Below are positions 1 to 64,000 of a stretch of DNA of 64,000 bases, in pieces (the stretch's first letter is position 1; the number at the start of each line of letters is the position of its first letter). The notes beneath the pieces were generated by a model. The model made no database searches. It was not told the DNA's origin and saw only the letters and a program-made list of their open reading frames with translations. The DNA is taken from contig NZ_LT828648.1 of the NCBI RefSeq assembly GCF_900169565.1, positions 3,384,501 through 3,448,500 of the forward strand. Reading direction: 5' to 3'. This stretch comes from Nitrospira japonica. GTDB taxonomy: Bacteria > Nitrospirota > Nitrospiria > Nitrospirales > Nitrospiraceae. The translations under genes and the position numbers were made by a program.

Positions 1-929
1 GGATGGGCGGTATGGTCATGGGAGAGCGGGAGATCACTCAACTGTACCAGCACCAGCGCCCGCATCGGGTCCATCCAAATTTTATCCCCGTCATCACGCT
101 CAACAGCGCGTCGGGAATCGTCGCCATGGCCACCGGCGCAAAAGGTCCGAATGTGACGATCTCGACGGCCTGTTCATCCAGTGCCCACGCCTTGGGACAG
201 GCCTTGCATTGTATCCGCGAGGGCCGGGCGGACGTCGCCATTGTCGTCGGCGCCGACGCGAGTATCACGCCGCTCGTCTTCGCCGGATTCTGCTCGCTCC
301 GGGCCCTCTCGACCAAATACAATGATCAACCTGAAAAAGCCTCGCGCCCGTTCGATTCGGGGCGGGACGGCTTCGTCATGGGCGAGGGAGCGGGCGCCCT
401 CATTTTGGAGTCGCTGAGTCACGCCAGAAGGCGCAAGGCCAGGGTGTATGCCGAAGTCGCAGGCTACGCCGCAACCAGTGAAGCCTATCATATGGTGATC
501 CCGCGCGAGGACGGCGAGGAGGTGGCCGCAACCATGCGCCTCGCGCTGGCGGACGCGGGAACGACTGTGGCCCAGGTCGATTACATCAACGCCCATGCCA
601 CCTCAACGTCGATCGGCGACGCCGTAGAATCCAAAGCCTTACGCCAGCTGTTCAAGTCACGAGCTGAGAACATCACCATCAGCGCCACCAAGTCGCTCGT
701 CGGCCATACACTGGGTGCGGCCGGCGCGATCGGAGGGATCGCCACTGTCCTGACCCTTCACACAGGCCAGATCCATCCCACCGCAAACTACGACGACCCG
801 GATCCGGCTTGCGCATTGCCCGGTATCAGCCGCAATCCGCAAGAACGGAAGGTCAAGACGGCACTGCTCAATGCCTTTGGCTTCGGCAGCAACAATGCCG
901 CCGTGGTACTCAAACGGTATGCCGCCTAG
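1..929 (+). CDS. fabF: 3-oxoacyl-ACP synthase II, 3' part (window edge)
   Basis: This is a condensing enzyme of fatty acid elongation; it joins malonyl-ACP to acyl-ACP in the cytoplasm. The gene enters from the left edge and 308 codons are visible in frame from base 3, so roughly the first 100 residues of a typical FabF are missing. The thiolase-fold active site is complete: the nucleophilic Cys in TACSSS (visible residue 57), the first His in NAHATST and the second His in SLVGHTLGAAG. The C-terminal FGFGSNNAAVVLKR is typical of FabF. It is followed at 48 bases by an acyl carrier protein and then lpxD, so it may be a condensing enzyme dedicated to that carrier rather than the main housekeeping copy. 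Family assignment is secure; whether it is the housekeeping or a dedicated copy cannot be decided here. Confidence 0.93.
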   Translation, partial: MGGMVMGEREITQLYQHQRPHRVHPNFIPVITLNSASGIVAMATGAKGPNVTISTACSSSAHALGQALHCIREGRADVAIVVGADASITPLVFAGFCSLRALSTKYNDQPEKASRPFDSGRDGFVMGEGAGALILESLSHARRRKARVYAEVAGYAATSEAYHMVIPREDGEEVAATMRLALADAGTTVAQVDYINAHATSTSIGDAVESKALRQLFKSRAENITISATKSLVGHTLGAAGAIGGIATVLTLHTGQIHPTANYDDPDPACALPGISRNPQERKVKTALLNAFGFGSNNAAVVLKRYAA

Positions 930-976
930 GACGATCGCAAGGCACAAGCGATGTCGAACCTGATGGAGTGACGGAC

Positions 977-1276
977 ATGACTGACCGTGTCGTAATGGAG
1001 AAAATCATTGCCGCTTTGGCTGAGTATTTGCGGCGAGACCCCCTGACCATTCAGGAAAACTATCATCTCCGGGACGATCTTGGACTGGATTCCATGGCGG
1101 TCATTGAACTGCTGTACAAGATTGAAGAAAACTTCAACATTCAGATTCCCGACGAGGATCTGGTCGGGTTGACGACAGTCGGTTCCGTTGCCGAGTACGT
1201 CCAACATCGTCTGGCTCCCGCCAAACCCGTCGCCTCGGGGCCGGGAAAAGCCAAGACGAAAAAGAGCAAAGGCTGA
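977..1276 (+). CDS. Acyl carrier protein with a basic C-terminal tail
   Basis: A 99-residue acyl carrier protein. The phosphopantetheine attachment motif is DLGLDSMAVIEL, with the modified Ser after Asp. The helices around it (YHLRDDLGLD, IEENFNIQIPDEDL, TVGSVAEYV) match the ACP fold. The ATG at 977 is preceded by GGAG with 8 bases of spacing; a longer in-frame reading exists but would run back into fabF. The last roughly 20 residues are an added Pro/Ala/Lys-rich tail ending KAKTKKSKG, which ordinary AcpP (about 78 residues, acidic) lacks. It sits between fabF and lpxD, with 9 bases to lpxD, so it is probably co-transcribed. It could deliver the hydroxyacyl chain to LpxD or serve a specialised acyl product; that is inference. 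Confidence 0.88.
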   Translation: MTDRVVMEKIIAALAEYLRRDPLTIQENYHLRDDLGLDSMAVIELLYKIEENFNIQIPDEDLVGLTTVGSVAEYVQHRLAPAKPVASGPGKAKTKKSKG

Positions 1277-1285
1277 CGCAGGCTC

Positions 1286-2398
1286 ATGGCTGTCCCGATC
1301 GTGTCGAATCCGTGCTCGCTCTCCGAGATTCATCAAGTCATCGGCGGAACCCTCCATGGCGATGGAGCCGTTGCATTGTCGGTCCTCACCTCGCTGAATG
1401 AAGCCACCCCGCACGCATTGTCTTTCGTCCTCAATGATAAAGCACTGAAAGGCACTCCGGAGATCCGTGCGGGAGCGCTTCTGGCGCATCGACACATTCC
1501 GGAACTGCCGATTCCCCATATCGTTGTGCCCAATCCCATGCTGGCATTGGCCCAGGTTGCACAGCGATTTTTTGTCAGACCATATAAGGCCCGGGGCGTC
1601 GCAACCGAAGTCATCCGTGGAACGGACGTCCGGATCGGGGCAGATCCCTCCATTTGGCCCTTCGTCACGTTGGGAGACGGGGTCACGCTGGGAGCACGGG
1701 TCACGCTGTACCCGGGAGTCTTCATCGGCGCGGGATCCAGCGTCGGCGACGACAGCCTCATCTACCCCAATGTGGTGATTCGCGAGGGGTGCACGATCGG
1801 GAACCGAGTGATCGTTCACAGCGGAACGGTCATCGGATCGGACGGCTTCGGTTACGTCCAACACGAGGGGCGGCACCACAAGATTCCCCAGCTTGGAGGA
1901 GTCACCATCGAAGACGACGTTGAACTCGGCGCTAACGTCTCGATCGATCGTGCGACGCTGGGCCAGACGATCATTCGGAAAGGCACCAAAGTCGACAACC
2001 TGGTCCAGATAGCCCACAACGTGACGATCGGTGAACATGCCGTTCTGGTCGCTCAGGTGGGAATCGCCGGGAGCACGACGATCGGACGCCACGTCATGAT
2101 CGGCGGGCAAGCCGGTCTCGCAGACCACATTCAAGTGGGTGACCAGGTGATGATCGCCGCTCGAGCGGGAGTCAATCGCAATCTCGAGCCCAATCAGATC
2201 GTATCAGGCGCGCCGGTTATGCCCCATGAGACCTGGATGAAGGCCCAAGCCGTGATCCCTCGCCTGCCGGAGCTGCGTCAACTGGTACGAAGTCTTGAAG
2301 CGCGTGTCGCGCTCTTGGAAACACAAGTGGCGAAAGCCGGAACCGCTCGGACCAAAGGCGCGTCTCCGCGCAAGCCGGTCCGCCGGACAACTCGCTGA
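1286..2398 (+). CDS. lpxD: UDP-3-O-(3-hydroxyacyl)glucosamine N-acyltransferase
   Basis: LpxD transfers a 3-hydroxyacyl chain from ACP to the amino group of UDP-3-O-acylglucosamine, the third step of lipid A synthesis, in the cytoplasm. The 370-residue protein has the N-terminal uridine-binding domain (about residues 1-100, with SLNEATPHALSFV and the IVVPNPMLAL stretch). A long left-handed beta-helix of hexapeptide repeats follows (about 105-310). The catalytic His lies in the LVQIAHNVTIG motif. The C-terminus adds a helical segment (RQLVRSLEARVALLE) and a basic tail. Length and domain order are normal for LpxD. It follows fabF and the ACP gene closely, and its end is only 6 bases from the end of a convergent gene. 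Confidence 0.95.
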   Translation: MAVPIVSNPCSLSEIHQVIGGTLHGDGAVALSVLTSLNEATPHALSFVLNDKALKGTPEIRAGALLAHRHIPELPIPHIVVPNPMLALAQVAQRFFVRPYKARGVATEVIRGTDVRIGADPSIWPFVTLGDGVTLGARVTLYPGVFIGAGSSVGDDSLIYPNVVIREGCTIGNRVIVHSGTVIGSDGFGYVQHEGRHHKIPQLGGVTIEDDVELGANVSIDRATLGQTIIRKGTKVDNLVQIAHNVTIGEHAVLVAQVGIAGSTTIGRHVMIGGQAGLADHIQVGDQVMIAARAGVNRNLEPNQIVSGAPVMPHETWMKAQAVIPRLPELRQLVRSLEARVALLETQVAKAGTARTKGASPRKPVRRTTR

Positions 2399-2404
2399 CG
2401 CGGT

Positions 2405-2926
2405 CTAGTGGACGATTCCCCGCCAGAGCAATAGCTTTCCCCAATAGAACCCGGCCCACGGCATGAGCACCGCCGGAATCGCCTCAACCCATCCGCTCTG
2501 AAACGCCCAGATCGAACCGGCAAACAGCGATCCCGCACCGATGACATACGCAAATGGAACCAGCGCGCGCCCTGTGTGCCGGACCTCCTCGTGCTGAGGA
2601 TCAGCTTTCCCCTTCTTGCCCGGCCTACTGACAATAGCCCGCATACGCGCGGCAAAAACCTCCGGAACCGTGGAGAGCAAATGGCGATGATATACGGTCT
2701 GCGCCGCCCCGCAGAGGCCTCCGAGGATCAAGAGCCCGGAACTGGCGACAAAGGTATTCCAGGTGTAGGACCCGCCGGTGACGAACTGATAGCCGAGTCC
2801 GCCGATCCCACCGAGCATGCAGACCAGCCCGAGAATGCCGGATGGAAGAAGAATATAAGACCGAACATAGTGTTTGGCCTGGGATAAAATGTCATCCTTT
2901 CGCCACACGGTCACAAGTTTTGGCAC
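2405..2926 (-). CDS. Predicted four-helix membrane protein of unknown function
   Basis: I do not recognise this 173-residue protein. The start is a GTG with AAAGGAG about 9 bases upstream on the reverse strand. Four hydrophobic segments are visible: about residues 24-50 (YILLPSGILGLVCMLGG), 56-80 (FVASSGLLILGGLCGAA), 122-145 (PFAYVIGAGSLFAGSIW) and 150-168. A basic cytoplasmic-looking loop (RPGKKGKADPQHEEVRH) lies between the second and third. It is convergent with lpxD and stands apart from the chemosensory genes downstream on the same strand, from which 341 bases separate it. No function is proposed. Confidence 0.75.
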   Translation of the reverse strand: MPKLVTVWRKDDILSQAKHYVRSYILLPSGILGLVCMLGGIGGLGYQFVTGGSYTWNTFVASSGLLILGGLCGAAQTVYHRHLLSTVPEVFAARMRAIVSRPGKKGKADPQHEEVRHTGRALVPFAYVIGAGSLFAGSIWAFQSGWVEAIPAVLMPWAGFYWGKLLLWRGIVH

Positions 2927-3267
2927 GCGCGGATACTCCTTTCTCTGACCGACACGAGATCATAGGAAGCAGTGCATCATAGCATTGCCCGTGTGATCGA
3001 TGCATGACCGTGCCGCTGTCATCCATCCGTCTGATGAAAAATCATCGCGAACCCCGATCACTCAGACAAACGATCCGACCGACCGATCGATCGTCAACCC
3101 GGATCGAGGAGCTTGATGATAGAGAAGTCCGCGGACATGCGCACTATGCATGAACATAGCCTGTCGGCTATGGATGGGGGAAAAACCGCGAGAATATTAA
3201 GACGGCGTGGAGAGAGGCAGCGATGAAGGTTGCGAACTGCTTAGGCCGGGTGGATGAGAAGTGCGAC
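2927..3267. other. Intergenic region with two inverted repeats
   Basis: No convincing gene lies in these 341 bases. Two perfect inverted repeats are visible. CATAGCC/GGCTATG, with a 4-base loop, lies at 3155-3172. GGATGAG/CTCATCC, with an 8-base loop, lies at 3252-3273 and covers the stop codon of the HD-GYP-like gene. Neither is followed by a clear T-run on either strand, so neither is called an intrinsic terminator; they may mark the 3' end of the chemosensory transcript. Confidence 0.4.
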
Positions 3268-5403
3268 TCATCCGGGAAGAATGTCCGCGATCGCCGCACG
3301 CCCCACCCGTCCGATGGTCACCCATTGTTCCGCCATCGGCACCAATGCGCAGATACGCCTGTCCAGGGCGGTCAAGCGCTTGGGGAGACTTTCGGCCTTG
3401 CGATAGGCGGCCACCAAGAGGAGGGATCGCAACCCCTGGAGGATCATCGTCATCATCCCCGCTTGGACACGATCCGCAATGTCATGCAATGCCTCGACCT
3501 GTTCGATAATGGGATCGAGCTTGGATGCGACGACAAACTCTTCCGAACCCGTCGGTTGGAGATCAGTCAGGGTCCGGCTTATGACGGGAACGCGGCACCG
3601 CACTTCCTCCAGAAACGATTCATCGACACGGTCCTGCTCGGTCAGAATTTCGCGCAGGACCTTCACCGTCAATTCGCCTCCCTTGGCCTCAGCATCATGA
3701 ATGATAGCGTCCAGCACGTCCCTTGTCGGTTGAATCGAGCGAGACCGGACGCGCTGAAGATCCCGCAGTGCGGCCAGAAGCGCATCGCCTGATGCAACTG
3801 CTCCGGCCATCCGTCCGATGGCCTCGGATTCTGCTTCTCCCCGCTCTGACTCCTCTTGTGCGGGAATTTCTCCGACAAAAGAAGGCTCCTTCCTCTCATT
3901 CGGAGATGATGCCAGAGGCTCACGCGTTCCGGACGGCGCCGTACCCGCAATCTGACGTACCGCGTCGGCTATCCGATCAAGGCCCGTTTGCAGAGACACC
4001 AGGGCCGTTTGCATCGATCGGGGTTCCCGCCTCCCGGCCTCGTGAAGGATCGGTAGCAGGTTCATCGCCATGCGCTCGATCGAGCGCTGATGAACAGTCG
4101 CAGCCGACTTGGCGAGGTTCGTTAACGCCTGCAGAACAATCCCGTACAGTCTCGACTTGATCTCTTGGCTGGGTCTTCCATCCAATTGACGGAATGCCGC
4201 ATGGATTTGCGCGAGCCATTCGCGTGCTTCCAATGCAAAAAGACCGATCATCTCATTGTCGAGCGAGACATCCGTTGACGGGGCGATATCGGGCGATGTC
4301 GGCGGAGGTGCAGGCTGTTCGATCGTCCCGGCCCGGCCCGGTACCACCCGGGTGGCCACCACCCCTTGAATGGCATTCGCAATGGCATCCAGACTCTCCA
4401 ACAACGAGGAAAATTGAGTGGAGACTGACGGAACTGATTGAGACCGACGCTCCTCGGTACGGCCTGGCGGAAACTGAATTCGCGCCACATCCGGCGGTTC
4501 CACCGTTTCAATGACCGAGACCAACGGAAGTCGACTAAGATCCAGAAGCCGGTGATCAATCCCGCCGTCCTGTGCCGCCGTTCCCCTTCCAATCTCAACG
4601 ACGGGGCGAAGGGGAAACTGCGCATTGATCTGCACGACGGTACCAACCTCTCCCGTAGTCAAACGAACCAGTGTTCCAAGCGGATAGGCCGATAGTTGTT
4701 CGACCAATGCTTTGACGACCTCGCGGGGGAATGCCGTTCGCTCGGCCACGATTAATTCCCTCACCGCCTCGTGCGGAAAGAATCGTCGACGATAGGGCCG
4801 GGGCGTCACCAGTGCATCGAACACATCGAGCACACCGATGATCTGAGCGAGCTCGCTGATGTTTCTGCCTTTCAGTTTGTTGGGATAGCCTTTCCCATTC
4901 CAACGCTCATGAGCTTGCCGGACGACCAATGCAAGCCATTCCCACTCGGCGCCGACCTTGCGAATCAATTGATAACCCAATTCAGGATGTTGTTCGATCA
5001 ACGTCCGCTCGTCGCCGGTCAGCCGACCCGCTTTGGCAACGACGGATTGTGGAACCGCGAACAGCCCGATGTCGTGAACCAAGGCGGCGAGTACCAGTTG
5101 CTGTAGTTCCTTCCCGTAATAACCGAGTCCGGCCCCGACTTTCGCGCTGAGGATGCTGACGTTGATAAGATTGGTAACCAGGGGGGGACCAACCGGTCCG
5201 GCGAGAGCATGAATGACCAACTGGTCGTCGTCGCTCACGGCCTCGGCAATGGCATCCGCCAACGTTGAAAGCCGTGTGAGATCAAGTGCTTCATCCCGCT
5301 GTATTGTGGCCGCAATGGCGCCCAGTTGTTGCTCGGCGCTTTGGTACAGATCTGCACTGCGACGTTCTTTCATGCTGCGCATTTTAGCGGAGGGTTGCCG
5401 CAC
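3268..5403 (-). CDS. Degenerate HD-GYP domain protein with C-terminal Hpt-like helical domains
   Basis: The N-terminal half is an HD-GYP domain, the family that hydrolyses cyclic di-GMP. Visible motifs are HD at residues 110-111 (VHDIG), a ligand-type His at 139 (EQHPELGYQL), HERWNGKGYP at 165-174 and LDVFDALVTPRPY from 192. Two usual residues differ: the Lys after HDIG is Leu (HDIGL), and the first His of the HHE motif is Ala (AHE). Catalysis may therefore be lost or altered. After about residue 380 the protein is helical. It contains an Hpt-like segment (LFALEAREWLAQIH ... LAKSAATVHQ) without the phospho-accepting His, and a terminal region similar to the neighbouring Hpt-like protein. The start is uncertain: GTG at 5403 with a weak GAGAG, or internal ATGs at 5382 or 5373. 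It is the last gene of the reverse-strand sensory cluster. Confidence 0.85.
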   Translation of the reverse strand: MRQPSAKMRSMKERRSADLYQSAEQQLGAIAATIQRDEALDLTRLSTLADAIAEAVSDDDQLVIHALAGPVGPPLVTNLINVSILSAKVGAGLGYYGKELQQLVLAALVHDIGLFAVPQSVVAKAGRLTGDERTLIEQHPELGYQLIRKVGAEWEWLALVVRQAHERWNGKGYPNKLKGRNISELAQIIGVLDVFDALVTPRPYRRRFFPHEAVRELIVAERTAFPREVVKALVEQLSAYPLGTLVRLTTGEVGTVVQINAQFPLRPVVEIGRGTAAQDGGIDHRLLDLSRLPLVSVIETVEPPDVARIQFPPGRTEERRSQSVPSVSTQFSSLLESLDAIANAIQGVVATRVVPGRAGTIEQPAPPPTSPDIAPSTDVSLDNEMIGLFALEAREWLAQIHAAFRQLDGRPSQEIKSRLYGIVLQALTNLAKSAATVHQRSIERMAMNLLPILHEAGRREPRSMQTALVSLQTGLDRIADAVRQIAGTAPSGTREPLASSPNERKEPSFVGEIPAQEESERGEAESEAIGRMAGAVASGDALLAALRDLQRVRSRSIQPTRDVLDAIIHDAEAKGGELTVKVLREILTEQDRVDESFLEEVRCRVPVISRTLTDLQPTGSEEFVVASKLDPIIEQVEALHDIADRVQAGMMTMILQGLRSLLLVAAYRKAESLPKRLTALDRRICALVPMAEQWVTIGRVGRAAIADILPG

Positions 5404-5478
5404 CTGTCTCTCGCGAGCCGCGACGAAACCGGATGGGAACTGCAGGGTTTGCGCCGCTTCCTATGAACAACGGAATGA

Positions 5479-6399
5479 TCACGACAACGCCTGCCCGATA
5501 GCGGCTCGTTCCATTCTCCTCTGATCCGACCATCGATGCACGATCGCTCTGACAACGTCCAACCGGGCCGCGATCGCCTCGACCCGCACGGCGGCCAACC
5601 GGACGTGGTACTGTGCGGACACCGAGAGCAAACTGTGCAAACCGGAAAAAAACGAGGCCGCCAGCACGGCATTGAGATTCTGAGCCTCTATGCGCAATGA
5701 TGCCACGCCCTGTAGACAAGGTTCCAATTCCGCACCCGGCGCCGATTCCGCCATCGACGAGATTTGAGCCGTCAAGCCGGGCATAGACTTGTCCAGGGCG
5801 CGAAGAAAGGCCTCTTCCGAATCGGACAGGCGCTGCAAATAATCCCGGACGGCCTCAACTCCGACCTGCTGCACCCCGGCTGTGATCTGAGCCTCCATTT
5901 GATCGATCATCGTCCTCACAATATTCCGCTCGGACGCGTTGCCGTCCTCTTGGGCAGACTGGAGTTGGCACAACGCTTGGAGAAATTCTTCCGGCGAGAC
6001 GGTTCGTTGCGTTGCTTCATTGCTCTCTGACGTATCCTGGGCCTCGAACGATACGCCCGTCGCGTGCGTCAATGCGACATGAATTTGCCCCAATTGTTTG
6101 CACAGGGAAAGAAAATCCTGAACCGAGAACGACTTGAGGGGATCCTTGAGTGCTTCAATGAAGGGAATCGCGGCAAAACTGGCTTGTTCGACCTCGGGAA
6201 GATTGATCGTCGCGGCGGAGCCGCCCAGATTGGTCACTCCCCCGGCGAGAATCCCGATCAGCGCTTCGTGGCGTTCAGGAGCCGGCCCCTGTTGAAGTTC
6301 ATCCAGAGCCACATGGATGTTCTGAAGCCACTCCTGAGCCTCTTGCACAAACAGATCGACGAGTTCTTTCTGGAAGTCGTCCGAGGTATCGCCCGCCAT
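5479..6399 (-). CDS. Hpt-like helical protein lacking the phospho-accepting histidine
   Basis: A 306-residue, largely helical protein with ATG start and GAGAGG 9 bases upstream. The first 100 residues resemble a histidine phosphotransfer domain: ELVDLFVQEAQEWLQNIHVAL matches the first helices of the CheA Hpt domains nearby, and VTNLGGSAATINLPEVEQ sits where an Hpt would read AHTLKGSA. The His is replaced, so phosphotransfer is unlikely. The C-terminal 180 residues (from about PEEFLQALCQLQS to AAIGQALS) align by eye with the C-terminus of the HD-GYP protein just downstream, implying a shared domain duplicated within the cluster. It may act as a scaffold or decoy docking domain; that is inference. 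Confidence 0.8.
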   Translation of the reverse strand: MAGDTSDDFQKELVDLFVQEAQEWLQNIHVALDELQQGPAPERHEALIGILAGGVTNLGGSAATINLPEVEQASFAAIPFIEALKDPLKSFSVQDFLSLCKQLGQIHVALTHATGVSFEAQDTSESNEATQRTVSPEEFLQALCQLQSAQEDGNASERNIVRTMIDQMEAQITAGVQQVGVEAVRDYLQRLSDSEEAFLRALDKSMPGLTAQISSMAESAPGAELEPCLQGVASLRIEAQNLNAVLAASFFSGLHSLLSVSAQYHVRLAAVRVEAIAARLDVVRAIVHRWSDQRRMERAAIGQALS

Positions 6400-6453
6400 G
6401 AATCCAGCCTCTCACGCATATTGCCGGTCACCATCGATGAGGATTGCGTGCGA

Positions 6454-7794
6454 TCAAGACCGCCGTACACTGTTTCCAAGTTGTGAGGCCAGCCCGGCAA
6501 TCTCTCCCAACTTCTTGGCCATCTCTTCAAACCGCTTGGTTGCCTGCTGGGCGGATTGTTCGGTTTCCGACACGTGCCGGGTCAGCACCGCATTCCGCTC
6601 ACGTTCCGTTTGCAGCAGGTCCTCCAGCTCTTTGGCCTTCGTGACGACTCCCCCGATTTCATGTAATTGTTGCGAGAGTTCTTCCGACCGCTGCTGTTCC
6701 CGAGCAAGCTGCTGCGCCGTTTCTTGTGAACGAGCCAGTGCCTTTTCCATGGCATTCATTTGTTCCACAAGTTGGGTTGCGGCTTGCCGTTCCGCCTGCA
6801 ACGCCGACTCGAATTCCCGGGCTCGTTCGGCCGCCTTCTGCAACTCGGCTATGCGCTGCGTGTGCTGCTCCGCACGATTCTGCTCCTCATGCAAAGCGGC
6901 CTCGAGTTCATGAACGCGTTTGGCCGTCCCCTGCAGCTCCTCGGCCGTTCGCCTCAATGCAGCCGACTGCTCTTGCTCGGCATGCAGTCGCGCTTCCAGT
7001 TCGCTGACGCGGCCGTTGGAGAGCTGTAATTCGTTCGCCACGTGTTCAGCCTGAGCCGCACGCTCGTGCTCGACCGCCAGCTTGGACTCCAATTCCTGCA
7101 GGCGCGCCTGAAGTCGTTTCGCCTCTTCCTCTGATCTTCTGGCGTCCTCCGACGATTGCCGGGCTTGCTTTTGTCGCTCTTCGTCTTGGGCAGCCAGAAC
7201 CTCCAACTCTCGAAGGCGCCCCAACTGGCCGTCCAGTTGGGCAAGCTTCTCTCCAAGCCGGGAGGTCTGATCGCGTTCCTTTCTGAGGTCGTCTTCCGCC
7301 TGCTTTAGTTGCGCCGCCATCCGGCGATAGGTTTCAAGTTGCTCTTGGCTCACGCGTGTCGCTTGGTCGGCCTCCGGGGAAGGTGTCGGCTTGACGGCTG
7401 GTTGAGGCGTTCCGGAGCTCGGTGCCTGCCGCTTGGCCAGCAGCTCAAGCACACGATCTTTCAAGGACGTTCCTTGGAACGGCTTCTTGAGCACACCGTC
7501 TGCTTTACACGATTCAGCCTGCTTTGCAACCTCATCGTTGACGATCCCGGAGATCAGAAGGACCGGTGTGCCGGCCAACGACGTCTGGGCTCGGACAAAG
7601 GCGCATACTTCGTACCCGCTTTTGTCCGGCATGATGACATCCGAAACGATGAGGTCCGGACATTCCTTGGATAGAAATGCCAATGCCTCTTCTCCATTCG
7701 CGGCGAGAGTCACACCCAGCCCGGCCTCTGTGAGCAGGCGTTCGGCTACTTTCCGAACCGCGATGCTGTCATCGGCCACCAACACTTTCGGCAT
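6454..7794 (-). CDS. Response-regulator receiver with a long coiled coil (FrzS/AglZ-like architecture)
   Basis: Residues 1-120 form a receiver domain with an intact phosphorylation site. The acidic pair is in LVADDS (residues 8-9), the phospho-accepting Asp is 52 (SDVIMPDKSG), the switch Ser is in LLISG and the Lys is in LKKPF. A Pro-rich linker follows (SSGTPQPAVKPTPSPEA). From about residue 145 to 435 there is an almost uninterrupted Glu/Gln/Arg/Ala-rich heptad region (LEARLHAEQEQSAALRR, ELEAALHEEQNRAEQ). Start: ATG with AAAGGATGGGG upstream. The architecture recalls FrzS and AglZ, polarity proteins that bring motility machinery to the pole in Myxococcus, though their receivers differ and homology is not claimed. 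It is encoded between CheW-like and Hpt-like genes and is a plausible output protein of the CheA hybrid. Confidence 0.85.
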   Translation of the reverse strand: MPKVLVADDSIAVRKVAERLLTEAGLGVTLAANGEEALAFLSKECPDLIVSDVIMPDKSGYEVCAFVRAQTSLAGTPVLLISGIVNDEVAKQAESCKADGVLKKPFQGTSLKDRVLELLAKRQAPSSGTPQPAVKPTPSPEADQATRVSQEQLETYRRMAAQLKQAEDDLRKERDQTSRLGEKLAQLDGQLGRLRELEVLAAQDEERQKQARQSSEDARRSEEEAKRLQARLQELESKLAVEHERAAQAEHVANELQLSNGRVSELEARLHAEQEQSAALRRTAEELQGTAKRVHELEAALHEEQNRAEQHTQRIAELQKAAERAREFESALQAERQAATQLVEQMNAMEKALARSQETAQQLAREQQRSEELSQQLHEIGGVVTKAKELEDLLQTERERNAVLTRHVSETEQSAQQATKRFEEMAKKLGEIAGLASQLGNSVRRS

Positions 7795-7837
7795 GTCCCC
7801 ATCCTTTCGCCCATCCGCTACGACTCAATACCGCCCT

Positions 7838-8284
7838 TCACGACTGTCCCAATCGTCTCAGAGCAACGATGTCGATGTCCAACCCGTCCCGCACAAAGCT
7901 TCCGATCGTTTCGATGTCGTTCCTGCGGCTCGGCCGAACTTCCGACGCGTCCACCGTGTGCAGAGAGGGGATTTCGGCGTCAATACAAATGGCCATCGGA
8001 CCTTCGGCGTGGCGAGTAACCAGGCACAATGTAGACTCCGTCTCCCGCTGTCGATTCAACCGAGCTGCCAAATCGTACACCGGAAGCACGTCTTTGTCCC
8101 GTTTTACAAGAGAACCGACAAAGGGAGTTCGGCTCGGAACAGGCACGTCGCTTCCCCACGCGGAGATGCCGCCGACGTCCTCGGCTTTCGCCGCAAGCTT
8201 CATTCCGCCGACGGAGAACACGACGATGCTCCATGACTGCCTGGTCGCAACGGCCCGTTCTTGTTGTCGTGCGGCTCTCAGCAT
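7838..8284 (-). CDS. CheW-like adaptor protein
   Basis: A 148-residue protein made essentially of one CheW-like SH3-type domain. Recognisable parts are the opening strand WSIVVFSVGGMKLAAKAEDV, the VPVPSRTPFVGSLVKRDKDVLPVYDLAARL segment equivalent to the CheW core (normally VRGxIxLRGxxxPVxDLR), and the later strands CLVTRHAEGPMAICIDA. The ATG at 8284 has GGAGGA 10 bases upstream. CheW domains join chemoreceptors to CheA. The sequence is divergent, and no binding partner can be read from it. It lies 20 bases downstream of another CheW-like gene in the same operon. Confidence 0.8.
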   Translation of the reverse strand: MLRAARQQERAVATRQSWSIVVFSVGGMKLAAKAEDVGGISAWGSDVPVPSRTPFVGSLVKRDKDVLPVYDLAARLNRQRETESTLCLVTRHAEGPMAICIDAEIPSLHTVDASEVRPSRRNDIETIGSFVRDGLDIDIVALRRLGQS

Positions 8285-8304
8285 AGACTACGATCCTCCA
8301 GCAG

Positions 8305-8799
8305 TCAGGCTGCGAGACTGCGACCCGTCACCGGTCTGGACGGGAGCGTCCCTTCAGTTCCAAGTTCGCCCAGCACCCATTCCGGGTTCAATACAATCGC
8401 CAAGTCATTCCGATAGAAAATCATTCCCGTGACCCACGACCGCTCCTCGCAACGAAAATGGGGCGGAAGCGGCATGCAGTGCTGCCGATCCACGTCGATC
8501 AGTCCCACAACTTCATCGACGTGAATGGCACCATGCGAGTGCCCGTTGGAGAACAGTACGATCCGAAGATCAAGACTGGCGACATCTAATTTGGTGGAGA
8601 GTCGGGCGGCGAGATCTACGCGCCGATACGTCATGCCGACCCAATTGACGGTTTCCCCATGGCCGGCCTGCTCCTTGGTCAGAACGCCGCGCACCTCATC
8701 GGACGGCAACGCACAATACCGGATGCCGTACCGCACCACCAACAAACTGGCGACCTGCACGTTTGTGGTGGCCGCCTTGTAATGTCCCCTTAAACTCAT
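8305..8799 (-). CDS. CheW-like adaptor protein
   Basis: This is the second CheW-like gene in the cluster, 164 residues from the ATG at 8799. The domain begins at VASLLVVRYGIRYCALPSDEVRGVL and continues through ETVNWVGMTYRRVDLAARL, LRIVLFSNGHSHGAIHVDEVVGLIDV and SWVTGMIFYRNDLAIVLNPEWVL. A longer form starting with TTG at 8844 would add 15 residues, closing the gap to cheA to 12 bases. I prefer the ATG because the domain needs no more N-terminus. Such divergent CheW proteins accompany CheA hybrids of the Pil/Chp type. Confidence 0.8.
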   Translation of the reverse strand: MSLRGHYKAATTNVQVASLLVVRYGIRYCALPSDEVRGVLTKEQAGHGETVNWVGMTYRRVDLAARLSTKLDVASLDLRIVLFSNGHSHGAIHVDEVVGLIDVDRQHCMPLPPHFRCEERSWVTGMIFYRNDLAIVLNPEWVLGELGTEGTLPSRPVTGRSLAA

Positions 8800-8856
8800 G
8801 CGTGCAACATCTTTCTGATGGGAGCGGACAATTCCCCGGACCAAATCCGCCGTTGG

Positions 8857-11800
8857 TCATGTCTTTCTCGGCGAAATCTCCTGTCCGATCCACCGCTCCA
8901 ATTCCTGAATCAGGGCCCGTTCTTCGACAGGCTTCGCGATATAGGAACTGGCCCCGATATTGATTGCCATCTGCCGGTGCTTGTCGCCGGCGCGAGTGGT
9001 CATCACGATGATCGGCGTCTGCTGGGTCTGAGGCCTACTGCGCAGCGCTTGAATCACCTCATAGCCGTTGAGCTTGGGCATTTCGAGATCGGTGAGGATT
9101 AACCGGAACTGTTGGGCCGAGGCCTTTCGAAGTCCTTCCTCCCCGTCCACGGCGGTCTCGACTTCATATCCGGCGGTTTCCAACATCCGGCCGACGAACT
9201 TGCGAATACTGAGAGAATCATCGATCAACAAAATGTGTTTGCTGTCGGATCGGGATTCAACCGTCTCTTCATATGGCGTTTCCGGCTCATGAATCCCGGA
9301 TTCTGCTGTCGAATCCTCGAGCGCGGCACCTGCCTGGGCTCCGCCTGACACCAGACGTGCCGGATCGAGAACGAGGATGACCCGGCCTTCCGGATCGATG
9401 GTGGCTCCTCCAAAAGTCGATTGCGCCAGCGACTTCAGCGAAGCGATCGGTTTGATGACGATTTCTTGGCGGCCGAGCAATTCATCCACCATCAGGCCGA
9501 CCGGTCCCACGCCGGTGCGGACGATGACGACGGGCTTGCCCGCTTCAACCGGACTGCCGGAACCATGGACCAACATGCGATGAAGAGGCTGAACCTCTAT
9601 CGCTTCCTCTCCAATCTGTATGATCGTGCGATCCCCGACCTGCTGAAGAGAGCTCCCCGTCAACATGGTGACTTCCCGAACGCTCGGCAGCGGAATACCG
9701 TATCGCTCGCTTCCCGTCCGCACCATCAATGCCGTGGCAATCAGCAATGTCAGCGGGAGGTGAAGCGTGAACTTGGTTCCGATTCCGCGAACCGACTCCA
9801 CGTCGATGTGACCGTTCATGCTTTCGATGACCCGCTTGACGACATCCATCCCCACGCCACGGCCGGCCTGATCACCAATCTGATCCGCCGTTGAAAAGCC
9901 CGGCATGAAAATGAACTTGATCGCTTCGGCATCGGACAGGCTTCTCGCCACGTCGGCACGAACCAATCCGCGTTCCACCGCCTTGGCGCGAATCTTGTCG
10001 ATGTCCAACCCCGCCCCGTCGTCTTCGACTTCGATCAACACCGCGTTCCCTCGATGAGACGCATGAAGATAGATCGATCCGGCCGCGGGTTTCCCCTTGG
10101 CGACTCTGGCAGCGGCCGGTTCGATGCCGTGAAACACCGCGTTCCTGACCAAATGCACCAAAGGATCGACGAGCCGCTCGACCACGCCGGTATCGACTTC
10201 CGTGTGTTCGCCGGACGTAACGAGAGTGACTTCCTTCCCGGTCGCCCTGGCCATCTCCCGCGTCGCCCGCCGAAACCTCGTGAAGGGCGTTCCGATCGGC
10301 ACCATGCGCGCCCGGGCAATTTCATCCCGCATGGCCAGTGTCAATTGCTGAAGTTGGCTCATGTCTTCATGCGACCGGCGGATGGATCCGCTCAGTTGGG
10401 ACATTGATTCGGAAATATCCGCCGTCACTTCGCTGATCCGGCGAGCGAGAATGTTGAAATCATCGTATTTATCGAACTCCAGACTTCCGAAATCGCTCAG
10501 GCCCGGGAACAGCGATGTCCCGGTCCGTCCAATCCCGGATTCTGCACCGGCTGATCCCGATGAAGGCAGTGTGAACGTATGTTTTTCTTCAAACGAGCGG
10601 ACCGAGTCCATCAATCGTCCCTTGAAGGCCAGCACCTGTTGCGACAGCTGCTCCAAGACACGAAGCCGCTGTTCGAGTCTTCCACGGCCGATGACCAGCT
10701 CACCGACGAGATTCAACAGTCGCTCCAACCGATCCCGGCTGACTCGAATGACCTCCCGATCCTCTGATCCTGCCTCCTTGCTCTTGCCTTCCGCCACCCG
10801 TGCCGTTTCACTCTCCGCCTGGTTGCTCTGCTCAGGAGACGGCATCATCGCGGCCGCTGTCTGCGTGACGGGAGCCGACACGGCAGAGCCCGCCGTGATC
10901 GGCTGTTCCAACCGCTTCAAGCCTTGCATGGCGAGTGTAAACCGCTGACGCACCATTTCGGCCAGAGTCGGATCACGTCGCATGAGCAACCGGACGACAT
11001 CTACCGCCTTCAACAACATGTCCGCGTGACCGGGAAGAACCCTTACACGCCCCTCCCGAACCGCACCCATGAAATCCTCGACGTAATGGGTCAGGTCTCC
11101 GATGGATTGAAATCCGACTGTATAGGCCGATCCTTTCAGTGTATGTGCCGTGCGAAACAGCTGATTGATGAGTTCCGGGTTGGTGGGCTCTTTTTCGAGC
11201 CGAAGAAGCTGCGCCTCCAGGGACTCCAGATACTCCTGCGCTTCAGGTGCAAAATAGGACAGAACCTCCGGATCCAATTGCGGCAGGAGGTATTCGTCCG
11301 TCAGCTGCGGAGCTTCTTCTACAGCCTTCTCCACCGCCTGGGCCGGTTGCATCTCCATGACCGCCGTTGCAGTGTGGAGTTGTGGAGCCACGACGGCCGG
11401 GGCAGAGGTTGTTTCGATTAATGGTTTGCCTAGGCAGATGCAGCTCAGCGCCTCGGTAACGGCGGGAACATCTCGCTGAAGCTCGGCGATTCTCCCTTCA
11501 TCACGCCGCATGAGCGTGCGAACGACGTTCATCGCTCTCACGACCGCGTCCATCAGAGCGGGAGAAGAAACGATCTTTCCCTCCCGCACGGCGATCAGGC
11601 ACTCCTCGACATGGTGAGCGACGTCTCCGACCACTTTGAAGCCGATCGTGTGCGCTGAACCCTTCAATGTGTGCGCCGTTCGATACAGCGAAAACAACGC
11701 GTCCTGATCTTGAGGGGATTCGTCCAGGCGTTGAACGAGAGTATCGATGGTCTGCAGATATTCATCCGCCTCAGGAGCGAAATACGACAGGACATCCGCA

Positions 11801-12267
11801 TCGATCGACGGCACGAGATATTGAGGTGACATCGGAGGCTGGCCATCCCCGCGCTCCGCCGCATTCTCCGCTGACTTCGGAATAAGACTTTCCACTTCCG
11901 ATCTCCATCGTTCGCTGACGCTCAGGTCCTCTTGCCCACCCTGTTTGACGACGTCCAGCTGGCCTTGAAACGTTTCAATCATGCCTCGCAGCATGCCAAC
12001 CGCGTTCGGCCAGGAGGATTCAGCAATCCCCGTCGACTGTTCGAGCACCGATTCGAGCAGCGCGCCGAGTGTCGCAAGTCCGGAGAATCCGTAGATCCCG
12101 GCGGCACCCCGAACCTTGTGAGCCCAGACGTATTGATTCTGAAGTTCCTGCGCCGTTGGAAGGGCGTCTCCCGGGGGATTCACGGCCGTCGCCAAAGCCA
12201 GTGCGGCTTCAGAGGCTTCCATGACGAAAATATCGATAAGGGCCTGTCGGTCCAGTTCGGAACTCAT
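8857..12267 (-). CDS. cheA: CheA-type hybrid histidine kinase with three Hpt domains and a C-terminal receiver
   Basis: This 1136-residue kinase is the centre of the sensory cluster. Hpt-1 carries His50 (AHKVRGAAG), Hpt-2 His199 (AHTLKGSAHTIGF) and Hpt-3 His375 (AHTLKGSAYTVGF). A dimerisation/P3 segment follows (VSRDRLERLLNLVGELVIGRGRL). The ATPase domain has the N box (HLVRNAVFHGIE), G1 (EDDGAGLD), F box (FMPGFST) and G2 (GRGVGMDVVKR). A CheW-like regulatory domain comes next (YGIPLPSVREV), and the C-terminal receiver has ILLIDDS, LILTDLEMP and AKPVEE. No P2 domain is evident. Hpt-2 and Hpt-3, with their flanks, are clearly duplicated. The layout is like ChpA/PilL, which control type IV pili in other bacteria. 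Start: ATG with AAAGGA upstream. It lies downstream of the MCP gene, separated by a strong hairpin. Confidence 0.95.
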   Translation of the reverse strand: MSSELDRQALIDIFVMEASEAALALATAVNPPGDALPTAQELQNQYVWAHKVRGAAGIYGFSGLATLGALLESVLEQSTGIAESSWPNAVGMLRGMIETFQGQLDVVKQGGQEDLSVSERWRSEVESLIPKSAENAAERGDGQPPMSPQYLVPSIDADVLSYFAPEADEYLQTIDTLVQRLDESPQDQDALFSLYRTAHTLKGSAHTIGFKVVGDVAHHVEECLIAVREGKIVSSPALMDAVVRAMNVVRTLMRRDEGRIAELQRDVPAVTEALSCICLGKPLIETTSAPAVVAPQLHTATAVMEMQPAQAVEKAVEEAPQLTDEYLLPQLDPEVLSYFAPEAQEYLESLEAQLLRLEKEPTNPELINQLFRTAHTLKGSAYTVGFQSIGDLTHYVEDFMGAVREGRVRVLPGHADMLLKAVDVVRLLMRRDPTLAEMVRQRFTLAMQGLKRLEQPITAGSAVSAPVTQTAAAMMPSPEQSNQAESETARVAEGKSKEAGSEDREVIRVSRDRLERLLNLVGELVIGRGRLEQRLRVLEQLSQQVLAFKGRLMDSVRSFEEKHTFTLPSSGSAGAESGIGRTGTSLFPGLSDFGSLEFDKYDDFNILARRISEVTADISESMSQLSGSIRRSHEDMSQLQQLTLAMRDEIARARMVPIGTPFTRFRRATREMARATGKEVTLVTSGEHTEVDTGVVERLVDPLVHLVRNAVFHGIEPAAARVAKGKPAAGSIYLHASHRGNAVLIEVEDDGAGLDIDKIRAKAVERGLVRADVARSLSDAEAIKFIFMPGFSTADQIGDQAGRGVGMDVVKRVIESMNGHIDVESVRGIGTKFTLHLPLTLLIATALMVRTGSERYGIPLPSVREVTMLTGSSLQQVGDRTIIQIGEEAIEVQPLHRMLVHGSGSPVEAGKPVVIVRTGVGPVGLMVDELLGRQEIVIKPIASLKSLAQSTFGGATIDPEGRVILVLDPARLVSGGAQAGAALEDSTAESGIHEPETPYEETVESRSDSKHILLIDDSLSIRKFVGRMLETAGYEVETAVDGEEGLRKASAQQFRLILTDLEMPKLNGYEVIQALRSRPQTQQTPIIVMTTRAGDKHRQMAINIGASSYIAKPVEERALIQELERWIGQEISPRKT

Positions 12268-12282
12268 CCCGATCCTTTCTGA

Positions 12283-12308
12283 CCCGGAGCGCCTGACGAC
12301 GCTCCGGG
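12283..12308 (-). other. Intercistronic hairpin between MCP and cheA genes
   Basis: A perfect 9-base inverted repeat, CCCGGAGCG/CGCTCCGGG with an 8-base loop, fills the short gap between the MCP stop codon and the cheA ribosome binding site. There is no T-run, so it is not a classic terminator. It may stabilise the upstream MCP message or lower cheA expression relative to the receptor. Confidence 0.55.
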
Positions 12309-12318
12309 ATCCAGACGA

Positions 12319-14193
12319 TTAGGCCAGTTTGAACTGTGCGACCGAAGAGGTCAGTCCGTCGGCGAGTTTGGCCATATCTTCGACGGTCATGCGCGCCGCA
12401 TCAGTCGCTTTTTGAGTGGCCACGGCGCCTCCGGTGAAGTCCTTGATCGACCGACCCACCTGATCGGTAGAAGCGGTTTGGCTGGCCGCTGAACTGGCGA
12501 TGGTTTGAGCCAATTCGGCGGAGCGCTGGGCGATGCCCGAAATTTCGTTGAACACTTCACCGGTCCGGAGTGCGGAAGCCGATCCTGCTTCCACCGCCTG
12601 AGTTTCCTGTTCCATCGCCACCACAGCATCCTGTGTTTCGGACTGAATGACTTTCACGAGATCGGCGATCTCACGCGTAGCCTGCGTCGAGCTTTCAGCC
12701 AACTTTCTCACCTGATCGGCGACGACGGCAAATCGGGCTCCTGCCTCGCCTGCTCCGGCCGCCTCGATGGCGGCGTTCAAGGCAAGCAGGTTGGTCTGAT
12801 TCGCAATATCTCGAATCGTCGACACGATCTGGGAAATTTCCAGCGATCGGTCGCCGAGCGCCTTGACCTGTTTCGACATGCGTTGCACGGCTGATCTGAT
12901 GCTCTGCATGTCCTGCACCGTCTCCTGCACCGCGACTCGGCCTCGTTCAGTCGCTTGCAACACCTGCTTCGCGGACTCGGACGATGCACCGGCTGTTTCT
13001 GCGACCTGACGCATTTGCGCAGCCAACTGTTCGACCGCGCTCAGGGTACGCACCGACTCGTCCGCTTGGTGCTTGGCCGTGCCGGCCATCTGTCCGGCGC
13101 TATCTCGAAGCGCGCCAGCGGACTTGTTGACGCGCTCGGCCGCTTCACGAACTTGTTTCAGCAGCTGTCCGAACCTCGCGATCATGAGGTTGAAACCGTC
13201 GGCAAGGTTGCCGAACATATCCGCCGTGACCTCGCCGCGCTTCGTCAGGTCGCCTTTTCCGACGTCAGACACCAGAACGAGGAAACTCATCAAGCGTTTC
13301 TGCATCTCATTGCGCTCGTCTTCCGACGTCACGAGCGCCGTAATACGGTCCAACATGGCATTGAACGACGACGCCATCTGTCCCAATTCGTCCTTTGATG
13401 CGATCTTTGCACGAGCTTGGTAGTTGCCGTTCGCGGCCAACTGGGCCACGCTGGCCACCTGACCGAGACCGAGCGCGAGTTTGTGGGCAACCCAATACCC
13501 GAGGCCCAAACCCAACGCCACGGCCACGAGACCACCGAAGACCAATACCATTGTCCCGTTCCACGCAAGGGCTTTTGCCTCGTCGTTGAGGTCGCCGGAG
13601 ATCGCCTGCATGGTCTTGATTTGGTCCGCATGGCGATTGGTGACGACGTCATAGGTAGGCGCGATGCTGACCGTGAGCGCCAACTGACCCAACTCCCGCA
13701 TCTGTTGCGCCTGGCTCTGCGTCAAAGACTTCGACTCGAAGCTCTCGGCGATGGCCGCGACACCCGCGTCCGCCTGCGAGAAGAACGCCGTGAGCGCTTC
13801 TTTCAGATCGCTCAATCCTTTGGCCTCATCGAGGCCGGAATTCGACACTCGCAGGGGCTTACCCTCATATGCGGCAATCAGGCTGTTCATCTGCTGCTTG
13901 TATGGGCTCAGCTTTCCCACGTCGGATTTGAAGTCTGCGGCGCGGGGCGCCTTCGACAACTCCTGAAGCGTCTCGTGATACTTGTTGACGTTGAACAACA
14001 ACTGGTTGAAGTCGATCAGCGCGACCGTGTAATCGGTATAAATCTCGTCGGCTTGCTGACTGAGCTTTTTGTTCGTCCACACGCCGAGCGACGCCATGAT
14101 CAAGATGATGACGCCGATGACGCCGAACGTCATCAGGAGCTTCGATTGTGTTTTCAGGTCCTCGAACCGCTGCATCACGCTAAACCGTGCCAT
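12319..14193 (-). CDS. Methyl-accepting chemotaxis protein (PilJ-like)
   Basis: A 624-residue chemoreceptor. TM1 is about residues 19-39 ([20 protein letters not shown]). A periplasmic helical sensor runs to about 210, TM2 is about 214-236 ([20 protein letters not shown]), then HAMP-type helices with [13 protein letters not shown]. The cytoplasmic signalling hairpin has its tip at [20 protein letters not shown] followed by [15 protein letters not shown]. The ATG at 14193 is chosen over a reading from 14454 because it is preceded by GGAGGAG; the longer form would add an 87-residue non-receptor N-terminus. It lies between a cheW and the cheA hybrid. No methyltransferase or methylesterase gene accompanies it in the window. 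The ligand is unknown. Confidence 0.95.
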
Positions 14194-14226
14194 GAGAACT
14201 CCTCCTTCTCTCCGATCCGTGTCCGC

Positions 14227-14242
14227 GGCCCCGCTCGGGGCC
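14227..14242 (-). other. Intercistronic hairpin between cheW and MCP genes
   Basis: GGCCCC/GGGGCC with a 4-base loop lies in the untranslated gap upstream of the MCP ribosome binding site. No T-run follows on the reverse strand. It is probably an mRNA processing or stability element, if it acts at all. Confidence 0.35.
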
Positions 14243-14254
14243 TGGTGCCCTGGG

Positions 14255-14776
14255 TTATCTCGCACTCTCGAAATGCGAGAGCACAGCCGAAGTTTCCAAT
14301 ACGCCTCTGAGTCGATCCTCCAGTTTGACGACCGCCGACACGAATGGGTTGGCCTCCCGTCCCGTATCCCTCGGCGCCGGCATGAACTGATCCCTGGAAA
14401 GAGTGCGAATTTCAGGAACTGAATCAACGAGCACGCCGACTTGCCAGGCGCCATGCTTCAACACGACGGCATACCGCAATGTGGCTTCGGTACCCAACCC
14501 GAACATCTGACGGAGATCGAGCAGCGGGATGACCGTTCCGCGCAAGTTGGTGACGCCGACCAAGCCGGATGGCATGCCGGGAACCGGGGTCACCGATTCC
14601 ACGACAAAGACCTCCCGCACGTGCTGCAGATCCACCGTAAACATCTCTCCCCCCAGCGAAATAATCGCGGCCCGTACGCTGGGCGACCCGGCCGGCTGAG
14701 CAGCAGCGGAACCGGCCGGAAGGATTCCGGCCAGTGGCTGCCCCTGACTCGTGTTCGTCGAGGAGGACGTCGACAT
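14255..14776 (-). CDS. cheW: CheW chemotaxis coupling protein (PilI-like)
   Basis: A 173-residue CheW after a 40-residue Ser/Ala/Pro-rich leader. Classic features are [20 protein letters not shown], the [28 protein letters not shown] core, [22 protein letters not shown], and the closing segment ending [15 protein letters not shown]. The ATG at 14776 lies 4 bases after the receiver gene's stop codon. A TTG at 14809 preceded by GAGGAA inside that gene is an alternative that would overlap it. It is the most canonical of the three CheW proteins here and probably couples the adjacent MCP to the CheA hybrid. Confidence 0.92.
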
Positions 14777-14780
14777 GGGG

Positions 14781-15143
14781 TTACCCGAGGACCCGCTTGA
14801 CCGCGGCAAGGAGTTCCTCGCCTTTGAACGGCTTTACCACGTGAGCGTTGGCGCCCTGCTGTTGTCCCCAAAACTTGTCGCTCTCGTTGCCCTTCGAGGT
14901 ACACAGAATGATCGGAATGTTCTTGGTGCGATCATCGTTCTTGAGATCCCGGCAGGCCTGGAATCCGTTGCGGCCCGGCATGACGACGTCCATGACGATC
15001 AGGTCCGGCTTCTCGTTGAGAATCTTTTCTTCCAACTTTTCCGAATTCGGATACGAGACGACGGTATGATTGGCTCCCTTCAGATATCCCTCGATCACCT
15101 GAAGTTCGGCGTACGAATCATCCACCACGACGATCTTGCTCAT
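14781..15143 (-). CDS. Single-domain response regulator (CheY/PilH-like)
   Basis: A 120-residue stand-alone receiver. It has the acidic pair in VVVDDS (residues 8-9), phospho-accepting Asp52 (IVMDVVMPGRNG), the switch Thr/Ser in ILCTSKG and Lys in VVKPFKGEE. The ATG has AAGGAGAAC upstream. With no DNA-binding output domain it must act by protein contact, as PilG/PilH or CheY do, or serve as a phosphate sink for the three Hpt domains of the CheA hybrid. It is tightly linked to the cheW that follows. Confidence 0.92.
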   Translation of the reverse strand: MSKIVVVDDSYAELQVIEGYLKGANHTVVSYPNSEKLEEKILNEKPDLIVMDVVMPGRNGFQACRDLKNDDRTKNIPIILCTSKGNESDKFWGQQQGANAHVVKPFKGEELLAAVKRVLG

Positions 15144-15205
15144 CTTGTGTTCTCCTTAGTGTTGATTACAGTTTACTGAACGTGATGCGTTGCTGCGGCA
15201 GGCCG

Positions 15206-15943
15206 TTACTTCAGCGGCAGCACGACGCTGATCGCTCCGGCCAACTCCCCTTCCTTCCAGCCTTCCTTCTTATGACCCGATACATCTCGCTCACCCTTCG
15301 GCGCACCGTGGCAGTTCAAGCAGGTGACTCCCGCATACTCCGGGTCCATCATGCGAAGAACCGGACGGCCGTCGACCATGGTGTTGCGAACGTACGTTTG
15401 CCCCTTGGGGTGACGGGGATCGCTGAACATCCGGAGCACTTCCGACTCGAAATCATCCGGCCTATTGGAGGGATTCCGGTAGTCAATCCCGGTCAGTTTC
15501 ATGCGAACGCCGGATTTCTTGTAGAACTGCTCTCCGGTTCTTCGCGCGAAGACGGCGGGAATGAAACCTTTGAACGCGATACCCTGTTTATTGATGATCG
15601 GCTGTGCTTCGTTGATCACTTCTTTTTCCGCCTCGACGAGGGCAAGATACAAATTGGCCTGCGGAACGACATTGGGAATTCTCAGGTCGATTTTCGTCCG
15701 CTTCTTGAAGCGATCGATGACCTGCGCTCCCATATAGTCGCCGGTGAAGCCCTTGTCTGCCTTGGAGGCATCATTGATGTTCGCCATTTGCTCCGACACG
15801 ACTCCGCGACCGATTTTCACCAGCTCGATCAAATGCTCGGCAATTTCTGATTCGTTTGCCGCCCAGGCGGATCCGCCGAAGAGGGTGACGGCCGCCGCAG
15901 CAACAAGGCACATAGTCCGACCACGGAAACATCTCGATTCCAT
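15206..15943 (-). CDS. Exported DUF3365 (Tll0287-like) c-type haem sensor protein
   Basis: A 245-residue protein with a Sec signal peptide (residues 1-28, MCLVAAAAVTLFGGSAWA) and a mature DUF3365 domain. Visible family features are a helical start (SEIAEHLIELVKIGRGVVSEQM), VPQANLYLALVEAEKEVI, YRNPSNRPDDFE and, near residues 208-212, a single c-type haem motif CLNCH followed by GAPKG. The ATG at 15943 is chosen because AAGGAGG lies about 8 bases upstream; a reading from 16135 has no such site. The domain is used as a redox or gas sensor in other proteins. Here it is a free periplasmic protein encoded directly ahead of the PilH/CheW/MCP genes, so it may feed redox information to the receptor; that is inference. 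Confidence 0.85.
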   Translation of the reverse strand: MESRCFRGRTMCLVAAAAVTLFGGSAWAANESEIAEHLIELVKIGRGVVSEQMANINDASKADKGFTGDYMGAQVIDRFKKRTKIDLRIPNVVPQANLYLALVEAEKEVINEAQPIINKQGIAFKGFIPAVFARRTGEQFYKKSGVRMKLTGIDYRNPSNRPDDFESEVLRMFSDPRHPKGQTYVRNTMVDGRPVLRMMDPEYAGVTCLNCHGAPKGERDVSGHKKEGWKEGELAGAISVVLPLK

Positions 15944-16405
15944 ACCGCCCCTCCTTGATTGGTTCATTGATTCAACGAATCCGGTTGAAACTTTCAGCGC
16001 TCCTGAACGACGTCGACAGGTCGCCGCAATTGTTGAAGGCAATCTAGAAATCCAAGATAAATTCTTGGCACTCGGGGGCCGTTTTGCAAAGACTATGCTT
16101 ACGGGGACCCGGCTGAACTTGCCTTCCTGACTCAAGCTGGATCACCCGTCTTATCAATCACTTAAGACTCATCACGAGTGAGATGATCGAGGTGATTCGC
16201 CGCAAGTCGATTCATCTTGTGACAAAATGATGCCAATCTGGCAAAAAATGATCACCGAGAACGGCTCCGACATCGCTCATGGGAAAAAGTGTAGCAGACG
16301 CTTTCGATGCGTCAGTTCCGTGGGGGAGGTAAAAATGGACCCGGGGGAAAATACCTGAGGAGAGCCCGCACACGTCGTCGCACAATAGGCTGGTTCAAGC
16401 CCGGA
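15944..16405. other. Intergenic region downstream of cbiZ
   Basis: No gene is supported in these 462 bases. TGCCA/TGGCA with a 3-base spacer lies at 16231-16243 and could be a small operator. GACGC/GCGTC with a 7-base loop lies at 16297-16313, with a T5 run on the reverse strand 8 bases beyond it; it is at best a weak terminator for the cobalamin operon. The promoter for the DUF3365 gene must lie here, but no strong -35/-10 pair was found. Confidence 0.4.
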
Positions 16406-17158
16406 TCACGGAAGGGATGTCCGGCGCCACCGGAACCATCGGGTGAGTCCTTCCTCGACGCACCGAGCAACGAGGCGACCGATCATCGAACCGATCTGAG
16501 TATGGGTACCGCTGTAGCGGATCTTGTGCCCACCGAAACCATTAGAGGCCACCACGACCGCATCCGTGCCTGTGCCGGTGGCCGTGCCATGGCTGGCTGC
16601 GCTGGGGATGCATCGCCTGATCAGGACAGCCGTTTTGCTTTCCGTGGCGACTTGGACGGCCCCCACCATTGCCGACCCCGTCAACGTCGCATTTGTCACG
16701 AGAATGATATTGATCGTACCGTCACGTCTACGCCCGCGCGTGTTGGCGTCACGTCGTACCGGCTCCCCGGCTCTGACGGCGTTCGCAACTCCGACCGTAC
16801 AAAAACATTCGACCCATATGCCCTCCTTCTCCTCTCGCCGGTGCACGAGCCGTGTCATCGGCACCGCGGTCATGAGTCCGACTACCGGCCGTTCCACACC
16901 CAATCGGTCCGCCAGGGCACCCAGAAACCGTGCCGGATCTTGCCAATCCGACATCGCCTTCGAAGCCCAAACCGTTCGTCTTCCGCTGGTCATCGGATTG
17001 GCAGCCACTTGATGGTTCAGAATGGAGCGAGCTCTCACCAACCCCCCTCCCCCCGGAGCAGATGACAGGACGCGATACATGCCGCCGAGACGGAGCACCA
17101 ACGTGTCCAACACTACGCGATGCCTCACCGCCGATTGAGCAGGCTTCTTACCGGTCAC
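16406..17158 (-). CDS. cbiZ: Adenosylcobinamide amidohydrolase
   Basis: CbiZ cleaves the aminopropanol side chain from adenosylcobinamide to give adenosylcobyric acid, so that salvaged incomplete corrinoids can be rebuilt with the proper lower loop. The 250-residue protein has the family's glycine-rich core: GTINIILVTNATLTGSAMVGAVQVATESKTAVL and, near residue 195, GTATGTGTDAVVVAS. Length fits the CbiZ family. It overlaps the 3' end of the preceding decarboxylase gene by 11 bases and closes the nine-gene operon. With the btu uptake genes and pduO in the window, it points to corrinoid remodelling as well as late-step synthesis. Confidence 0.85.
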   Translation of the reverse strand: MTGKKPAQSAVRHRVVLDTLVLRLGGMYRVLSSAPGGGGLVRARSILNHQVAANPMTSGRRTVWASKAMSDWQDPARFLGALADRLGVERPVVGLMTAVPMTRLVHRREEKEGIWVECFCTVGVANAVRAGEPVRRDANTRGRRRDGTINIILVTNATLTGSAMVGAVQVATESKTAVLIRRCIPSAASHGTATGTGTDAVVVASNGFGGHKIRYSGTHTQIGSMIGRLVARCVEEGLTRWFRWRRTSLP

Positions 17159-18278
17159 GACCTGTCCCCAACAGCCGTCGCAGGGCCACTACCATTCGAT
17201 CGTTTTCGGGTTCCGTTCGGATGGCAACCCTGATCGAACGGGTCGTGAGCCCCGGCACGCGAGAACAGTCTCTGACCAGAAGACCCTGTTGCCTCAACAC
17301 CGCCGCCACGCCGGACGCCTGATGGAGATCCGGCAGCTCGAGCAGGAGAAAATTTGCCCGTGAAGGAAACACCCTGAGTCCGGGAATACCGGACAGACGC
17401 ATCGACACGCGTTCGCGCTCGGCCTCCATGAATGCCAGCGAGCGCCGGACATATGGCCGGTCATTCATCGCGGTTTCCGCCGCCGCCTGCGCATAGCCAT
17501 TGACCGACCATGGCGGCTGATGGCGTCGTAACACCTCGGCCAACGAAGGTGCGCAAACCCCGTATCCGATTCGAAGACCGGGCAGTCCATAAAACTTCGT
17601 GAAACTCCTCAGCACAATCAATCGCGGATATCGATGCAACACGGGAAGCAACGACAGGCTCTCACAGTATTCCATGAACGTTTCGTCGAGAATCATCCAG
17701 ACACCGGACTGGCCTGCCTGGCGGACGAGTTCCTCCAGGTCGCCGGGTTCGCAGGCCTGACCCGTCGGACTGTTCGGATTGCAGAGGAACACCGCGGAGG
17801 CCCCTTGAGCCCGCCTGGCTGCCGACTGAATCCATTTCCCGGCTTTATCGAGCGGCGGTCGATAGCCGTCTCTTTTCCGTGCCGACAGCAGCTGCGCCTG
17901 CGCTCCCGCCAAGCTCAATGCGGCACCGTATTCTGAAAACGTCGGCCCCACAATCAGCGCCGAGCGACACTGCAAAACGCGAGGAAGAAGATGGATCAGT
18001 TCGATCGATCCATTTCCGATGACAAAGTGCCGTGGAGACAATCTCCATCGGGATGCAAGCGCTCGTCTGAGATTCCCGCATTCCGGGTCAGGGTAGTGCC
18101 TGATCAAACCCTCCGCTTCACGAGCCAACAACCGACGCACTTTTGACGAGGGCCCGAGCGGATTGATGCTGGCGCTGAAATCGAGCAACGAGGACGCTCG
18201 TCGTCCCAGCTCCATCGCGACGGCGTGGATGTTGCCGCCGTGTGTATCCGCGGCCTTTAAAGCCATAGGAATCCACAT
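17148..18278 (-). CDS. cobD: L-threonine-O-3-phosphate decarboxylase
   Basis: A PLP-dependent fold-type I aminotransferase-like enzyme that makes (R)-1-amino-2-propanol phosphate, the linker of the cobalamin nucleotide loop. Features are THGGNIHAVAMELG at the start, LDFSASINPLGPS, the nucleotide-cofactor region FLCNPNSPTGQ, ILDETFMEY, and the PLP-binding Lys in SFTKFYGLPGLRIGY. THGGN and FSASINPLG separate CobD from histidinol-phosphate aminotransferase. At 376 residues the length is normal. It overlaps cbiB upstream and cbiZ downstream. Another name used in some genomes is cobC. Confidence 0.92.
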   Translation of the reverse strand: MWIPMALKAADTHGGNIHAVAMELGRRASSLLDFSASINPLGPSSKVRRLLAREAEGLIRHYPDPECGNLRRALASRWRLSPRHFVIGNGSIELIHLLPRVLQCRSALIVGPTFSEYGAALSLAGAQAQLLSARKRDGYRPPLDKAGKWIQSAARRAQGASAVFLCNPNSPTGQACEPGDLEELVRQAGQSGVWMILDETFMEYCESLSLLPVLHRYPRLIVLRSFTKFYGLPGLRIGYGVCAPSLAEVLRRHQPPWSVNGYAQAAAETAMNDRPYVRRSLAFMEAERERVSMRLSGIPGLRVFPSRANFLLLELPDLHQASGVAAVLRQQGLLVRDCSRVPGLTTRSIRVAIRTEPENDRMVVALRRLLGTGRDR

Positions 18279-19249
18279 GCCGCAGCGAAGCCAAACAGAT
18301 AGGCGACAGTCATCACATATTTGGCCTGGGTAATGTGCCTCACGGCCAACGGCTCGATGGCAGTACCCAAAAATGGCCGGGTCTGCGGAATGCCGTCGTA
18401 ATAGTTGGTGCCGCCGAGTTGAATGCCGAGCGCACCCGCCATCGCCGCTTCCGGCCGACCGCTGTTCGGGCTGGGATGTTTATGGCCATCTCGCCAAAGC
18501 ACCCCGACGCTCCGTCTCACTGGACCGGGACGTCGAAACACCACGGCGGTCGCGAGGATAATGAGCGCCGCCGTGATGCGTGCAGGAAGCCAATTGACCA
18601 GATCGTCCAATCTGGCCGAGGCCCAACCGAACTCCCGATACCGTTCGTCTCGATGTCCTATCAGGGAATCCAAGGTCGAGACCGCCTTATACGCCAACGC
18701 GAGCGGAGCACCGCCCAGGATCAAATAGAACAGCGGAGCGATAATCCCGTCAGATGCGCTTTCTGCAACCGTCTCCACCGTGGCTCTTACGATTTCGGGT
18801 TCCGATAGATGATCGGTATCGCGTCCCACGATCCGGCTCAGCGCCGCGCGGGCCTCCTGCCACGACCGGATTTTCAGCGGGTTGCTTACGCGAATGACAT
18901 GATCGGTAAGATCACGCCAGGCAAGCGTGGTAAAGGCCATCCAGATTTCCAAACTTCGTCCGAGCCATTCGTGTACAACCGTTGCCGCCGTGATCATCGT
19001 CCAGGCGAGACCAAAAGTCAGAGACGGAAGGGCGCAGGCCAACAGCACGCCGGCCAGGCTGAGAGAGCCTCGTGCCTTGCACCATGGCCGGATGGTTGTT
19101 TCAAACGCTCCGATGAGACGACCCATGCCGCGGACGGGATGGGGCAACCATGGTGGATCGCCCACAAGGGCGTCAAGCAGACCAGCCAGCAGAAGATCGC
19201 TCGGCATCACGGCAGCTGCCATAGGAGAGGAAGCAACACGAGCATGCAC
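18257..19249 (-). CDS. cbiB: Adenosylcobinamide-phosphate synthase
   Basis: CbiB is a membrane protein that joins adenosylcobyric acid to aminopropanol phosphate. The N-terminus has the family signature LLLAGLLDALVGDPPWLPHPVRGMGRLIG. Further motifs are AETVAESASDGIIAPLFY, LALAYKAVSTLDSLIGHRDERYREFGWASARLDDLVNWLPAR, HPSPNSGRPEAAMAGALGIQLGG, and several hydrophobic helices. The start is not settled: GTG at 19249 overlaps cobS by 43 bases, while ATGs at 19222 or 19207 (the latter overlapping the cobS stop as TGATG) would also give a complete domain. The gene overlaps cobD at its 3' end. Confidence 0.93.
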   Translation of the reverse strand: MHARVASSPMAAAVMPSDLLLAGLLDALVGDPPWLPHPVRGMGRLIGAFETTIRPWCKARGSLSLAGVLLACALPSLTFGLAWTMITAATVVHEWLGRSLEIWMAFTTLAWRDLTDHVIRVSNPLKIRSWQEARAALSRIVGRDTDHLSEPEIVRATVETVAESASDGIIAPLFYLILGGAPLALAYKAVSTLDSLIGHRDERYREFGWASARLDDLVNWLPARITAALIILATAVVFRRPGPVRRSVGVLWRDGHKHPSPNSGRPEAAMAGALGIQLGGTNYYDGIPQTRPFLGTAIEPLAVRHITQAKYVMTVAYLFGFAAACGFLWL

Positions 19250-19971
19250 AGTTCCACCAGCTCATTGGTCGTCCCCAGCGTGTCTCCAGTGATGCCGCCG
19301 AAAGCACGGCGATAGCTCCACGTCAACAATCGGCTCGCCATTGCGCCGACTCCTAACATGACCGCTGCGGGGTACAGACCGACGGCCCAGCTCAGAGAAC
19401 CGGCCGCCAGGATGGTTGCGCCTGATGCCTGCCTCCAGGAAAGATGGGCCAGAAACGGCGCAGCTAGCCCTCCTTCGGCTCTGGCGTGGGTCGCTCCCCA
19501 GGCCCCGACAACCATCGCCCAACGTCCCATTACGGGCATGCAGAGAAGAGCCGGCAATCGTGCCGCATCGGGTAAGGCGGCTACTGCGGTGCAGCGCAGG
19601 ACGAGCGAGAGAGCAAGACCCGTTGCGCCGAGGGCACCGATGCAGGGGTCTTTCATGATTGCCAATCGATCCGCGGGAGTGCGGCCGCCCGCAAGCCCGT
19701 CGAGCGTATCGGCCAGTCCATCCTGGTGAAGTCCCCGCGTCAAGGCTACCAAGAGGATCACACACAGAACCGCGGAGACGTCGCGGGAAAGCCGCTGCAT
19801 CAAGAGAACATTCGTAACGGCGAGGATCGCCCCCAGGATAATCCCAACGAAGGGATACCAGACCATTGACCAAGCCAGCTCAGCCGGGCTGGGTTCATGA
19901 TGGCGCCGGCTAAGAGGGACCGACGTCAGGAACTGCCATGCGATGATCGGCGACCGCAGGCCCGCCGTCAT
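19207..19971 (-). CDS. cobS: Adenosylcobinamide-GDP ribazoletransferase (cobalamin synthase)
   Basis: CobS is the integral membrane enzyme that joins adenosylcobinamide-GDP to alpha-ribazole (phosphate), completing the nucleotide loop. The 254-residue protein shows the signature TRGLHQDGLADTLDGLAGGRTPADRLAIMKDPCIGALG (reading across residues about 78-115, with acidic residues that bind metal) and hydrophobic helices throughout. FLTSVPL near the N-terminus is also typical. The start codon overlaps the cobT stop as ATGA, and the stop overlaps the cbiB region, so the block is translationally coupled. Confidence 0.94.
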   Translation of the reverse strand: MTAGLRSPIIAWQFLTSVPLSRRHHEPSPAELAWSMVWYPFVGIILGAILAVTNVLLMQRLSRDVSAVLCVILLVALTRGLHQDGLADTLDGLAGGRTPADRLAIMKDPCIGALGATGLALSLVLRCTAVAALPDAARLPALLCMPVMGRWAMVVGAWGATHARAEGGLAAPFLAHLSWRQASGATILAAGSLSWAVGLYPAAVMLGVGAMASRLLTWSYRRAFGGITGDTLGTTNELVELCMLVLLPLLWQLP

Positions 19972-21023
19972 GAACTCCGCTCCGAGACGCCGGCTTCGCC
20001 GAACGTGGCCATTTCGGTGAGGATCTTCACGGACGCCTGAACCAGTCCCATTCCCAAACAGGCGCCAGTCCCCTCTCCCAGCCTTAATTCCAGATCAAGG
20101 AGCGGATTCAACTGGAGATGTTTCAGCAGCACGTCATGACCTTGCTCGACCGAACGATGCGCGGCAATGAGATATTGGCGGCACCGAGGCTGCAATCCGC
20201 ACGCGATGAGTGCCGCTGCTCCCGCAATGAACCCATCGAGTACGACCGGCACGCGGAAGGCAGCGCATCCGACGATGAGTCCGGCCAAACCGGCAATTTC
20301 GAGCCCTCCGATTTTAGCAAGTACGTCCATCGCATCGGTCGGATCGGGTCGGTGGAATGCCAGAGCGCGTTCGATTACTTCGACCTTGGCCTGACGAGCA
20401 CGCTCGTCGATACCTGTCCCCCGTCCCGTCACAGAGTCCGCCACGGATCCGGTCATGACCGCCGTGATCGCCGCGCTCGCGGTGGTATTCCCGATTCCCA
20501 TTTCGCCCGTCCCGATCAATCCCGCGCCCTCACCGGCCGCTGCGGCAGCCAAGTCGACACCGATCGCGCAAGCTCGTTCCGCAATGTCCCGAGGCATGGC
20601 GGCTTCCCTGGCCATGTTGCGAGTGGACTTCATGAGTTTTCGGTCGAGTAGCCCCGGCAATACTTCGAAGTCATGGGCCACTCCGATGTCGACGACACGT
20701 ACTTCGATGCCTGCATGTCGAGCCAGTACGTTGACACCGGCACCGCCACGGAGGAAATTTCTGACCATCTGAGCCGTCACGTCCCGCGGATACGCGCTCA
20801 CGCCTTCATCCACCACACCATGGTCCGCGGCAAAGGTATAGAGAATCCCGCGCGGCACGGCAGGCTTCCGTTCTCCGGTCATCGCACAATACCGGACGGC
20901 CAATTCCTCCAGACGCCCCAAGCTTCCCTGAGGCTTAGTCAAACGATCCAACCGACGTTGCGTCTCGGCCGCGGCCGAATCGTCGATGTTTCTCACCGAG
21001 GCGATGGCTTCCTGGAGCGTCAT
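19968..21023 (-). CDS. cobT: Nicotinate-nucleotide-dimethylbenzimidazole phosphoribosyltransferase
   Basis: CobT activates the lower-ligand base to alpha-ribazole phosphate using nicotinate mononucleotide. The 351-residue protein is of normal length. Signatures include LTKPQGSLGRLEELA, FAADHGVVDEGVSAYP, VRNFLRGGAGVNVLARHAG, GTGEMGIGNTTASAAI, VTGRGTGID, and the C-terminal catalytic Glu region LRLGEGTGACLGMGLV. It starts 7 bases after cobU ends and overlaps cobS by 4 bases. Which base it uses as lower ligand cannot be told from the sequence. Confidence 0.96.
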   Translation of the reverse strand: MTLQEAIASVRNIDDSAAAETQRRLDRLTKPQGSLGRLEELAVRYCAMTGERKPAVPRGILYTFAADHGVVDEGVSAYPRDVTAQMVRNFLRGGAGVNVLARHAGIEVRVVDIGVAHDFEVLPGLLDRKLMKSTRNMAREAAMPRDIAERACAIGVDLAAAAAGEGAGLIGTGEMGIGNTTASAAITAVMTGSVADSVTGRGTGIDERARQAKVEVIERALAFHRPDPTDAMDVLAKIGGLEIAGLAGLIVGCAAFRVPVVLDGFIAGAAALIACGLQPRCRQYLIAAHRSVEQGHDVLLKHLQLNPLLDLELRLGEGTGACLGMGLVQASVKILTEMATFGEAGVSERSS

Positions 21024-21030
21024 AGATCCT

Positions 21031-21639
21031 TTATTTCAATCGAACACTGAGTCCGCTTACCACGAGATGCGTTTCGTCGGACTCGTCCGCGATCAACTGA
21101 TTGATCGTGCCGGCGACTTCTCTAAACCGGCGGCTGACTGCGTCCCCGGGGACGATCCCCATTCCCAACTCATTCGCCACCAGTACGATCCGCGCTCTCG
21201 TCCGCCGCGCAGCACCGAGAACGCCTTGCATGTCCTGAACGATTCCGGCGTCCACTCTTCCCTGTCCGAACTGGTTCGACAGCCACATGGTGAGACAATC
21301 CACGACGATCACTCGGTGCTCCCGGCCATGCCTCTCAATCCACCCGGTCAAATCCAAGGGCACCTCGGCGGTCACCCATGACGCCGGTCTTGAAGACCGA
21401 TGACGGGCAATCCGTTCCGCCATCTCTTTATCCAAGGCCTGACCGGTTGCGACGAACGCTCGAGATACCGTCGGTCTGACTCCCTTCGTGGCAAGCCGGA
21501 GGGCTGCCTCACTCTTACCGGATGAGGCGCCACCGAGAACAAAGATGAGTTGAGATTTACACCTCACCGTCATTCTCATCGGATACCGCAATGCTTTGTG
21601 CATCGGGCCAGCCGCCGGAGGCGAAGGGAATCGCACCAT
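21031..21639 (-). CDS. cobU: Adenosylcobinamide kinase / adenosylcobinamide-phosphate guanylyltransferase
   Basis: A bifunctional enzyme that phosphorylates adenosylcobinamide and then attaches GMP. The P-loop is GGASSGKSEAALR. Further family motifs are AFVATGQALDKEMAERIARHRSSRP (with the His that carries GMP in the HR segment), WVTAEVPLDL, VIVVDCLTMWLSN, and ELGMGIVPGDAVSRRFREVAGTINQ. ATG codons exist at 21639, 21603, 21579 and 21573, none with a clear Shine-Dalgarno. The domain itself begins only at about residue 28, so the true protein may be 15-22 residues shorter than the 202 given. Confidence 0.93.
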   Translation of the reverse strand: MVRFPSPPAAGPMHKALRYPMRMTVRCKSQLIFVLGGASSGKSEAALRLATKGVRPTVSRAFVATGQALDKEMAERIARHRSSRPASWVTAEVPLDLTGWIERHGREHRVIVVDCLTMWLSNQFGQGRVDAGIVQDMQGVLGAARRTRARIVLVANELGMGIVPGDAVSRRFREVAGTINQLIADESDETHLVVSGLSVRLK

Positions 21640-21683
21640 TGATCGTCAGTCTATGCATATGAACCGATCGAGAGGCTCTCCTA

Positions 21684-21890
21684 TCAGTCAATGGGATCTG
21701 AGATCCGAGGTCCTAATTCACCCGTACTGACCTTTTTGAGACACACAGGACACAAGCAGTCCCGAAACCGTTCCGCGATCCACTTCATCTGCGACCTAGT
21801 AATTTCCAACCCGCCACACCAGCACTGATATCCGCCGCAAGCAAATATGGCACTGCAATTCTCGCAGACCTTGTCAACCAACCCTCTCAA
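21684..21890 (-). CDS. Small Cys-rich CWC-type protein in the cobalamin operon
   Basis: A 68-residue protein with two pairs of Cys plus a CWCG core: VCENCSAIFACGGYQCWCG and, 25 residues on, DCLCPVCLKKV. The pattern suggests a structural zinc (or other metal) site, as expected for the cysteine-rich CWC family; no enzymatic role is known to me. A second copy lies at 34038-34247 with the same spacing. The TTG at 21890 is chosen because its product (MRGLVDKVCENC) aligns end to end with the paralogue and GGAGG lies 7 bases upstream. GTG at 21893 or an ATG at 21959 are alternatives. It lies between cobQ and cobU, 14 bases after the cobQ stop. Confidence 0.75.
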   Translation of the reverse strand: MRGLVDKVCENCSAIFACGGYQCWCGGLEITRSQMKWIAERFRDCLCPVCLKKVSTGELGPRISDPID

Positions 21891-21904
21891 CACTCGACCT
21901 CCGG

Positions 21905-23518
21905 CTATCCCGTGATGCCGTTTCGAAATGGATCTGTCAATTCCCCGCTCTCCCTCCACGTCCTTCGGTGCCTAGACACAGATGCCGAATGGGTAATACG
22001 TGCAATGCGCCACAACAGTTCGCAATCGAGATGCTCGCGAACCATCGTCGCGAGCCGGTCGTATTCCTCCTGCTTCGTCGAAACGCGTCGCGCGTTGGTT
22101 GGTTGGGCCAGTCCTCTCCGGCGTCGCAGAAAATCCAGCATCCGCGCCCGAATCACTTCGTTGTCGAATACACCGTGCAGCATGGTGCCCACGATCGCGC
22201 CGCCGGCGCCGATCGCTCCATCGGCAGCCGCCTCCCTCCGTCCATTTCGAGACACAATTTCAAACGCGCTCGCACCAGAACGCGTCGGTTCGATCATCCC
22301 CATGTGGATTTCGTATCCCGCCACGTCCCGGTCGTCCATCGTGCCATCGGTCAGGAAGGATGGGGTCAGGATACGAGCCCGAACCTGCGCAGTCATCTTC
22401 TCTCGTTCGAATCGCGTCCGAAGAGGGAGAAGTCCCAACGCCGACACCCGCTGTTCACCGGACTCGACCCCCTGGAGATCCTCGATGGTCTCCCCGAGCA
22501 TTTGACAGCCCCCGCAGATCCCCAAGACCGGTGCGCAACGATCGGCGCGCGCCTTGATCGCCTCGGCGATCCCGCTTGCTCGAAGCCAGGCCAGGTCGAA
22601 GACCGTGCGCTTCGAACCGGGCACGATCGCCAAATCAGCTCGTTCGACGTCCTCGGGCTGATCGACGAATCGCACCACGACACCGGCCTCATGCTCCAGA
22701 CTCAAGACGTCGTCATAGTTGGAAATGCACGGCAGACGAACCACGACGATATCGAGTTCGTTGTCGTATGGCCTGCGACGAGCGGCGCGATCTTCGAGCG
22801 AGACTGAATCTTCCTCGGCAATACGGAGGTTGGGAACATGGGGCACGACTCCCAGCACCGGTTTCCCGGTACGTTCGACGAGAAAGTCCAACCCGGATTC
22901 CAGCAGCGACACGTCGCCGCGAAACTTATTGACGATAAAAGCAGCTACCCTCGCGCGCTCGTCCGGTTCCAGCAGTTCCATCGTCCCGACAAATGAAGCG
23001 AACACGCCGCCCCGGTCGATGTCGCCAACCAAGAGCACAGGCGCGTCGGCCAGTTTGGCCACGTGCATATTGGCGATATCGCGAGACTTGAGATTGATCT
23101 CGGCCGGACTCCCCGCCCCCTCGATGACCACCACGTCGTAGCCCGCCCGCAATCGGCCGAGCGACTCTTGGATCACGTCCGAGAAACGGGGTTTGTACTC
23201 GTGATACTCGGCGGCTGTTAGGCTGCCAATCGACCGGCCGAGCACGACCACCTGGCTCTTCCGCTCTCCTTCCGGTTTGAGCAAAATGGGGTTCATGTCC
23301 GCTGTGGGCATTATCCCCGCCGCCTCGGCTTGCACGGCTTGGGCGCGGCCGATTTCACATCCATCGGCCGTGACAGCGGAATTGAGCGCCATGTTCTGGG
23401 CTTTGAATGGAGCCACCCGCAGCCCTTCGTTGCGGAAGAGGCGGCACAGGGCCGTAACGAGGAGGCTCTTCCCGACCGAGGAGGCAGTCCCTTGAACCAT
23501 GATCGTCGAGGCGTTCAT
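21905..23518 (-). CDS. cobQ: Cobyric acid synthase
   Basis: CobQ (CbiP) amidates the b, d, e and g side chains of adenosylcobyrinic acid a,c-diamide using glutamine. The N-terminal P-loop-like domain begins MVQGTASSVGKSLLVTALCR, then PFKAQNMALNSAV and VVIEGAGSPAEINL. The C-terminal class I glutaminase-like domain has the nucleophilic Cys in ILGICGGCQMLGE and a His in GTMLHGVFDN. The ATG at 23518 overlaps the cbiA stop as TGATG, which sets the start; the protein is then 537 residues. It is the second gene behind the riboswitch. Confidence 0.95.
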   Translation of the reverse strand: MNASTIMVQGTASSVGKSLLVTALCRLFRNEGLRVAPFKAQNMALNSAVTADGCEIGRAQAVQAEAAGIMPTADMNPILLKPEGERKSQVVVLGRSIGSLTAAEYHEYKPRFSDVIQESLGRLRAGYDVVVIEGAGSPAEINLKSRDIANMHVAKLADAPVLLVGDIDRGGVFASFVGTMELLEPDERARVAAFIVNKFRGDVSLLESGLDFLVERTGKPVLGVVPHVPNLRIAEEDSVSLEDRAARRRPYDNELDIVVVRLPCISNYDDVLSLEHEAGVVVRFVDQPEDVERADLAIVPGSKRTVFDLAWLRASGIAEAIKARADRCAPVLGICGGCQMLGETIEDLQGVESGEQRVSALGLLPLRTRFEREKMTAQVRARILTPSFLTDGTMDDRDVAGYEIHMGMIEPTRSGASAFEIVSRNGRREAAADGAIGAGGAIVGTMLHGVFDNEVIRARMLDFLRRRRGLAQPTNARRVSTKQEEYDRLATMVREHLDCELLWRIARITHSASVSRHRRTWRESGELTDPFRNGITG

Positions 23519-24885
23519 CACGTCTTCCCGGCATGGGCGAGGCACGCGCGAACGAGGCCCTGCGCGGCTTCAGGATTGGAAGCCCAGTGGGCGTGTACGT
23601 AGGAGGCAAGCGTATTGCCAATCCGATATCCTTCACGCAACACCTCACCGCCATAGCGGGGACGAAGCACGTATGACCGATCGACGGTCGAATCGAGATG
23701 AAAATCCGAATAGCGAAACTGATGTCCTCGAAACCGCAATCCGGCAGCACCCAACGGCGTCGCGTCCTGCGTTTCCACATCAACGTAACCGAGCGCTTGG
23801 AGACGATCGCACATCACGGCCTCACCAGGAATCAGTCCGACCATGTCATGCGGCCGACCGTCGAGGGTACGAATGCGGTTCGACAGGTACATGAGCCCGC
23901 CGCATTCGCCATACACGGGCTTTCCGGACGACGCAAAGACGGCGATGTCCTTGCGCATCGAAGCATTCTTGGAAAGCGTATCGGCAAAGACCTCCGGATA
24001 GCCCCCGCCAAAATAGAGGCCGTCGACGTCGGGAAGCCGGTCATCATGGATGGGAGAAAATCGGACGAGCTTGACACCGAGACGTTCCAAGCGTCGGAGA
24101 TTATCCTCATAGTAGAAGTGGAAGGCTTCGTCAAACGCGAGTCCGATCCGGCAACAAGGGGCCGGCCCAGAATCGCCTAGCCTTTCAGTGGACTCACAAG
24201 GAGGCGCGTCTTGGGCGAGGGCCACGATGGCATCGAGGTCGCACCAGCTTGCAGCCTGTTTGCCCCAGGCCTCCAGGATGCGGTCCGGCACCGCTCCTTC
24301 TTCGGCCGTTTTCAGACCAAGGTGCCGCTCAGGAAAGGCCAAGGCACCATCATCCGGCAACCCTCCGATGATCGGCAACGAACCATCCATTGCGGCGCGC
24401 AACATTTTCAGATGACCTCGGCTGCCGATGCGATTGGCAATCACCCCGGCCACGCGAAGCGCTCCATCGTAAGTTTGAAACCCGCGGGCCAAGGCGGCGA
24501 TGCTACGAGCCATGCCGGATGCGTCGCAGACGAGTAGGACCGGAGCCTTCAGCCATTTGGCGATTTCCGCCGTCGATCCTTCATCATGGATCGGCGAGGC
24601 GCCATCGAACAACCCCATCATGCCTTCGATTACCGAGATGTCGGCGTCTTGCGAGGTGCGCACGAACGTATCGATCACCGCCTCACGTCCCATCATCCAC
24701 CCGTCGAGATTGTGGCAGGTGACGGCCGCGGCACGCGTGTGATAGGTCGGATCGAGATAGTCCGGTCCGCACTTGAAGACGGCGACGCGAAAACCCCGTG
24801 CACGCAAGGCCCGGATGAGTCCCACCGTCACGGTGGTTTTTCCGACATGGCTCGCGGTGCCTGCAATCACGAGTCGCGGTATCAT
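23518..24885 (-). CDS. cbiA: Cobyrinic acid a,c-diamide synthase
   Basis: CbiA amidates the a and c side chains of cobyrinic acid (or of hydrogenobyrinic acid in the CobB form). The N-terminal ATP-binding domain has VIAGTASHVGKTTVTVGLIRAL and FKCGPDYLDPTYH. The C-terminal glutaminase domain has the Cys in PVYGECGGLMYLS and a late HAHWASNPE. A near-complete ATG at 24885 gives 455 residues; a GTG at 24903 would add six. It is the first operon gene after the cobalamin riboswitch, about 300 bases downstream of the aptamer. No corrin-ring contraction or methylation genes other than cobA at 60.5 kb are in the window. Confidence 0.94.
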   Translation of the reverse strand: MIPRLVIAGTASHVGKTTVTVGLIRALRARGFRVAVFKCGPDYLDPTYHTRAAAVTCHNLDGWMMGREAVIDTFVRTSQDADISVIEGMMGLFDGASPIHDEGSTAEIAKWLKAPVLLVCDASGMARSIAALARGFQTYDGALRVAGVIANRIGSRGHLKMLRAAMDGSLPIIGGLPDDGALAFPERHLGLKTAEEGAVPDRILEAWGKQAASWCDLDAIVALAQDAPPCESTERLGDSGPAPCCRIGLAFDEAFHFYYEDNLRRLERLGVKLVRFSPIHDDRLPDVDGLYFGGGYPEVFADTLSKNASMRKDIAVFASSGKPVYGECGGLMYLSNRIRTLDGRPHDMVGLIPGEAVMCDRLQALGYVDVETQDATPLGAAGLRFRGHQFRYSDFHLDSTVDRSYVLRPRYGGEVLREGYRIGNTLASYVHAHWASNPEAAQGLVRACLAHAGKT

Positions 24886-24957
24886 CAACTTGTCACTCCC
24901 CACGAAGCCCTGCCTTCCAAGCCTGAACCGCCTGCGAGTCTCCTTCCACCCCGACAG

Positions 24958-25089
24958 TCACTGATGCGGCCGACGAGATGGCCCGGCGAGCACATCAACG
25001 TGTCTCGGGCGATCGAGGTCGCCGAAGCCCAATCGCCGGACACTCGGACGCTGGTGTGAGATCGTAACGGCTTGATCGGATGTCGGCAT
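24958..25089 (-). CDS. Possible 43-residue leader ORF between riboswitch and cbiA
   Basis: An ATG at 25089 is preceded by GGGAGG with 5 bases of spacing and opens a 43-codon frame ending TGA at 24958. The product is basic and polar (ending RRPHQ), with no recognised domain. It lies wholly in the leader between the aptamer and cbiA. The strong ribosome binding site is the only direct support; it may be a leader peptide, a short protein or chance. Confidence 0.25.
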   Translation of the reverse strand: MPTSDQAVTISHQRPSVRRLGFGDLDRPRHVDVLAGPSRRPHQ

Positions 25090-25185
25090 CAGTACCTCCC
25101 ATTCCCGCACGGGAACAAGAGGTCACATGCCCGGAGGCAGACGTCATCTCCGTTACCGCGCGGAGAACCATAGCCTTGGATGCTT

Positions 25186-25372
25186 GGGTAGGTCTCCTGG
25201 CTCGTGAGTGTCGAAAGGACGGCCCTTCAACACGGCCCTCAACCTTCCTCAACGCGCATGTTGAGTGGTTAGGAACGGAGGGCGGCTCCTCACATACAGT
25301 GGCGGGTCCGCGCCGGTCTTGCACCGGACTTCCCTGTTACGCCCTTGCGGGGCACCCAAACACGATTCAAAT
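25186..25372 (-). ncRNA. Cobalamin riboswitch upstream of cbiA
   Basis: Read on the reverse strand the element has the hallmark order of a cobalamin riboswitch. It opens with GGGAAGTCCGGTGCAAGACC, then the conserved B12 box GCCACTG (25297-25303) followed by TATGTGAGG, variable arms, and the closing GAGCCAGGAGACCTACCC that re-pairs with the 5' side. It begins just downstream of a promoter and is followed, about 300 bases on, by cbiA. High adenosylcobalamin would be expected to switch off the whole late-step operon. The expression platform is not clear; no hairpin with a T-run was found before cbiA. Confidence 0.9.
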
Positions 25373-25376
25373 CGGT

Positions 25377-25406
25377 TCTGTAGCACCGGCGGGAAACCGT
25401 TGTCAA
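25377..25406 (-). promoter_or_regulatory. Sigma-70 promoter of the cobalamin riboswitch operon
   Basis: On the reverse strand TTGACA (25406-25401) and TACAGA (25382-25377) are separated by 18 bases, immediately upstream of the riboswitch. The -35 box is a perfect consensus match. Confidence 0.65.
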
Positions 25407-25426
25407 GGCAGGAACACCGCCCCTGA

Positions 25427-25708
25427 CTATACCGGAATGTCCCGCACGCCGTCATGCGTCGAGTATCGCGACTGGTAGGACAACTTCACCACATCGCCGT
25501 CCTTTACGGGCGAATCTTCCGTGCCGATCCGCCTGTTGACGATGATCACTACCTCCCGATTCATCATGAACGGCAGCACGGCTCCGAACCGGTCCTGATT
25601 GGACTCCAGCAATTGTTTCACCGTCGCCGCTTGAGAAGCTTCGACGTCGATGTCCTGCTTACCCACTGCGTCGCGCAACGTCAACCCGAACAGCAAGACT
25701 TTGATCAT
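25427..25708 (-). CDS. MoaD/ThiS-family ubiquitin-like protein without C-terminal Gly-Gly
   Basis: A 93-residue beta-grasp protein. MIKVLLFGLTLRDAVG opens like MoaD, followed by VEASQAATVKQLLES, a central VVIIVNRRIGTEDSPVKDGDVVKL that matches the MoaD/ThiS core, and a final strand. True sulfur carriers end in Gly-Gly; this protein instead continues with YQSRYSTHDGVRDIPV, so it should not be adenylated or thiocarboxylated. It may be a structural relative or a binding protein. It lies 39 bases after a 2OG-Fe(II) oxygenase gene and is probably in the same transcript. It ends just before the riboswitch promoter. Confidence 0.75.
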   Translation of the reverse strand: MIKVLLFGLTLRDAVGKQDIDVEASQAATVKQLLESNQDRFGAVLPFMMNREVVIIVNRRIGTEDSPVKDGDVVKLSYQSRYSTHDGVRDIPV

Positions 25709-25747
25709 GGACGCCTCGGTTCTGGTTCACGCCGCCGAACGGGCTCA

Positions 25748-26434
25748 TCACGCTTCACGTTTGCTCAGAATTGGATCGAGGTTGAAGGCGATGCTAATAC
25801 GGGGCGTGTGTCCCGTATAGACGTTCACTGCGTGAAACAGCCATCCGGGGAACAACAGGCATTGGCCGGCCGAGGGAGCCAACGACACACTCGTTCCCGC
25901 GTCATGGAGTTCGGGCACGCTGTATCGAAGATACGGCGCCAGCATGCGCGGCAGGCATCCCCTCGGATCGAAGAGTCTCAATTCTCCCCCGCATGGTTCT
26001 TGGGGGATATCTCCGGTGTCGACATAGTACACGCCGGACCAGAAACTCCCGGGGTGCGGATGAAATGCATTGCTCCCTCCCTGCCGCTGCACGTTGGCCC
26101 AGACCTCGGCCACTTGCCAGCCGAGCCGTTGCTCCCCGTGACCGGACTGTCTCGACAACTCCGTCATATGTGCAGCGATCTTCAGCACCGGATCAAACAG
26201 CTTGCCGAGCATCTCTCCAGCCCAATCCAGCATCGACAGATCGTGAGGAGAGGACCAACCCACCACCTCGGAATCCCGATGCGCCGGTCTTGAAGCCTCT
26301 CGTTCAAGAATCACGCGCGCGAGATCAGCATTGAGACAGTCGTGTTGGGCGACCGTGAACACCAATACCGGTGTTGCGAACAGCGGTTTGATGGCGATTT
26401 CGAGTTCAGTGGACATGCCGACAACCGATCCCAT
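25748..26434 (-). CDS. 2OG-Fe(II) oxygenase-like protein (TIGR02466-type)
   Basis: A 228-residue protein of the putative 2-oxoglutarate/iron oxygenase family often annotated TIGR02466. Characteristic features are NAFHPHPGSFWSGVYYVDT (the iron-binding His...His/Asp region, about residues 125-145) and, near the C-terminus, LLFPGWLFHAVNVYTGHTPRISIAFN, which supplies the last His and the Arg that would hold 2-oxoglutarate. LFATPVLVF near the start is also typical. ATGs at 26434 and 26416 are both possible. The substrate is unknown; neighbours do not fix it. Confidence 0.8.
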   Translation of the reverse strand: MGSVVGMSTELEIAIKPLFATPVLVFTVAQHDCLNADLARVILEREASRPAHRDSEVVGWSSPHDLSMLDWAGEMLGKLFDPVLKIAAHMTELSRQSGHGEQRLGWQVAEVWANVQRQGGSNAFHPHPGSFWSGVYYVDTGDIPQEPCGGELRLFDPRGCLPRMLAPYLRYSVPELHDAGTSVSLAPSAGQCLLFPGWLFHAVNVYTGHTPRISIAFNLDPILSKREA

Positions 26435-26581
26435 TTAACGATCGTGGCCAACGGCTCGATCAACCGGATGCCGAGAATAGGTCCGGCATCCGGACAGACC
26501 ATGTTCACGATATGGGCAGGTCCATACCCAACAGCCCCCCCACACGTCCCAAATCGTGTTCCCCGCTCGCAACGCTTTCGT

Positions 26582-27052
26582 TCAAAATATGTAAGGATTC
26601 CTTTCGGCTTCATCAATGATTCGATGCGCCAACACGAATCCTTCGGCATGCGCTTCTTCGATGGTCGTATACCGAGACTCATGCTCATGGACGATTCGTC
26701 GTGTCCAGGTTCGTTGCTGGTTTCTGATCTTCACCACGCGCAGATACGTGCCATCCGAGTCGAATTGGGACGGGCTGGACCACACGTCATAATTCTTGTA
26801 CCGCCGATGAAGAACCGTCTCCGGCATGGCTTTCCGAAAAACCAACTGTGGGGGAACGACGGTGCCATGGTTGATATGGTCAAGCTCCCACCCGGGACCG
26901 AGCTTGTTCCGGGCTGACTGAACGGCCTGTTCGACCGCGGCGTCCCGCCCGGGACCGCCAAGACTCAGTCCTTCCGCTTTCCAAACATGATAGTCAAAGC
27001 GATCTTCATCCAGCGGTTTGGCACCATACGTGGACTCATCGATCGGCATCAT
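26582..27052 (-). CDS. Protein of unknown function downstream of metE
   Basis: I do not recognise this 156-residue protein. It begins MMPIDESTYGAKPLDEDRFDYHVWKAEG-like and is rich in charged and aromatic residues. No signal peptide, membrane helix or metal motif is visible. The ATG has GAGAGGGGGGC directly upstream. It starts 63 bases after the metE stop codon on the same strand without an obvious terminator, so it may be co-transcribed with metE under riboswitch control. Confidence 0.6.
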   Translation of the reverse strand: MMPIDESTYGAKPLDEDRFDYHVWKAEGLSLGGPGRDAAVEQAVQSARNKLGPGWELDHINHGTVVPPQLVFRKAMPETVLHRRYKNYDVWSSPSQFDSDGTYLRVVKIRNQQRTWTRRIVHEHESRYTTIEEAHAEGFVLAHRIIDEAERNPYIF

Positions 27053-27115
27053 GCCCCCCTCTCGGCCTCGTTACTTTTCATGGCTCGTGCGCGCAAACGA
27101 TCGCGGAACAGCCTT

Positions 27116-29434
27116 TCAGCCGACGCGCTCCTCGCCGAACTGCCGACGAGCCACTCGCGCGGCCTCAACCATATTGCGGAGCGCCGCCTGGACTTCCGGC
27201 CACCCTCGCGTCTTGAGCCCGCAGTCCGGGTTCACCCAAAGCCGCGTGGCAGGGAGCACCTTGCCCGCGCTGATCAGCAGATCCGCCATCTCCTCTTTCG
27301 TCGGCACTCTGGGTGAATGAATGTCATAGACGCCCGGACCGATCTCATTCGGATATTGATAGCGGACAAAGTCGCCGAGCAGTTCCATTCTCGAGCGCGA
27401 AGTTTCGATCGAGATGACGTCGGCGTCCATCTCGGCGATCGCCTCCAAGATGTCTCCGAATTCCGAGTAACACATGTGGGTGTGAACCTGCGTGTCGTCC
27501 CGCACCCCGCTCGTGGCCAACTTGAAAGCGTCGACGGCCCAGCGAAGATAGTCTTTCCATTCCCGTCGTCGAAGAGGGAGACCTTCGCGAATGGCCGGTT
27601 CATCCACCTGGATCATTTTGATACCTGCTTGTTCCAGATCGACGACTTCCTCACGAAGAGCCAGTGCGATCTGCAGGCACGTATCCTGCCGCGGTTGATC
27701 ATCTCGGACGAACGACCACTGAAGGATGGTGACGGGCCCGGTGAGCATCCCTTTGACCGGACGTTTCGTGAGAGTCTGGGCATAGGTGGACCATTCCACC
27801 GTCATCGCGCACGGTCTCGAGACATCTCCGAAAATGACTGGCGGTTTGACGCAGCGCGATCCGTAACTTTGCACCCAACCGTTCTCGGTGAACGCGAAAC
27901 CGTCGAGTTGCTCGCCGAAATACTCGACCATGTCATTGCGTTCGAATTCACCGTGCACGAGGACATCCAGTCCGATGGCTTCCTGTTTGGCGATGCAGGC
28001 ACGAGTCTCTTCCTTCAGGAATTTGTCGTAGTCCGGGACCGGCAATGTCCCAGCCCGCCAGGTGGCGCGGGCGCTGCGGACGGCGCCGGTCTGGGGAAAC
28101 GATCCTATGGTCGTAGTCGGAAACAGCGGCAATCGAAATCTCGCCCGCTGCCGTTCGGCTCGCGCCGGAAACGGCGACGTGCGCCTGAACAATGCTTCCG
28201 TGATCCCCCTCATTCGCTCGCCTACATGGCTGTTGCGAACCATCGGGGACGCCAACCTGTTTGCTCGCGCGGCTCGGCTGTCGAGAAATGGTTGTCCGGA
28301 AGGGGTCAAAGATCCCGCCGCATCGGCAAGCACGCGCACTTCGTTCAGCTTTTGAGCGGCGAAGGCCAGCCAGCTTTTCATCGTGCTGCCGAGCTTCTGT
28401 TCGCCGGCCAGATCCACAGGCACATGCAGCAATGAACAGGACGGCGCCACCATGACACGATCCGGCCCGATCATCTCAACGGCCTTCCGGATCGTCGCGT
28501 GAGCGGCATCGAGGTCCGTGCGCCAGATATTCCGACCGTCAACGAGACCCAATGACACATGCATGGTTGCCGGCAAGGCACCGAGCACGGCGTCGAGCTG
28601 GTCCGGCGCTCGAACGAGATCGACGTGGAGTGCGTCGAAACCGGATCCCGCGGCAAGCGGCAGGTTGTCCTCCAAGGCTCCAAAATAGCTTGCGAGGAGG
28701 AGGCGGGGCCGTCCCGGACATGCCGCGAGCCTGGTCAGGGCCGTCCGATAGGCCGCCTTTGCCTGATCATCGAGTTCAAGGGTCAAACAGGGTTCGTCGA
28801 TCTGAACCCACTGAATCCCCTTCTCCGCCAGGAGAGCGAGCAACTGCTCGTACATCGGGATCAGTTGGTCGAGGAACGCCAATGGGGTGAGTCCCTTCGT
28901 TTTCCCCTGTTCCATTTTAGAAAGCAGGAGAAACGTCACGGGACCAAGGAGGACGGGACGGAGGCCGCCACCTGTCGTTTCCGCTTCATCGATCTCGCCG
29001 AGCAGTTTCGAAGCGTTGAGAGCAAACGTTTGTTTGGATGCCAGTTCCGGAACGATGTAATGGTAGTTGGTATCGAACCATTTCGTCATTTCGAGCGCGG
29101 GCACGTCCATCCCCTCGCCACTCTCCTGTAATCCTCGAGCCATCGCAAAATATCTGACCAGCGGATCTTTGATCGCCCGGTAGCGTGCGGGGATGGCGCC
29201 GACCATCACGGCCGTGTCCAGCACCTGATCATAGAGAGAGAAATCTCCCACAGGAATGTGGTCGATGCCGGCCTGTTTCATGAGGGACCAATGTCGGCGC
29301 CGGAGACCGGCGGCACATTGCTGCAAATCCGCCGCGGACGTTTTCTTCGACCAGAACGATTCGAGCGCTTTCTTCAGTTCACGTTCAAAACCGATACGTG
29401 GGTACCCAAGACAGGTCGCGAGCACAGACATCAT
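27116..29434 (-). CDS. metE: Cobalamin-independent methionine synthase
   Basis: MetE transfers the methyl group of 5-methyltetrahydropteroyltriglutamate to homocysteine without B12. The 772-residue length is normal. The N-terminal domain begins LGYPRIGFERELKKALE. The C-terminal catalytic barrel has FPTTTIGSFPQT, the zinc-ligand regions (HTHMCYSEF with His and Cys, and the final Cys in NPDCGLKTRGW), and IQVDEPAIREGLPLR. The start at 29434 has AAGGAG 6-8 bases upstream; a second ATG directly follows. A cobalamin riboswitch lies about 380 bases upstream, so the enzyme is made when B12 is scarce. Confidence 0.97.
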   Translation of the reverse strand: MMSVLATCLGYPRIGFERELKKALESFWSKKTSAADLQQCAAGLRRRHWSLMKQAGIDHIPVGDFSLYDQVLDTAVMVGAIPARYRAIKDPLVRYFAMARGLQESGEGMDVPALEMTKWFDTNYHYIVPELASKQTFALNASKLLGEIDEAETTGGGLRPVLLGPVTFLLLSKMEQGKTKGLTPLAFLDQLIPMYEQLLALLAEKGIQWVQIDEPCLTLELDDQAKAAYRTALTRLAACPGRPRLLLASYFGALEDNLPLAAGSGFDALHVDLVRAPDQLDAVLGALPATMHVSLGLVDGRNIWRTDLDAAHATIRKAVEMIGPDRVMVAPSCSLLHVPVDLAGEQKLGSTMKSWLAFAAQKLNEVRVLADAAGSLTPSGQPFLDSRAARANRLASPMVRNSHVGERMRGITEALFRRTSPFPARAERQRARFRLPLFPTTTIGSFPQTGAVRSARATWRAGTLPVPDYDKFLKEETRACIAKQEAIGLDVLVHGEFERNDMVEYFGEQLDGFAFTENGWVQSYGSRCVKPPVIFGDVSRPCAMTVEWSTYAQTLTKRPVKGMLTGPVTILQWSFVRDDQPRQDTCLQIALALREEVVDLEQAGIKMIQVDEPAIREGLPLRRREWKDYLRWAVDAFKLATSGVRDDTQVHTHMCYSEFGDILEAIAEMDADVISIETSRSRMELLGDFVRYQYPNEIGPGVYDIHSPRVPTKEEMADLLISAGKVLPATRLWVNPDCGLKTRGWPEVQAALRNMVEAARVARRQFGEERVG

Positions 29435-29544
29435 GACGGCTCCTTTCGGAAACGCTGAAGGTTGCGGTTGTGCGGCACCACGGATGGAATCGGCTTCCTG
29501 GGCATCGAAGGGCGTTCGACATGCTCGGCAGATTCAACGCGCAT
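29431..29544 (-). CDS. Possible 37-residue ORF translationally coupled to metE
   Basis: An ATG at 29544 preceded by GGAGGAG opens 37 codons whose TGA stop overlaps the metE ATG (ATGA arrangement). The product (starting MRVESAEHVERPSMP) has no known domain and no run of Met codons. The strong ribosome binding site and exact overlap suggest translation, perhaps to couple or modulate metE. It could still be chance. Confidence 0.35.
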   Translation of the reverse strand: MRVESAEHVERPSMPRKPIPSVVPHNRNLQRFRKEPS

Positions 29545-29818
29545 CACGGACTCCTCCATTCGGCGCCTTACGGCGGACCTAACGGACCCGGATGCATGAC
29601 GCAGGGAGGAGAAGACGTATGGCAAGACGAGATCTGCCGCGAAATGGGCAGACGCGCAGGCGACCGTCACCCCCACGGGCGATCATCAAGGAGGCACTAT
29701 AGGGAAGTGGTCGTGAACCAAGAACGGAAGGAAGGAAACGATCCGAACCAGCTCAGACCTACGGTCCTCCCTCGAGGCATCCAGGTCAAACCGACATCGG
29801 TTGTCTCTCCAATGTCAG

Positions 29819-29998
29819 ACGCTGGCAGGTCTTCGGGCTTGCGAGCATGTCGGCTAGTTGCCGATTCCCTACTCTCCACCGCTTCCCAACTCCCGAGAGT
29901 CAGTGCGAAGGTGGAGTCGTTCTCGCTTACCGCTGCGGGGCAGCCCCGGATTCACACCGGGTTCCCTTTTGATCCCTGACATAATCAGAGAACCAGCA
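29819..29998 (-). ncRNA. Cobalamin riboswitch upstream of metE
   Basis: On the reverse strand AAAAGGGAACCCGGTG, then TGAATCCGGGGCTGCCCCGC and AGCGGTAAGCGAGA follow the cobalamin aptamer consensus, and the element closes with GCAAGCCCGAAGACCTGCCAGC. The GTAAGCGAGA variant of the B12 box is common in metE-type elements. It lies between its own promoter and metE. About 380 bases separate it from the start codon. A hairpin GACATTGG/CCGATGTC directly after the aptamer lacks a T-run, so the mode of control is not obvious. Confidence 0.9.
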
Positions 29999-30006
29999 TG
30001 GTCGGC

Positions 30007-30035
30007 AGTCTATAGTCGCGCGGAGACGATGTCAA
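30007..30035 (-). promoter_or_regulatory. Sigma-70 promoter of the metE riboswitch
   Basis: Reverse strand: TTGACA (30035-30030) and TAGACT (30012-30007), separated by 17 bases, end just upstream of the aptamer. Confidence 0.6.
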
Positions 30036-30297
30036 GAACGGCAACGGACAGATTTTCTGACGACCTATCGGCCGAACACCGCAGTTCATCGGCGGCGTGT
30101 ATACGATAGCGGATCACCGTCCGCTGCAACTGCGTGTGGGAGGAGACCATGAAAGAACGTGTATCGAGGCAATTCCCACCAAGCTGATCACAATGTGGAC
30201 AGGAGCGACGTACTACAACGCCATATTGCTTACCTGAATCTAGAATTCTTGGGTGGAACGTCAAGCTTGAGCCGAACGCCGCGATGACATTGCTCAC
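30010..30297 (-). CDS. Hypothetical small Cys-containing ORF (doubtful)
   Basis: A 95-codon frame starting with GTG 20 bases after the flavoprotein gene. It contains one CPHC motif and a few further Cys residues, with no second zinc-finger half. It has no convincing ribosome binding site, and its end overlaps the metE promoter. It could be a degenerate zinc-ribbon gene or not coding at all. Confidence 0.2.
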   Translation of the reverse strand: MSNVIAAFGSSLTFHPRILDSGKQYGVVVRRSCPHCDQLGGNCLDTRSFMVSSHTQLQRTVIRYRIHAADELRCSADRSSENLSVAVLDIVSARL

Positions 30298-30317
30298 ACG
30301 GGATCATGACAGATCGA

Positions 30318-31586
30318 CTATTGAGATCGTTCGTGCGACCGGATATCGGGAAATAGCCCCGCCGCAATCAAGCGATCAATCCCGCTAAACGGCGATACAG
30401 TGCGCAACCCTGCCGTTGTCGATAAAACCTGATAGCGTAGCCGTGCGTTTCGATCTAGAGTCTGAAACACACGATCGCGGAGGCGGGCCACCACCGGATT
30501 CCCGGTATTCCAATAGAACACTTGTTGATCGGCCAAGCGTTGCAGCATGTTCACTTGCGGTCGCCTGGCACGTTCAAATGCACTCAATCTGGCGGCCGAA
30601 TAGTCCTTGTCAGCAAGACAGCTTGGGATGAGATCGGCTAGCGTCATGGCATCGACCATGGCCTGCATCCGCCCCTGCGATGCGTGGGGATTCATCGCAT
30701 GGGCGGCATCACCGATCAGGACGGCTCCATTGGCCACCCATCTCGGCGTGCGCACCCGACAAGTCGGCAGATATCCGACCTGACTCCACTCGTTCAAATT
30801 CCGAAAGAGCCTGCTAAACTGCGGTGCGATCTGGCTCCAGGTCTGCTGGAGCGCAGGGATACCACGCTGTTTCACGGCTTCCATCGAATCTTTGGGAATC
30901 ATGTATAAGATGTATGCCTTCTTTCCAGTGACCGGAAACAGTCCCAAGATGGTCTTATTCCCAACGTAGTAGGACGTGTCCGCGATCTGATCGTCCGACT
31001 CCAGTATCGCAATCAGATATCCATCCCCATAGAGATGCAGATCGACGGGGATCTTGAGAGCTTCTCGCACTTTCGAAAACGCTCCGTCAGCACCGACGAC
31101 AACCTTTGCACGAATCGTGAGTGGGCCATCCCGTCCTTCAGCCGATATTCCGACAACCCGCTCGTCCTCGCGTATGAGTCCCGTGAAGGAGGTTCCGTAG
31201 TGAAGTGCCACGCTCTTCTGTTGCTGTATTGCCGCGATGATCGCATGGTGTGCTACGTTGGCAAGGGTCACGATGGCGCGGTTATACGGTGGCGGCAAGT
31301 CGCCATAGTCAATGCTGCAAAGACGCGTGCCCCCGGCTCGGCAAAAATGAAACAGCCGCACGGACAGCGTAGCATCGGCCGGCAGTGACGATAAGACGCC
31401 CAAACGGTCGAGAACCGCTTGCCCGTTTGGTTGGATAATCTCACCCCGCAAACTCTTGGATGGACTGCCTGCCTGATCGACCACCACTGTGCGAATGTTT
31501 TGCTTTGCCAGTGCCAGGGCTAAAACGGCACCGCCGCCACCCGCACCGACAATCGCTACGTCCGTTTCGATCATTCCCTTATTCAT
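30318..31586 (-). CDS. FAD-dependent monooxygenase (UbiH/geranylgeranyl reductase-like)
   Basis: A 422-residue flavoprotein of the p-hydroxybenzoate hydroxylase superfamily. The Rossmann motif is DVAIVGAGGGGAVLALALAKQ, with the FAD Glu/Asp equivalent in VVVDQAG. The DG motif is KVVVGADGAFSKVREAL and the GD motif is GAVLIGDAAHAMNPHASQGRMQAMVDA. These bind FAD and NAD(P)H in hydroxylases of quinones and aromatic compounds and in isoprenoid reductases. The ATG at 31586 has GGAG upstream; a GTG at 31604 is possible. It is divergent from the cyanobacterial-type methyltransferase; hydroxylation or reduction of the same quinol or chromanol is an attractive but unproved link. Confidence 0.88.
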   Translation of the reverse strand: MNKGMIETDVAIVGAGGGGAVLALALAKQNIRTVVVDQAGSPSKSLRGEIIQPNGQAVLDRLGVLSSLPADATLSVRLFHFCRAGGTRLCSIDYGDLPPPYNRAIVTLANVAHHAIIAAIQQQKSVALHYGTSFTGLIREDERVVGISAEGRDGPLTIRAKVVVGADGAFSKVREALKIPVDLHLYGDGYLIAILESDDQIADTSYYVGNKTILGLFPVTGKKAYILYMIPKDSMEAVKQRGIPALQQTWSQIAPQFSRLFRNLNEWSQVGYLPTCRVRTPRWVANGAVLIGDAAHAMNPHASQGRMQAMVDAMTLADLIPSCLADKDYSAARLSAFERARRPQVNMLQRLADQQVFYWNTGNPVVARLRDRVFQTLDRNARLRYQVLSTTAGLRTVSPFSGIDRLIAAGLFPDIRSHERSQ

Positions 31587-31971
31587 GGCGAGATGATACT
31601 CCACGGGCCGGAACTCGATATCTTTTCTCGTTTCTCATGGCAGCGGCGTTCGCGAACAACTACCAAATACCACACTCCAAATACCTTGCGCAGCTCTATT
31701 CAAGGCTACCATCTGAAACATACCGTCGAACGGATCGGTCTCATTAGGATCTGCTCCGCATCTTTGAGGACTCCTTGAAATGAGGAACTCAGCCAGCTTC
31801 CCAAACCCTTCGCTTTGACTTAACCGCTCTGCCGAGGCTAATCTACACCACTTTTCGCCTCTGTTGGCACATCAATAATAGGGACGGGATAGGTGTTCTT
31901 TAGATTGCTCCCGCCACTCTCTTGCACTGTGAGTGGACGTGAATGACATCACGCTTCTTGAGACATTCGAC
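31587..31971. other. Divergent intergenic region
   Basis: About 385 bases between the two divergent genes, less GC-rich than the surroundings. Apart from the candidate forward promoter at 31815-31844, no repeat, RNA or gene was recognised. Confidence 0.4.
31815..31844 (+). promoter_or_regulatory. Candidate sigma-70 promoter of the methyltransferase gene
   Basis: TTGACT (31815-31820) and TAATCT (31839-31844) are separated by 18 bases, about 130 bases upstream of the proposed start codon. Confidence 0.45.
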
Positions 31972-32970
31972 ATGATGAACATGTTCATATTGGTGATCGT
32001 CTCTCTTCTGGTCTTATTGCTGATCGGACTCGTGCTGTACTTGCTGTTTCCTCGCAAGTATCACTCCGCCGATTCTGTCGCCAATTCTTATGATGACTGG
32101 ACCAATGACGGCATTCTGGAGTTCTACTGGGGCGAGCATATTCACCTGGGGCACTATGGCTCTCCGCCCCACAAGAAGGATTTTCTCAAAGCCAAGTCAG
32201 ACTTTGTGCATGAAATGGCACGTTGGGGTGGGTTAGACAAGCTTCCCGCCGGCACGACGGTTTTGGACGTGGGCTGCGGCATTGGCGGAAGCAGCCGCAT
32301 TCTAGCACGGGACTATGGCTTTGCCGTGACAGGAATCACCCTCAGCCCTCAGCAAGTCAGGCGCGCTCAAGAACTGACCTCCCCGGAGGTGAACGCCCAC
32401 TTTCAGGTCGATGATGCGCTGGCCCTTTCGTTCCCTGATGCCAGTTTTGATGTGGTCTGGTCGGTCGAGGCAGGACCGCACATGCCGGACAAGGCACGGT
32501 TTGCGCGAGAGTTATTGCGCGTTCTGAAACCGGGTGGAATTCTGGTTGTTGCCGATTGGAATCAGCGGGACGACCGCCGGGTTCCACTCAACTTCTGGGA
32601 AAAGCCAGTGATGCGGCAACTGCTGGATCAGTGGTCTCATCCGGCGTTTTCCAGCATCGAACGGTTCTCAGAATTATTGGAGGAAACCGGACTGGTGGCG
32701 GGTGAAGTCACCACGGCAGATTGGACTGCCGAGACCTTACCCTCCTGGGTCGATTCGATCTGGCAGGGAGCTGTCCGCCCGGCAGGGCTCGTTCGGTTTG
32801 GCATGGTCGGGGTAATTAAATCATTGCGAGAAGTGCCTACGTTCCTGTTGATGCGTCTGGCATTTGGGACAGGGTTGTGTCGCTTTGGCATGTTTCGGGC
32901 CGTGCATGCCAATGTCCCTGCGAGTGAGATATTGTCTACACAGACGGGCAACAGGTGTGTCCGATCATAA
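31972..32970 (+). CDS. MPBQ/tocopherol-type quinol methyltransferase, cyanobacterial-like
   Basis: A membrane-anchored SAM-dependent methyltransferase of 332 residues. Residues 4-27 form a hydrophobic anchor (VIVSLLVLLLIGLVLYLLF). The class I motif is VLDVGCGIGGSSRIL. The core includes YDDWTNDGILEFYWGEHIHL, SPQQVRRAQELT, DVVWSVEAGPHMPDKARF, LLRVLKPGGILVVADWNQRD and NFWEKPVMRQLLDQWSHPAF. From memory these match the cyanobacterial 2-methyl-6-phytyl-benzoquinol methyltransferase (sll0418 type) closely over the whole length, including the C-terminal REVPTFLLMRLAFG segment. That enzyme methylates precursors of tocopherol and plastoquinone. A GTG at 31933 would add 13 residues; the ATG at 31972 fits the family length. 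Horizontal transfer is likely; the substrate here is unknown. Confidence 0.85.
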   Translation: MMNMFILVIVSLLVLLLIGLVLYLLFPRKYHSADSVANSYDDWTNDGILEFYWGEHIHLGHYGSPPHKKDFLKAKSDFVHEMARWGGLDKLPAGTTVLDVGCGIGGSSRILARDYGFAVTGITLSPQQVRRAQELTSPEVNAHFQVDDALALSFPDASFDVVWSVEAGPHMPDKARFARELLRVLKPGGILVVADWNQRDDRRVPLNFWEKPVMRQLLDQWSHPAFSSIERFSELLEETGLVAGEVTTADWTAETLPSWVDSIWQGAVRPAGLVRFGMVGVIKSLREVPTFLLMRLAFGTGLCRFGMFRAVHANVPASEILSTQTGNRCVRS

Positions 32971-33434
32971 CTGGCGTTTGATGCCCCAAGAAACTCATCA
33001 CTGAGCTCAGGTTCTTACAGGACCCGCGAAGGCTCCATTCTCGGCACAGTCAAAAGTGTTTCGTCGCGGCGGCTCCGGTTCGCAGCATTGAACAACTAGA
33101 CCAATAATATCCAGATCTATTTCCTCTCCCTCTCTCAGATCCGGGTGTGCTTCCAGAATGCCATGAAGGATCAATGCCGGATGCTCTGATAACTTCATCA
33201 AGGTCGGTCATCGCGTGATCATCCATCGCCCGAAACTCACCCTCGCACTCATCGACACGCCGCAATACAGAGGCCCGCGCAGTCGGATCCCATAGCCGAT
33301 CCTCCCACAGTCAATCACTCGGGCCGAGAATGTTTCATCTCCGACTGCAGTCGGATACCAACCCCTATTCGTCAGACCGATTTCTTGGAGTGGCAATTCT
33401 TCCCACGTCATGCCTGAGGGGATGCTTTTGCTTT
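32971..33434. pseudogene. Region of short fragmentary ORFs
   Basis: The 464 bases after the methyltransferase hold only short reverse-strand frames in different phases (33208-33411, 33050-33265 and 33007-33201). They read plausibly in patches (MTWEELPLQEIGLTNRGWYP; HPALILHGILEAHPDLREG) but switch frame around 33200-33250. This looks like one or two small genes broken by frameshifts, or several unrelated small ORFs. No family was recognised. Confidence 0.3.
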
Positions 33435-34028
33435 CTAGTCCGTCTCATCGGCATTGCGCTGCCAGAGGAATTCAGGCTCTCCGCGCTGTTTGGCCGCCCA
33501 TCGAGCCAGCACGAACAGGGCGTCGCTCAGGCGATTCAGAAACTTGTTCATTTGCGGATCGACGGCCTCTTCTTTGGCCAAACGAACACCGATGCGCTCG
33601 GCCCGCCGGCAGATCGTTCTGGCCTGATGGAGCGTCGCCGAGACCTTTCCCCCTCCGGGCAGGATAAACTCCTTGAGGGGGGCCAGGTCTTTCTGACACC
33701 GGTCGATCATCCGTTCAAGCCGCACCACATCCGGCGCGGTGATGGTCGGCATATTCTTGAATGACTGACCGGGGGCCGTCGCCAGAATGCTGCCGAGATC
33801 GAAGAGCTTGTTCTGTATCCAACGAAGGTCTTCTTCAAGCTGCCTGGCCGAATCCGTAGCGCCGCTCGATTCGTCGTTCATCGCTCGGACGAGACCGACC
33901 GATGCGTTCAACTCATCCACCGTGCCGTACGCCTCCACGCGCAAGCTGTCTTTCCAAACCTGCTGACCGCCGGCCAGCCTTGTCTGCCCCGCGTCCCCCG
34001 TTCTCGTATACACCTTGGTAATTCGCAT
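33435..34028 (-). CDS. pduO: Cob(I)alamin adenosyltransferase, PduO type
   Basis: PduO-type ACA transfers the adenosyl group of ATP to cob(I)alamin or incomplete corrinoids. The 197-residue protein begins ITKVYTRTGDAGQTRL (ATP-binding loop), then SLRVEAYGTVDELNASVGL. Further on are FILPGGGKVSATLHQARTICRRAERIGVRL and FLNRLSDALFVLARWAAKQ, both diagnostic. It lies 9 bases after the Cys-rich protein gene, which follows btuB by 8 bases; all three read in one direction from the riboswitch ahead of btuB. It should activate corrinoids brought in by the Btu system. Confidence 0.94.
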   Translation of the reverse strand: MRITKVYTRTGDAGQTRLAGGQQVWKDSLRVEAYGTVDELNASVGLVRAMNDESSGATDSARQLEEDLRWIQNKLFDLGSILATAPGQSFKNMPTITAPDVVRLERMIDRCQKDLAPLKEFILPGGGKVSATLHQARTICRRAERIGVRLAKEEAVDPQMNKFLNRLSDALFVLARWAAKQRGEPEFLWQRNADETD

Positions 34029-34037
34029 TCGATATCC

Positions 34038-34247
34038 TCATGTGGGTGAGGAAGGATCGGACACCGATCCCTCCTCACCGGCCACGACGTTCGTCAAACA
34101 CTCACGGCAGAGGCAGTCCGTAAACGCCCGCTCGATCCGAACCATCTGCCGGTCGGTGATGCCCATCTGCCCGCACCAACAGCCGTATTGCCCGCACTCG
34201 AAGGAGCGGCCACAGCGTTCACAGATCTTCCAGACAGGACCTCGCAC
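34038..34247 (-). CDS. Small Cys-rich CWC-type protein in the btuB operon
   Basis: A 69-residue paralogue of the protein at 21684-21890. The core reads ICERCGRSFECGQYGCWCG and, after a short linker (MGITDRQMVRIE), DCLCRECL. Eight Cys lie in the same spacing as the other copy, consistent with a zinc- or metal-binding domain of the Cys-rich CWC family. The start is GTG with AGGGGG just upstream; the stop is 9 bases from pduO. Both copies sit in riboswitch-controlled B12 operons, which suggests but does not prove a role in corrinoid handling. Confidence 0.75.
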   Translation of the reverse strand: MRGPVWKICERCGRSFECGQYGCWCGQMGITDRQMVRIERAFTDCLCRECLTNVVAGEEGSVSDPSSPT

Positions 34248-34255
34248 AGCCCCCT

Positions 34256-36367
34256 CTAGAGCGGGACGTCGAAATTCACCCTGACGCCTCCGAACACCGA
34301 TCGGATCGGAGTTCCGAAGAACAACACTTCTTCGTACTTCTGATTGAAAATATTATCGGCCCTTCCATACACTTGAATGCTCTTCGTGACATTATAGGTC
34401 GCGGAGGCGTTGAAGACATAGAACGAGGGCACGGACTGTTGATTGCTCACGTCGTTGAAGCGTTGACCTGCGTACCGCCCCTCCAGATTGGCTCTGAACG
34501 CTTCGACCGGCTGGTAGCTCAAAATCGTGGACCATTGATGCAACGGCCACTGTGGCAAGCGGGTATCGGCATTGTTCGTCAAATTTTCCGTGCTCGTGTA
34601 GGTATATTGGAACTGCAAATCAAGACTCTTGATCCACGGCCGGTCGCGCACGAGCTGCAGCTTCGCGCTCGCCTCGACACCTTCCGCTCTGGCTGCGCCG
34701 ATGTTCTGAGCACAAAATCCAAACGTCGTAAAGCCACATCCGACCGGATCGAAAACCGACAGAATCAGATTTTGATAGCGGTTCCAAAAGTATCCCGCAC
34801 TGAGGACTACACGATCGTTGAACAGATACTGCTCGAGGGCCGCATCCATGCTTTTGCTCTTCTCCGGCTGTAGATTGGGATTCCCGAAATCCGGAAAGAA
34901 CAGTTGATTGATGGTCGGCGCCCTGAATCCTGTCCCATAGCTGCCGCGCAGCTTGGTACCAGTTTCCTTGATCAAATAGCCTCCCGTGAAGCGGTAGGTC
35001 GTCGCGCTGCCGAATACATTGTATTCGTCCTGCCGGATGCCCGCCGTTCCGAACAATCGATCCCAGAGATTCAATTTAGCCTCGGCAAATCCGGCGTTGC
35101 TACTGATGTTCTTGCTCGGGATCGTCGTGGTGCCGGCCAGCGTATCGAAATTTTCTCCGATCTGTTCGCGGAATTGATACCCCGCGGTGACGGCGAGGGG
35201 TTTGGCTATCTGGAAGTCATGCTGCCATTCGATGCGGTTGCTGGTCGTGTTGATTTGAGAGTTGAACGGAAAGGGCACGCCCTCTGCCCCTGTTACGAGA
35301 TTGCGCTCGACCGTCCCGGACACGGTACTGAGGCTTTCGGTGGCCCGCGCCAACGTCAGTTTTTGGGACCACCAATTCGTAATAGGCTGCATATAGCTGC
35401 CCGAATACACATACTGCTGACTTTGCGTCTTGGCACCGAGTATGTCGGCAGGGTCCGAACCGAAGGTACTCGGGTTGAAGGCAAATCCGTCCAGGTTGGT
35501 GATGCTGTTCATCCAACGAAAATTGAACTCCAATCGGCCGTCTTTTGGCAGATCGACGCCGAGCCGAACGGACCCTTGCCAATTGTGAAATCCGTCCCGC
35601 TCGCTTGCTCCCCGCCGATAGTTGATGGCCGAGAAACTCGCTGCATCCCAGCGGGTCAGCGCCGCCGCGACATCGAACGCCCCTTTCTTTCCTGAAATGT
35701 TGGCACCCTCACGAATCGTCGTAAACGAGCCGTACTCGACGAACGCGCCGATGTTCGGCGTGTCGCGCCCTCGCTTGGTAGTAATGTTGATCACGCCGCC
35801 CATGGCATCTGAGCCCCACATCATGCCCTGGCTGCCTCTCAAGATTTCAATCCGCTCGATGTTGTCGCTCGTCAGGTTGGCAAAATCATACGAGCCGAGC
35901 GTCGCGCTATTGACGATCGCTCCGTCGATCAACACCAGCGTTTGCTCGGGTGTCCCTCCACGCATCCGCACGCCGACGGTGGTCCCAGGACCTCCGCTTT
36001 GAAAGACGGCCAGTCCCTGCGCCCAGCGTAACGCTTCCGCGACGGTTCTCACTCTGCGTTGTTCCATCTGCTCGCCGGTCATGACTTCCACCGCGCTGGT
36101 GACTTGCTTGACGGGCACTTCCGTCTTCGTGGCACTGACGATGACTTCCGGAGCTTCGAGAACCGTTGATCGATCGACTGGCATACTTTCAGGAGGCGCA
36201 GCAGCGGGTTCCCCGGCTTGGTCAGGTACCGGTGACTCGGCGGAAATAGGACCTGCCCCCTGGCCAGGTATTGGCGCTTCTTCGGCGGAAGCGGCATGGA
36301 GGGGAACGAAAATGCCCAGTGCAAACACGAGCGCTCGAAACCCGAACGAAACGGAACACGGCGACAT
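34256..36367 (-). CDS. btuB: TonB-dependent vitamin B12 receptor
   Basis: A 703-residue outer-membrane receptor. A signal peptide (about residues 1-28, FGFRALVFALGIFVPLHAASA) is followed by a Pro/Ala-rich linker and a TonB box-like EVIVSATKTEVPV. The plug domain has QTLVLIDGAIVNSATLGSYDFANLTSDNIERIEILRGSQGMMWGSDAMGGVINI in segments typical of BtuB. The 22-strand barrel ends in the YGRADNIFNQKYEEV and GGVRVNFDVPL strands. BtuB brings cobalamin or cobinamide across the outer membrane using TonB energy. A cobalamin riboswitch lies directly upstream, and the ATG is preceded by AAAGGGAGG. It is followed by the Cys-rich gene and pduO. Confidence 0.93.
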   Translation of the reverse strand: MSPCSVSFGFRALVFALGIFVPLHAASAEEAPIPGQGAGPISAESPVPDQAGEPAAAPPESMPVDRSTVLEAPEVIVSATKTEVPVKQVTSAVEVMTGEQMEQRRVRTVAEALRWAQGLAVFQSGGPGTTVGVRMRGGTPEQTLVLIDGAIVNSATLGSYDFANLTSDNIERIEILRGSQGMMWGSDAMGGVINITTKRGRDTPNIGAFVEYGSFTTIREGANISGKKGAFDVAAALTRWDAASFSAINYRRGASERDGFHNWQGSVRLGVDLPKDGRLEFNFRWMNSITNLDGFAFNPSTFGSDPADILGAKTQSQQYVYSGSYMQPITNWWSQKLTLARATESLSTVSGTVERNLVTGAEGVPFPFNSQINTTSNRIEWQHDFQIAKPLAVTAGYQFREQIGENFDTLAGTTTIPSKNISSNAGFAEAKLNLWDRLFGTAGIRQDEYNVFGSATTYRFTGGYLIKETGTKLRGSYGTGFRAPTINQLFFPDFGNPNLQPEKSKSMDAALEQYLFNDRVVLSAGYFWNRYQNLILSVFDPVGCGFTTFGFCAQNIGAARAEGVEASAKLQLVRDRPWIKSLDLQFQYTYTSTENLTNNADTRLPQWPLHQWSTILSYQPVEAFRANLEGRYAGQRFNDVSNQQSVPSFYVFNASATYNVTKSIQVYGRADNIFNQKYEEVLFFGTPIRSVFGGVRVNFDVPL

Positions 36368-36375
36368 GAGAACCT

Positions 36376-36392
36376 CCCTTTGGCTCGAAGGG
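36376..36392 (-). promoter_or_regulatory. Hairpin overlapping the btuB ribosome binding site
   Basis: On the reverse strand CCCTT/AAGGG with a 7-base loop pairs the first bases of the Shine-Dalgarno AAAGGGAGG, between the aptamer and the btuB ATG. It could hide the ribosome binding site when cobalamin is bound; that role is inferred. Confidence 0.4.
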
Positions 36393-36407
36393 TGCTACTT
36401 CCTCCGT

Positions 36408-36575
36408 CAGTTGGGTCTCCTGACTCACGGATCGACGTTTCCCTGCGCCTTCCCATGGAACGACGTCCACAGTGGCGTTGCGGCAGGGTCACTCCCCGTT
36501 TACAGTGGCGGCACCGTGATGGATTCTCACCATCTTCCCCGGCGCTGACGGCGTATGTTCGACTGGTCCCTTCTT
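36408..36575 (-). ncRNA. Cobalamin riboswitch upstream of btuB
   Basis: Reverse strand: GGGGAAGATGGTGAGAATCC, then the B12 box GCCACTG (36503-36509) followed by TAAACGGGG, further arms, and the closing GTGAGTCAGGAGACCCAACTGAC. All conserved blocks are present in order. It lies 40 bases from the btuB start codon, and a hairpin on the ribosome binding site suggests translational control. Only about 110 bases separate it from the end of the nitrilase-like gene. No strong promoter was found, so it may also be reached by read-through from the btuF operon. Confidence 0.93.
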
Positions 36576-36682
36576 AGAATACTGTTACGCACCCACACGT
36601 TTTTGCAGAAGGAGCGGGTGCAACGTCCTCCTGCGCGCATGCAAACGATCTTCTCTCCAGGATTCTCACGTGCTCCATGTGA

Positions 36683-37465
36683 TCAGCCCGGAAGATAGAC
36701 TGTTTGATATGCGGCTGACAGCGGTTTCATTGCGACGAAGTCCCATTCACACGTCAGGACGGCGGAACGATCGGATGTATAGGACAAAATTCGCTTCCCG
36801 TTCTTCACGGCAAGACTCGGGGCTTTCAAAAAATCGAGGGTCCGCTCCGTACCGGTGCGGTTGCAAACAATCAAAGGAAGGCCGGTCTCTTCGGTTCGTG
36901 CTTCCCATTCACCGTTCGGACCATGGATGCCCGGACCCCACGAAGCAGGTGAAATGATCATTTGCGCTCCGTCCGTCTTGAGTGCATCCGTCAGATGTCT
37001 CGTATAGACATCGCTGCAGATCGGGAGACCGACCTTGACGCCGTCGCATTCCACTGCAGCGACGCGGTCGCCGGGCATCGACCACGATAGAGAGTCACTC
37101 TTGACGTTGATCTTGCGATGCCTGCCGATAATCCGACCGTCCGGGTCGATGACAAACACGGAGTTGTAGAGCTTCCGCCCTTCTCGCTCCGGAATCGCGA
37201 GAAACACCGTACAGCGGAGTGTTTTCACGAGCTGGCAGAACCGCTGCATCCATGGATCCGGCTGCGGTTGAATCCACTCGGTTCCGACGACCTGTGGAAA
37301 CTGCAGCCCGCACACCGTAAGCTCGGGCGTCACAATCCACTGTGCACCGGTCTTAGCCGCGAGTTTCACGGCTTCGACGGTGACAGATCGATTGCGCTCG
37401 ATGTCCCCCGGTACCAGGAGAAGATGGAGCAATGCGATCTTTCGACGATCGATTCCAATCATCAT
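36683..37465 (-). CDS. Carbon-nitrogen hydrolase (nitrilase superfamily) in the btu operon
   Basis: A 260-residue amidase/nitrilase-fold enzyme. The catalytic triad is complete: Glu in VTPELTVCG, Lys in GRHRKINVK and Cys in LPICSDVYTRH, with the later SPASWGPG and NRTGTERT. The family hydrolyses or transfers amides and nitriles; substrate specificity cannot be read. The ATG at 37465 overlaps the stop of the ABC ATPase gene (ATGA), so it is translationally coupled to the corrinoid transport genes. A role on an amide of a corrinoid or of a nucleotide-loop precursor is an inference from context only. A general housekeeping amidase (for example Nit-like repair) is the alternative. Confidence 0.85.
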   Translation of the reverse strand: MMIGIDRRKIALLHLLLVPGDIERNRSVTVEAVKLAAKTGAQWIVTPELTVCGLQFPQVVGTEWIQPQPDPWMQRFCQLVKTLRCTVFLAIPEREGRKLYNSVFVIDPDGRIIGRHRKINVKSDSLSWSMPGDRVAAVECDGVKVGLPICSDVYTRHLTDALKTDGAQMIISPASWGPGIHGPNGEWEARTEETGLPLIVCNRTGTERTLDFLKAPSLAVKNGKRILSYTSDRSAVLTCEWDFVAMKPLSAAYQTVYLPG

Positions 37466-38352
37466 GTCACCATGTCGCGGCTGGGCAGCGTGACGCGTGG
37501 CAGCCCTGAAACAGGGTGGCAATCCACAAGAACCCGGCATCGATACACCGCTTCCAGCACGTCCCGCTGAACCACCTCGGAGGGAACGCCAAGCCGGACG
37601 ACTTGTCCCCGATCAAGGAGCAGCACCCGGTCGCAATACTGGCTGGCCAAGTTCAGATCGTGGGACACCAGCACGATCGTCAGACCCCGCTCCTGTTTCA
37701 GCCGGTGCAGCAGGACGCAGATGCCGACCTGATGCTGGAGATCGAGAAAGGCCGTGGGTTCGTCCAGCAACAGCACACGCGGCTCTTGGGTCAGAGCTCG
37801 GGCAATCACCACACGCTGCCGCTCCCCGCCGGAAAGTTCCGTCACCCGTCGTGTCGCCAGTTTCCAAACATCCATTGTCACCATCGCCTGCTGCGCGATG
37901 GCGCGATCGCCCGGACTATCCCATCCGAATCCCAGATCCCAGGGCGCCCGATGCCGATGAGGGAATCGTCCCATCAGGACCGTCTCGGTGACGGTAAAGG
38001 GAAACGTCTGAGACGTGTCCTGTGGGACAAATCCGACGTCCCGCGCCACGTCTTCCTGCCTCAACTCAGTCAGCCGATTTCCAAAGAGTCTGATGGTGCC
38101 CTGTTGCTCCGGAATAATCCGGGCAAGCAACTTCAGCAACGACGTCTTACCAGATCCATTCGGCCCGACAATGCCCAGCATTTCACCAGGCTTCACAGAG
38201 AAGCTGACATCGCGCAAGGCCCACTGGGGCGCATCTGGGTCCATGCGGCCGTAGTGAAACCGGACCGAGCGGGCGTCATACACCGGGAACGGCCCTCTGT
38301 CGACGGACTCCGACGGCTCGCTGCTGAGATCATGTCCCGGATACGCAGTCAC
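37462..38352 (-). CDS. btuD: Corrinoid ABC transporter ATPase
   Basis: A 296-residue ATPase of the FecE/BtuD type. Walker A is VGPNGSGKTSLLKLL, the signature is LSGGERQRVVIARAL, Walker B is VLLLDEPTAFLD, and the switch His is in VLVSHDLNLASQY. The GTG at 38352 overlaps the stop of the permease gene (GTGA); a longer in-frame reading upstream is merely a shadow of the permease. With btuF and btuC it completes a corrinoid importer and is followed by the nitrilase-like gene. The substrate call rests on the riboswitch and neighbours; iron siderophore importers look similar. Confidence 0.92.
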   Translation of the reverse strand: MTAYPGHDLSSEPSESVDRGPFPVYDARSVRFHYGRMDPDAPQWALRDVSFSVKPGEMLGIVGPNGSGKTSLLKLLARIIPEQQGTIRLFGNRLTELRQEDVARDVGFVPQDTSQTFPFTVTETVLMGRFPHRHRAPWDLGFGWDSPGDRAIAQQAMVTMDVWKLATRRVTELSGGERQRVVIARALTQEPRVLLLDEPTAFLDLQHQVGICVLLHRLKQERGLTIVLVSHDLNLASQYCDRVLLLDRGQVVRLGVPSEVVQRDVLEAVYRCRVLVDCHPVSGLPRVTLPSRDMVT

Positions 38353-39503
38353 GACATTCGATCTTTCCGCCAGGCCAGAAGATAGACGAAGAACGGTCCG
38401 CCGACCAATGCCGTCATGATGCCGACCGGCAACTCCGAAGGCGACACGACCGTCCGAGCGAAGGTATCCGCAACCATCAAAAACGTGCCGCCGATCAGGG
38501 CGGAGGCCGGCATGACGAGACGATGATCCGCCCCGACCATTAGACGTACGGCATGGGGAATCACCATGCCAATGAAGCCCACCATGCCGCTGACAGAGAC
38601 GACGGCCCCGGTCATCAGAGCCGAAAACAGGAGAATACGCCGCTTCGCCAACTCCGTGTCGACCCCCAGCGATCGGGCCGGTTCTTCCCCGTATGCCATG
38701 ACGTTCAGCACGTTGACCTGCCCAAACAACAGAGTCAAACAGACCGCGGCGTAGAGAGAGAACACCAGCAGCGTCGGATATGCCGGCGCCATGAGGGACC
38801 CCATGAGCCAGATCATCATGCCGAAGGAACGGTTGGGATCCATGATCGACGTAATGAACATGATCAGCGCCGAAAAAATCGCATTGAGAATGACGCCGGC
38901 CAACAACACACTGTGGATGGGCAACCGATCGTAACTTGCGGCCATCCGATACATCAGGGCCAGCGCCACCACGCTGCCCGCGAATCCACAGAGCGGCAAT
39001 GCCGACATGGCCATCACGGTCGTCCCAACGCCGAACAGAACGGCGACGGATACGCCGAGCGCGGCGCCGCTCGAGACACCGAGCACGTACGGATCGGCCA
39101 ACGGATTGCGCAGCAGCGCCTGCAGAGCCACTCCGACCGCCGCCAGGCAACCACCGACGAGAAACCCCAGGAAGATTCTCGGCAGACGCACCTGCAGCAG
39201 AATCGTCGCCATCACATCCGACTCGCTCCGACGATCGCTCGTGGCTTCGACCATTCGGGCAAAGATGCGCGCCATTTCGTTGAGACCGACAAACTGCGTT
39301 CCAAATTGGAGACACAGCAGGGCCAGGAGCGCGGCCAGCACCAGCAACATTCCAATGACCGCCGTCCAACGGCCTGCGCCCAGTGTCGACTTTCGAAACA
39401 CTTCATCGTCGGCGAACGCGGCGGGTGCCGTCTTCGGTTCTGGTACTGGAGGAGGAAGGCCAACCGATGCGGAGGGCGAAGAATGGTCGGATGGCGACAT
39501 CAT
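38349..39503 (-). CDS. btuC: Corrinoid ABC transporter permease (FecCD family)
   Basis: A 384-residue polytopic membrane protein of the FecCD family. After a 50-residue cytoplasmic start come about ten hydrophobic helices. Motifs include VRLPRIFLGFLVGGCLAAVGVALQALLRNPLADPYVLGVSSGAALG and, late in the chain, VSVSGMVGFIGMVIPHAVRLMVGADHR, the loop that contacts the ATPase. The first ATG overlaps the btuF stop. Family length is usually about 330; the extra residues are an N-terminal extension. Confidence 0.94.
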   Translation of the reverse strand: MMSPSDHSSPSASVGLPPPVPEPKTAPAAFADDEVFRKSTLGAGRWTAVIGMLLVLAALLALLCLQFGTQFVGLNEMARIFARMVEATSDRRSESDVMATILLQVRLPRIFLGFLVGGCLAAVGVALQALLRNPLADPYVLGVSSGAALGVSVAVLFGVGTTVMAMSALPLCGFAGSVVALALMYRMAASYDRLPIHSVLLAGVILNAIFSALIMFITSIMDPNRSFGMMIWLMGSLMAPAYPTLLVFSLYAAVCLTLLFGQVNVLNVMAYGEEPARSLGVDTELAKRRILLFSALMTGAVVSVSGMVGFIGMVIPHAVRLMVGADHRLVMPASALIGGTFLMVADTFARTVVSPSELPVGIMTALVGGPFFVYLLAWRKDRMS

Positions 39504-40555
39504 GGCAAGGGAGCGGCGTTGTCCGAGAGAGAAACCTCGGGATGAATCGCTCGCGCCAGGAGCTCCAACCCTTCGACCACACGAGGGCCGGGACGGTTGA
39601 GCGCATCCGACGACACCTCACGCAATTGCCGGTGTCGGACGGCAGACAGACTGCTCCAGCGGTTCCATTCGTTCTGCTCGCTCTTTGGAACGCTTTCCAC
39701 AGGACCGACGGGAAAAATGATGACCTCCGGGTCTTCCTGCAGCACCGTTTCAATGCTGAGCGTCGGATAGGGGGACGCAGCGCCATGCGCCACGTTGATC
39801 CCGCCGGCCAATCCGATCATCTGGTGAATGTAACTTCCGGGACCGACCGTGATGAGCGGATGACTGTTCAGCACGTACAGCACGCGCTTCTTGTTCGATG
39901 CCGCGATCTGTTTCGCAACTGCGGCAATGCGTTCTCGCATCCGACCCGTCACCTCATCGGACACCTTCGTCTTATTGAATATTTTCCCCAAACTTTGAAT
40001 CTGCATCAGGATGTCGTCGACGGTCTTCGCGTCCATCAGAAACACGGGAATTTTCAACTCTTCCAGCTTGGCGACGACATCGGATCGGAGAAACTCCTGC
40101 GGCGCGACGATCATGTCCGGCCGAAGCGCGATGAGCGCTTCAAGATTGTGTCGCGCATAACCCACCTTCGGTTTCGACAGGGCGGCTGCCGGGAAGTCAC
40201 ACAGTTCCGTGACGCCGACGATTTGCTCGTCAAGACCGAGGGCAAAGAGCATTTCCGTAATGCTCGGTGCGAGCGAGACTACCCTGCTCGGCGCCTTTGC
40301 AATGTAGAGTTTCCGTCCGGCGTCATCCACAAACGTTCGCGGCGTGATATTCGCCATGAACGGCATACCGGTTAGGATCCCTTGCTGGCGGCGCGGCATC
40401 ATCGCACTCTCGGCTTCCTGAACATCGACGACTCCAAAGACGAAGAGAACCAGGCACAGCCCGAACAGGAGGCAGGACCTGAAGACTCCGGCTTGGCCAA
40501 ACAGTCTTTGTGCGACGGCCTTGGCGGGCGAGCAGACCGTGCGCTCCGCGTCCAA
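39500..40555 (-). CDS. btuF: Corrinoid ABC transporter substrate-binding protein
   Basis: A periplasmic binding protein of the BtuF/FepB type. After a hydrophobic export segment (SCLLFGLCLVLFVFGVV), the mature part starts near ITPRTFVDDAGRKLYIAKAP and has RVVSLAPSITEMLFALGLDEQIVGVTELCDFP, ALRPDMIVAPQEF, and YVLNSHPLITVGPGSYIHQMIGLAGGINVA. These define the two lobes of the fold. The start is uncertain. TTG at 40615 has a good GAGGA but lies inside an intrinsic terminator; TTG at 40555 is the first usable codon beyond it and is given here. The gene overlaps btuC and follows a cobalamin riboswitch. Confidence 0.88.
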   Translation of the reverse strand: MDAERTVCSPAKAVAQRLFGQAGVFRSCLLFGLCLVLFVFGVVDVQEAESAMMPRRQQGILTGMPFMANITPRTFVDDAGRKLYIAKAPSRVVSLAPSITEMLFALGLDEQIVGVTELCDFPAAALSKPKVGYARHNLEALIALRPDMIVAPQEFLRSDVVAKLEELKIPVFLMDAKTVDDILMQIQSLGKIFNKTKVSDEVTGRMRERIAAVAKQIAASNKKRVLYVLNSHPLITVGPGSYIHQMIGLAGGINVAHGAASPYPTLSIETVLQEDPEVIIFPVGPVESVPKSEQNEWNRWSSLSAVRHRQLREVSSDALNRPGPRVVEGLELLARAIHPEVSLSDNAAPLP

Positions 40556-40613
40556 GACACCAGAGGATGACCGCGAGGGCCGGCAGGTTCGAAAGGTCCG
40601 TCGTGGCAAAGTC

Positions 40614-40650
40614 AAAAAAAATCCTCAAGGTCTAATGATGACCCTGAGGA
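40614..40650 (-). terminator. Intrinsic terminator of the btuF riboswitch
   Basis: Reverse strand: the stem TCCTCAGGGTC/GACCTTGAGGA (11 pairs with one G-U), with a 7-base loop, is followed directly by T8 (40621-40614). It lies about 60 bases after the cobalamin aptamer and ahead of btuF, the place of an attenuator. Cobalamin binding would favour termination. The 3' arm also contains a GAGGA Shine-Dalgarno-like site. Confidence 0.85.
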
Positions 40651-40711
40651 CTGCACCCGCTTCTTCATCCTCGTCTGCGCCCCAGCCCACGAGGGAACAG
40701 TTGGTATTCCT

Positions 40712-40861
40712 CCAAGCAGGTATTCTGGCTCATGGTTCGCCCTACTCCCCGCGCCTTCCCATCCGATGAATCGGACAGTGGTCTTGGCGGGTTTCGTCCC
40801 CACTGACAGCGGCGGGACCGCGAGGGATTCGCACCCTCTTCCCTTACCCGGAGGCTATGTG
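40712..40861 (-). ncRNA. Cobalamin riboswitch upstream of btuF
   Basis: Reverse strand: GGGAAGAGGGTGCGAATCCC, GCGGTCCCGCCGCTGTCAGT (B12 box variant GCCGCTG), variable arms with GGGAAGGCGCGGGGAGTAGG, and the closing ATGAGCCAGAATACCTGCTTGG. It starts just after a consensus promoter and is followed by an intrinsic terminator, a complete attenuator. It should repress btuF-btuC-btuD and the nitrilase-like gene when cobalamin is plentiful. Confidence 0.93.
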
Positions 40862-40868
40862 AGCGGGC

Positions 40869-40898
40869 ACTCTAGGAGACAGGGACAAAACTTGTCAA
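40869..40898 (-). promoter_or_regulatory. Sigma-70 promoter of the btuF operon
   Basis: Reverse strand: TTGACA (40898-40893) and TAGAGT (40874-40869) with an 18-base spacer, ending directly before the riboswitch. Confidence 0.65.
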
Positions 40899-41075
40899 GT
40901 TCATTATTGTCCGCATGATGAGCGGCAATTAGCTCCCGGCCCTAGTCAGGAACGAATCTACGCCGAAATAGCCAACAACCAGAGCAATTCTTGTGGGATA
41001 CGGCCGGGCATGAGCCTTGCTGTTTGGGGAATGTTCACCAGAAACGGTCTGAAACCATCCTCTGCAGGCGACTCG

Positions 41076-42482
41076 ATGAAACACCTCCTGATTGCACTGG
41101 CGACTCTCTGGATTCTCTTCCAAATCACCTCATTGATCGGACTCTCGAACAATCCGTCGGGGGTGACTCCACTAACCCGCCTGGCCGAGCCTCCCGCGGT
41201 CCACCTGACCGACCCCTATCACAACGCCTATTTCTTCCTCTTGGGACTGGCCTCGTCCGCTGGACTCGATCCGGGGAAGGTCGGTTATGAAATATGGGTC
41301 GAAGCACGCGAGACGTCGGACGGTCGTCGGTTCGATTACGACAAACCGGAACGACTCGACTTACAAGTGTCGCATCCTCTCGGACAAGCGTTTCCCAACT
41401 GGGACACAGAGGATCCGATCATGGCATTTCGCGACAAGAACGCTCCGGTCAAGGCTTGGACGTCGCAGCATGGTCTTCTCCTGGAGCGATACGAGCATTG
41501 CCTGGACATGTCGTTTGAGGATCGGGGGTTCGGCCAGCGGGCAACGCCCAGGTTCGCAGAAGTCATGCTCGCCCACCGACTGTACATTGCCGATGGATTC
41601 TCACGCTCCACGACTGCCGGATTGGACCGTTTGAACAAGGAACTGACGTTCTGGCGAATGGTGTTGCGCGAGGCCACGACGCCCGACATGACGGTCGCCG
41701 CACAATTCGTCGTTCAAGACGACGCCAAATTGATTTCGAGGATGGTTTCACGACCAGCCGTAGACAAGACCCTTCTGCTGACCGCTTTACAACTCATGGT
41801 TCCGCTGACGTCGTCCGAATATTCCCTCCGTTGGCCGATTCGTCATCAACTGGCTGTCGCCGGCCGCGAGACGCAAGGTCGACTCGCTCCGGCAAAGGAT
41901 TCGCTGGTCTCGAGCAATCCGGAACGTGATTGGCTTATTGCCACCACACAGCTCCCGGACAATGCCTTCGCCAAGATCGAGCATCCCCGGCCACCCTCTT
42001 TTCTCGGTTATTCTTTGGGCAGCCGACAGACGGATGAAATGTATGCGGGATACTATGAAGCGATCACGAAAGCCTCGGGGACCGGAGAGGGATCGCTGCC
42101 GACCTTGCATCAAATCTCCGGCAACGTCCATCGAGGGTTTCTGGAGAGCCTGGTCAATCCCGCACCGGTCGAACCCGATTGGAATATCTTCCGCCATCAA
42201 TTGATGGAAACCGACGCCAGGCTTCGTCTCGCATCGTTGCAGATCCAATTGCGACGGCCGAGCGGCACGGCCGCGGTCCCGACCAGACTGGCGGAGGTCG
42301 GGTCGCAATACTTCGATCCCTTTACGGGACTACCGATGCTGTGGAGTCAGACGCAGCAAAAAATCTACAGTGTCGGGAAAGACCGGCTTGACGACGGGGC
42401 GGATGCGTCGTTTGACATCACGGCTCCTGCGCTCGTCGGCCTGTCACCCAAGAGCTCCACGGGAAAGGATCCGCAACTGTAA
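41076..42482 (+). CDS. Exported or membrane-anchored protein of unknown function
   Basis: I do not recognise this 468-residue protein. The N-terminus (MKHLLIALATLWILFQITSLIG) is an uncleaved anchor or signal peptide. The rest is hydrophilic, with repeated short helices and no Cys-rich or nucleotide-binding motif. Segments such as DPYHNAYFFLLGLASSAGLDPGKVGYE and GSQYFDPFTGLPMLWSQTQQKIYSVG recall exported proteins of unknown function; the last is reminiscent of the C-terminal segment of general-secretion-like proteins but is not diagnostic. The ATG at 41076 is favoured because it places the hydrophobic segment at the terminus; 41010 is possible. It is a single gene transcribed away from the btu locus. 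Confidence 0.65.
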   Translation: MKHLLIALATLWILFQITSLIGLSNNPSGVTPLTRLAEPPAVHLTDPYHNAYFFLLGLASSAGLDPGKVGYEIWVEARETSDGRRFDYDKPERLDLQVSHPLGQAFPNWDTEDPIMAFRDKNAPVKAWTSQHGLLLERYEHCLDMSFEDRGFGQRATPRFAEVMLAHRLYIADGFSRSTTAGLDRLNKELTFWRMVLREATTPDMTVAAQFVVQDDAKLISRMVSRPAVDKTLLLTALQLMVPLTSSEYSLRWPIRHQLAVAGRETQGRLAPAKDSLVSSNPERDWLIATTQLPDNAFAKIEHPRPPSFLGYSLGSRQTDEMYAGYYEAITKASGTGEGSLPTLHQISGNVHRGFLESLVNPAPVEPDWNIFRHQLMETDARLRLASLQIQLRRPSGTAAVPTRLAEVGSQYFDPFTGLPMLWSQTQQKIYSVGKDRLDDGADASFDITAPALVGLSPKSSTGKDPQL

Positions 42483-42655
42483 TTCCCCTCCATCCACTCT
42501 CCGACCGTATCCCGCGCAACGCGGATCAGTGAGCGCCATCAAAAGCGGGAATCCAGACAAGGGCTTCCTTTGCGTATTGAGTCTCGATGATGGGGATCCG
42601 CTTTCATAGGCATGACGCAAGGTGAAACTGACTCACGACCCACCGCTGCACAGAC

Positions 42656-42685
42656 TTGTCACATCCATCGGCTCTGTGGTAAATT
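42656..42685 (+). promoter_or_regulatory. Candidate sigma-70 promoter of rpmB
   Basis: TTGTCA (42656-42661) and TAAATT (42680-42685) with an 18-base spacer lie about 40 bases upstream of the rpmB start codon. Confidence 0.45.
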
Positions 42686-42726
42686 CCCTGCTTGTCTGTC
42701 ACTTGACTTAGCCCAAGGAGCCTCCC

Positions 42727-42918
42727 GTGGCATTTGCATGCGATATCTGCCTCAAACGGCATCAGACCGGTAACAACGTGAGCCATGCGAACAACAAGAC
42801 GAAACGTTCGTTCAACCCCAATCTTCAACGGGTGAGGGCCATCGTCGACGGATCGACGAAACGCATTCGCGTCTGCACTCGCTGTCTGCGGAGCGGTTTG
42901 GTCAAGAAAGCCGTCTAG
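42727..42918 (+). CDS. rpmB: 50S ribosomal protein L28
   Basis: The 63-residue protein begins [27 protein letters not shown] and continues [14 protein letters not shown], the L28 core that contacts 23S rRNA. It carries two CxxC pairs (CDIC and CTRC), the zinc-binding form of L28. The GTG start has AAGGAG 7 bases upstream. It stands alone here, without rpmG. Confidence 0.93.
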
Positions 42919-43002
42919 CCGCCGATCTCGAACCCTCCGAGGGTCCCCGTCCCGTCCCTGATCTCAAGACACTTCGGGTTGGCCTCTAGGACTGGTCCCT
43001 CC

Positions 43003-43374
43003 CTACGGAGCGGACCAGAGCACGCGGCCGGAACGGTCGCTGAGCTTGATCGCAAGGGGCTCGTCGGGCGAGAGCGCCAGCTTCTTGCTTCCATCTCTAC
43101 TGGTAAGGATGAACCCGACTTCTCCTTGAGGATCGAGTCCAAGACCCGCCCGTGCCTTGCCGCTTGAATCCAGGAGAAGAAACTCTTCCGCATTAATGCC
43201 CTTCGCCTTCTCGGCACCAGCGCTGCTCGAATCGAATATGATCCCGGTCAACGCCGATCCCACGACATTTCCCAAGAACACCACTGCAAGTAGAAGGAAG
43301 TATTGACCACGGGTCACGGCAAATCCTTTCTGTGACAGGGACATGTCGGCTGAGACAGGGAGTTGATTGGCCAT
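43003..43374 (-). CDS. Small membrane-anchored protein of unknown function
   Basis: A 123-residue protein of unknown role. Residues about 20-43 form a hydrophobic anchor (YFLLLAVVFLGNVVGSALTG). The rest (INAEEFLLLDSSGKARAGLGLDPQGEVGFILTSRDGSKKLALS) resembles short beta-strand repeats with DxxGK/R-AxLGxx features, seen in several exported proteins of unknown function. The ATG at 43374 avoids a longer reading that would run into a tRNA fragment; 43344 is an alternative. It lies near the tRNA-Gly gene. Confidence 0.55.
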   Translation of the reverse strand: MANQLPVSADMSLSQKGFAVTRGQYFLLLAVVFLGNVVGSALTGIIFDSSSAGAEKAKGINAEEFLLLDSSGKARAGLGLDPQGEVGFILTSRDGSKKLALSPDEPLAIKLSDRSGRVLWSAP

Positions 43375-43416
43375 GGAGACGGCTGGAACAGGCCCGGGGA
43401 TCAGAAGTAAGTACGG

Positions 43417-43442
43417 TTGGAGCGGGCGATGGGATTTGAACC
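43417..43442 (-). repeat. Copy of the 3' end of tRNA-Gly
   Basis: The sequence from TTGGAGCGGGCG through ATTTGAACC on the forward strand is an exact copy of the T-arm and acceptor 3' half of the tRNA-Gly at 43589-43663. It lies in the same orientation about 170 bases away. No 5' half is present. The direct repeat could be a remnant attachment site or a partial gene duplication. Confidence 0.6.
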
Positions 43443-43483
43443 ACACTCCGTCGCCGGATCGGCTCTGATGCCTGCCTCCCGGC

Positions 43484-43544
43484 TCCCACTGAGGGGGTCA
43501 TCCCCCTCGTGCACTCCCCACGAAAGGGGCGCACCCCTTTCGAA
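43484..43544. repeat. Two tandem palindromic hairpins between tRNA fragment and tRNA-Gly
   Basis: Between the two tRNA copies lie GAGGGGG/CCCCCTC with a short loop and CGAAAGGGG/CCCCTTTCG with a 4-base loop, 14 bases apart. They are not associated with an ORF. They could be a REP/BIME-like unit or part of the duplicated segment. Confidence 0.45.
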
Positions 43545-43588
43545 ATCCCCGTCGTGGGTCCAAATCCTTCGAAGCGCTGGAACACGTT

Positions 43589-43663
43589 TGGAGCGGGCGA
43601 TGGGATTTGAACCCACGACAACTAGCTTGGGAAGCTAGGACTCTACCACTGAGCTACGCCCGC
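43589..43663 (-). tRNA. tRNA-Gly (anticodon CCC)
   Basis: Reverse strand: acceptor GCGGGCG/CGCCCGC, D-arm GCTCAGTGGTAGAG, anticodon stem CTAGC/GCTAG with loop TTCCCAA (anticodon CCC, reading GGG), T-arm with GGTTCAAATCC, discriminator T and an encoded CCA. All parts of the cloverleaf are present. Confidence 0.95.
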
Positions 43664-43716
43664 TCGCTGCCTCAGATCCTACGCCGCGGCGGAGATTTAA
43701 GTCAAGGAAGCCGCTT

Positions 43717-44928
43717 CTATGGCAGGACTTCAATCAGCGCAAACTTTCTCTTTCCCACTTTGATCCGGTAGGTGCTCCCGGGATTGAGCGTCAGCACGGC
43801 ATTCGCATCGCTCTGCTTGACTCCCTCGACCTCGATCCCGCCCTGGATGACGAGGCGGCGCGCTTCGCTCTTGCTCGCCAACAGCTTGGTCATGGCAACG
43901 AGATCGACAAGGCCGATCGTGCCGCTTGCGCCAAGGTCATCTTTAGCGACCTTCACACGCACATCCGGTTCGCTGGGAAACTCCCGCTCCTGAAATTTCA
44001 GTTGGAACGCTTCGCGGGCCGCGCGCCCCGCCTCCTGTCCGTGATAGAGCGTGACGATATGCTGCGCCAGGCTCTGCTTGGCTTCCATCGGATGCGACGT
44101 CTTCACCGAGGCCAGATCCTCGGTCGTCAGCACCTCATAGTACCGGATCATCAGTTCGTCGCTGACCGACATGATTTTCCCGAACATTTCGCTCGGCGGA
44201 TCCTCCAATCCCACATAGTTGCCGAGACTCTTGCTCATCTTCTTGCCGCCGAAGATTCCTTCAAGCAGCGGCATGGTGATCACGGCTTGAGGTTCCTGGC
44301 CATAGTCACGCTGCAGATCTCGTCCGACGAGCAGATTGAACTTCTGATCGGTTCCTCCTAATTCCACGTCGGCCTTCAGAACGACCGAATCATACCCTTG
44401 AACCAGGGGATAGAGAAATTCGTGGACGCTGATGGGCTTTTGCTCCTGATACCGCTTGTGAAAATCGTCTCGCTCCATCATGCGGGCGACGCGATAATGT
44501 GACGCCAGCTCGACCAATTCCGCCGCGGACATCGTGCTCATCCATCGACTGTTGAATTCGATGGTTGTCCTCTTGGGATCCAGCAGCTTGAAGATCTGCC
44601 TTTCGTAGGTCGTGGCGTTGTCCCGAACCTGATCCTTGGTCAATGCCCTCCTCGTTTCTGACACCCCGGTCGGATCCCCGATCATCCCCGTGAAGTCGCC
44701 GATCAAAAAGATCACCTGATGTCCGAGGTCCTGAAAATGCTTCAACTTGTGAATCAGAACGGTATGGCCGAGATGCAGATCGGGCGCGGTCGGATCAAAG
44801 CCGGCCTTGATCCGCAGCGGCCGATTGGCCGCCAACGCGCGGCTGAGCTTGGATTCCAATTCGGCCTGTTGAATCACCTCGACCGTCCCGCGAAGAATCA
44901 AATCGATTTGCCGGACCAATTCACTCAT
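43717..44928 (-). CDS. tyrS: Tyrosyl-tRNA synthetase
   Basis: A class I synthetase of 403 residues that charges tRNA-Tyr. The HIGH-like motif is [19 protein letters not shown] (about residues 45-63), and the KMSKS motif is [15 protein letters not shown]. The C-terminal S4-type RNA-binding domain includes [17 protein letters not shown]. Its start codon overlaps the comEA-like gene by 4 bases. Confidence 0.97.
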
Positions 44929-45383
44929 GCGGAAACCCTTCCGTCACCATCCGGCGGCCAGATGGTCACCTGGATCAGATTCTTGATTCTGTCGAACTTC
45001 TTTTTTCCGATGCCTTTCACGTCGCGCAAGTCCTCGACGCGGCTAAACGGCCCGACATCTTGCCGATATTTCATAATCCGTCCCGCCAGAACCGCTCCGA
45101 TACCCGGAAGTGATTCCAGATCCTTCTCCGTTGCCCGATTCAAATCGATCTTCCCGACTCCCTTCGTCGGCGAAGTCCGTTTGACCGGTTCGGCGCCCTC
45201 CGTGATCGGTACCGGAATCGGAGCCGCACCAACCGGTCCTTCGACATGGAGCGCCGGTGCAGCCTCGTCCGGCAGGACCCGCACGCCATCGGGCTCTGGC
45301 TGTGGGAGCGTCCATCCGATCCAAAAAATCACGCCCATGGTGAGCGCAACCATGGCGCACTTGATCAAGAACGAGACAATCAT
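44925..45383 (-). CDS. ComEA-like helix-hairpin-helix protein
   Basis: A 152-residue protein with an N-terminal transmembrane anchor ([20 protein letters not shown]). A Pro/Ala-rich linker follows, then a double helix-hairpin-helix DNA-binding domain: [29 protein letters not shown] and [25 protein letters not shown]. This is the ComEA fold that binds incoming DNA at the outer face of the inner membrane. A full comEC gene is 4 kb away on the same strand, so natural transformation is possible. It overlaps both tyrS and lpdA by 4 bases. Confidence 0.85.
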
Positions 45384-46807
45384 CGATTCGCCCGCTTTCG
45401 GACCTGATGAATCGCTCCGCGCCCCGAATCCTCCGCCGCCTCCATCATGCCTTCCGCCATCGTCGGATGCGCGTGGATCATGTCGGCGATCTGATTCACA
45501 TTCGCGCCGATCTCCATGGCCAGCGCAGCCTCATGAATGAGATCCGCGGCATGGGATCCGATGATGTGGGCCCCGAGTATCCGGCCCGACTCGCTTTCGG
45601 ATATGATCTTGCAGAATCCGGTCGTCTCTCCCGTTGCTTGAGCCTTTCCCGTCGCCACAAACCTGAATCGTCCGACTTTGACGGCGGCATCTGCGTCCAG
45701 TCCATTCGCCCGCATCCGTTCTCGCGCCTGCGCTTCCGTCAGTCCGACTCGGCCGATTTCCGGCAGCGTGAAAATACCGGCTGGAATGACCTCATACCGA
45801 ATCGTCGACCGATGGCCCATAATGTTCTCGACCGCCACCTTGCCCTGCGCCGAGGCCACATGGGCCAGCATTGCTTTCCCGACTACGTCGCCGATCGCAT
45901 AGATGTCGGACACAGTGGTCTCCATGCGCTCGTTTACCAGAATCTCGCCACGACGACCGAGTTCCACTCCGGCCTCCTCAAGCCCGAGGCCGCGGCTGTT
46001 GAAACCCCGTCCAACGGACACCAGAAACATGTCCGCGACGATCTTCTCCCCGTTCTTGCAATGAACCGTGATGGCAGATTCCCCTCGCTCGACTGAATCG
46101 ACCGTCGTCCCGGTCATCACCGTCACGCCGCGCTTCTTCAGCTCTCGCGCCATCGTCGCGGAAACTTCCTCATCTTCGAGCGGCAAAATGCGATCCACCA
46201 ACTCCACCACGGTGACTTCCGTCCCAAGTCCACTATACAGGGTGGCGAATTCACAACCTTCAACTCCGCCTCCCAGAATCAGCAACCGGCGAGGAATGGT
46301 CGAAAGATCCAGCAGTTGCCGGCTGGTGACGATCACTCTTCCGTCTATCGGAAACTGGGACGGATTGGGCCATGAGGAGCCGGTGGCAATCACGACGGCG
46401 TCGGCCTCGAGCGTCTGTTCAGTCCCGTCATTGAGGGCAACATGCACCATGCCCTTGCCCCGTATCGTCCCGACTCCTTCCAGATGCCGAATATCCCACG
46501 ACTTGAAGAGTGTAGCGATCCCCTTCACCAGAGTCTCCACGACCTTATTCTTTCTCGACACCATGCGGGCCAGGTCGTACGCGACGTTCCCCTCGAGGAC
46601 CAATCCCATCGACTCGGCATGTTTGAGCTTGTCGCCGAGTTCCACGACGGCCAACAGCGCTTTGCTCGGAATACACCCCCAATTCAGGCAAACGCCGCCA
46701 AGCGCCTGAGCCTCCACGACGCTCACACGGGCGCCGAGCTGGGCCGCGCGGATTGCGGCCACGTACCCCCCGGGGCCGGCGCCGAGGATCACGATGTGCT
46801 TGGGCAT
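45380..46807 (-). CDS. lpdA: Dihydrolipoyl dehydrogenase
   Basis: The E3 flavoprotein reoxidises dihydrolipoyl groups with NAD+. The 475-residue protein has the FAD motif ILGAGPGGYVAAIRAAQLG, the redox disulfide Cys40/Cys45 in GGVCLNWGCIPSKAL, the NAD site LLILGGGVEGCEFATLYSGLG, and the C-terminal dimer-interface active-site His/Glu (IHAHPTMAEGMMEAAED). It is followed at 10 bases by gcvH upstream in the transcript, suggesting a glycine-cleavage or lipoylation context. Confidence 0.95.
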   Translation of the reverse strand: MPKHIVILGAGPGGYVAAIRAAQLGARVSVVEAQALGGVCLNWGCIPSKALLAVVELGDKLKHAESMGLVLEGNVAYDLARMVSRKNKVVETLVKGIATLFKSWDIRHLEGVGTIRGKGMVHVALNDGTEQTLEADAVVIATGSSWPNPSQFPIDGRVIVTSRQLLDLSTIPRRLLILGGGVEGCEFATLYSGLGTEVTVVELVDRILPLEDEEVSATMARELKKRGVTVMTGTTVDSVERGESAITVHCKNGEKIVADMFLVSVGRGFNSRGLGLEEAGVELGRRGEILVNERMETTVSDIYAIGDVVGKAMLAHVASAQGKVAVENIMGHRSTIRYEVIPAGIFTLPEIGRVGLTEAQARERMRANGLDADAAVKVGRFRFVATGKAQATGETTGFCKIISESESGRILGAHIIGSHAADLIHEAALAMEIGANVNQIADMIHAHPTMAEGMMEAAEDSGRGAIHQVRKRANR

Positions 46808-46817
46808 GAGAGAAAAC

Positions 46818-47204
46818 TTAGTGTTTCTGGCTTGCGAGATATGATTCGTACTGGGACGAGGTCATGAGCGATTCGACCTCATCCGAGTTCGAGAGGTGCA
46901 CGACAATCATCCATCCCTTGCCGTACGGATCACTGTTGACCAGCTCGGGATGATCTTTGAGGTCGGCATTGACCTTGGCAATCGTCCCGCTCACCGGGGT
47001 GTAGATCGTCGACGTGGTTTTGGTCGACTCTACTTCCCCGATCTGTTGGCCGGCGGTAACGACCGCTCCGGCTTTGGGCAGATCGACAAATACGATGTCG
47101 CCGAGGGCATCTTGCGCGAAATGGCTGATCCCGACCGTACCGTCGGTCTCTTTCACGCGAACCCACTCATGCTCTTTATGGTATCGAAGATCAGGCGGTA
47201 TCAT
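46818..47204 (-). CDS. gcvH: Glycine cleavage system H protein
   Basis: A 128-residue lipoyl-domain carrier. The lipoylated Lys lies in IGEVESTKTTSTIYTPVSG, within the usual hairpin, and the N-terminus YHKEHEWVRVKETDGTVGISHFAQDALGDIVFVDLP matches GcvH. It shuttles the aminomethyl group between P, T and L proteins; gcvP and gcvT are not in the window. In some bacteria the H protein also serves in lipoate synthesis. Confidence 0.96.
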   Translation of the reverse strand: MIPPDLRYHKEHEWVRVKETDGTVGISHFAQDALGDIVFVDLPKAGAVVTAGQQIGEVESTKTTSTIYTPVSGTIAKVNADLKDHPELVNSDPYGKGWMIVVHLSNSDEVESLMTSSQYESYLASQKH

Positions 47205-47220
47205 TGGTTTCCGAATCCGG

Positions 47221-47640
47221 TTATCCCACCACGCTCATTTCGGGGAAAAAGTAGGCGATTTCTACCCGAGCCGTCTCAGGAGAATCCGAGCCGTGCACCG
47301 CATTGTACTCAATGTTGGTCCCGTGCTTCGCGCGAATCGTGCCCTTGTCGGCCTTCGCCGGGTCGGTCGCGCCCATGAGCTCCCGATTCTTCTTGATGGC
47401 ATTTTCGCCCTTCAACACCAGCACCACGACCGGACCGGACGACATGAACGTGCAGAGGCTGTCGAAAAAGGGTCTGGCACGGTGCACCGCGTAGAATCCT
47501 TCCGCAATCCCTTTTCCCATGACCAGCATTCGCATCGCGACCGGGCGCAATCCGGCTTGCTCATACTGCGAGATGATGTCTCCAATCGCCTGTTTTTTCA
47601 CCGCATCGGGTTTGATGATTGCCAGTGTTCGCTCGCTCAT
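47221..47640 (-). CDS. ndk: Nucleoside diphosphate kinase
   Basis: A 139-residue NDK. It begins [17 protein letters not shown] and contains [18 protein letters not shown] and the catalytic His in [20 protein letters not shown]. It transfers the terminal phosphate between nucleoside triphosphates and diphosphates. Confidence 0.97.
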
Positions 47641-47738
47641 TATGAAACGTCTTCCTCCGGTCTAATTGTGGCGAAGTTGAAAATTTCTGCGCCATTATAG
47701 GGGCGCTTCCGGTCAGTTTCAAGACGTGACGCCGCACA

Positions 47739-48767
47739 TCAGGAAAAGTGGCGGAGCACCTCGTGAGGCCTGAAGACCCCTCGCTCCGTGATGATGCCGG
47801 CGATGAATTCAGCGGGGGTCACATCGAAGGCGGGATTGTACACCGATACACCCTTTGGAGCGATGATGCGATCGCCAAGCATGGTCGTCACTTCCTGCGG
47901 GTTCCGCTGCTCAATGGCGATGTCGTTCCCGGAAGGAGTCTTGAGATCGATGGTCGAATAGGGGGCGGCCACATAGAAGGGAATACCATGCGCCCGAGCC
48001 AGCACCGCGACCGAGTACGTCCCGATCTTGTTGGCTACGTCTCCGTTGGCCGCGATCCGATCCGCGCCGACGATACAAAGTTGTACTTTTCCCTGCCGCA
48101 TCATGATCCCGGCCATGCCGTCCGTGATAAGGGTGACCGGAATACCATCCTGCATCAACTCCCAGGCGGTGAGTCTCGCCCCTTGAAGAACCGGCCTGGT
48201 CTCGTCGGCGATGACTTGAATGCGCTTTCCCTCCTCCCAAGCAGCCCGAACGACGCCCAGAGCTGTCCCGTATCCGGCTGTCGCCAGCGCCCCGGCGTTG
48301 CAATGCGTGAGGATCGTCTGTCCGTCCTCAATCAAGCGAGCACCGTGCCGGCCCATGGCTTTGCACAGCGCGATGTCCTCTTCCAAAATACTCTGAGATT
48401 CGCGAACCAATCCGGTCTTGATGGCGGAAAGCGGCTGGGACCGAAGCTCATGGAGCGTTCGCTTCATTCGCTCGATGGCCCAAAAGAGATTCACGGCAGT
48501 GGGCCTGGTGGCAGCAAGGAGTTCGCAAACTCCGCTAAGATCGTTTTCAAGCTGGAAATAGTTCTCGGCTTCGCTCAATTGGGCCCCAAGGGCCACCCCC
48601 ATGGCAGCCGTCACGCCGATGGCCGGCGCCCCTCGAACCTTCAGTTCTCGGATGGCCCGGGCAACCGATTCGACATCCCGGCATTCGAGAATCTCGACAT
48701 GCTCGGGCAGTCGACTCTGGTCGAGCAATCGGATCGCTCCCTCGTGCCAGCATACGGTTGGAACCAT
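47739..48767 (-). CDS. mtnA: Methylthioribose-1-phosphate isomerase
   Basis: MtnA acts in the methionine salvage pathway, converting 5-methylthioribose 1-phosphate to the ribulose form. The 342-residue protein has [28 protein letters not shown], the active-site Cys in [17 protein letters not shown], and [25 protein letters not shown] with the catalytic Asp. The ATG at 48767 has AAGAGG upstream and is preferred to one at 48821. Methionine supply links it loosely to metE. eIF2B alpha-like proteins share the fold, but the motifs here are those of MtnA. Confidence 0.93.
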
Positions 48768-48900
48768 GACCTCTTGTAGCGAGAACGATGTCCCAGTGCA
48801 AGAGGCACGCGGTTTTAACAATATGGCTCGTCAGAAATGCGGATCGGCTTGTCTGGAAATCAGGACCGCGGGGGGGACGCTAGGGGGAAAGACCTGAGAC

Positions 48901-49086
48901 CTAACGGCTATTGACCTTCTTGACCATAGGAAGGACGTTACTGGCGTCGTCCTCGGGCTTGGTCAATTCACGTTCCAGCATAGCTCGAATGAACCCGCTG
49001 GTGGTGTATCCCTGCTGTTTGAGGGCATCGAGCTGGGCTTTCAATTCAACCGGTAACTGGATGACGATTCGTACGAGTTTCGGCAT
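48901..49086 (-). CDS. Ribbon-helix-helix protein (CopG/Arc type)
   Basis: A 61-residue protein. The N-terminal strand RIVIQLPVELKAQLDALKQQ and the helix SGFIRAMLEREL give a ribbon-helix-helix DNA-binding fold, as in CopG or antitoxins. The ATG has AAGGAG upstream. No toxin gene adjoins it; it stands between mtnA and comEC. It may be a small transcription regulator or an orphan antitoxin. Confidence 0.75.
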   Translation of the reverse strand: MPKLVRIVIQLPVELKAQLDALKQQGYTTSGFIRAMLERELTKPEDDASNVLPMVKKVNSR

Positions 49087-49290
49087 TGCTCACTCCTTGA
49101 AAGAGATCCCGCCCCCGGAAAATCATCTCCCGGAGTGCACACGCTATGCCTTGATGGGGTTATTATCGCCACGAATGAAATTGAGGACTTATAGCAAATG
49201 GCCGATTTTTGTCTCTCCAAGGAGGCAGCCAATTTCGTCAAGTCAACCACGGAAGTGTACGGTGATGTACGTGAACCTTTGCAATTCCGT

Positions 49291-51819
49291 TCAGATCCGC
49301 TGGCCCCACTGATTCCACAGGCGGTTCCAGTTGGCCTCTTCAGAACCCCACAATAGGTTCGGGGTTACGCGTTGAATCCGACCAGCCTGCGTCGTTCGCA
49401 CGACGAGGCCTGCCTCTTTGGTATTGCCCGTAATCCACACGCCCCCATCCCGATCCGTACGAAGGATCGGAATGCCCTGCGCGCGATACGAGTCAAGCAC
49501 CGCGGCAGCCGGATGGCCGTAAGAATTATATCGTCCCACGGAAATTACGGCATACCTGGGCCGTAAGGACCTGATCCACTCACGATTCAACGAGCTCAGG
49601 GCTCCATGATGCGGCACTTTCAACACTTCCACCGGATTCTGGTACCCTGCGTGCATTCTGGACAGCGCCTCCTGTTCGACGTCGGCCGCAAAGAGGAAAG
49701 AATGCCCCTTACAGTCGAATCGCGCGACCACGGAATCGTTGTTGAGGCGTTGACCTTCTTTCCGTCCGTGTAACATCCAAGCAGGCGGCGCCGATTTGGG
49801 AGGATTTTCGATCGAGATCTGACAGCCGTCGGAAAACGGGAATTCTTCTCCCGCATGCGCACGCCGCTCCGACAAACCCCGTGCGGCCAGCGCCTGTTCC
49901 AAGCGCCGGTAAAATGTTTCCTCGCGGGCGACTCCCGTCCCCCAATATTGTCCCGCGGAAAAGTGCCGGAGGACCCATGCCAACCCTCCGACATGATCCA
50001 ATTGAGGATGTGTGGCGATGACATGATCGATCGTTCTAATACCTCTGTTCCATAAGTACGGTCCCACGATCGCGCGTCCCATATCGAATCGCTCAAAGCT
50101 GGCCCCGCCGTCGATCAATACGACTTCCCCGTCCGGAAGCTCGAGTACGGTGCTGTCCCCCTGCGCCACGTCTAAAAACATGACCCGAAACCCGTCACCC
50201 GTCCACGCAAGGCGCGGAGACCACACCCACCACAAGATGAGCATCGCCATCGCCCAACAAGCCGCTCGCCGCATAGGAAACCGATTCTTCGCAATCAACA
50301 TCGCCATACATCCGTAAAACAGCAGCATGGACGGGGCGAAAGGAGCCGCAACGTGCCAGTCGGCGAACGGCACCCCGGCCGTCCACCGCAGCCCGTCGAC
50401 AAACACCTCCATCACACGTTGAAGGATCGACGCCAATGGCAGTTCAGTCCCACCCATGAGGAGGTACCCAACCGCCGAAACCAATCCGATGGGGACTAGG
50501 ACGAATCCCATCACGGGAACCGCAACGAGATTCGTGACGACACCCAGCCAGGGGAATTGATTGAAATAGAATGCAACGAGAGGAAACGTGACGATGGTCA
50601 CCACAGCGCTCATCACGACGGCGTCTCTTCCCCATCGCAGTCCGGCCCGGATCGGTGTCCGGTCAGCCTCGACAGGTGGTTCCTCGGACTCCACCCATCC
50701 CAACCACCAGGCGATTGCCAGGACGGACAAGAACGAGAGCTGAAATGAGATGTCGTAGATCGTTTGGGGATCGTGCAGGACGATCAGCAGCGCCGCGAAC
50801 GCCAGAGCATGAAAGACCTTGTGGTCGTATGCCAGCCATCTGGCCAGCAAGGCCACGAGTACCATCACCAACGAGCGCACCGTGGCGAGTTCGGCGCCTG
50901 CAAGGCCGGCATACCAGACGACGGGAGGAACGGTGGCCGCGGCGGCAAGGCGCGTCGGAGTGGCGTGCCGCGATAGTCTGAGCAGCCACTCCGAGGGTAG
51001 CCATAGCAATGCCCGTCTCACCGACACCAATATCAGGAGGGCGACGAGCCCGAGGTGGCTGCCAGAAATGGAGAGAAGATGCACCGTTCCGGTGGCCATG
51101 AACTGATCGCGGAGATCGTCGTCGAGATACCCGCGATCACCCAGAACGATTCCCAGGAAGATTCCCAACTCAGGTTGCGTGAGGCTATGGATCGCGGATG
51201 TCCGAACATCTGCGCGCCATTGATCGAACCGGTTTCCGATTCCCCACCATCCGTGCGAGCGTCCGGACTCGACCAGAACGACCCCGTCCGTTCCGGACAC
51301 CGAGGCGACCGCCTCGATCCCGTGCTGTTCCAAATACGCGCCGTAGTCGAATCCTCCAGGATTCAGCGTCCCATGCGGAGGTCGGAGCTTCGCGAGAAAA
51401 CGGACTCGGTCGCCACAGAACATCTTGCGATCGGGGCCTCGCCAGGTCACTCGGATCCTGGCAGGCATTGAGCTCCCGATTTCCGTGTCGTCGGGCTGCA
51501 CCATGAGCACCGAACGATCGGGCCCCTGTTGGACTGGCGCAACGATCCTTCCGGATATTTCCCGCGCCTGGTCGCTCCATCCGGAAGTCAGGCCGGTGTG
51601 TGTCGCGCCCTCGACCATCACGGACCAATACATCATTCCGGTCAGCAATGCTGCGAAGAGAGAGGTCAGCTTCCGGCCGAGAACGGGATCAGTCCGGCCA
51701 TGCAGTGAGGCGGCGATGGCCAGCAGAATCAAGAAGCAGGAAATGGAAAGAGGGAAGTAGGAGACCACCGATCCGAGGGCGAGACCCGCGATCAACGCGG
51801 CGGTCAGTGCTGGCAGCAT
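49291..51819 (-). CDS. comEC: ComEC/Rec2 DNA-uptake channel
   Basis: An 842-residue inner-membrane protein that moves single-stranded DNA into the cytoplasm during natural transformation. The N-terminus has hydrophobic helices and an OB-like soluble segment (DRVRFLAKLRPPHGTLNPGGFDYGAYLEQHGI). The central ComEC channel domain includes FMATGTVHLLSISGSHLGLVALL. The C-terminal metallo-beta-lactamase-like domain begins FLDVAQGDSTVLELPDGEVVLIDGG, with THPQLDHVGGLAW and VPHHGALSS. With the ComEA-like gene nearby, competence is plausible. Confidence 0.93.
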   Translation of the reverse strand: MLPALTAALIAGLALGSVVSYFPLSISCFLILLAIAASLHGRTDPVLGRKLTSLFAALLTGMMYWSVMVEGATHTGLTSGWSDQAREISGRIVAPVQQGPDRSVLMVQPDDTEIGSSMPARIRVTWRGPDRKMFCGDRVRFLAKLRPPHGTLNPGGFDYGAYLEQHGIEAVASVSGTDGVVLVESGRSHGWWGIGNRFDQWRADVRTSAIHSLTQPELGIFLGIVLGDRGYLDDDLRDQFMATGTVHLLSISGSHLGLVALLILVSVRRALLWLPSEWLLRLSRHATPTRLAAAATVPPVVWYAGLAGAELATVRSLVMVLVALLARWLAYDHKVFHALAFAALLIVLHDPQTIYDISFQLSFLSVLAIAWWLGWVESEEPPVEADRTPIRAGLRWGRDAVVMSAVVTIVTFPLVAFYFNQFPWLGVVTNLVAVPVMGFVLVPIGLVSAVGYLLMGGTELPLASILQRVMEVFVDGLRWTAGVPFADWHVAAPFAPSMLLFYGCMAMLIAKNRFPMRRAACWAMAMLILWWVWSPRLAWTGDGFRVMFLDVAQGDSTVLELPDGEVVLIDGGASFERFDMGRAIVGPYLWNRGIRTIDHVIATHPQLDHVGGLAWVLRHFSAGQYWGTGVAREETFYRRLEQALAARGLSERRAHAGEEFPFSDGCQISIENPPKSAPPAWMLHGRKEGQRLNNDSVVARFDCKGHSFLFAADVEQEALSRMHAGYQNPVEVLKVPHHGALSSLNREWIRSLRPRYAVISVGRYNSYGHPAAAVLDSYRAQGIPILRTDRDGGVWITGNTKEAGLVVRTTQAGRIQRVTPNLLWGSEEANWNRLWNQWGQRI

Positions 51820-51861
51820 GAACTCCCGTCAAGGACAGGCAACCCTGCCCGCCAAGAGCGA

Positions 51862-53211
51862 CTATCCGATATGCGTTTTCACCATCTGGGCCAATCGATC
51901 CGCCTCTTGCCGGATGAACCCGTCCTGCTCGCCTTCGATCATGATTCTCAGCAGCGGTTCTGTTCCGGAGTATCTGACGAGTATGCGGCCGTTTCCATTG
52001 AGTTTTTGTTCACTTTCGCCGATCGCACGCTGCAACTCAGGTATCGAATCCAACTCCGGTTTCTTCGAAACCTTGACATTGAGCAGGACCTGAGGAACCG
52101 CTGTCATCGCCTTGGCCAGTTCGGATAGAGGCCGTTGCGTGCGTTTCATCAGCGACAGTACCTGCAAGGCGGAAATGAGGCCGTCTCCGGTCGTATTGTG
52201 GTCGAGGAAAATAAAGTGGCCCGACTGCTCCCCGCCGAAGTTATAGCCGTCCGCCAACATCCGCTCGAGGAGATACCGGTCGCCCACGGCAGTCCGAATC
52301 AGGGTGATCCCCGCTTGGGCCATGGCCTTTTCCAGTCCAAAGTTGCTCATGACCGTTCCGACGACGGTCTTCTTGGCCAGGGCGCCGTGTCGGTGGAGAT
52401 CCAGGCTCAAAGCGGCCATGATGTGATCGCCGTCGATGACCTTGCCTTGCTCGCAGACGAAGATGGCACGGTCGGCGTCTCCGTCGAGCGCCACCCCGAG
52501 ATCCGCTCCATACTGCAGCACCGCCTGTCGGAGCGAGTCCGGGTGAACGGCCCCGCACCCGGCATTGATATTCATTCCGTCCGGCTTGTTGCCGATCACC
52601 TCGACCTTTGCGCCGAGTTCTCGGAGCACCGTCGGAGCCACTTTGTAGGCCGCCCCATTGGCGCAATCGACGACCAGCTTGATACCCTGAAAATCCAATT
52701 CCTTGGGCAACGACCGTTTGACGAATTCGATATAGCGCCCCTCGGCGTCGTCGATGCGAAAGGCTTTGCCGATCGCGTCGGCGGTCGGGCGCAAGTGGGC
52801 GATCTCGTTGGAGAGAATCAATTGTTCGATTCGGGCTTCCATGTCGTCCGGCAGCTTCAACCCGTCGTTGGAGAAGAACTTGATGCCGTTGTCCTGATAG
52901 GGGTTGTGTGACGCGGAGATCATCACCCCGGCATCCGCTCGAAGGCTTCGGGTCAGGAATGCGATGGCCGGCGTCGGCATCGGCCCGACCAACAGGACAT
53001 CCACGCCCATGGAGCAGATGCCGGACGTCAAGGCAGATTCCAGCATATACCCCGATACTCTCGTATCCTTGCCAATGACGATTTGATGACGGCCGGCCCG
53101 CCGCATGAACAGGTGGGCGGCCGCCCGCCCCAACTGCATGGCCGTTTCACTGGTCATCGGCTCGAGATTGGCGACCCCTCGAACTCCGTCTGTGCCGAAG
53201 AGTTTACGCAT
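51862..53211 (-). CDS. glmM: Phosphoglucosamine mutase
   Basis: GlmM makes glucosamine 1-phosphate for peptidoglycan and LPS. The 449-residue protein begins [15 protein letters not shown] and has the phosphoserine loop [17 protein letters not shown], the metal loop [12 protein letters not shown], and [13 protein letters not shown]. The C-terminal phosphate-binding motif is [16 protein letters not shown]. All are typical. Confidence 0.97.
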
Positions 53212-54067
53212 GTTGTTCCCGTAATGATGCGTGCGGCCGTCTGGCTATCGCCGTGGCGACTTTCACCACATCCCGCATCGCCTGAACGTCATGAACGCGA
53301 AGGATCCGAGCGCCGTGCTCTACCGCTAGGGCCACCGCCGCCGCCGTCCCCCACACACGATCGTCCACCGGACGATCGGTGAGCTTGCCAAGGAACGCTT
53401 TCCGAGAGACGCCGACCAACACCGGACAATCGAACTGTGAGAAGGTCCGGAGCCCGGCCAGCAGATCCAGGTTATCCAAGAGGAGCTTACCAAATCCGAT
53501 GCCTGGATCAAGAATGATGCGGCTTCTGGAAATCAGCTTGTCGGCCGCGCACCGCAGTCGTTCCTCAAAAAAGGCCGACACGTCTTCGACGACGTTTCGA
53601 TAACCAGGCGCCTGCTGCATGGTTCGAGGAGTGCCTTGCATGTGCATAAGGACCACGCCGGACCGGTTTCGTGCAATCACGTCCGGCATGGCCGGATCAC
53701 CGCGGAGCGCGGTCACATCATTGACAATGACCGCCCCGGCGTCGATCGCTGCCTGCGCAACCGCTGCTTTCGACGTATCGACCGAGATCGGAATCGCCAC
53801 CACTTTTGCTACTGCGGCAACGACGGGAATCAGCCGGCGCCGTTCTTCCGCTTCGTCAACGGGGTTCGATCCCGGCCTGGTCGATTCGGCCCCGATGTCC
53901 AATAGGTCAGCCCCTTCCTCGACCATCTGGACGGCATGAGCCACCGCAACCTGCGGATCGATGAACCGGCCTCCGTCGAAGAAGGAATCGGGCGTCACAT
54001 TGAGAATGCCCATGACCAGGGGATGTTCCCGCCACCGGATTACCCGGTCTCCCGCATGCAATTCCAT
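53204..54067 (-). CDS. folP: Dihydropteroate synthase
   Basis: FolP condenses p-aminobenzoate with the pterin diphosphate in folate synthesis. Motifs: [48 protein letters not shown] and [18 protein letters not shown]. The ATG at 54067 gives 287 residues, the usual length. ATG at 54142 adds 25 residues without family similarity. It overlaps glmM by 8 bases. Confidence 0.95.
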
Positions 54068-54273
54068 AGTCTCGTTTACCTGCCGGCAAGATTCTGACGA
54101 TGTGGAACCGTGCAAAACCGTCGCATGCACAGCCTTGCACATCGGGTCATGAAATACAATCGTGCGACATCATGGTGGACATGATCCGCCCACCACCAGC
54201 GTATTGATTCCGCCGGTCGATCGTTTTCGGCTGCCCCAGTGCCCCTGAAGCAGCCAAAAAACGTCGGCGGAGT

Positions 54274-56085
54274 TTAGGCAGGAACCGTCTGCGAAGAAGA
54301 CTGCATCAGAATGTGGTCGATCTCGGGCGCGTCGAGCACCTCTTTTTCCAAGAGCGCTTCCGCCAGCGCTCTGAGACTCGACATATGCTCGGTCAAAAGC
54401 CGCTTGGCACGCTCGTAGTTTTCGGTGACGAGCCGCTTGATCTCGAGGTCGATTTCCAATGCCACTTGATCGCTGAAATCCCGTTTCGTCGTCAATTCCC
54501 GGCCCAGGAAGATTTCCTCTTCCTTGCGGCCGAACGTCAGAGGTCCGAGCTTTTCGCTCATTCCCCATTCGCAGACCATCTTTCTGGCCAAATCGGTCGC
54601 CCGCTCGATGTCGTTGCCGGCGCCGGTCGTCACATGCTTCAAGATCAGTTCTTCCGCAACGCGGCCCCCCATGAGAATGGCCAGGTTGTTGTAGAGGAAC
54701 TCCTTGGAATAGTTGTGACGGTCGTCGGTCGGCAACTGCATGGTGACGCCCAACGCCCGGCCCCGAGGAATGATCGTCACTTTGTGCACGGGGTCGGTCC
54801 CGGGCAGGAGTTTGGCCATCAACGCGTGGCCGGCTTCATGGTAGGCCGTCGTGCGCTTTTCTTCGTCGCTCAAGATCATGCTCTTGCGCTCCGCGCCCAT
54901 GAGTACCTTGTCCTTCGCCATTTCAAAATCGACCGTCGCGACTTCTTTCTTATTCTGTCGAGCCGCCCAGAGCGCGGCCTCATTGACCAGATTTTCCAGG
55001 TCGGCGCCGGAGAAGCCCGGAGTGCCCCTGGCGATCTTCTCCAGTTCGACATCTTGGGCGATCGGAACTTTCTTCGTATGCACCTTGAGAATTTCGCTCC
55101 GTCCCCTCAAGTCAGGACGATTGACCACGACCTGGCGATCAAATCGGCCCGGCCTGAGCAGCGCGGGATCCAACACGTCCGGCCGGTTCGTGGCGGCAAT
55201 GAGGATGACGCCTTCCGTCGTATCGAAGCCGTCCATTTCAACGAGCAACTGGTTGAGAGTCTGCTCCCGCTCATCGTGACCGCCGCCCAAACCGGCTCCT
55301 CGGAGCCGGCCGACCGCGTCGATTTCGTCGATAAAGATGATACACGGCGCGTGCTTCTTTCCCTGTTCGAACAAATCCCGAACCCGTGATGCGCCCACGC
55401 CCACGAACATTTCTACAAAGTCCGACCCGCTGATGCTGAAGAACGGCACCCCGGCTTCCCCGGCGATCGCCTTGGCCAACAAGGTCTTCCCGGTACCGGG
55501 AGGCCCGACGATCAGGACGCCTTTGGGAATACGGCCGCCGAGTTTCTGGAACTTCCTCGGGTCCTTGAGGAATTCGATGATTTCCAGCACTTCTTCCTTC
55601 GCCTCATCGATTCCCGCCACATCCGAGAATGTGACCTTTTTTCGCTCTTCCGTCAGCATCCTCGCCCGGCTCTTGCCGAACGACAGCGCCTTGTTGCCGC
55701 CGATTTGCATCTGGCGCATCAAGAAGAACCACAGACCCAAGAACAACACAAAAGGCCCCCACGTCACGAGAAACGTGATGTACCAGGGACTTTCGTCGGG
55801 CGGCTTGGCCTCGATTTGCACGCCCTTTTCCCGCAGAACCTTCACGAAATCGGGGTATTCCGCCGTATAGGTCCTGATGCGGGTCTTGTCCTTCAGCACG
55901 GCGCTGACATGGCTGGACTTGATGATGACTTTTTCGATGTCACCCTTGTCGAGTTTCGCCATGAAGTCGCTGAAAATGACTTCTTCTTCCGGCGCATGGG
56001 TGGGCACACTGAACAGATTAAACAGCAGAATCATGAACAGGCCGACTACGACCCAAAAAAGAAGATTCTTCGCCCTGGAGTTCAT
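54274..56085 (-). CDS. ftsH: ATP-dependent zinc metalloprotease FtsH
   Basis: A membrane-bound AAA protease of 603 residues. Two transmembrane segments ([18 protein letters not shown] and [19 protein letters not shown]) flank the periplasmic domain. The AAA module has Walker [18 protein letters not shown], Walker [10 protein letters not shown] and the [15 protein letters not shown]. The protease has the zinc motif HEAGH and a later Glu/Asp ligand. Length and order are normal. Confidence 0.97.
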
Positions 56086-56186
56086 CCGGTACTCCTTGTG
56101 GGATCACCGTCAAGTGGTGAGAAATACTCTGAACTTTTGAGATGTTACCATAGGGCTGCCGAGAGTGACAACCGCCGGCGGATTCC

Positions 56187-56726
56187 CTATTCCTGCTCTC
56201 CTTCCATGTCCAGGACAGCCAGGTAGGGCAAATTCCGATATTTCTGTTGGTAATCCAGCCCGTACCCGACCACGTATCTGTTGGGAATCTTGAACCCGAC
56301 ATACTCCAATGCCACATCAACCGTCCGGCGCTCGGGCTTGCTCAACAACGTGCACACCTTGATCGATTGCGGCTTCTTCTTAGCCAGCGTCTTGATCAGA
56401 TATTGGGCGGTAAGTCCCGAGTCGACGATATCTTCCACCAACAATACCTCCTTGCCCTTGATGTCTTCGGTCAATTCCGTGACGATCTTGACCTTGCCGG
56501 AGGTCTTTGCCCGGGATCCATAGCTGGTCACGACGAGAAAGTCGACGCGCATCGGGATTCGGATGGCTCGGGCCAGGTCCGCATAGAACGCATAGGCCCC
56601 TTTCAGGACCCCGACCAGCACAAAATCCTTTCCGGCGTAGTCGGCCGTAATCTGTTTGCCGAGTTCCTTGATGCGCGCCCGCATCTCTTCCTGGGTCACG
56701 ATCGGCCGACCGAAGATTCGCTCCAT
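56187..56726 (-). CDS. hpt: Hypoxanthine phosphoribosyltransferase
   Basis: A 179-residue type I phosphoribosyltransferase for purine salvage. The PRPP-binding motif is EVLLVEDIVDSGLTAQYL, and the N-terminal loop is LVGVLKGAYAFYADL. LEYVGFKIPNRYVVGYGLDYQQKYRNLPYLAVL is the base-binding region. The ATG at 56726 has AAGGAG 9 bases upstream; an ATG at 56747 overlaps tilS and lacks a site. Confidence 0.95.
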   Translation of the reverse strand: MERIFGRPIVTQEEMRARIKELGKQITADYAGKDFVLVGVLKGAYAFYADLARAIRIPMRVDFLVVTSYGSRAKTSGKVKIVTELTEDIKGKEVLLVEDIVDSGLTAQYLIKTLAKKKPQSIKVCTLLSKPERRTVDVALEYVGFKIPNRYVVGYGLDYQQKYRNLPYLAVLDMEGEQE

Positions 56727-56727
56727 C

Positions 56728-58179
56728 CTATCGCTCTCCTTTTTCATTACCCCCGCCGATCATAGTGACCAGAAGACAGCGTGTCGACCGATCTCGAACC
56801 AGGAACCGCTCATCCCGTCGAATGCCGGGGATCCATACAATGCCGTCGGGGGCCGCCAGTACAGGATGGACGGTCCTCTTGTCCCTCGGAAGTTTCACGT
56901 CGGTGAACAAGTCCTGGAGTTTCTTGCTTTTGCCCTTCATGCCGGCAGGCTTGAACCGATCGCCGGGACGCCACCCCCGTAGCACGAGAGGGGTTCCCAC
57001 GAGATCCGCGTCGAACACGGCCCGGTTCGCCATTTCAGCTCGAAGAAACGGTTCGGCTTCCTGCCTGCTCAGGAGTTGTACATGAAATTGCGTATTGGTG
57101 CCAGCCCAAGCCACGACGGACGGCACCGCAACGGGCACTTCGATGGCTTGAAGCATGCCGGGCGCCGAATGCGTTCCCCGTGCGATTGAAAACCAGTGTC
57201 CCTGACGCATGAGACGAACATTTCGGTGTGGCACACAGACCGGGCGCCGGCCACTCAGAACGAATCGCCTGGCCGCTTCGACCACGCGAGCACCGGGTGC
57301 CCGCCGGATATCATCGAGGTTCCGCAACACCATCCGCAGGACACGCCGCTGCAACGCAGGATGCAGGAGCGCAAAGGCTCGCCCGTCCATTCGAACTCCG
57401 CCATTGTCGGGCGAGGTGACGAGGGCGGACAGATGTTCGCGGGTTACCTGATCCAGGTACCGCTCATCTTCCCGCAACAATTCAGCCGATTGCTGAAGAT
57501 GCGTGACGATCTTGGGAGACAGGCTCGACAAGATCGGCATCAGCTCGTGCCTGATGCGATTGCGCTTGTAGCGCTCCGTGGCGTTGCTGGAGTCCTCCCG
57601 ATAGCTCAATTTCTCCTGCTTGAGATAGCTCAAAACCTGTTTACGCGTCACCGCAAGGAGCGGTCGAATGACGGTGGAATCGCGGACAAACGGCATGCCC
57701 GCCAATCCGGTCAACCCCGCTCCGCGCAACATCCACAGCAGCATCGTCTCCGCCTGGTCATCGGCGGTATGGCCGACGGCAATCCGGTCGGCTTCGATCT
57801 CCTCCGCTAACCTCTTCATGGCGTCGTAGCGGGCCTCGCGGGCCAGCGCCTGCAATGAGGACTGGCCGGACCGCTTCGCGACGGCAAGCCGTAGGACCCG
57901 CAACGGCAATTTCCGACCTTTGCAGAATGAGATCACACTGGCTTCGTCTTCGTCGGACTCCGCTCCACGAAGCCGATAGTTGACGTGGACTGCCGTGAGC
58001 CGCAGCCGCCATTTCGGCGCCAGCCGCGTCAGGACCGAAGCCAATGCCGTGGAATCGGGTCCGCCGGAAACGGCAATCAACAGGTGTTGTCCCGGAGAAA
58101 AGAGTCGCTGTCTGCGAATGGCGAGAATGACATGCTTGAGGAAGGCCGTCCTGGCCGGTCGAACCGACCGCACCGCCAC
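56728..58179 (-). CDS. tilS: tRNA(Ile)-lysidine synthase
   Basis: TilS converts cytidine-34 of tRNA-Ile (CAU) to lysidine. The PP-loop motif is AVSGGPDSTALASVL, with AVHVNYRLRGAESDEDE and GHTADDQAETMLLWMLRG. The C-terminal domain (PFLRAEMANRAVFDADLVGTP to DVKLPRDKRTVHPVL) is the TilS substrate-binding part. Length 483 is normal. Confidence 0.94.
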   Translation of the reverse strand: MAVRSVRPARTAFLKHVILAIRRQRLFSPGQHLLIAVSGGPDSTALASVLTRLAPKWRLRLTAVHVNYRLRGAESDEDEASVISFCKGRKLPLRVLRLAVAKRSGQSSLQALAREARYDAMKRLAEEIEADRIAVGHTADDQAETMLLWMLRGAGLTGLAGMPFVRDSTVIRPLLAVTRKQVLSYLKQEKLSYREDSSNATERYKRNRIRHELMPILSSLSPKIVTHLQQSAELLREDERYLDQVTREHLSALVTSPDNGGVRMDGRAFALLHPALQRRVLRMVLRNLDDIRRAPGARVVEAARRFVLSGRRPVCVPHRNVRLMRQGHWFSIARGTHSAPGMLQAIEVPVAVPSVVAWAGTNTQFHVQLLSRQEAEPFLRAEMANRAVFDADLVGTPLVLRGWRPGDRFKPAGMKGKSKKLQDLFTDVKLPRDKRTVHPVLAAPDGIVWIPGIRRDERFLVRDRSTRCLLVTMIGGGNEKGER

Positions 58180-58180
58180 G

Positions 58181-59122
58181 TTACGGTACCTCTTCCGCGC
58201 GTTTCAGCCGTTCCCTGGCCCGCGCGGCATCCTGATCGATCTGTTCTACCAGCGCCTCCGCCGTGGCGAAGCTCCGATCTTCCCTTAGATGCTCCACGAA
58301 TGCCACGGTAAGCGGACGCCCGTACAAGTTCCGGTTTTGATCCAACAGATTGACCTCGAGCAGCCGCTCGCCTCCGCCGAACGTCGGCCTGGTCCCGATG
58401 TACGCGACCGCATCATAGGTCGCGCCGTCCTGCATGGCACGAGCCGCGTAGATGCCGTCCGGTGGAACGACCCGGTGCGCGGGAAGCCGGAGATTGGCCG
58501 TGGGCCATCCGAGCGCCTGTCCGCGCTGCGATCCCGGAATCACATCTCCAGTCACGGCATACCACCGGCCCAACAACCTGGCGGCTTCCTCCATCCGACC
58601 GGTTTGAATCAACTGTTTGATCCTTGTGGAACTCACGACCCCACCGTCCGACGTGACGGGCGTAAAGGGATGAACGGTAAATCCGAACCTCTTTCCATAG
58701 TGTTCCAGATCGGCGATCCGACCAGCTCGCCCCTTGCCGAATGCAAAATGTTGCCCGACGAAGATTTCGGAGACCTTCAGCCGCCGGTACAGCACCGACT
58801 CGGCAAACTCCTCCGGACTCATGGAGGCCAGCGAGGGACTGAACTCGACGAAGACCACCTCATCGATTCCGGCAGCCTCCAGCCGAGCCAATTTCTCCTC
58901 GGGGCTCGTCAGGAACCGTAGATCGACGTGGGGAGCCAGGACCTTCACGGGATGCGGATCGAACGTCAGAACCATCGCCGTGCCGCCGGCCCGTCGTGCC
59001 GCGTCCACCACCGTCCGAAGCAGGGCGCGATGCCCAAGGTGATGACCGTCGAAATTGCCGATCGTGGCAACGGGATACGGCCTGGGCTGCGCGTCGCCTA
59101 ATCCCCGCGTCACCATCAACAT
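58181..59122 (-). CDS. ribF: Riboflavin kinase / FMN adenylyltransferase
   Basis: A bifunctional enzyme making FMN and FAD. The N-terminal adenylyltransferase has VATIGNFDGHHLGHRALL and VGQHFAFGKGRAG; VVSSTRIKQLIQTGRMEEA follows. The C-terminal kinase has WPTANLRLPAHRVVPPDGIYAAR. The ATG at 59122 follows the hemB stop closely; TTG at 59134 would overlap it. 313 residues, normal. Confidence 0.95.
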   Translation of the reverse strand: MLMVTRGLGDAQPRPYPVATIGNFDGHHLGHRALLRTVVDAARRAGGTAMVLTFDPHPVKVLAPHVDLRFLTSPEEKLARLEAAGIDEVVFVEFSPSLASMSPEEFAESVLYRRLKVSEIFVGQHFAFGKGRAGRIADLEHYGKRFGFTVHPFTPVTSDGGVVSSTRIKQLIQTGRMEEAARLLGRWYAVTGDVIPGSQRGQALGWPTANLRLPAHRVVPPDGIYAARAMQDGATYDAVAYIGTRPTFGGGERLLEVNLLDQNRNLYGRPLTVAFVEHLREDRSFATAEALVEQIDQDAARARERLKRAEEVP

Positions 59123-59126
59123 GGCG

Positions 59127-60098
59127 TCAGTCAAGCAACCTGACGGCGTCTTTTGCGAAATACGTGAGGATCAGATCGGCCCCCGCCCGCTTGATGGCCA
59201 GCAACGATTCCATCATCGCGCGGCGCTCATCGAGCCAGTCGGCCTTCGCCGCCGCCTTGATCATGCTGTATTCGCCGCTGACCTGATAGGCGGCAATCGG
59301 AAGATCGGTGAAGGCCCGTGCCGCGGCAATGATATCGAGATAGGGCAGCGCCGGCTTGACCATGACGATGTCCGCGCCTTCTTCGATGTCGAGCGCGATT
59401 TCCCGCAAGGCTTCGCGGCGGTTGGCCGGATCCATCTGGTAGGACTGGCGGTCGCCGAACTGGGGGGACGAGGCCGCCGCGTCCCGAAACGGCGCATAGA
59501 AGCACGAGGCGAACTTGGCCGCATAGGCCATGATCGGCGTATCGGGAAAACCGGCTGCGTCAAGTTCCGTTCTGATGGCGGCCACGCGCCCGTCCATCAT
59601 GTCCGACGGCGCCACGATATCGGCCCCGGCCTGTGCGTGAGTCCGCGCCATGGCCCGCAGACAGTCCAAGGTTTCGTCGTTGACGATCCGCCCGTCCTTG
59701 ACGATGCCGCAATGGCCGTGACTCGTATATTCGTCGATGCAGACGTCGGTCACCACGATCAGATCCGGCACCTTGTCCTTCACCGCTCTCACCGCCCGTT
59801 GCACGATGCCGTCGGGATCGAATCCCGAACTCCCCCGCTCATCCTTGCGGTCGGGAATCCCGAACAGGATGACCGCCGGAATGCCCAATCCGAAGATCTC
59901 ACCCGCCTCCTTGATCAGGAGATCGATCGAGCAGCGGAACTGACCCGGCATCGAGGCAATCTCCTCGCGCCGTCCTTGCCCCTCGACGATGAACATGGGG
60001 TAGATGAGATTGGAGGGGGACAGCGATGTCTCGCGGACCATCCGCCGGAGCCCGTCGCGCTGCCGAAGCCTGCGCAGCCGCTGGATGGGAAATGCCAT
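59127..60098 (-). CDS. hemB: Delta-aminolevulinic acid dehydratase (porphobilinogen synthase)
   Basis: HemB condenses two 5-aminolevulinates. The 323-residue protein has the Schiff-base Lys regions [19 protein letters not shown] and [16 protein letters not shown]. The [18 protein letters not shown] segment replaces the usual Cys-rich zinc site: it keeps Cys at two of the positions (VCIDEY, GHC) but reads [10 protein letters not shown], the form found in enzymes that rely on Mg2+ rather than a three-Cys zinc site. [13 protein letters not shown] opens the chain. It joins the hemC/hemD/cobA genes upstream. Confidence 0.96.
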
Positions 60099-60102
60099 CG
60101 TG

Positions 60103-60495
60103 TTATTTCCTCGGCAGGTTCGTCAGGAAGACGACCAGATCGCGCACGGAGATCATGCCGACCAGTTTCCCCTCTTTCGTGACGCCCAAATGTCGAAGAT
60201 GGCTCTGCGCCATCAGATCATTGGCATCGAGCAATGTCTTGCTCTCTTCGATCGTCATGATGGGCGCCGACATGATCTGCTCGACGGTGGTCTTATGCGT
60301 GTCCGCCCCGGCCGCCACCACCCGGCGCACCATGTCGGTGTCGGTGATGATCCCGATGATTTCTTTCCCGTTCGTGACGAAGAGGCTGCCAATACCGCGG
60401 TCTCTCATGATGCGCCCCGCGGTTTGTACGTCGGTATCGCGCTCCACGGTCACGAACTTGTCCTTCGGCACCATGAATGATTTAACCGGAACCAT
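60103..60495 (-). CDS. CBS-domain pair protein
   Basis: A 130-residue protein consisting of two CBS domains: [40 protein letters not shown], then [41 protein letters not shown]. Such pairs bind adenine nucleotides or other ligands and regulate partner proteins. It lies 4 bases after hemB in the haem gene cluster; its target is unknown. Confidence 0.9.
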
Positions 60496-60534
60496 AAAGA
60501 AAGCCCTCCCAATGAAAATTAACGATCCATACCA

Positions 60535-62097
60535 TTATGGCGACGCCGAGGCGACCTGCGCAGAGCCGGCGAAATGCCGCACGATCGCCTCTGCCAATGC
60601 GGGCACCGTATTTTCCTCCGGAACGACGGCGACGGAAAAGCCGTATTCTGCGGCGGTATCGGCAGTGATTGGCCCGATGCATCCTATCGGAACAGGCTCC
60701 ATCAGGCGCTTGGCCGCCGCGGCCCCTCCCATGAGATCCACAAAATTGCGGACGGTGGACGAGCTCGTGAACGTGACCATGTGAATCCTGCCGCTTTCGA
60801 TCTCCTCCTTGAACCAATCCAGCGCCGCAGTAGGAGCAACCGTCCGATAGACGGGAATGACGTCGACCCGGGCCCCCATCTCCGTCAACCGCTCCGGCAG
60901 AATTTCGCGCGCGGCTTCCGCCCGGGGGATCAGCACCCGCGTCCCGCGGATCGCCTCCTTGCCGAGCGCGTCCAGAAGGCCTTCCGCTTGGTACTGTGCC
61001 GGAATCAGATCCGGCACGATTCCATGGACTTCCAACTCGCGCGCGGTTCTCGGACCGATCGCACAGACGCGAAGATGGGACAGGGCGCGCGCATCCTTGC
61101 CCGCCGCGCGCAGACGATTCATGAACGGAGCGACTCCGTTGACGCTGGTCAGAATGAGCCAGCGATAGTCCCCCAAGCGGCGGATCGCCTCATCCAACGT
61201 CTTCCAACTATCCGGCGGCACGATTTGAATGGTCGGTACGACGACCGGCTCCGCTCCGTAGGTGGACAGCACCTGCGTGAATTCGCCGGCTTGGCTTTCT
61301 GGACGAGTGACGGCGATCCGCTTCCCGAACAGCGGCCGTCGCTCGAACCAGTTTAACCGGTTGCGCAATCGCACGACGTCACCGATGACAATCACGGTCG
61401 GCGGTTCAAACTTCGCCGCCTCCGCCTTCGCCACGATGTCACGGAGCGTGCCGCTGATCGTGCGCTGATCGGCTCTCGACCCCCATCGGATGGCGGCGAC
61501 GGGCGTATCCGCCGCGCGTCCTTGTTCCATCAACCGTGCAACGATCGCCGGAAGTGTCTTCATCCCCATCAGGAACACGAGCGTGCCCGGGAGCATCGCC
61601 AGCTTCGTCCAGTCCAGATCCGTCTCAGGCTTGGAGGGATCTTCATGGCCGGTAACGACCGTGACCATCGACGCCAGCGTGCGGTGCGTGACGGGAATGC
61701 CGGCATAGGCCGGCACGGCAACGGCTGCACTGACCCCCGGCACCACCTCAAAGTCGATCCCGGCGGCCGCCACCGCTTCGGCCTCCTCCCCCCCACGGCC
61801 GAACACGAACGGATCTCCTCCCTTCAGACGGACAACGACTTGACCCGCCTTCGCCCGCTCGATGAGAACACGGTTGATGTCCTCTTGTTTCTGATAACGC
61901 CCGCGACCTCTCCGACCGACATAAATGCGCTCGGCCCGTTCGGAAACAAACCGGAGCAAGGCGGGGTTGGCGAGATAATCGTACAGAACCACATCGGCCT
62001 GCTCAAGACACGCTTTCCCTTTGATCGTCAACAGGCCGGGATCCCCCGGACCGGCGCCGACCAAGTAGACTTTTCCCGATGACGCGCCGCTCGTCAT
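60535..62097 (-). CDS. cobA/hemD: Fused uroporphyrinogen-III C-methyltransferase and uroporphyrinogen-III synthase
   Basis: A 520-residue fusion. Residues about 1-250 are SUMT (CobA): VYLVGAGPGDPGLLTIKGKACLEQADVVLYDYLA, VVRLKGGDPFVFGRGGEEAEA, VVPGVSAAVAVPAYAGIPVTHR and VVTGHE. Residues about 260-520 are HemD, starting FGKRIAVTRPESQAGEFTQVLSTYGAEPVVVP, with ILTSVNGVAPFMNRL and VTFTSSSTVRNFVDL. It thus makes uroporphyrinogen III and methylates it to precorrin-2, the branch point to cobalamin and sirohaem. It overlaps hemC by 4 bases. Confidence 0.94.
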   Translation of the reverse strand: MTSGASSGKVYLVGAGPGDPGLLTIKGKACLEQADVVLYDYLANPALLRFVSERAERIYVGRRGRGRYQKQEDINRVLIERAKAGQVVVRLKGGDPFVFGRGGEEAEAVAAAGIDFEVVPGVSAAVAVPAYAGIPVTHRTLASMVTVVTGHEDPSKPETDLDWTKLAMLPGTLVFLMGMKTLPAIVARLMEQGRAADTPVAAIRWGSRADQRTISGTLRDIVAKAEAAKFEPPTVIVIGDVVRLRNRLNWFERRPLFGKRIAVTRPESQAGEFTQVLSTYGAEPVVVPTIQIVPPDSWKTLDEAIRRLGDYRWLILTSVNGVAPFMNRLRAAGKDARALSHLRVCAIGPRTARELEVHGIVPDLIPAQYQAEGLLDALGKEAIRGTRVLIPRAEAAREILPERLTEMGARVDVIPVYRTVAPTAALDWFKEEIESGRIHMVTFTSSSTVRNFVDLMGGAAAAKRLMEPVPIGCIGPITADTAAEYGFSVAVVPEENTVPALAEAIVRHFAGSAQVASASP

Positions 62098-63041
62098 GCT
62101 TTGCCGTAAATCGACTGGAGGATTCTGTCGCCTCCGCGAGCCAAGACCCGTTCCCCCACGCGAACTCCGAGAGACTCCGCCTCTTCCGCCGCACCCTCGG
62201 CTCGTTCACGGACGATTTCCTTTCCGTCCAGACCGGCTACGAGCGCGTCGATCGACACTCGGGCCCCGTGCATCGTCGCGTACGCGGCGATCGGAACCTG
62301 GCAGCCCCCCTGCAAGCGGCGAAGGAGCGCCCGTTCAGCCATGACGGTCGTCCTGGTTTCCCGATCTTCCATCCCGCTCAACAACGAACGGACAAAGTCG
62401 TCATCCTCCCGGCCTTCGATACCGAGCGCGCCTTGCCCGATGGCCGGAAGACAGGTCTCAAAATCCAGGAGTTCGGTGATTTCTTTCGCCCATCCCAAGC
62501 GCCGGAGTCCGGCCGCCGCCAATACGATCGCGTCATACTGGCCTTCGCGCAGTTTTCGCAACCGCGTATCGAGATTCCCTCTGAGCATCTCGATCGAAAA
62601 ATCCGGTCTGACCCGCAGCAATTGCGCTTGGCGGCGGAGACTACTCGTTCCGATCCTCGCCCCATGCGGCAGATCCTTGAACGACCGGCCATCGCGGCTG
62701 ATCAACGCATCTCTGGGATCTTCCCGACGCGGAACGCACAGCAACGCCAAACCGGGCTGCAATTCGGCCGGAACGTCTTTCATGCTGTGTACGGCCAGAT
62801 CGATCTCACGGTGCAGCAGCGCTTCCTCGATCTCTTTGACGAAGAGTCCCTTGCCGCCGATCTTGGCCAGAGGCACATCGAGGATTTTGTCTCCGGAAGT
62901 CTGAATGCGGCGCAACGTGACGTCGACGTCCGGCGCGAGTTCCTTCAACCTCGCTTGCACCCATTCACTCTGGCAGACGGCCAATTTGCTGCCTCTGGTA
63001 CCGAGCACGAGTCTCGACCGGGCCTGCGTCAGGGGCGTCAT
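62094..63041 (-). CDS. hemC: Hydroxymethylbilane synthase (porphobilinogen deaminase)
   Basis: HemC polymerises four porphobilinogens. The 315-residue protein has LVLGTRGSKLAVCQSEWVQ, IDLAVHSMKDVPAELQ, PHGARIGTSSLRRQAQLL and FLRRLQGGCQVPIAAYA, where the Cys carries the dipyrromethane cofactor. The next gene overlaps its stop. Confidence 0.97.
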   Translation of the reverse strand: MTPLTQARSRLVLGTRGSKLAVCQSEWVQARLKELAPDVDVTLRRIQTSGDKILDVPLAKIGGKGLFVKEIEEALLHREIDLAVHSMKDVPAELQPGLALLCVPRREDPRDALISRDGRSFKDLPHGARIGTSSLRRQAQLLRVRPDFSIEMLRGNLDTRLRKLREGQYDAIVLAAAGLRRLGWAKEITELLDFETCLPAIGQGALGIEGREDDDFVRSLLSGMEDRETRTTVMAERALLRRLQGGCQVPIAAYATMHGARVSIDALVAGLDGKEIVRERAEGAAEEAESLGVRVGERVLARGGDRILQSIYGKA

Positions 63042-63144
63042 ACCTTCCGCTCGCGGCTGCCCGGCGTAACTCCAGGCCCCGTCCTTTCCGCCGCTCCATC
63101 CGGCGCGGGCTTACGCCGGGAGTTCTCCTGTTGTTGTCGGCGGA

Positions 63145-64000
63145 TCACGGCGTATTCCTCCCCGTCCGTTGCGTTGGCTCCGTTTCCTCGCCGGCCTCCT
63201 TGAGCAGAGTGGAGGCCGAACCGTTGACTCCCTGCAATTCCGCGTCGGTCAAGTTGAAGAACCGCCTGGCCGCTTCGACGAATGCGGCCCCGTCGGCGGA
63301 TGCGACCTCCGTTTTCAACGTGACCATGGTATGGTGAATGAGCTTGTTGACGATGGACGAGGCCATGCCCTCGACCAATTCTCGCTCCTGCGGCGACAGG
63401 TGCGCGAGCCGGCCGATGGCCTTCTCGACCTCCGACCGCCTGATATCCTCCGCGCGCGTCCTCAGCGCCACGATGGTCGGCGTCACTTCGAGCGAGCGAA
63501 GCCACTGCTGGATGATTCCGACTTCATCGACGACCATGCGCTCGGCCTTCTCCGCTTCCTGGACCCGCTCGCCTTTGTTGCGCTCGACGCGCAACTTCAG
63601 ATCGTCGATATCGAAGAGAAACGCATTGTCCACATGACGTACGGCCGGATCGATATTGCGCGGGACCGAAATGTCGATGAGAAACATCGGCCGGTTCATT
63701 CGCTGCTTGACCGCCCGCTGCACGTCCTCGGCGCCGATCAGATAATGCGCGGCTCCGGTCGATACGAGCACGATGTCCGCGGAGGCCATGTCCTCCCGAA
63801 ACTGCTCGAACAGGATAGCTGTGCCGCCGAAACGGTCGGCCAGCTCGATTCCATGCTGCGGATTCCGGGTGGTCACGCACACGTTGCGGACGCCGTTTGC
63901 GATGAAATGCCGGGCCGCCAGTTTCGCCATTTCTCCGGCGCCGACCAACAGCACCGTCTTGTCGCTCAAGTCGGAGAAGATTTTCTTCGCCAACTCGACC
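63145..64000 (-). CDS. hemA: Glutamyl-tRNA reductase, C-terminal part (window edge)
   Basis: HemA reduces glutamyl-tRNA to glutamate-1-semialdehyde, the first step of C5 tetrapyrrole synthesis. The reading runs off the right edge, so the catalytic N-terminal Cys domain is missing. The NADPH-binding domain (VLLVGAGEMAKLAARHF ... VLVSTGAAHYLIG ... FLIDISVPRNIDP) and the helical dimerisation tail (RRSEVEKAIGRLAHLSPQERELVEGMASSIVNKLIHHTMV) are visible. Confidence 0.95.
   Translation of the reverse strand, partial: VELAKKIFSDLSDKTVLLVGAGEMAKLAARHFIANGVRNVCVTTRNPQHGIELADRFGGTAILFEQFREDMASADIVLVSTGAAHYLIGAEDVQRAVKQRMNRPMFLIDISVPRNIDPAVRHVDNAFLFDIDDLKLRVERNKGERVQEAEKAERMVVDEVGIIQQWLRSLEVTPTIVALRTRAEDIRRSEVEKAIGRLAHLSPQERELVEGMASSIVNKLIHHTMVTLKTEVASADGAAFVEAARRFFNLTDAELQGVNGSASTLLKEAGEETEPTQRTGRNTP

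Follow-up and report, generated by a model that had tools for sequence, protein, structure and literature searches.

A cyanobacterial-type quinol methyltransferase in Nitrospira, probably an accessory of methyl-plastoquinone synthesis and linked in six genomes to a Nitrospira-derived FAD monooxygenase

The window, a 64,000-nucleotide stretch of Nitrospira japonica DNA taken from a single-contig genome of 4.08 Mb, carries an intact open reading frame (ORF) for a quinol C-methyltransferase of the cyanobacterial MPBQ/MSBQ type, hereafter MT (Table 1). A second possible start, an in-frame GTG at 31933, lies 39 nt upstream. To the left of the gene stands a divergently oriented FAD monooxygenase (FMO), and to the right a cobalamin adenosyltransferase that scores over its family cut-off. 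A sequence-only reading of this DNA had described the locus as bordered by broken ORFs, a description that does not hold, as both neighbours are intact; the broken gene sits elsewhere and is the genome’s native FMO, at ~2.983 Mb (G000:C1). The lower GC content that it reported is true but mild, with 55.5% in MT and 56.2% in FMO relative to 59% in the window and 50-53% in the spacers.

Table 1. Features of the MT locus and its surroundings, in window coordinates.
Feature	Position	Strand	Basis or remark
Cobalamin riboswitch	25170-25374	-	
metE, B12-independent methionine synthase	27116..29434	-	TIGR01371, 1072 bits
Cobalamin riboswitch upstream of metE	29807..30012	-	RF00174, 118 bits
Type A FMO, UbiH/PHBH-like FAD monooxygenase, 428 aa	30318..31604	-	sole intact copy in the genome; divergent, 0.37 kb from MT
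Intergenic region, divergent FMO to MT	31605..31971	.	49.9% GC
MT, cyanobacterial-type (MPBQ/MSBQ-type) quinol C-methyltransferase, 332 aa	31972..32970	+	ORF, domain match, orthology
MT N-terminal hydrophobic membrane anchor, aa 4-25	31981..32046	+	Kyte-Doolittle and AlphaFold model
MT SAM-binding motif I, VLDVGCGIGG	32260..32289	+	near-invariant in Nitrospira and cyanobacterial copies
MT C-terminal block REVPTFLLMRLAFG (REVPT..LLMRLAFG)	32827..32868	+	mostly invariant between Nitrospira and cyanobacteria
Cobalamin riboswitch	36392-36564	-	
Cobalamin riboswitch	40698-40889	-	

Domain searches match MT to Methyltransf_11 (1.1e-23). Hydropathy reaches a Kyte-Doolittle maximum of 3.4 over residues 4-22, and the AlphaFold model, moderate as a whole (mean pLDDT 70.7), places a helix at residues 2-25 with pLDDT >80 across the first 20 residues. 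By domain match, hydropathy and model, both a class I SAM-dependent methyltransferase fold and an N-terminal membrane anchor are present. The nearest solved folds recovered by structure search include AtmM, MitM, RebM and TleD; as these are generic small-molecule methyltransferases and the model is moderate, structure does not identify the substrate. MT scores far under the cut-offs of UbiE/MenG-type models (46 bits versus 158.35 for TIGR01934), and NF052510 (MpqE) is absent from the best 25 models listed for it. Seven paralogs in the same genome were checked as native equivalents of MT and rejected; none matches a methyl-plastoquinone (mPQ) or other quinone model, and two are arsenite- and phospholipid-methyltransferase-like.

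An alignment of 16 copies from Nitrospira and cyanobacteria gives a mean column identity of 83%, and the resemblance extends over the whole protein, including the membrane anchor and the C-terminal block, just as had been noticed from the sequence alone. Relative to other Nitrospira copies, dN/dS is ~0.13, a value that excludes a chance ORF or decay; MT is under purifying selection.

That MT is a quinol methyltransferase of cyanobacterial type residing in a non-phototroph has likewise been borne out. Over ~290 aa, it shows 73-85% identity to proteins from cyanobacteria other than the picocyanobacteria, and its best non-Nitrospira relatives are all cyanobacterial among the matches listed. The sample of 146 cyanobacterial genomes yields a close ortholog (52-79% over the search’s range), and many of the genomes also have a second homolog at 34-42%. 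Full-length homology is to the single close ortholog, with the paralogs of 36-42% forming a separate outgroup. Five cyanobacterial genomes of 1.7-2.6 Mb retain the ortholog alone, with no second homolog at E<=1e-30, which fits an essential plastoquinone gene. The cyanobacterial enzyme converts 2-methyl-6-solanesyl-benzoquinol to plastoquinol by methylation, and its Synechocystis representative, Sll0418, is what we take to be the reference member of the MT family. The two types are alike in full-length sequence, with identities reaching 84%, in N-terminal anchor, SAM motif and C-terminus; they differ in that the host of MT is a chemolithoautotroph lacking photosynthesis and tocopherol cyclase, that its quinone bears one methyl group more, and that MT is patchy and mobile in Nitrospira, whereas the cyanobacterial enzyme is universal. 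The plant enzyme VTE3/APG1 is credited in the literature with the same reaction, but VTE3 is highly divergent, is absent from cyanobacteria and is not an ortholog (PMC5159609), so a tree that includes it would be uninformative.

Among the matches listed, the nearest named relatives of this genome, as judged by MT, are Nitrospira metagenome genomes. The gene was found in 7 of the 60 genomes of its own family and in 34 of 395 Nitrospirota genomes, all from one family, with full-length copies at 83-91% identity. MT in Nitrospira is thus shared but patchy, and older than this strain. Two entries deserve separate mention: a contig titled Nitrosospira (L036) carries a Nitrospira-type MT beside a glutathione-peroxidase-like gene and is probably mislabelled or from a mixed bin, and one metagenome genome, ACE_NIT7, has two very similar MT contigs (L030 and L039), perhaps reflecting a strain mixture.

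Maximum-likelihood trees gather the Nitrospira copies into a single clade (98/97) close to a few filamentous cyanobacteria, namely Phormidium LEGE 05292, Moorena SIO3H5, Leptolyngbyaceae, Spirulina and Arthrospira. Deep placement within a non-cyanobacterial clade was looked for in the trees and not found, nor does the distribution given above show simple vertical inheritance. Trees with the paralog outgroup place the Nitrospira clade nested inside cyanobacteria; since this outgroup is very distant and the AU test is compatible with monophyletic cyanobacteria (p-AU 0.546), the direction of transfer is not rested on that rooting. A DNA tree built from the orthologs, leaving out the paralogs, groups Nitrospira with the three nearest cyanobacteria at a support of only 65/89. 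Fourfold-degenerate distances of the window’s MT are 0.43 to Phormidium LEGE 05292, which has just one close copy, 0.45 to Moorena SIO3H5, and 0.55-0.85 to other cyanobacteria. Synonymous sites of the nearest cyanobacteria are unsaturated relative to the Nitrospira clade, and the spread within cyanobacteria is far deeper and saturated. Taken together, the fourfold distances, the breadth of the gene in cyanobacteria and its patchiness in Nitrospira point to movement from a cyanobacterium into Nitrospira, and gain of MT by transfer from cyanobacteria is well supported by these comparisons. Passage in the opposite direction, from Nitrospira to cyanobacteria, would be compatible with the AU result but has only a slim chance of being correct, given that the gene is widespread in cyanobacteria and that the cyanobacterial depth so greatly exceeds the distance to the Nitrospira copies. 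Viral carriage was also considered and rejected, as two pattern matches in viral contigs were recovered and neither is a relative.

The earlier proposal of a recent horizontal transfer therefore stands as to transfer, but the event is not strain-specific, the clade being common to at least 34 Nitrospira genomes; “recent” applies only on the scale of phyla, as the Nitrospira copies are already dS 0.4-0.8 apart.

The sequence-only reading had left open what MT would methylate in an organism lacking phytyl-benzoquinol, and that question can be narrowed. In N. inopinata and N. moscoviensis, the two species studied, mPQ is the only quinone (PMC12324825), so that an enzyme of the plastoquinone type would find a plausible native substrate in Nitrospira. 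The genome under study has one gene of the UbiA family, which passes the TIGR01474 cut-off for 4-hydroxybenzoate octaprenyltransferase, and a ubiE-like gene that passes the MpqE model NF052510 (406.9 bits versus a cut-off of 335). Tocopherol cyclase was found in none of seven carrier genomes, the search recovering both cyanobacterial controls at E<1e-160, and full-length HPPD, the source of homogentisate, was likewise found in none of the seven, three giving weak partial matches far under the cut-off and four giving none. A tocopherol pathway in the host was therefore rejected. Because the Synechocystis enzyme of this type methylates in plastoquinone and tocopherol synthesis alike (PMC5159609; Shintani et al. 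2002, cited there), one could suppose that the Nitrospira enzyme yields a chromanol of the tocopherol type; the missing cyclase, the HPPD results and the single UbiA prenyltransferase reduce the chance of this to next to nothing. Instead, the combination of these absences with one UbiA, MpqE and an mPQ-containing host makes mPQ precursors a plausible substrate, and MT probably acts on a polyprenyl-benzoquinol of the host’s mPQ pathway rather than in vitamin E synthesis. N. inopinata and N. moscoviensis, in which mPQ is structurally proven, are absent from the MT matches listed, which suggests that mPQ can be made without MT and that MT is accessory.

The divergent neighbour adds a second line of evidence. 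FMO has the FAD_binding_3 fold, shared with the UbiH/UbiF/COQ6 monooxygenases, and matches TIGR01988 at 2.7e-36; at 125.3 bits versus a cut-off of 224.65, this is similarity only, and FMO falls under the cut-off of every curated quinone-hydroxylase model. It represents instead a Nitrospirales lineage with a putative quinone substrate. The family is core in Nitrospirales, occurring in 91 of 99 genomes (78 of the 80 of good quality), usually as one gene each. Converting 4-hydroxybenzoate to a trimethyl-prenyl-benzoquinone should require just one ring hydroxylation, an expectation that fits about one core FMO per genome, and we put the core Nitrospirales FMO forward as the candidate mPQ ring hydroxylase.

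The FMO beside MT, however, is not the native one of this genome. It belongs to type A, a single clade (support 100) that branches out of the native FMOs found in a different genus of this family. Type A was found in six genomes, that is, in 6 of the 34 MT carriers, and is linked with MT in all six. In the genome studied here, the native FMO is a pseudogene that retains an N-terminal remnant and has suffered one frameshift as well as two internal deletions (G000:C1 ~2982830-2983460; L202:8830-9465), still at the syntenic locus adjoining nucleotidyltransferase and TPM-like genes. Of the other type A genomes, G297 has only fragments of the native gene and G003 and G333 have it intact; it was not found in the draft genomes G047 and G264, which incompleteness could partly explain. 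Loss or decay of the native FMO thus accompanies type A in 4 of 6 genomes as against 1 of the 28 other carriers (Fisher p=0.0015, a value that overstates independence because related genomes are counted as separate). From this pattern, the transferred type A FMO appears to replace the native FMO functionally. What is new here is the linkage of MT with type A FMO in six genomes, in four of which the native FMO is missing or broken.

MT also lies near mpqE in three genomes, G047, G297 and G333; the gap is 86 bp in one of the three, 0.2 kb in another and 1.9 kb in a third. MT and MpqE belong to separate protein families, and MpqE remains intact in the present genome; what they have in common is the proposed mPQ pathway and, in these three genomes, a position within 2 kb of each other. 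Most MT carriers have neither FMO nor mpqE as a neighbour. In about 14 distinct Nitrospira genomes, a glutathione-peroxidase-like gene (family match 2.1e-53) instead lies 22 bp downstream of MT on the same strand (e.g., L104:10070-10552). This pairing, together with the ROS-scavenging role for mPQ proposed in discussion (PMC12324825), raises the idea of an antioxidant lipid module, in which MT would alter or raise an antioxidant quinol pool alongside the peroxidase and any effect on the respiratory quinone would be secondary. We regard this as unlikely, the pairing being missing from the window and from the FMO- and mpqE-linked genomes; as it concerns purpose and not substrate, it may hold alongside the main explanation.

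The wider surroundings of MT in the window form a B12 island, with four of the genome’s five cobalamin riboswitches lying among cobB, metE, btuB and btuCDF-like genes. Among the carriers, metE and/or nrdAB occur near MT in six genomes, and in several a cobalamin riboswitch lies no more than 8 kb from MT, although a genome has just 2-5 such riboswitches. In G266, a cobalamin riboswitch lies ~0.3 kb upstream of the MT frame on the opposite strand (L216:8883-9053, -), and in G058, a Guanidine-I riboswitch lies ~0.8 kb upstream, also on the opposite strand (L107:9135-9256, -). Phormidium LEGE 05292 has a metE-like gene 2.3 kb upstream of its MT ortholog (L034:66-2156), ~45% identical to the window’s metE; this is probably a coincidence with the Nitrospira metE linkage. 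Such an arrangement could be read as MT riding a mobile B12-related island (metE, nrdAB and cobalamin riboswitches) as a neutral passenger with no role in quinone metabolism. That is very unlikely, as dN/dS holds at ~0.13 across synonymous distances of 0.4-0.8, MT is intact in more than 30 genomes, and it is linked to FMO and mpqE outside the B12 island in G047 and G297.

Taken as a whole, we favor the view that MT is an accessory plastoquinone-type quinol C-methyltransferase that came from a filamentous cyanobacterium, moved among Nitrospira and is accompanied in six genomes by a Nitrospira-derived FMO, and from the sequence comparisons we assign this view a probability of roughly 0.6. Under this proposal, a Nitrospira ancestor would have acquired MT from a filamentous cyanobacterium, and the gene would later have moved among Nitrospira lineages, jointly with FMO in the six known genomes. 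The N-terminal helix would anchor the protein at the membrane and the Rossmann domain would bind S-adenosylmethionine, allowing MT to methylate, at a ring carbon, one of the polyprenyl-benzoquinol intermediates in the mPQ pathway, as in cyanobacteria; we infer both the enzymatic activity and the ring position. The mPQ route would itself run from 4-hydroxybenzoate through prenylation by UbiA, decarboxylation and one ring hydroxylation, by FMO, to C-methylations by MpqE and others.

The linkage to type A FMO, the loss of the native FMO and the adjacency to mpqE suggest a mobile quinone head-group module. More tentatively, and with the odds against it, cyanobacterial MT and a transferable Nitrospira FMO might constitute a cassette in nitrifiers that jumps between genera, lands next to mpqE or in the B12-regulated metE/nrdAB island and displaces the native mPQ hydroxylase, so that the respiratory quinone pathway is remodelled laterally.

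Plastoquinone-type chemistry in non-phototrophic nitrifiers was first reported in 2025. If some Nitrospira do carry an accessory cyanobacterial MT, exchange of genes between mPQ synthesis and the plastoquinone pathway would still be possible. Quinones would then be expected to vary by strain, with carriers and non-carriers of MT differing in quinone methylation or in intermediates. The analysis also flags the core Nitrospirales FMO as the likely mPQ ring hydroxylase. Finally, the redox potential of the quinone matters for reverse electron transport in nitrifiers, and a mobile cassette, if it exists, may give rise to strains with an altered methylation pattern or redox potential.
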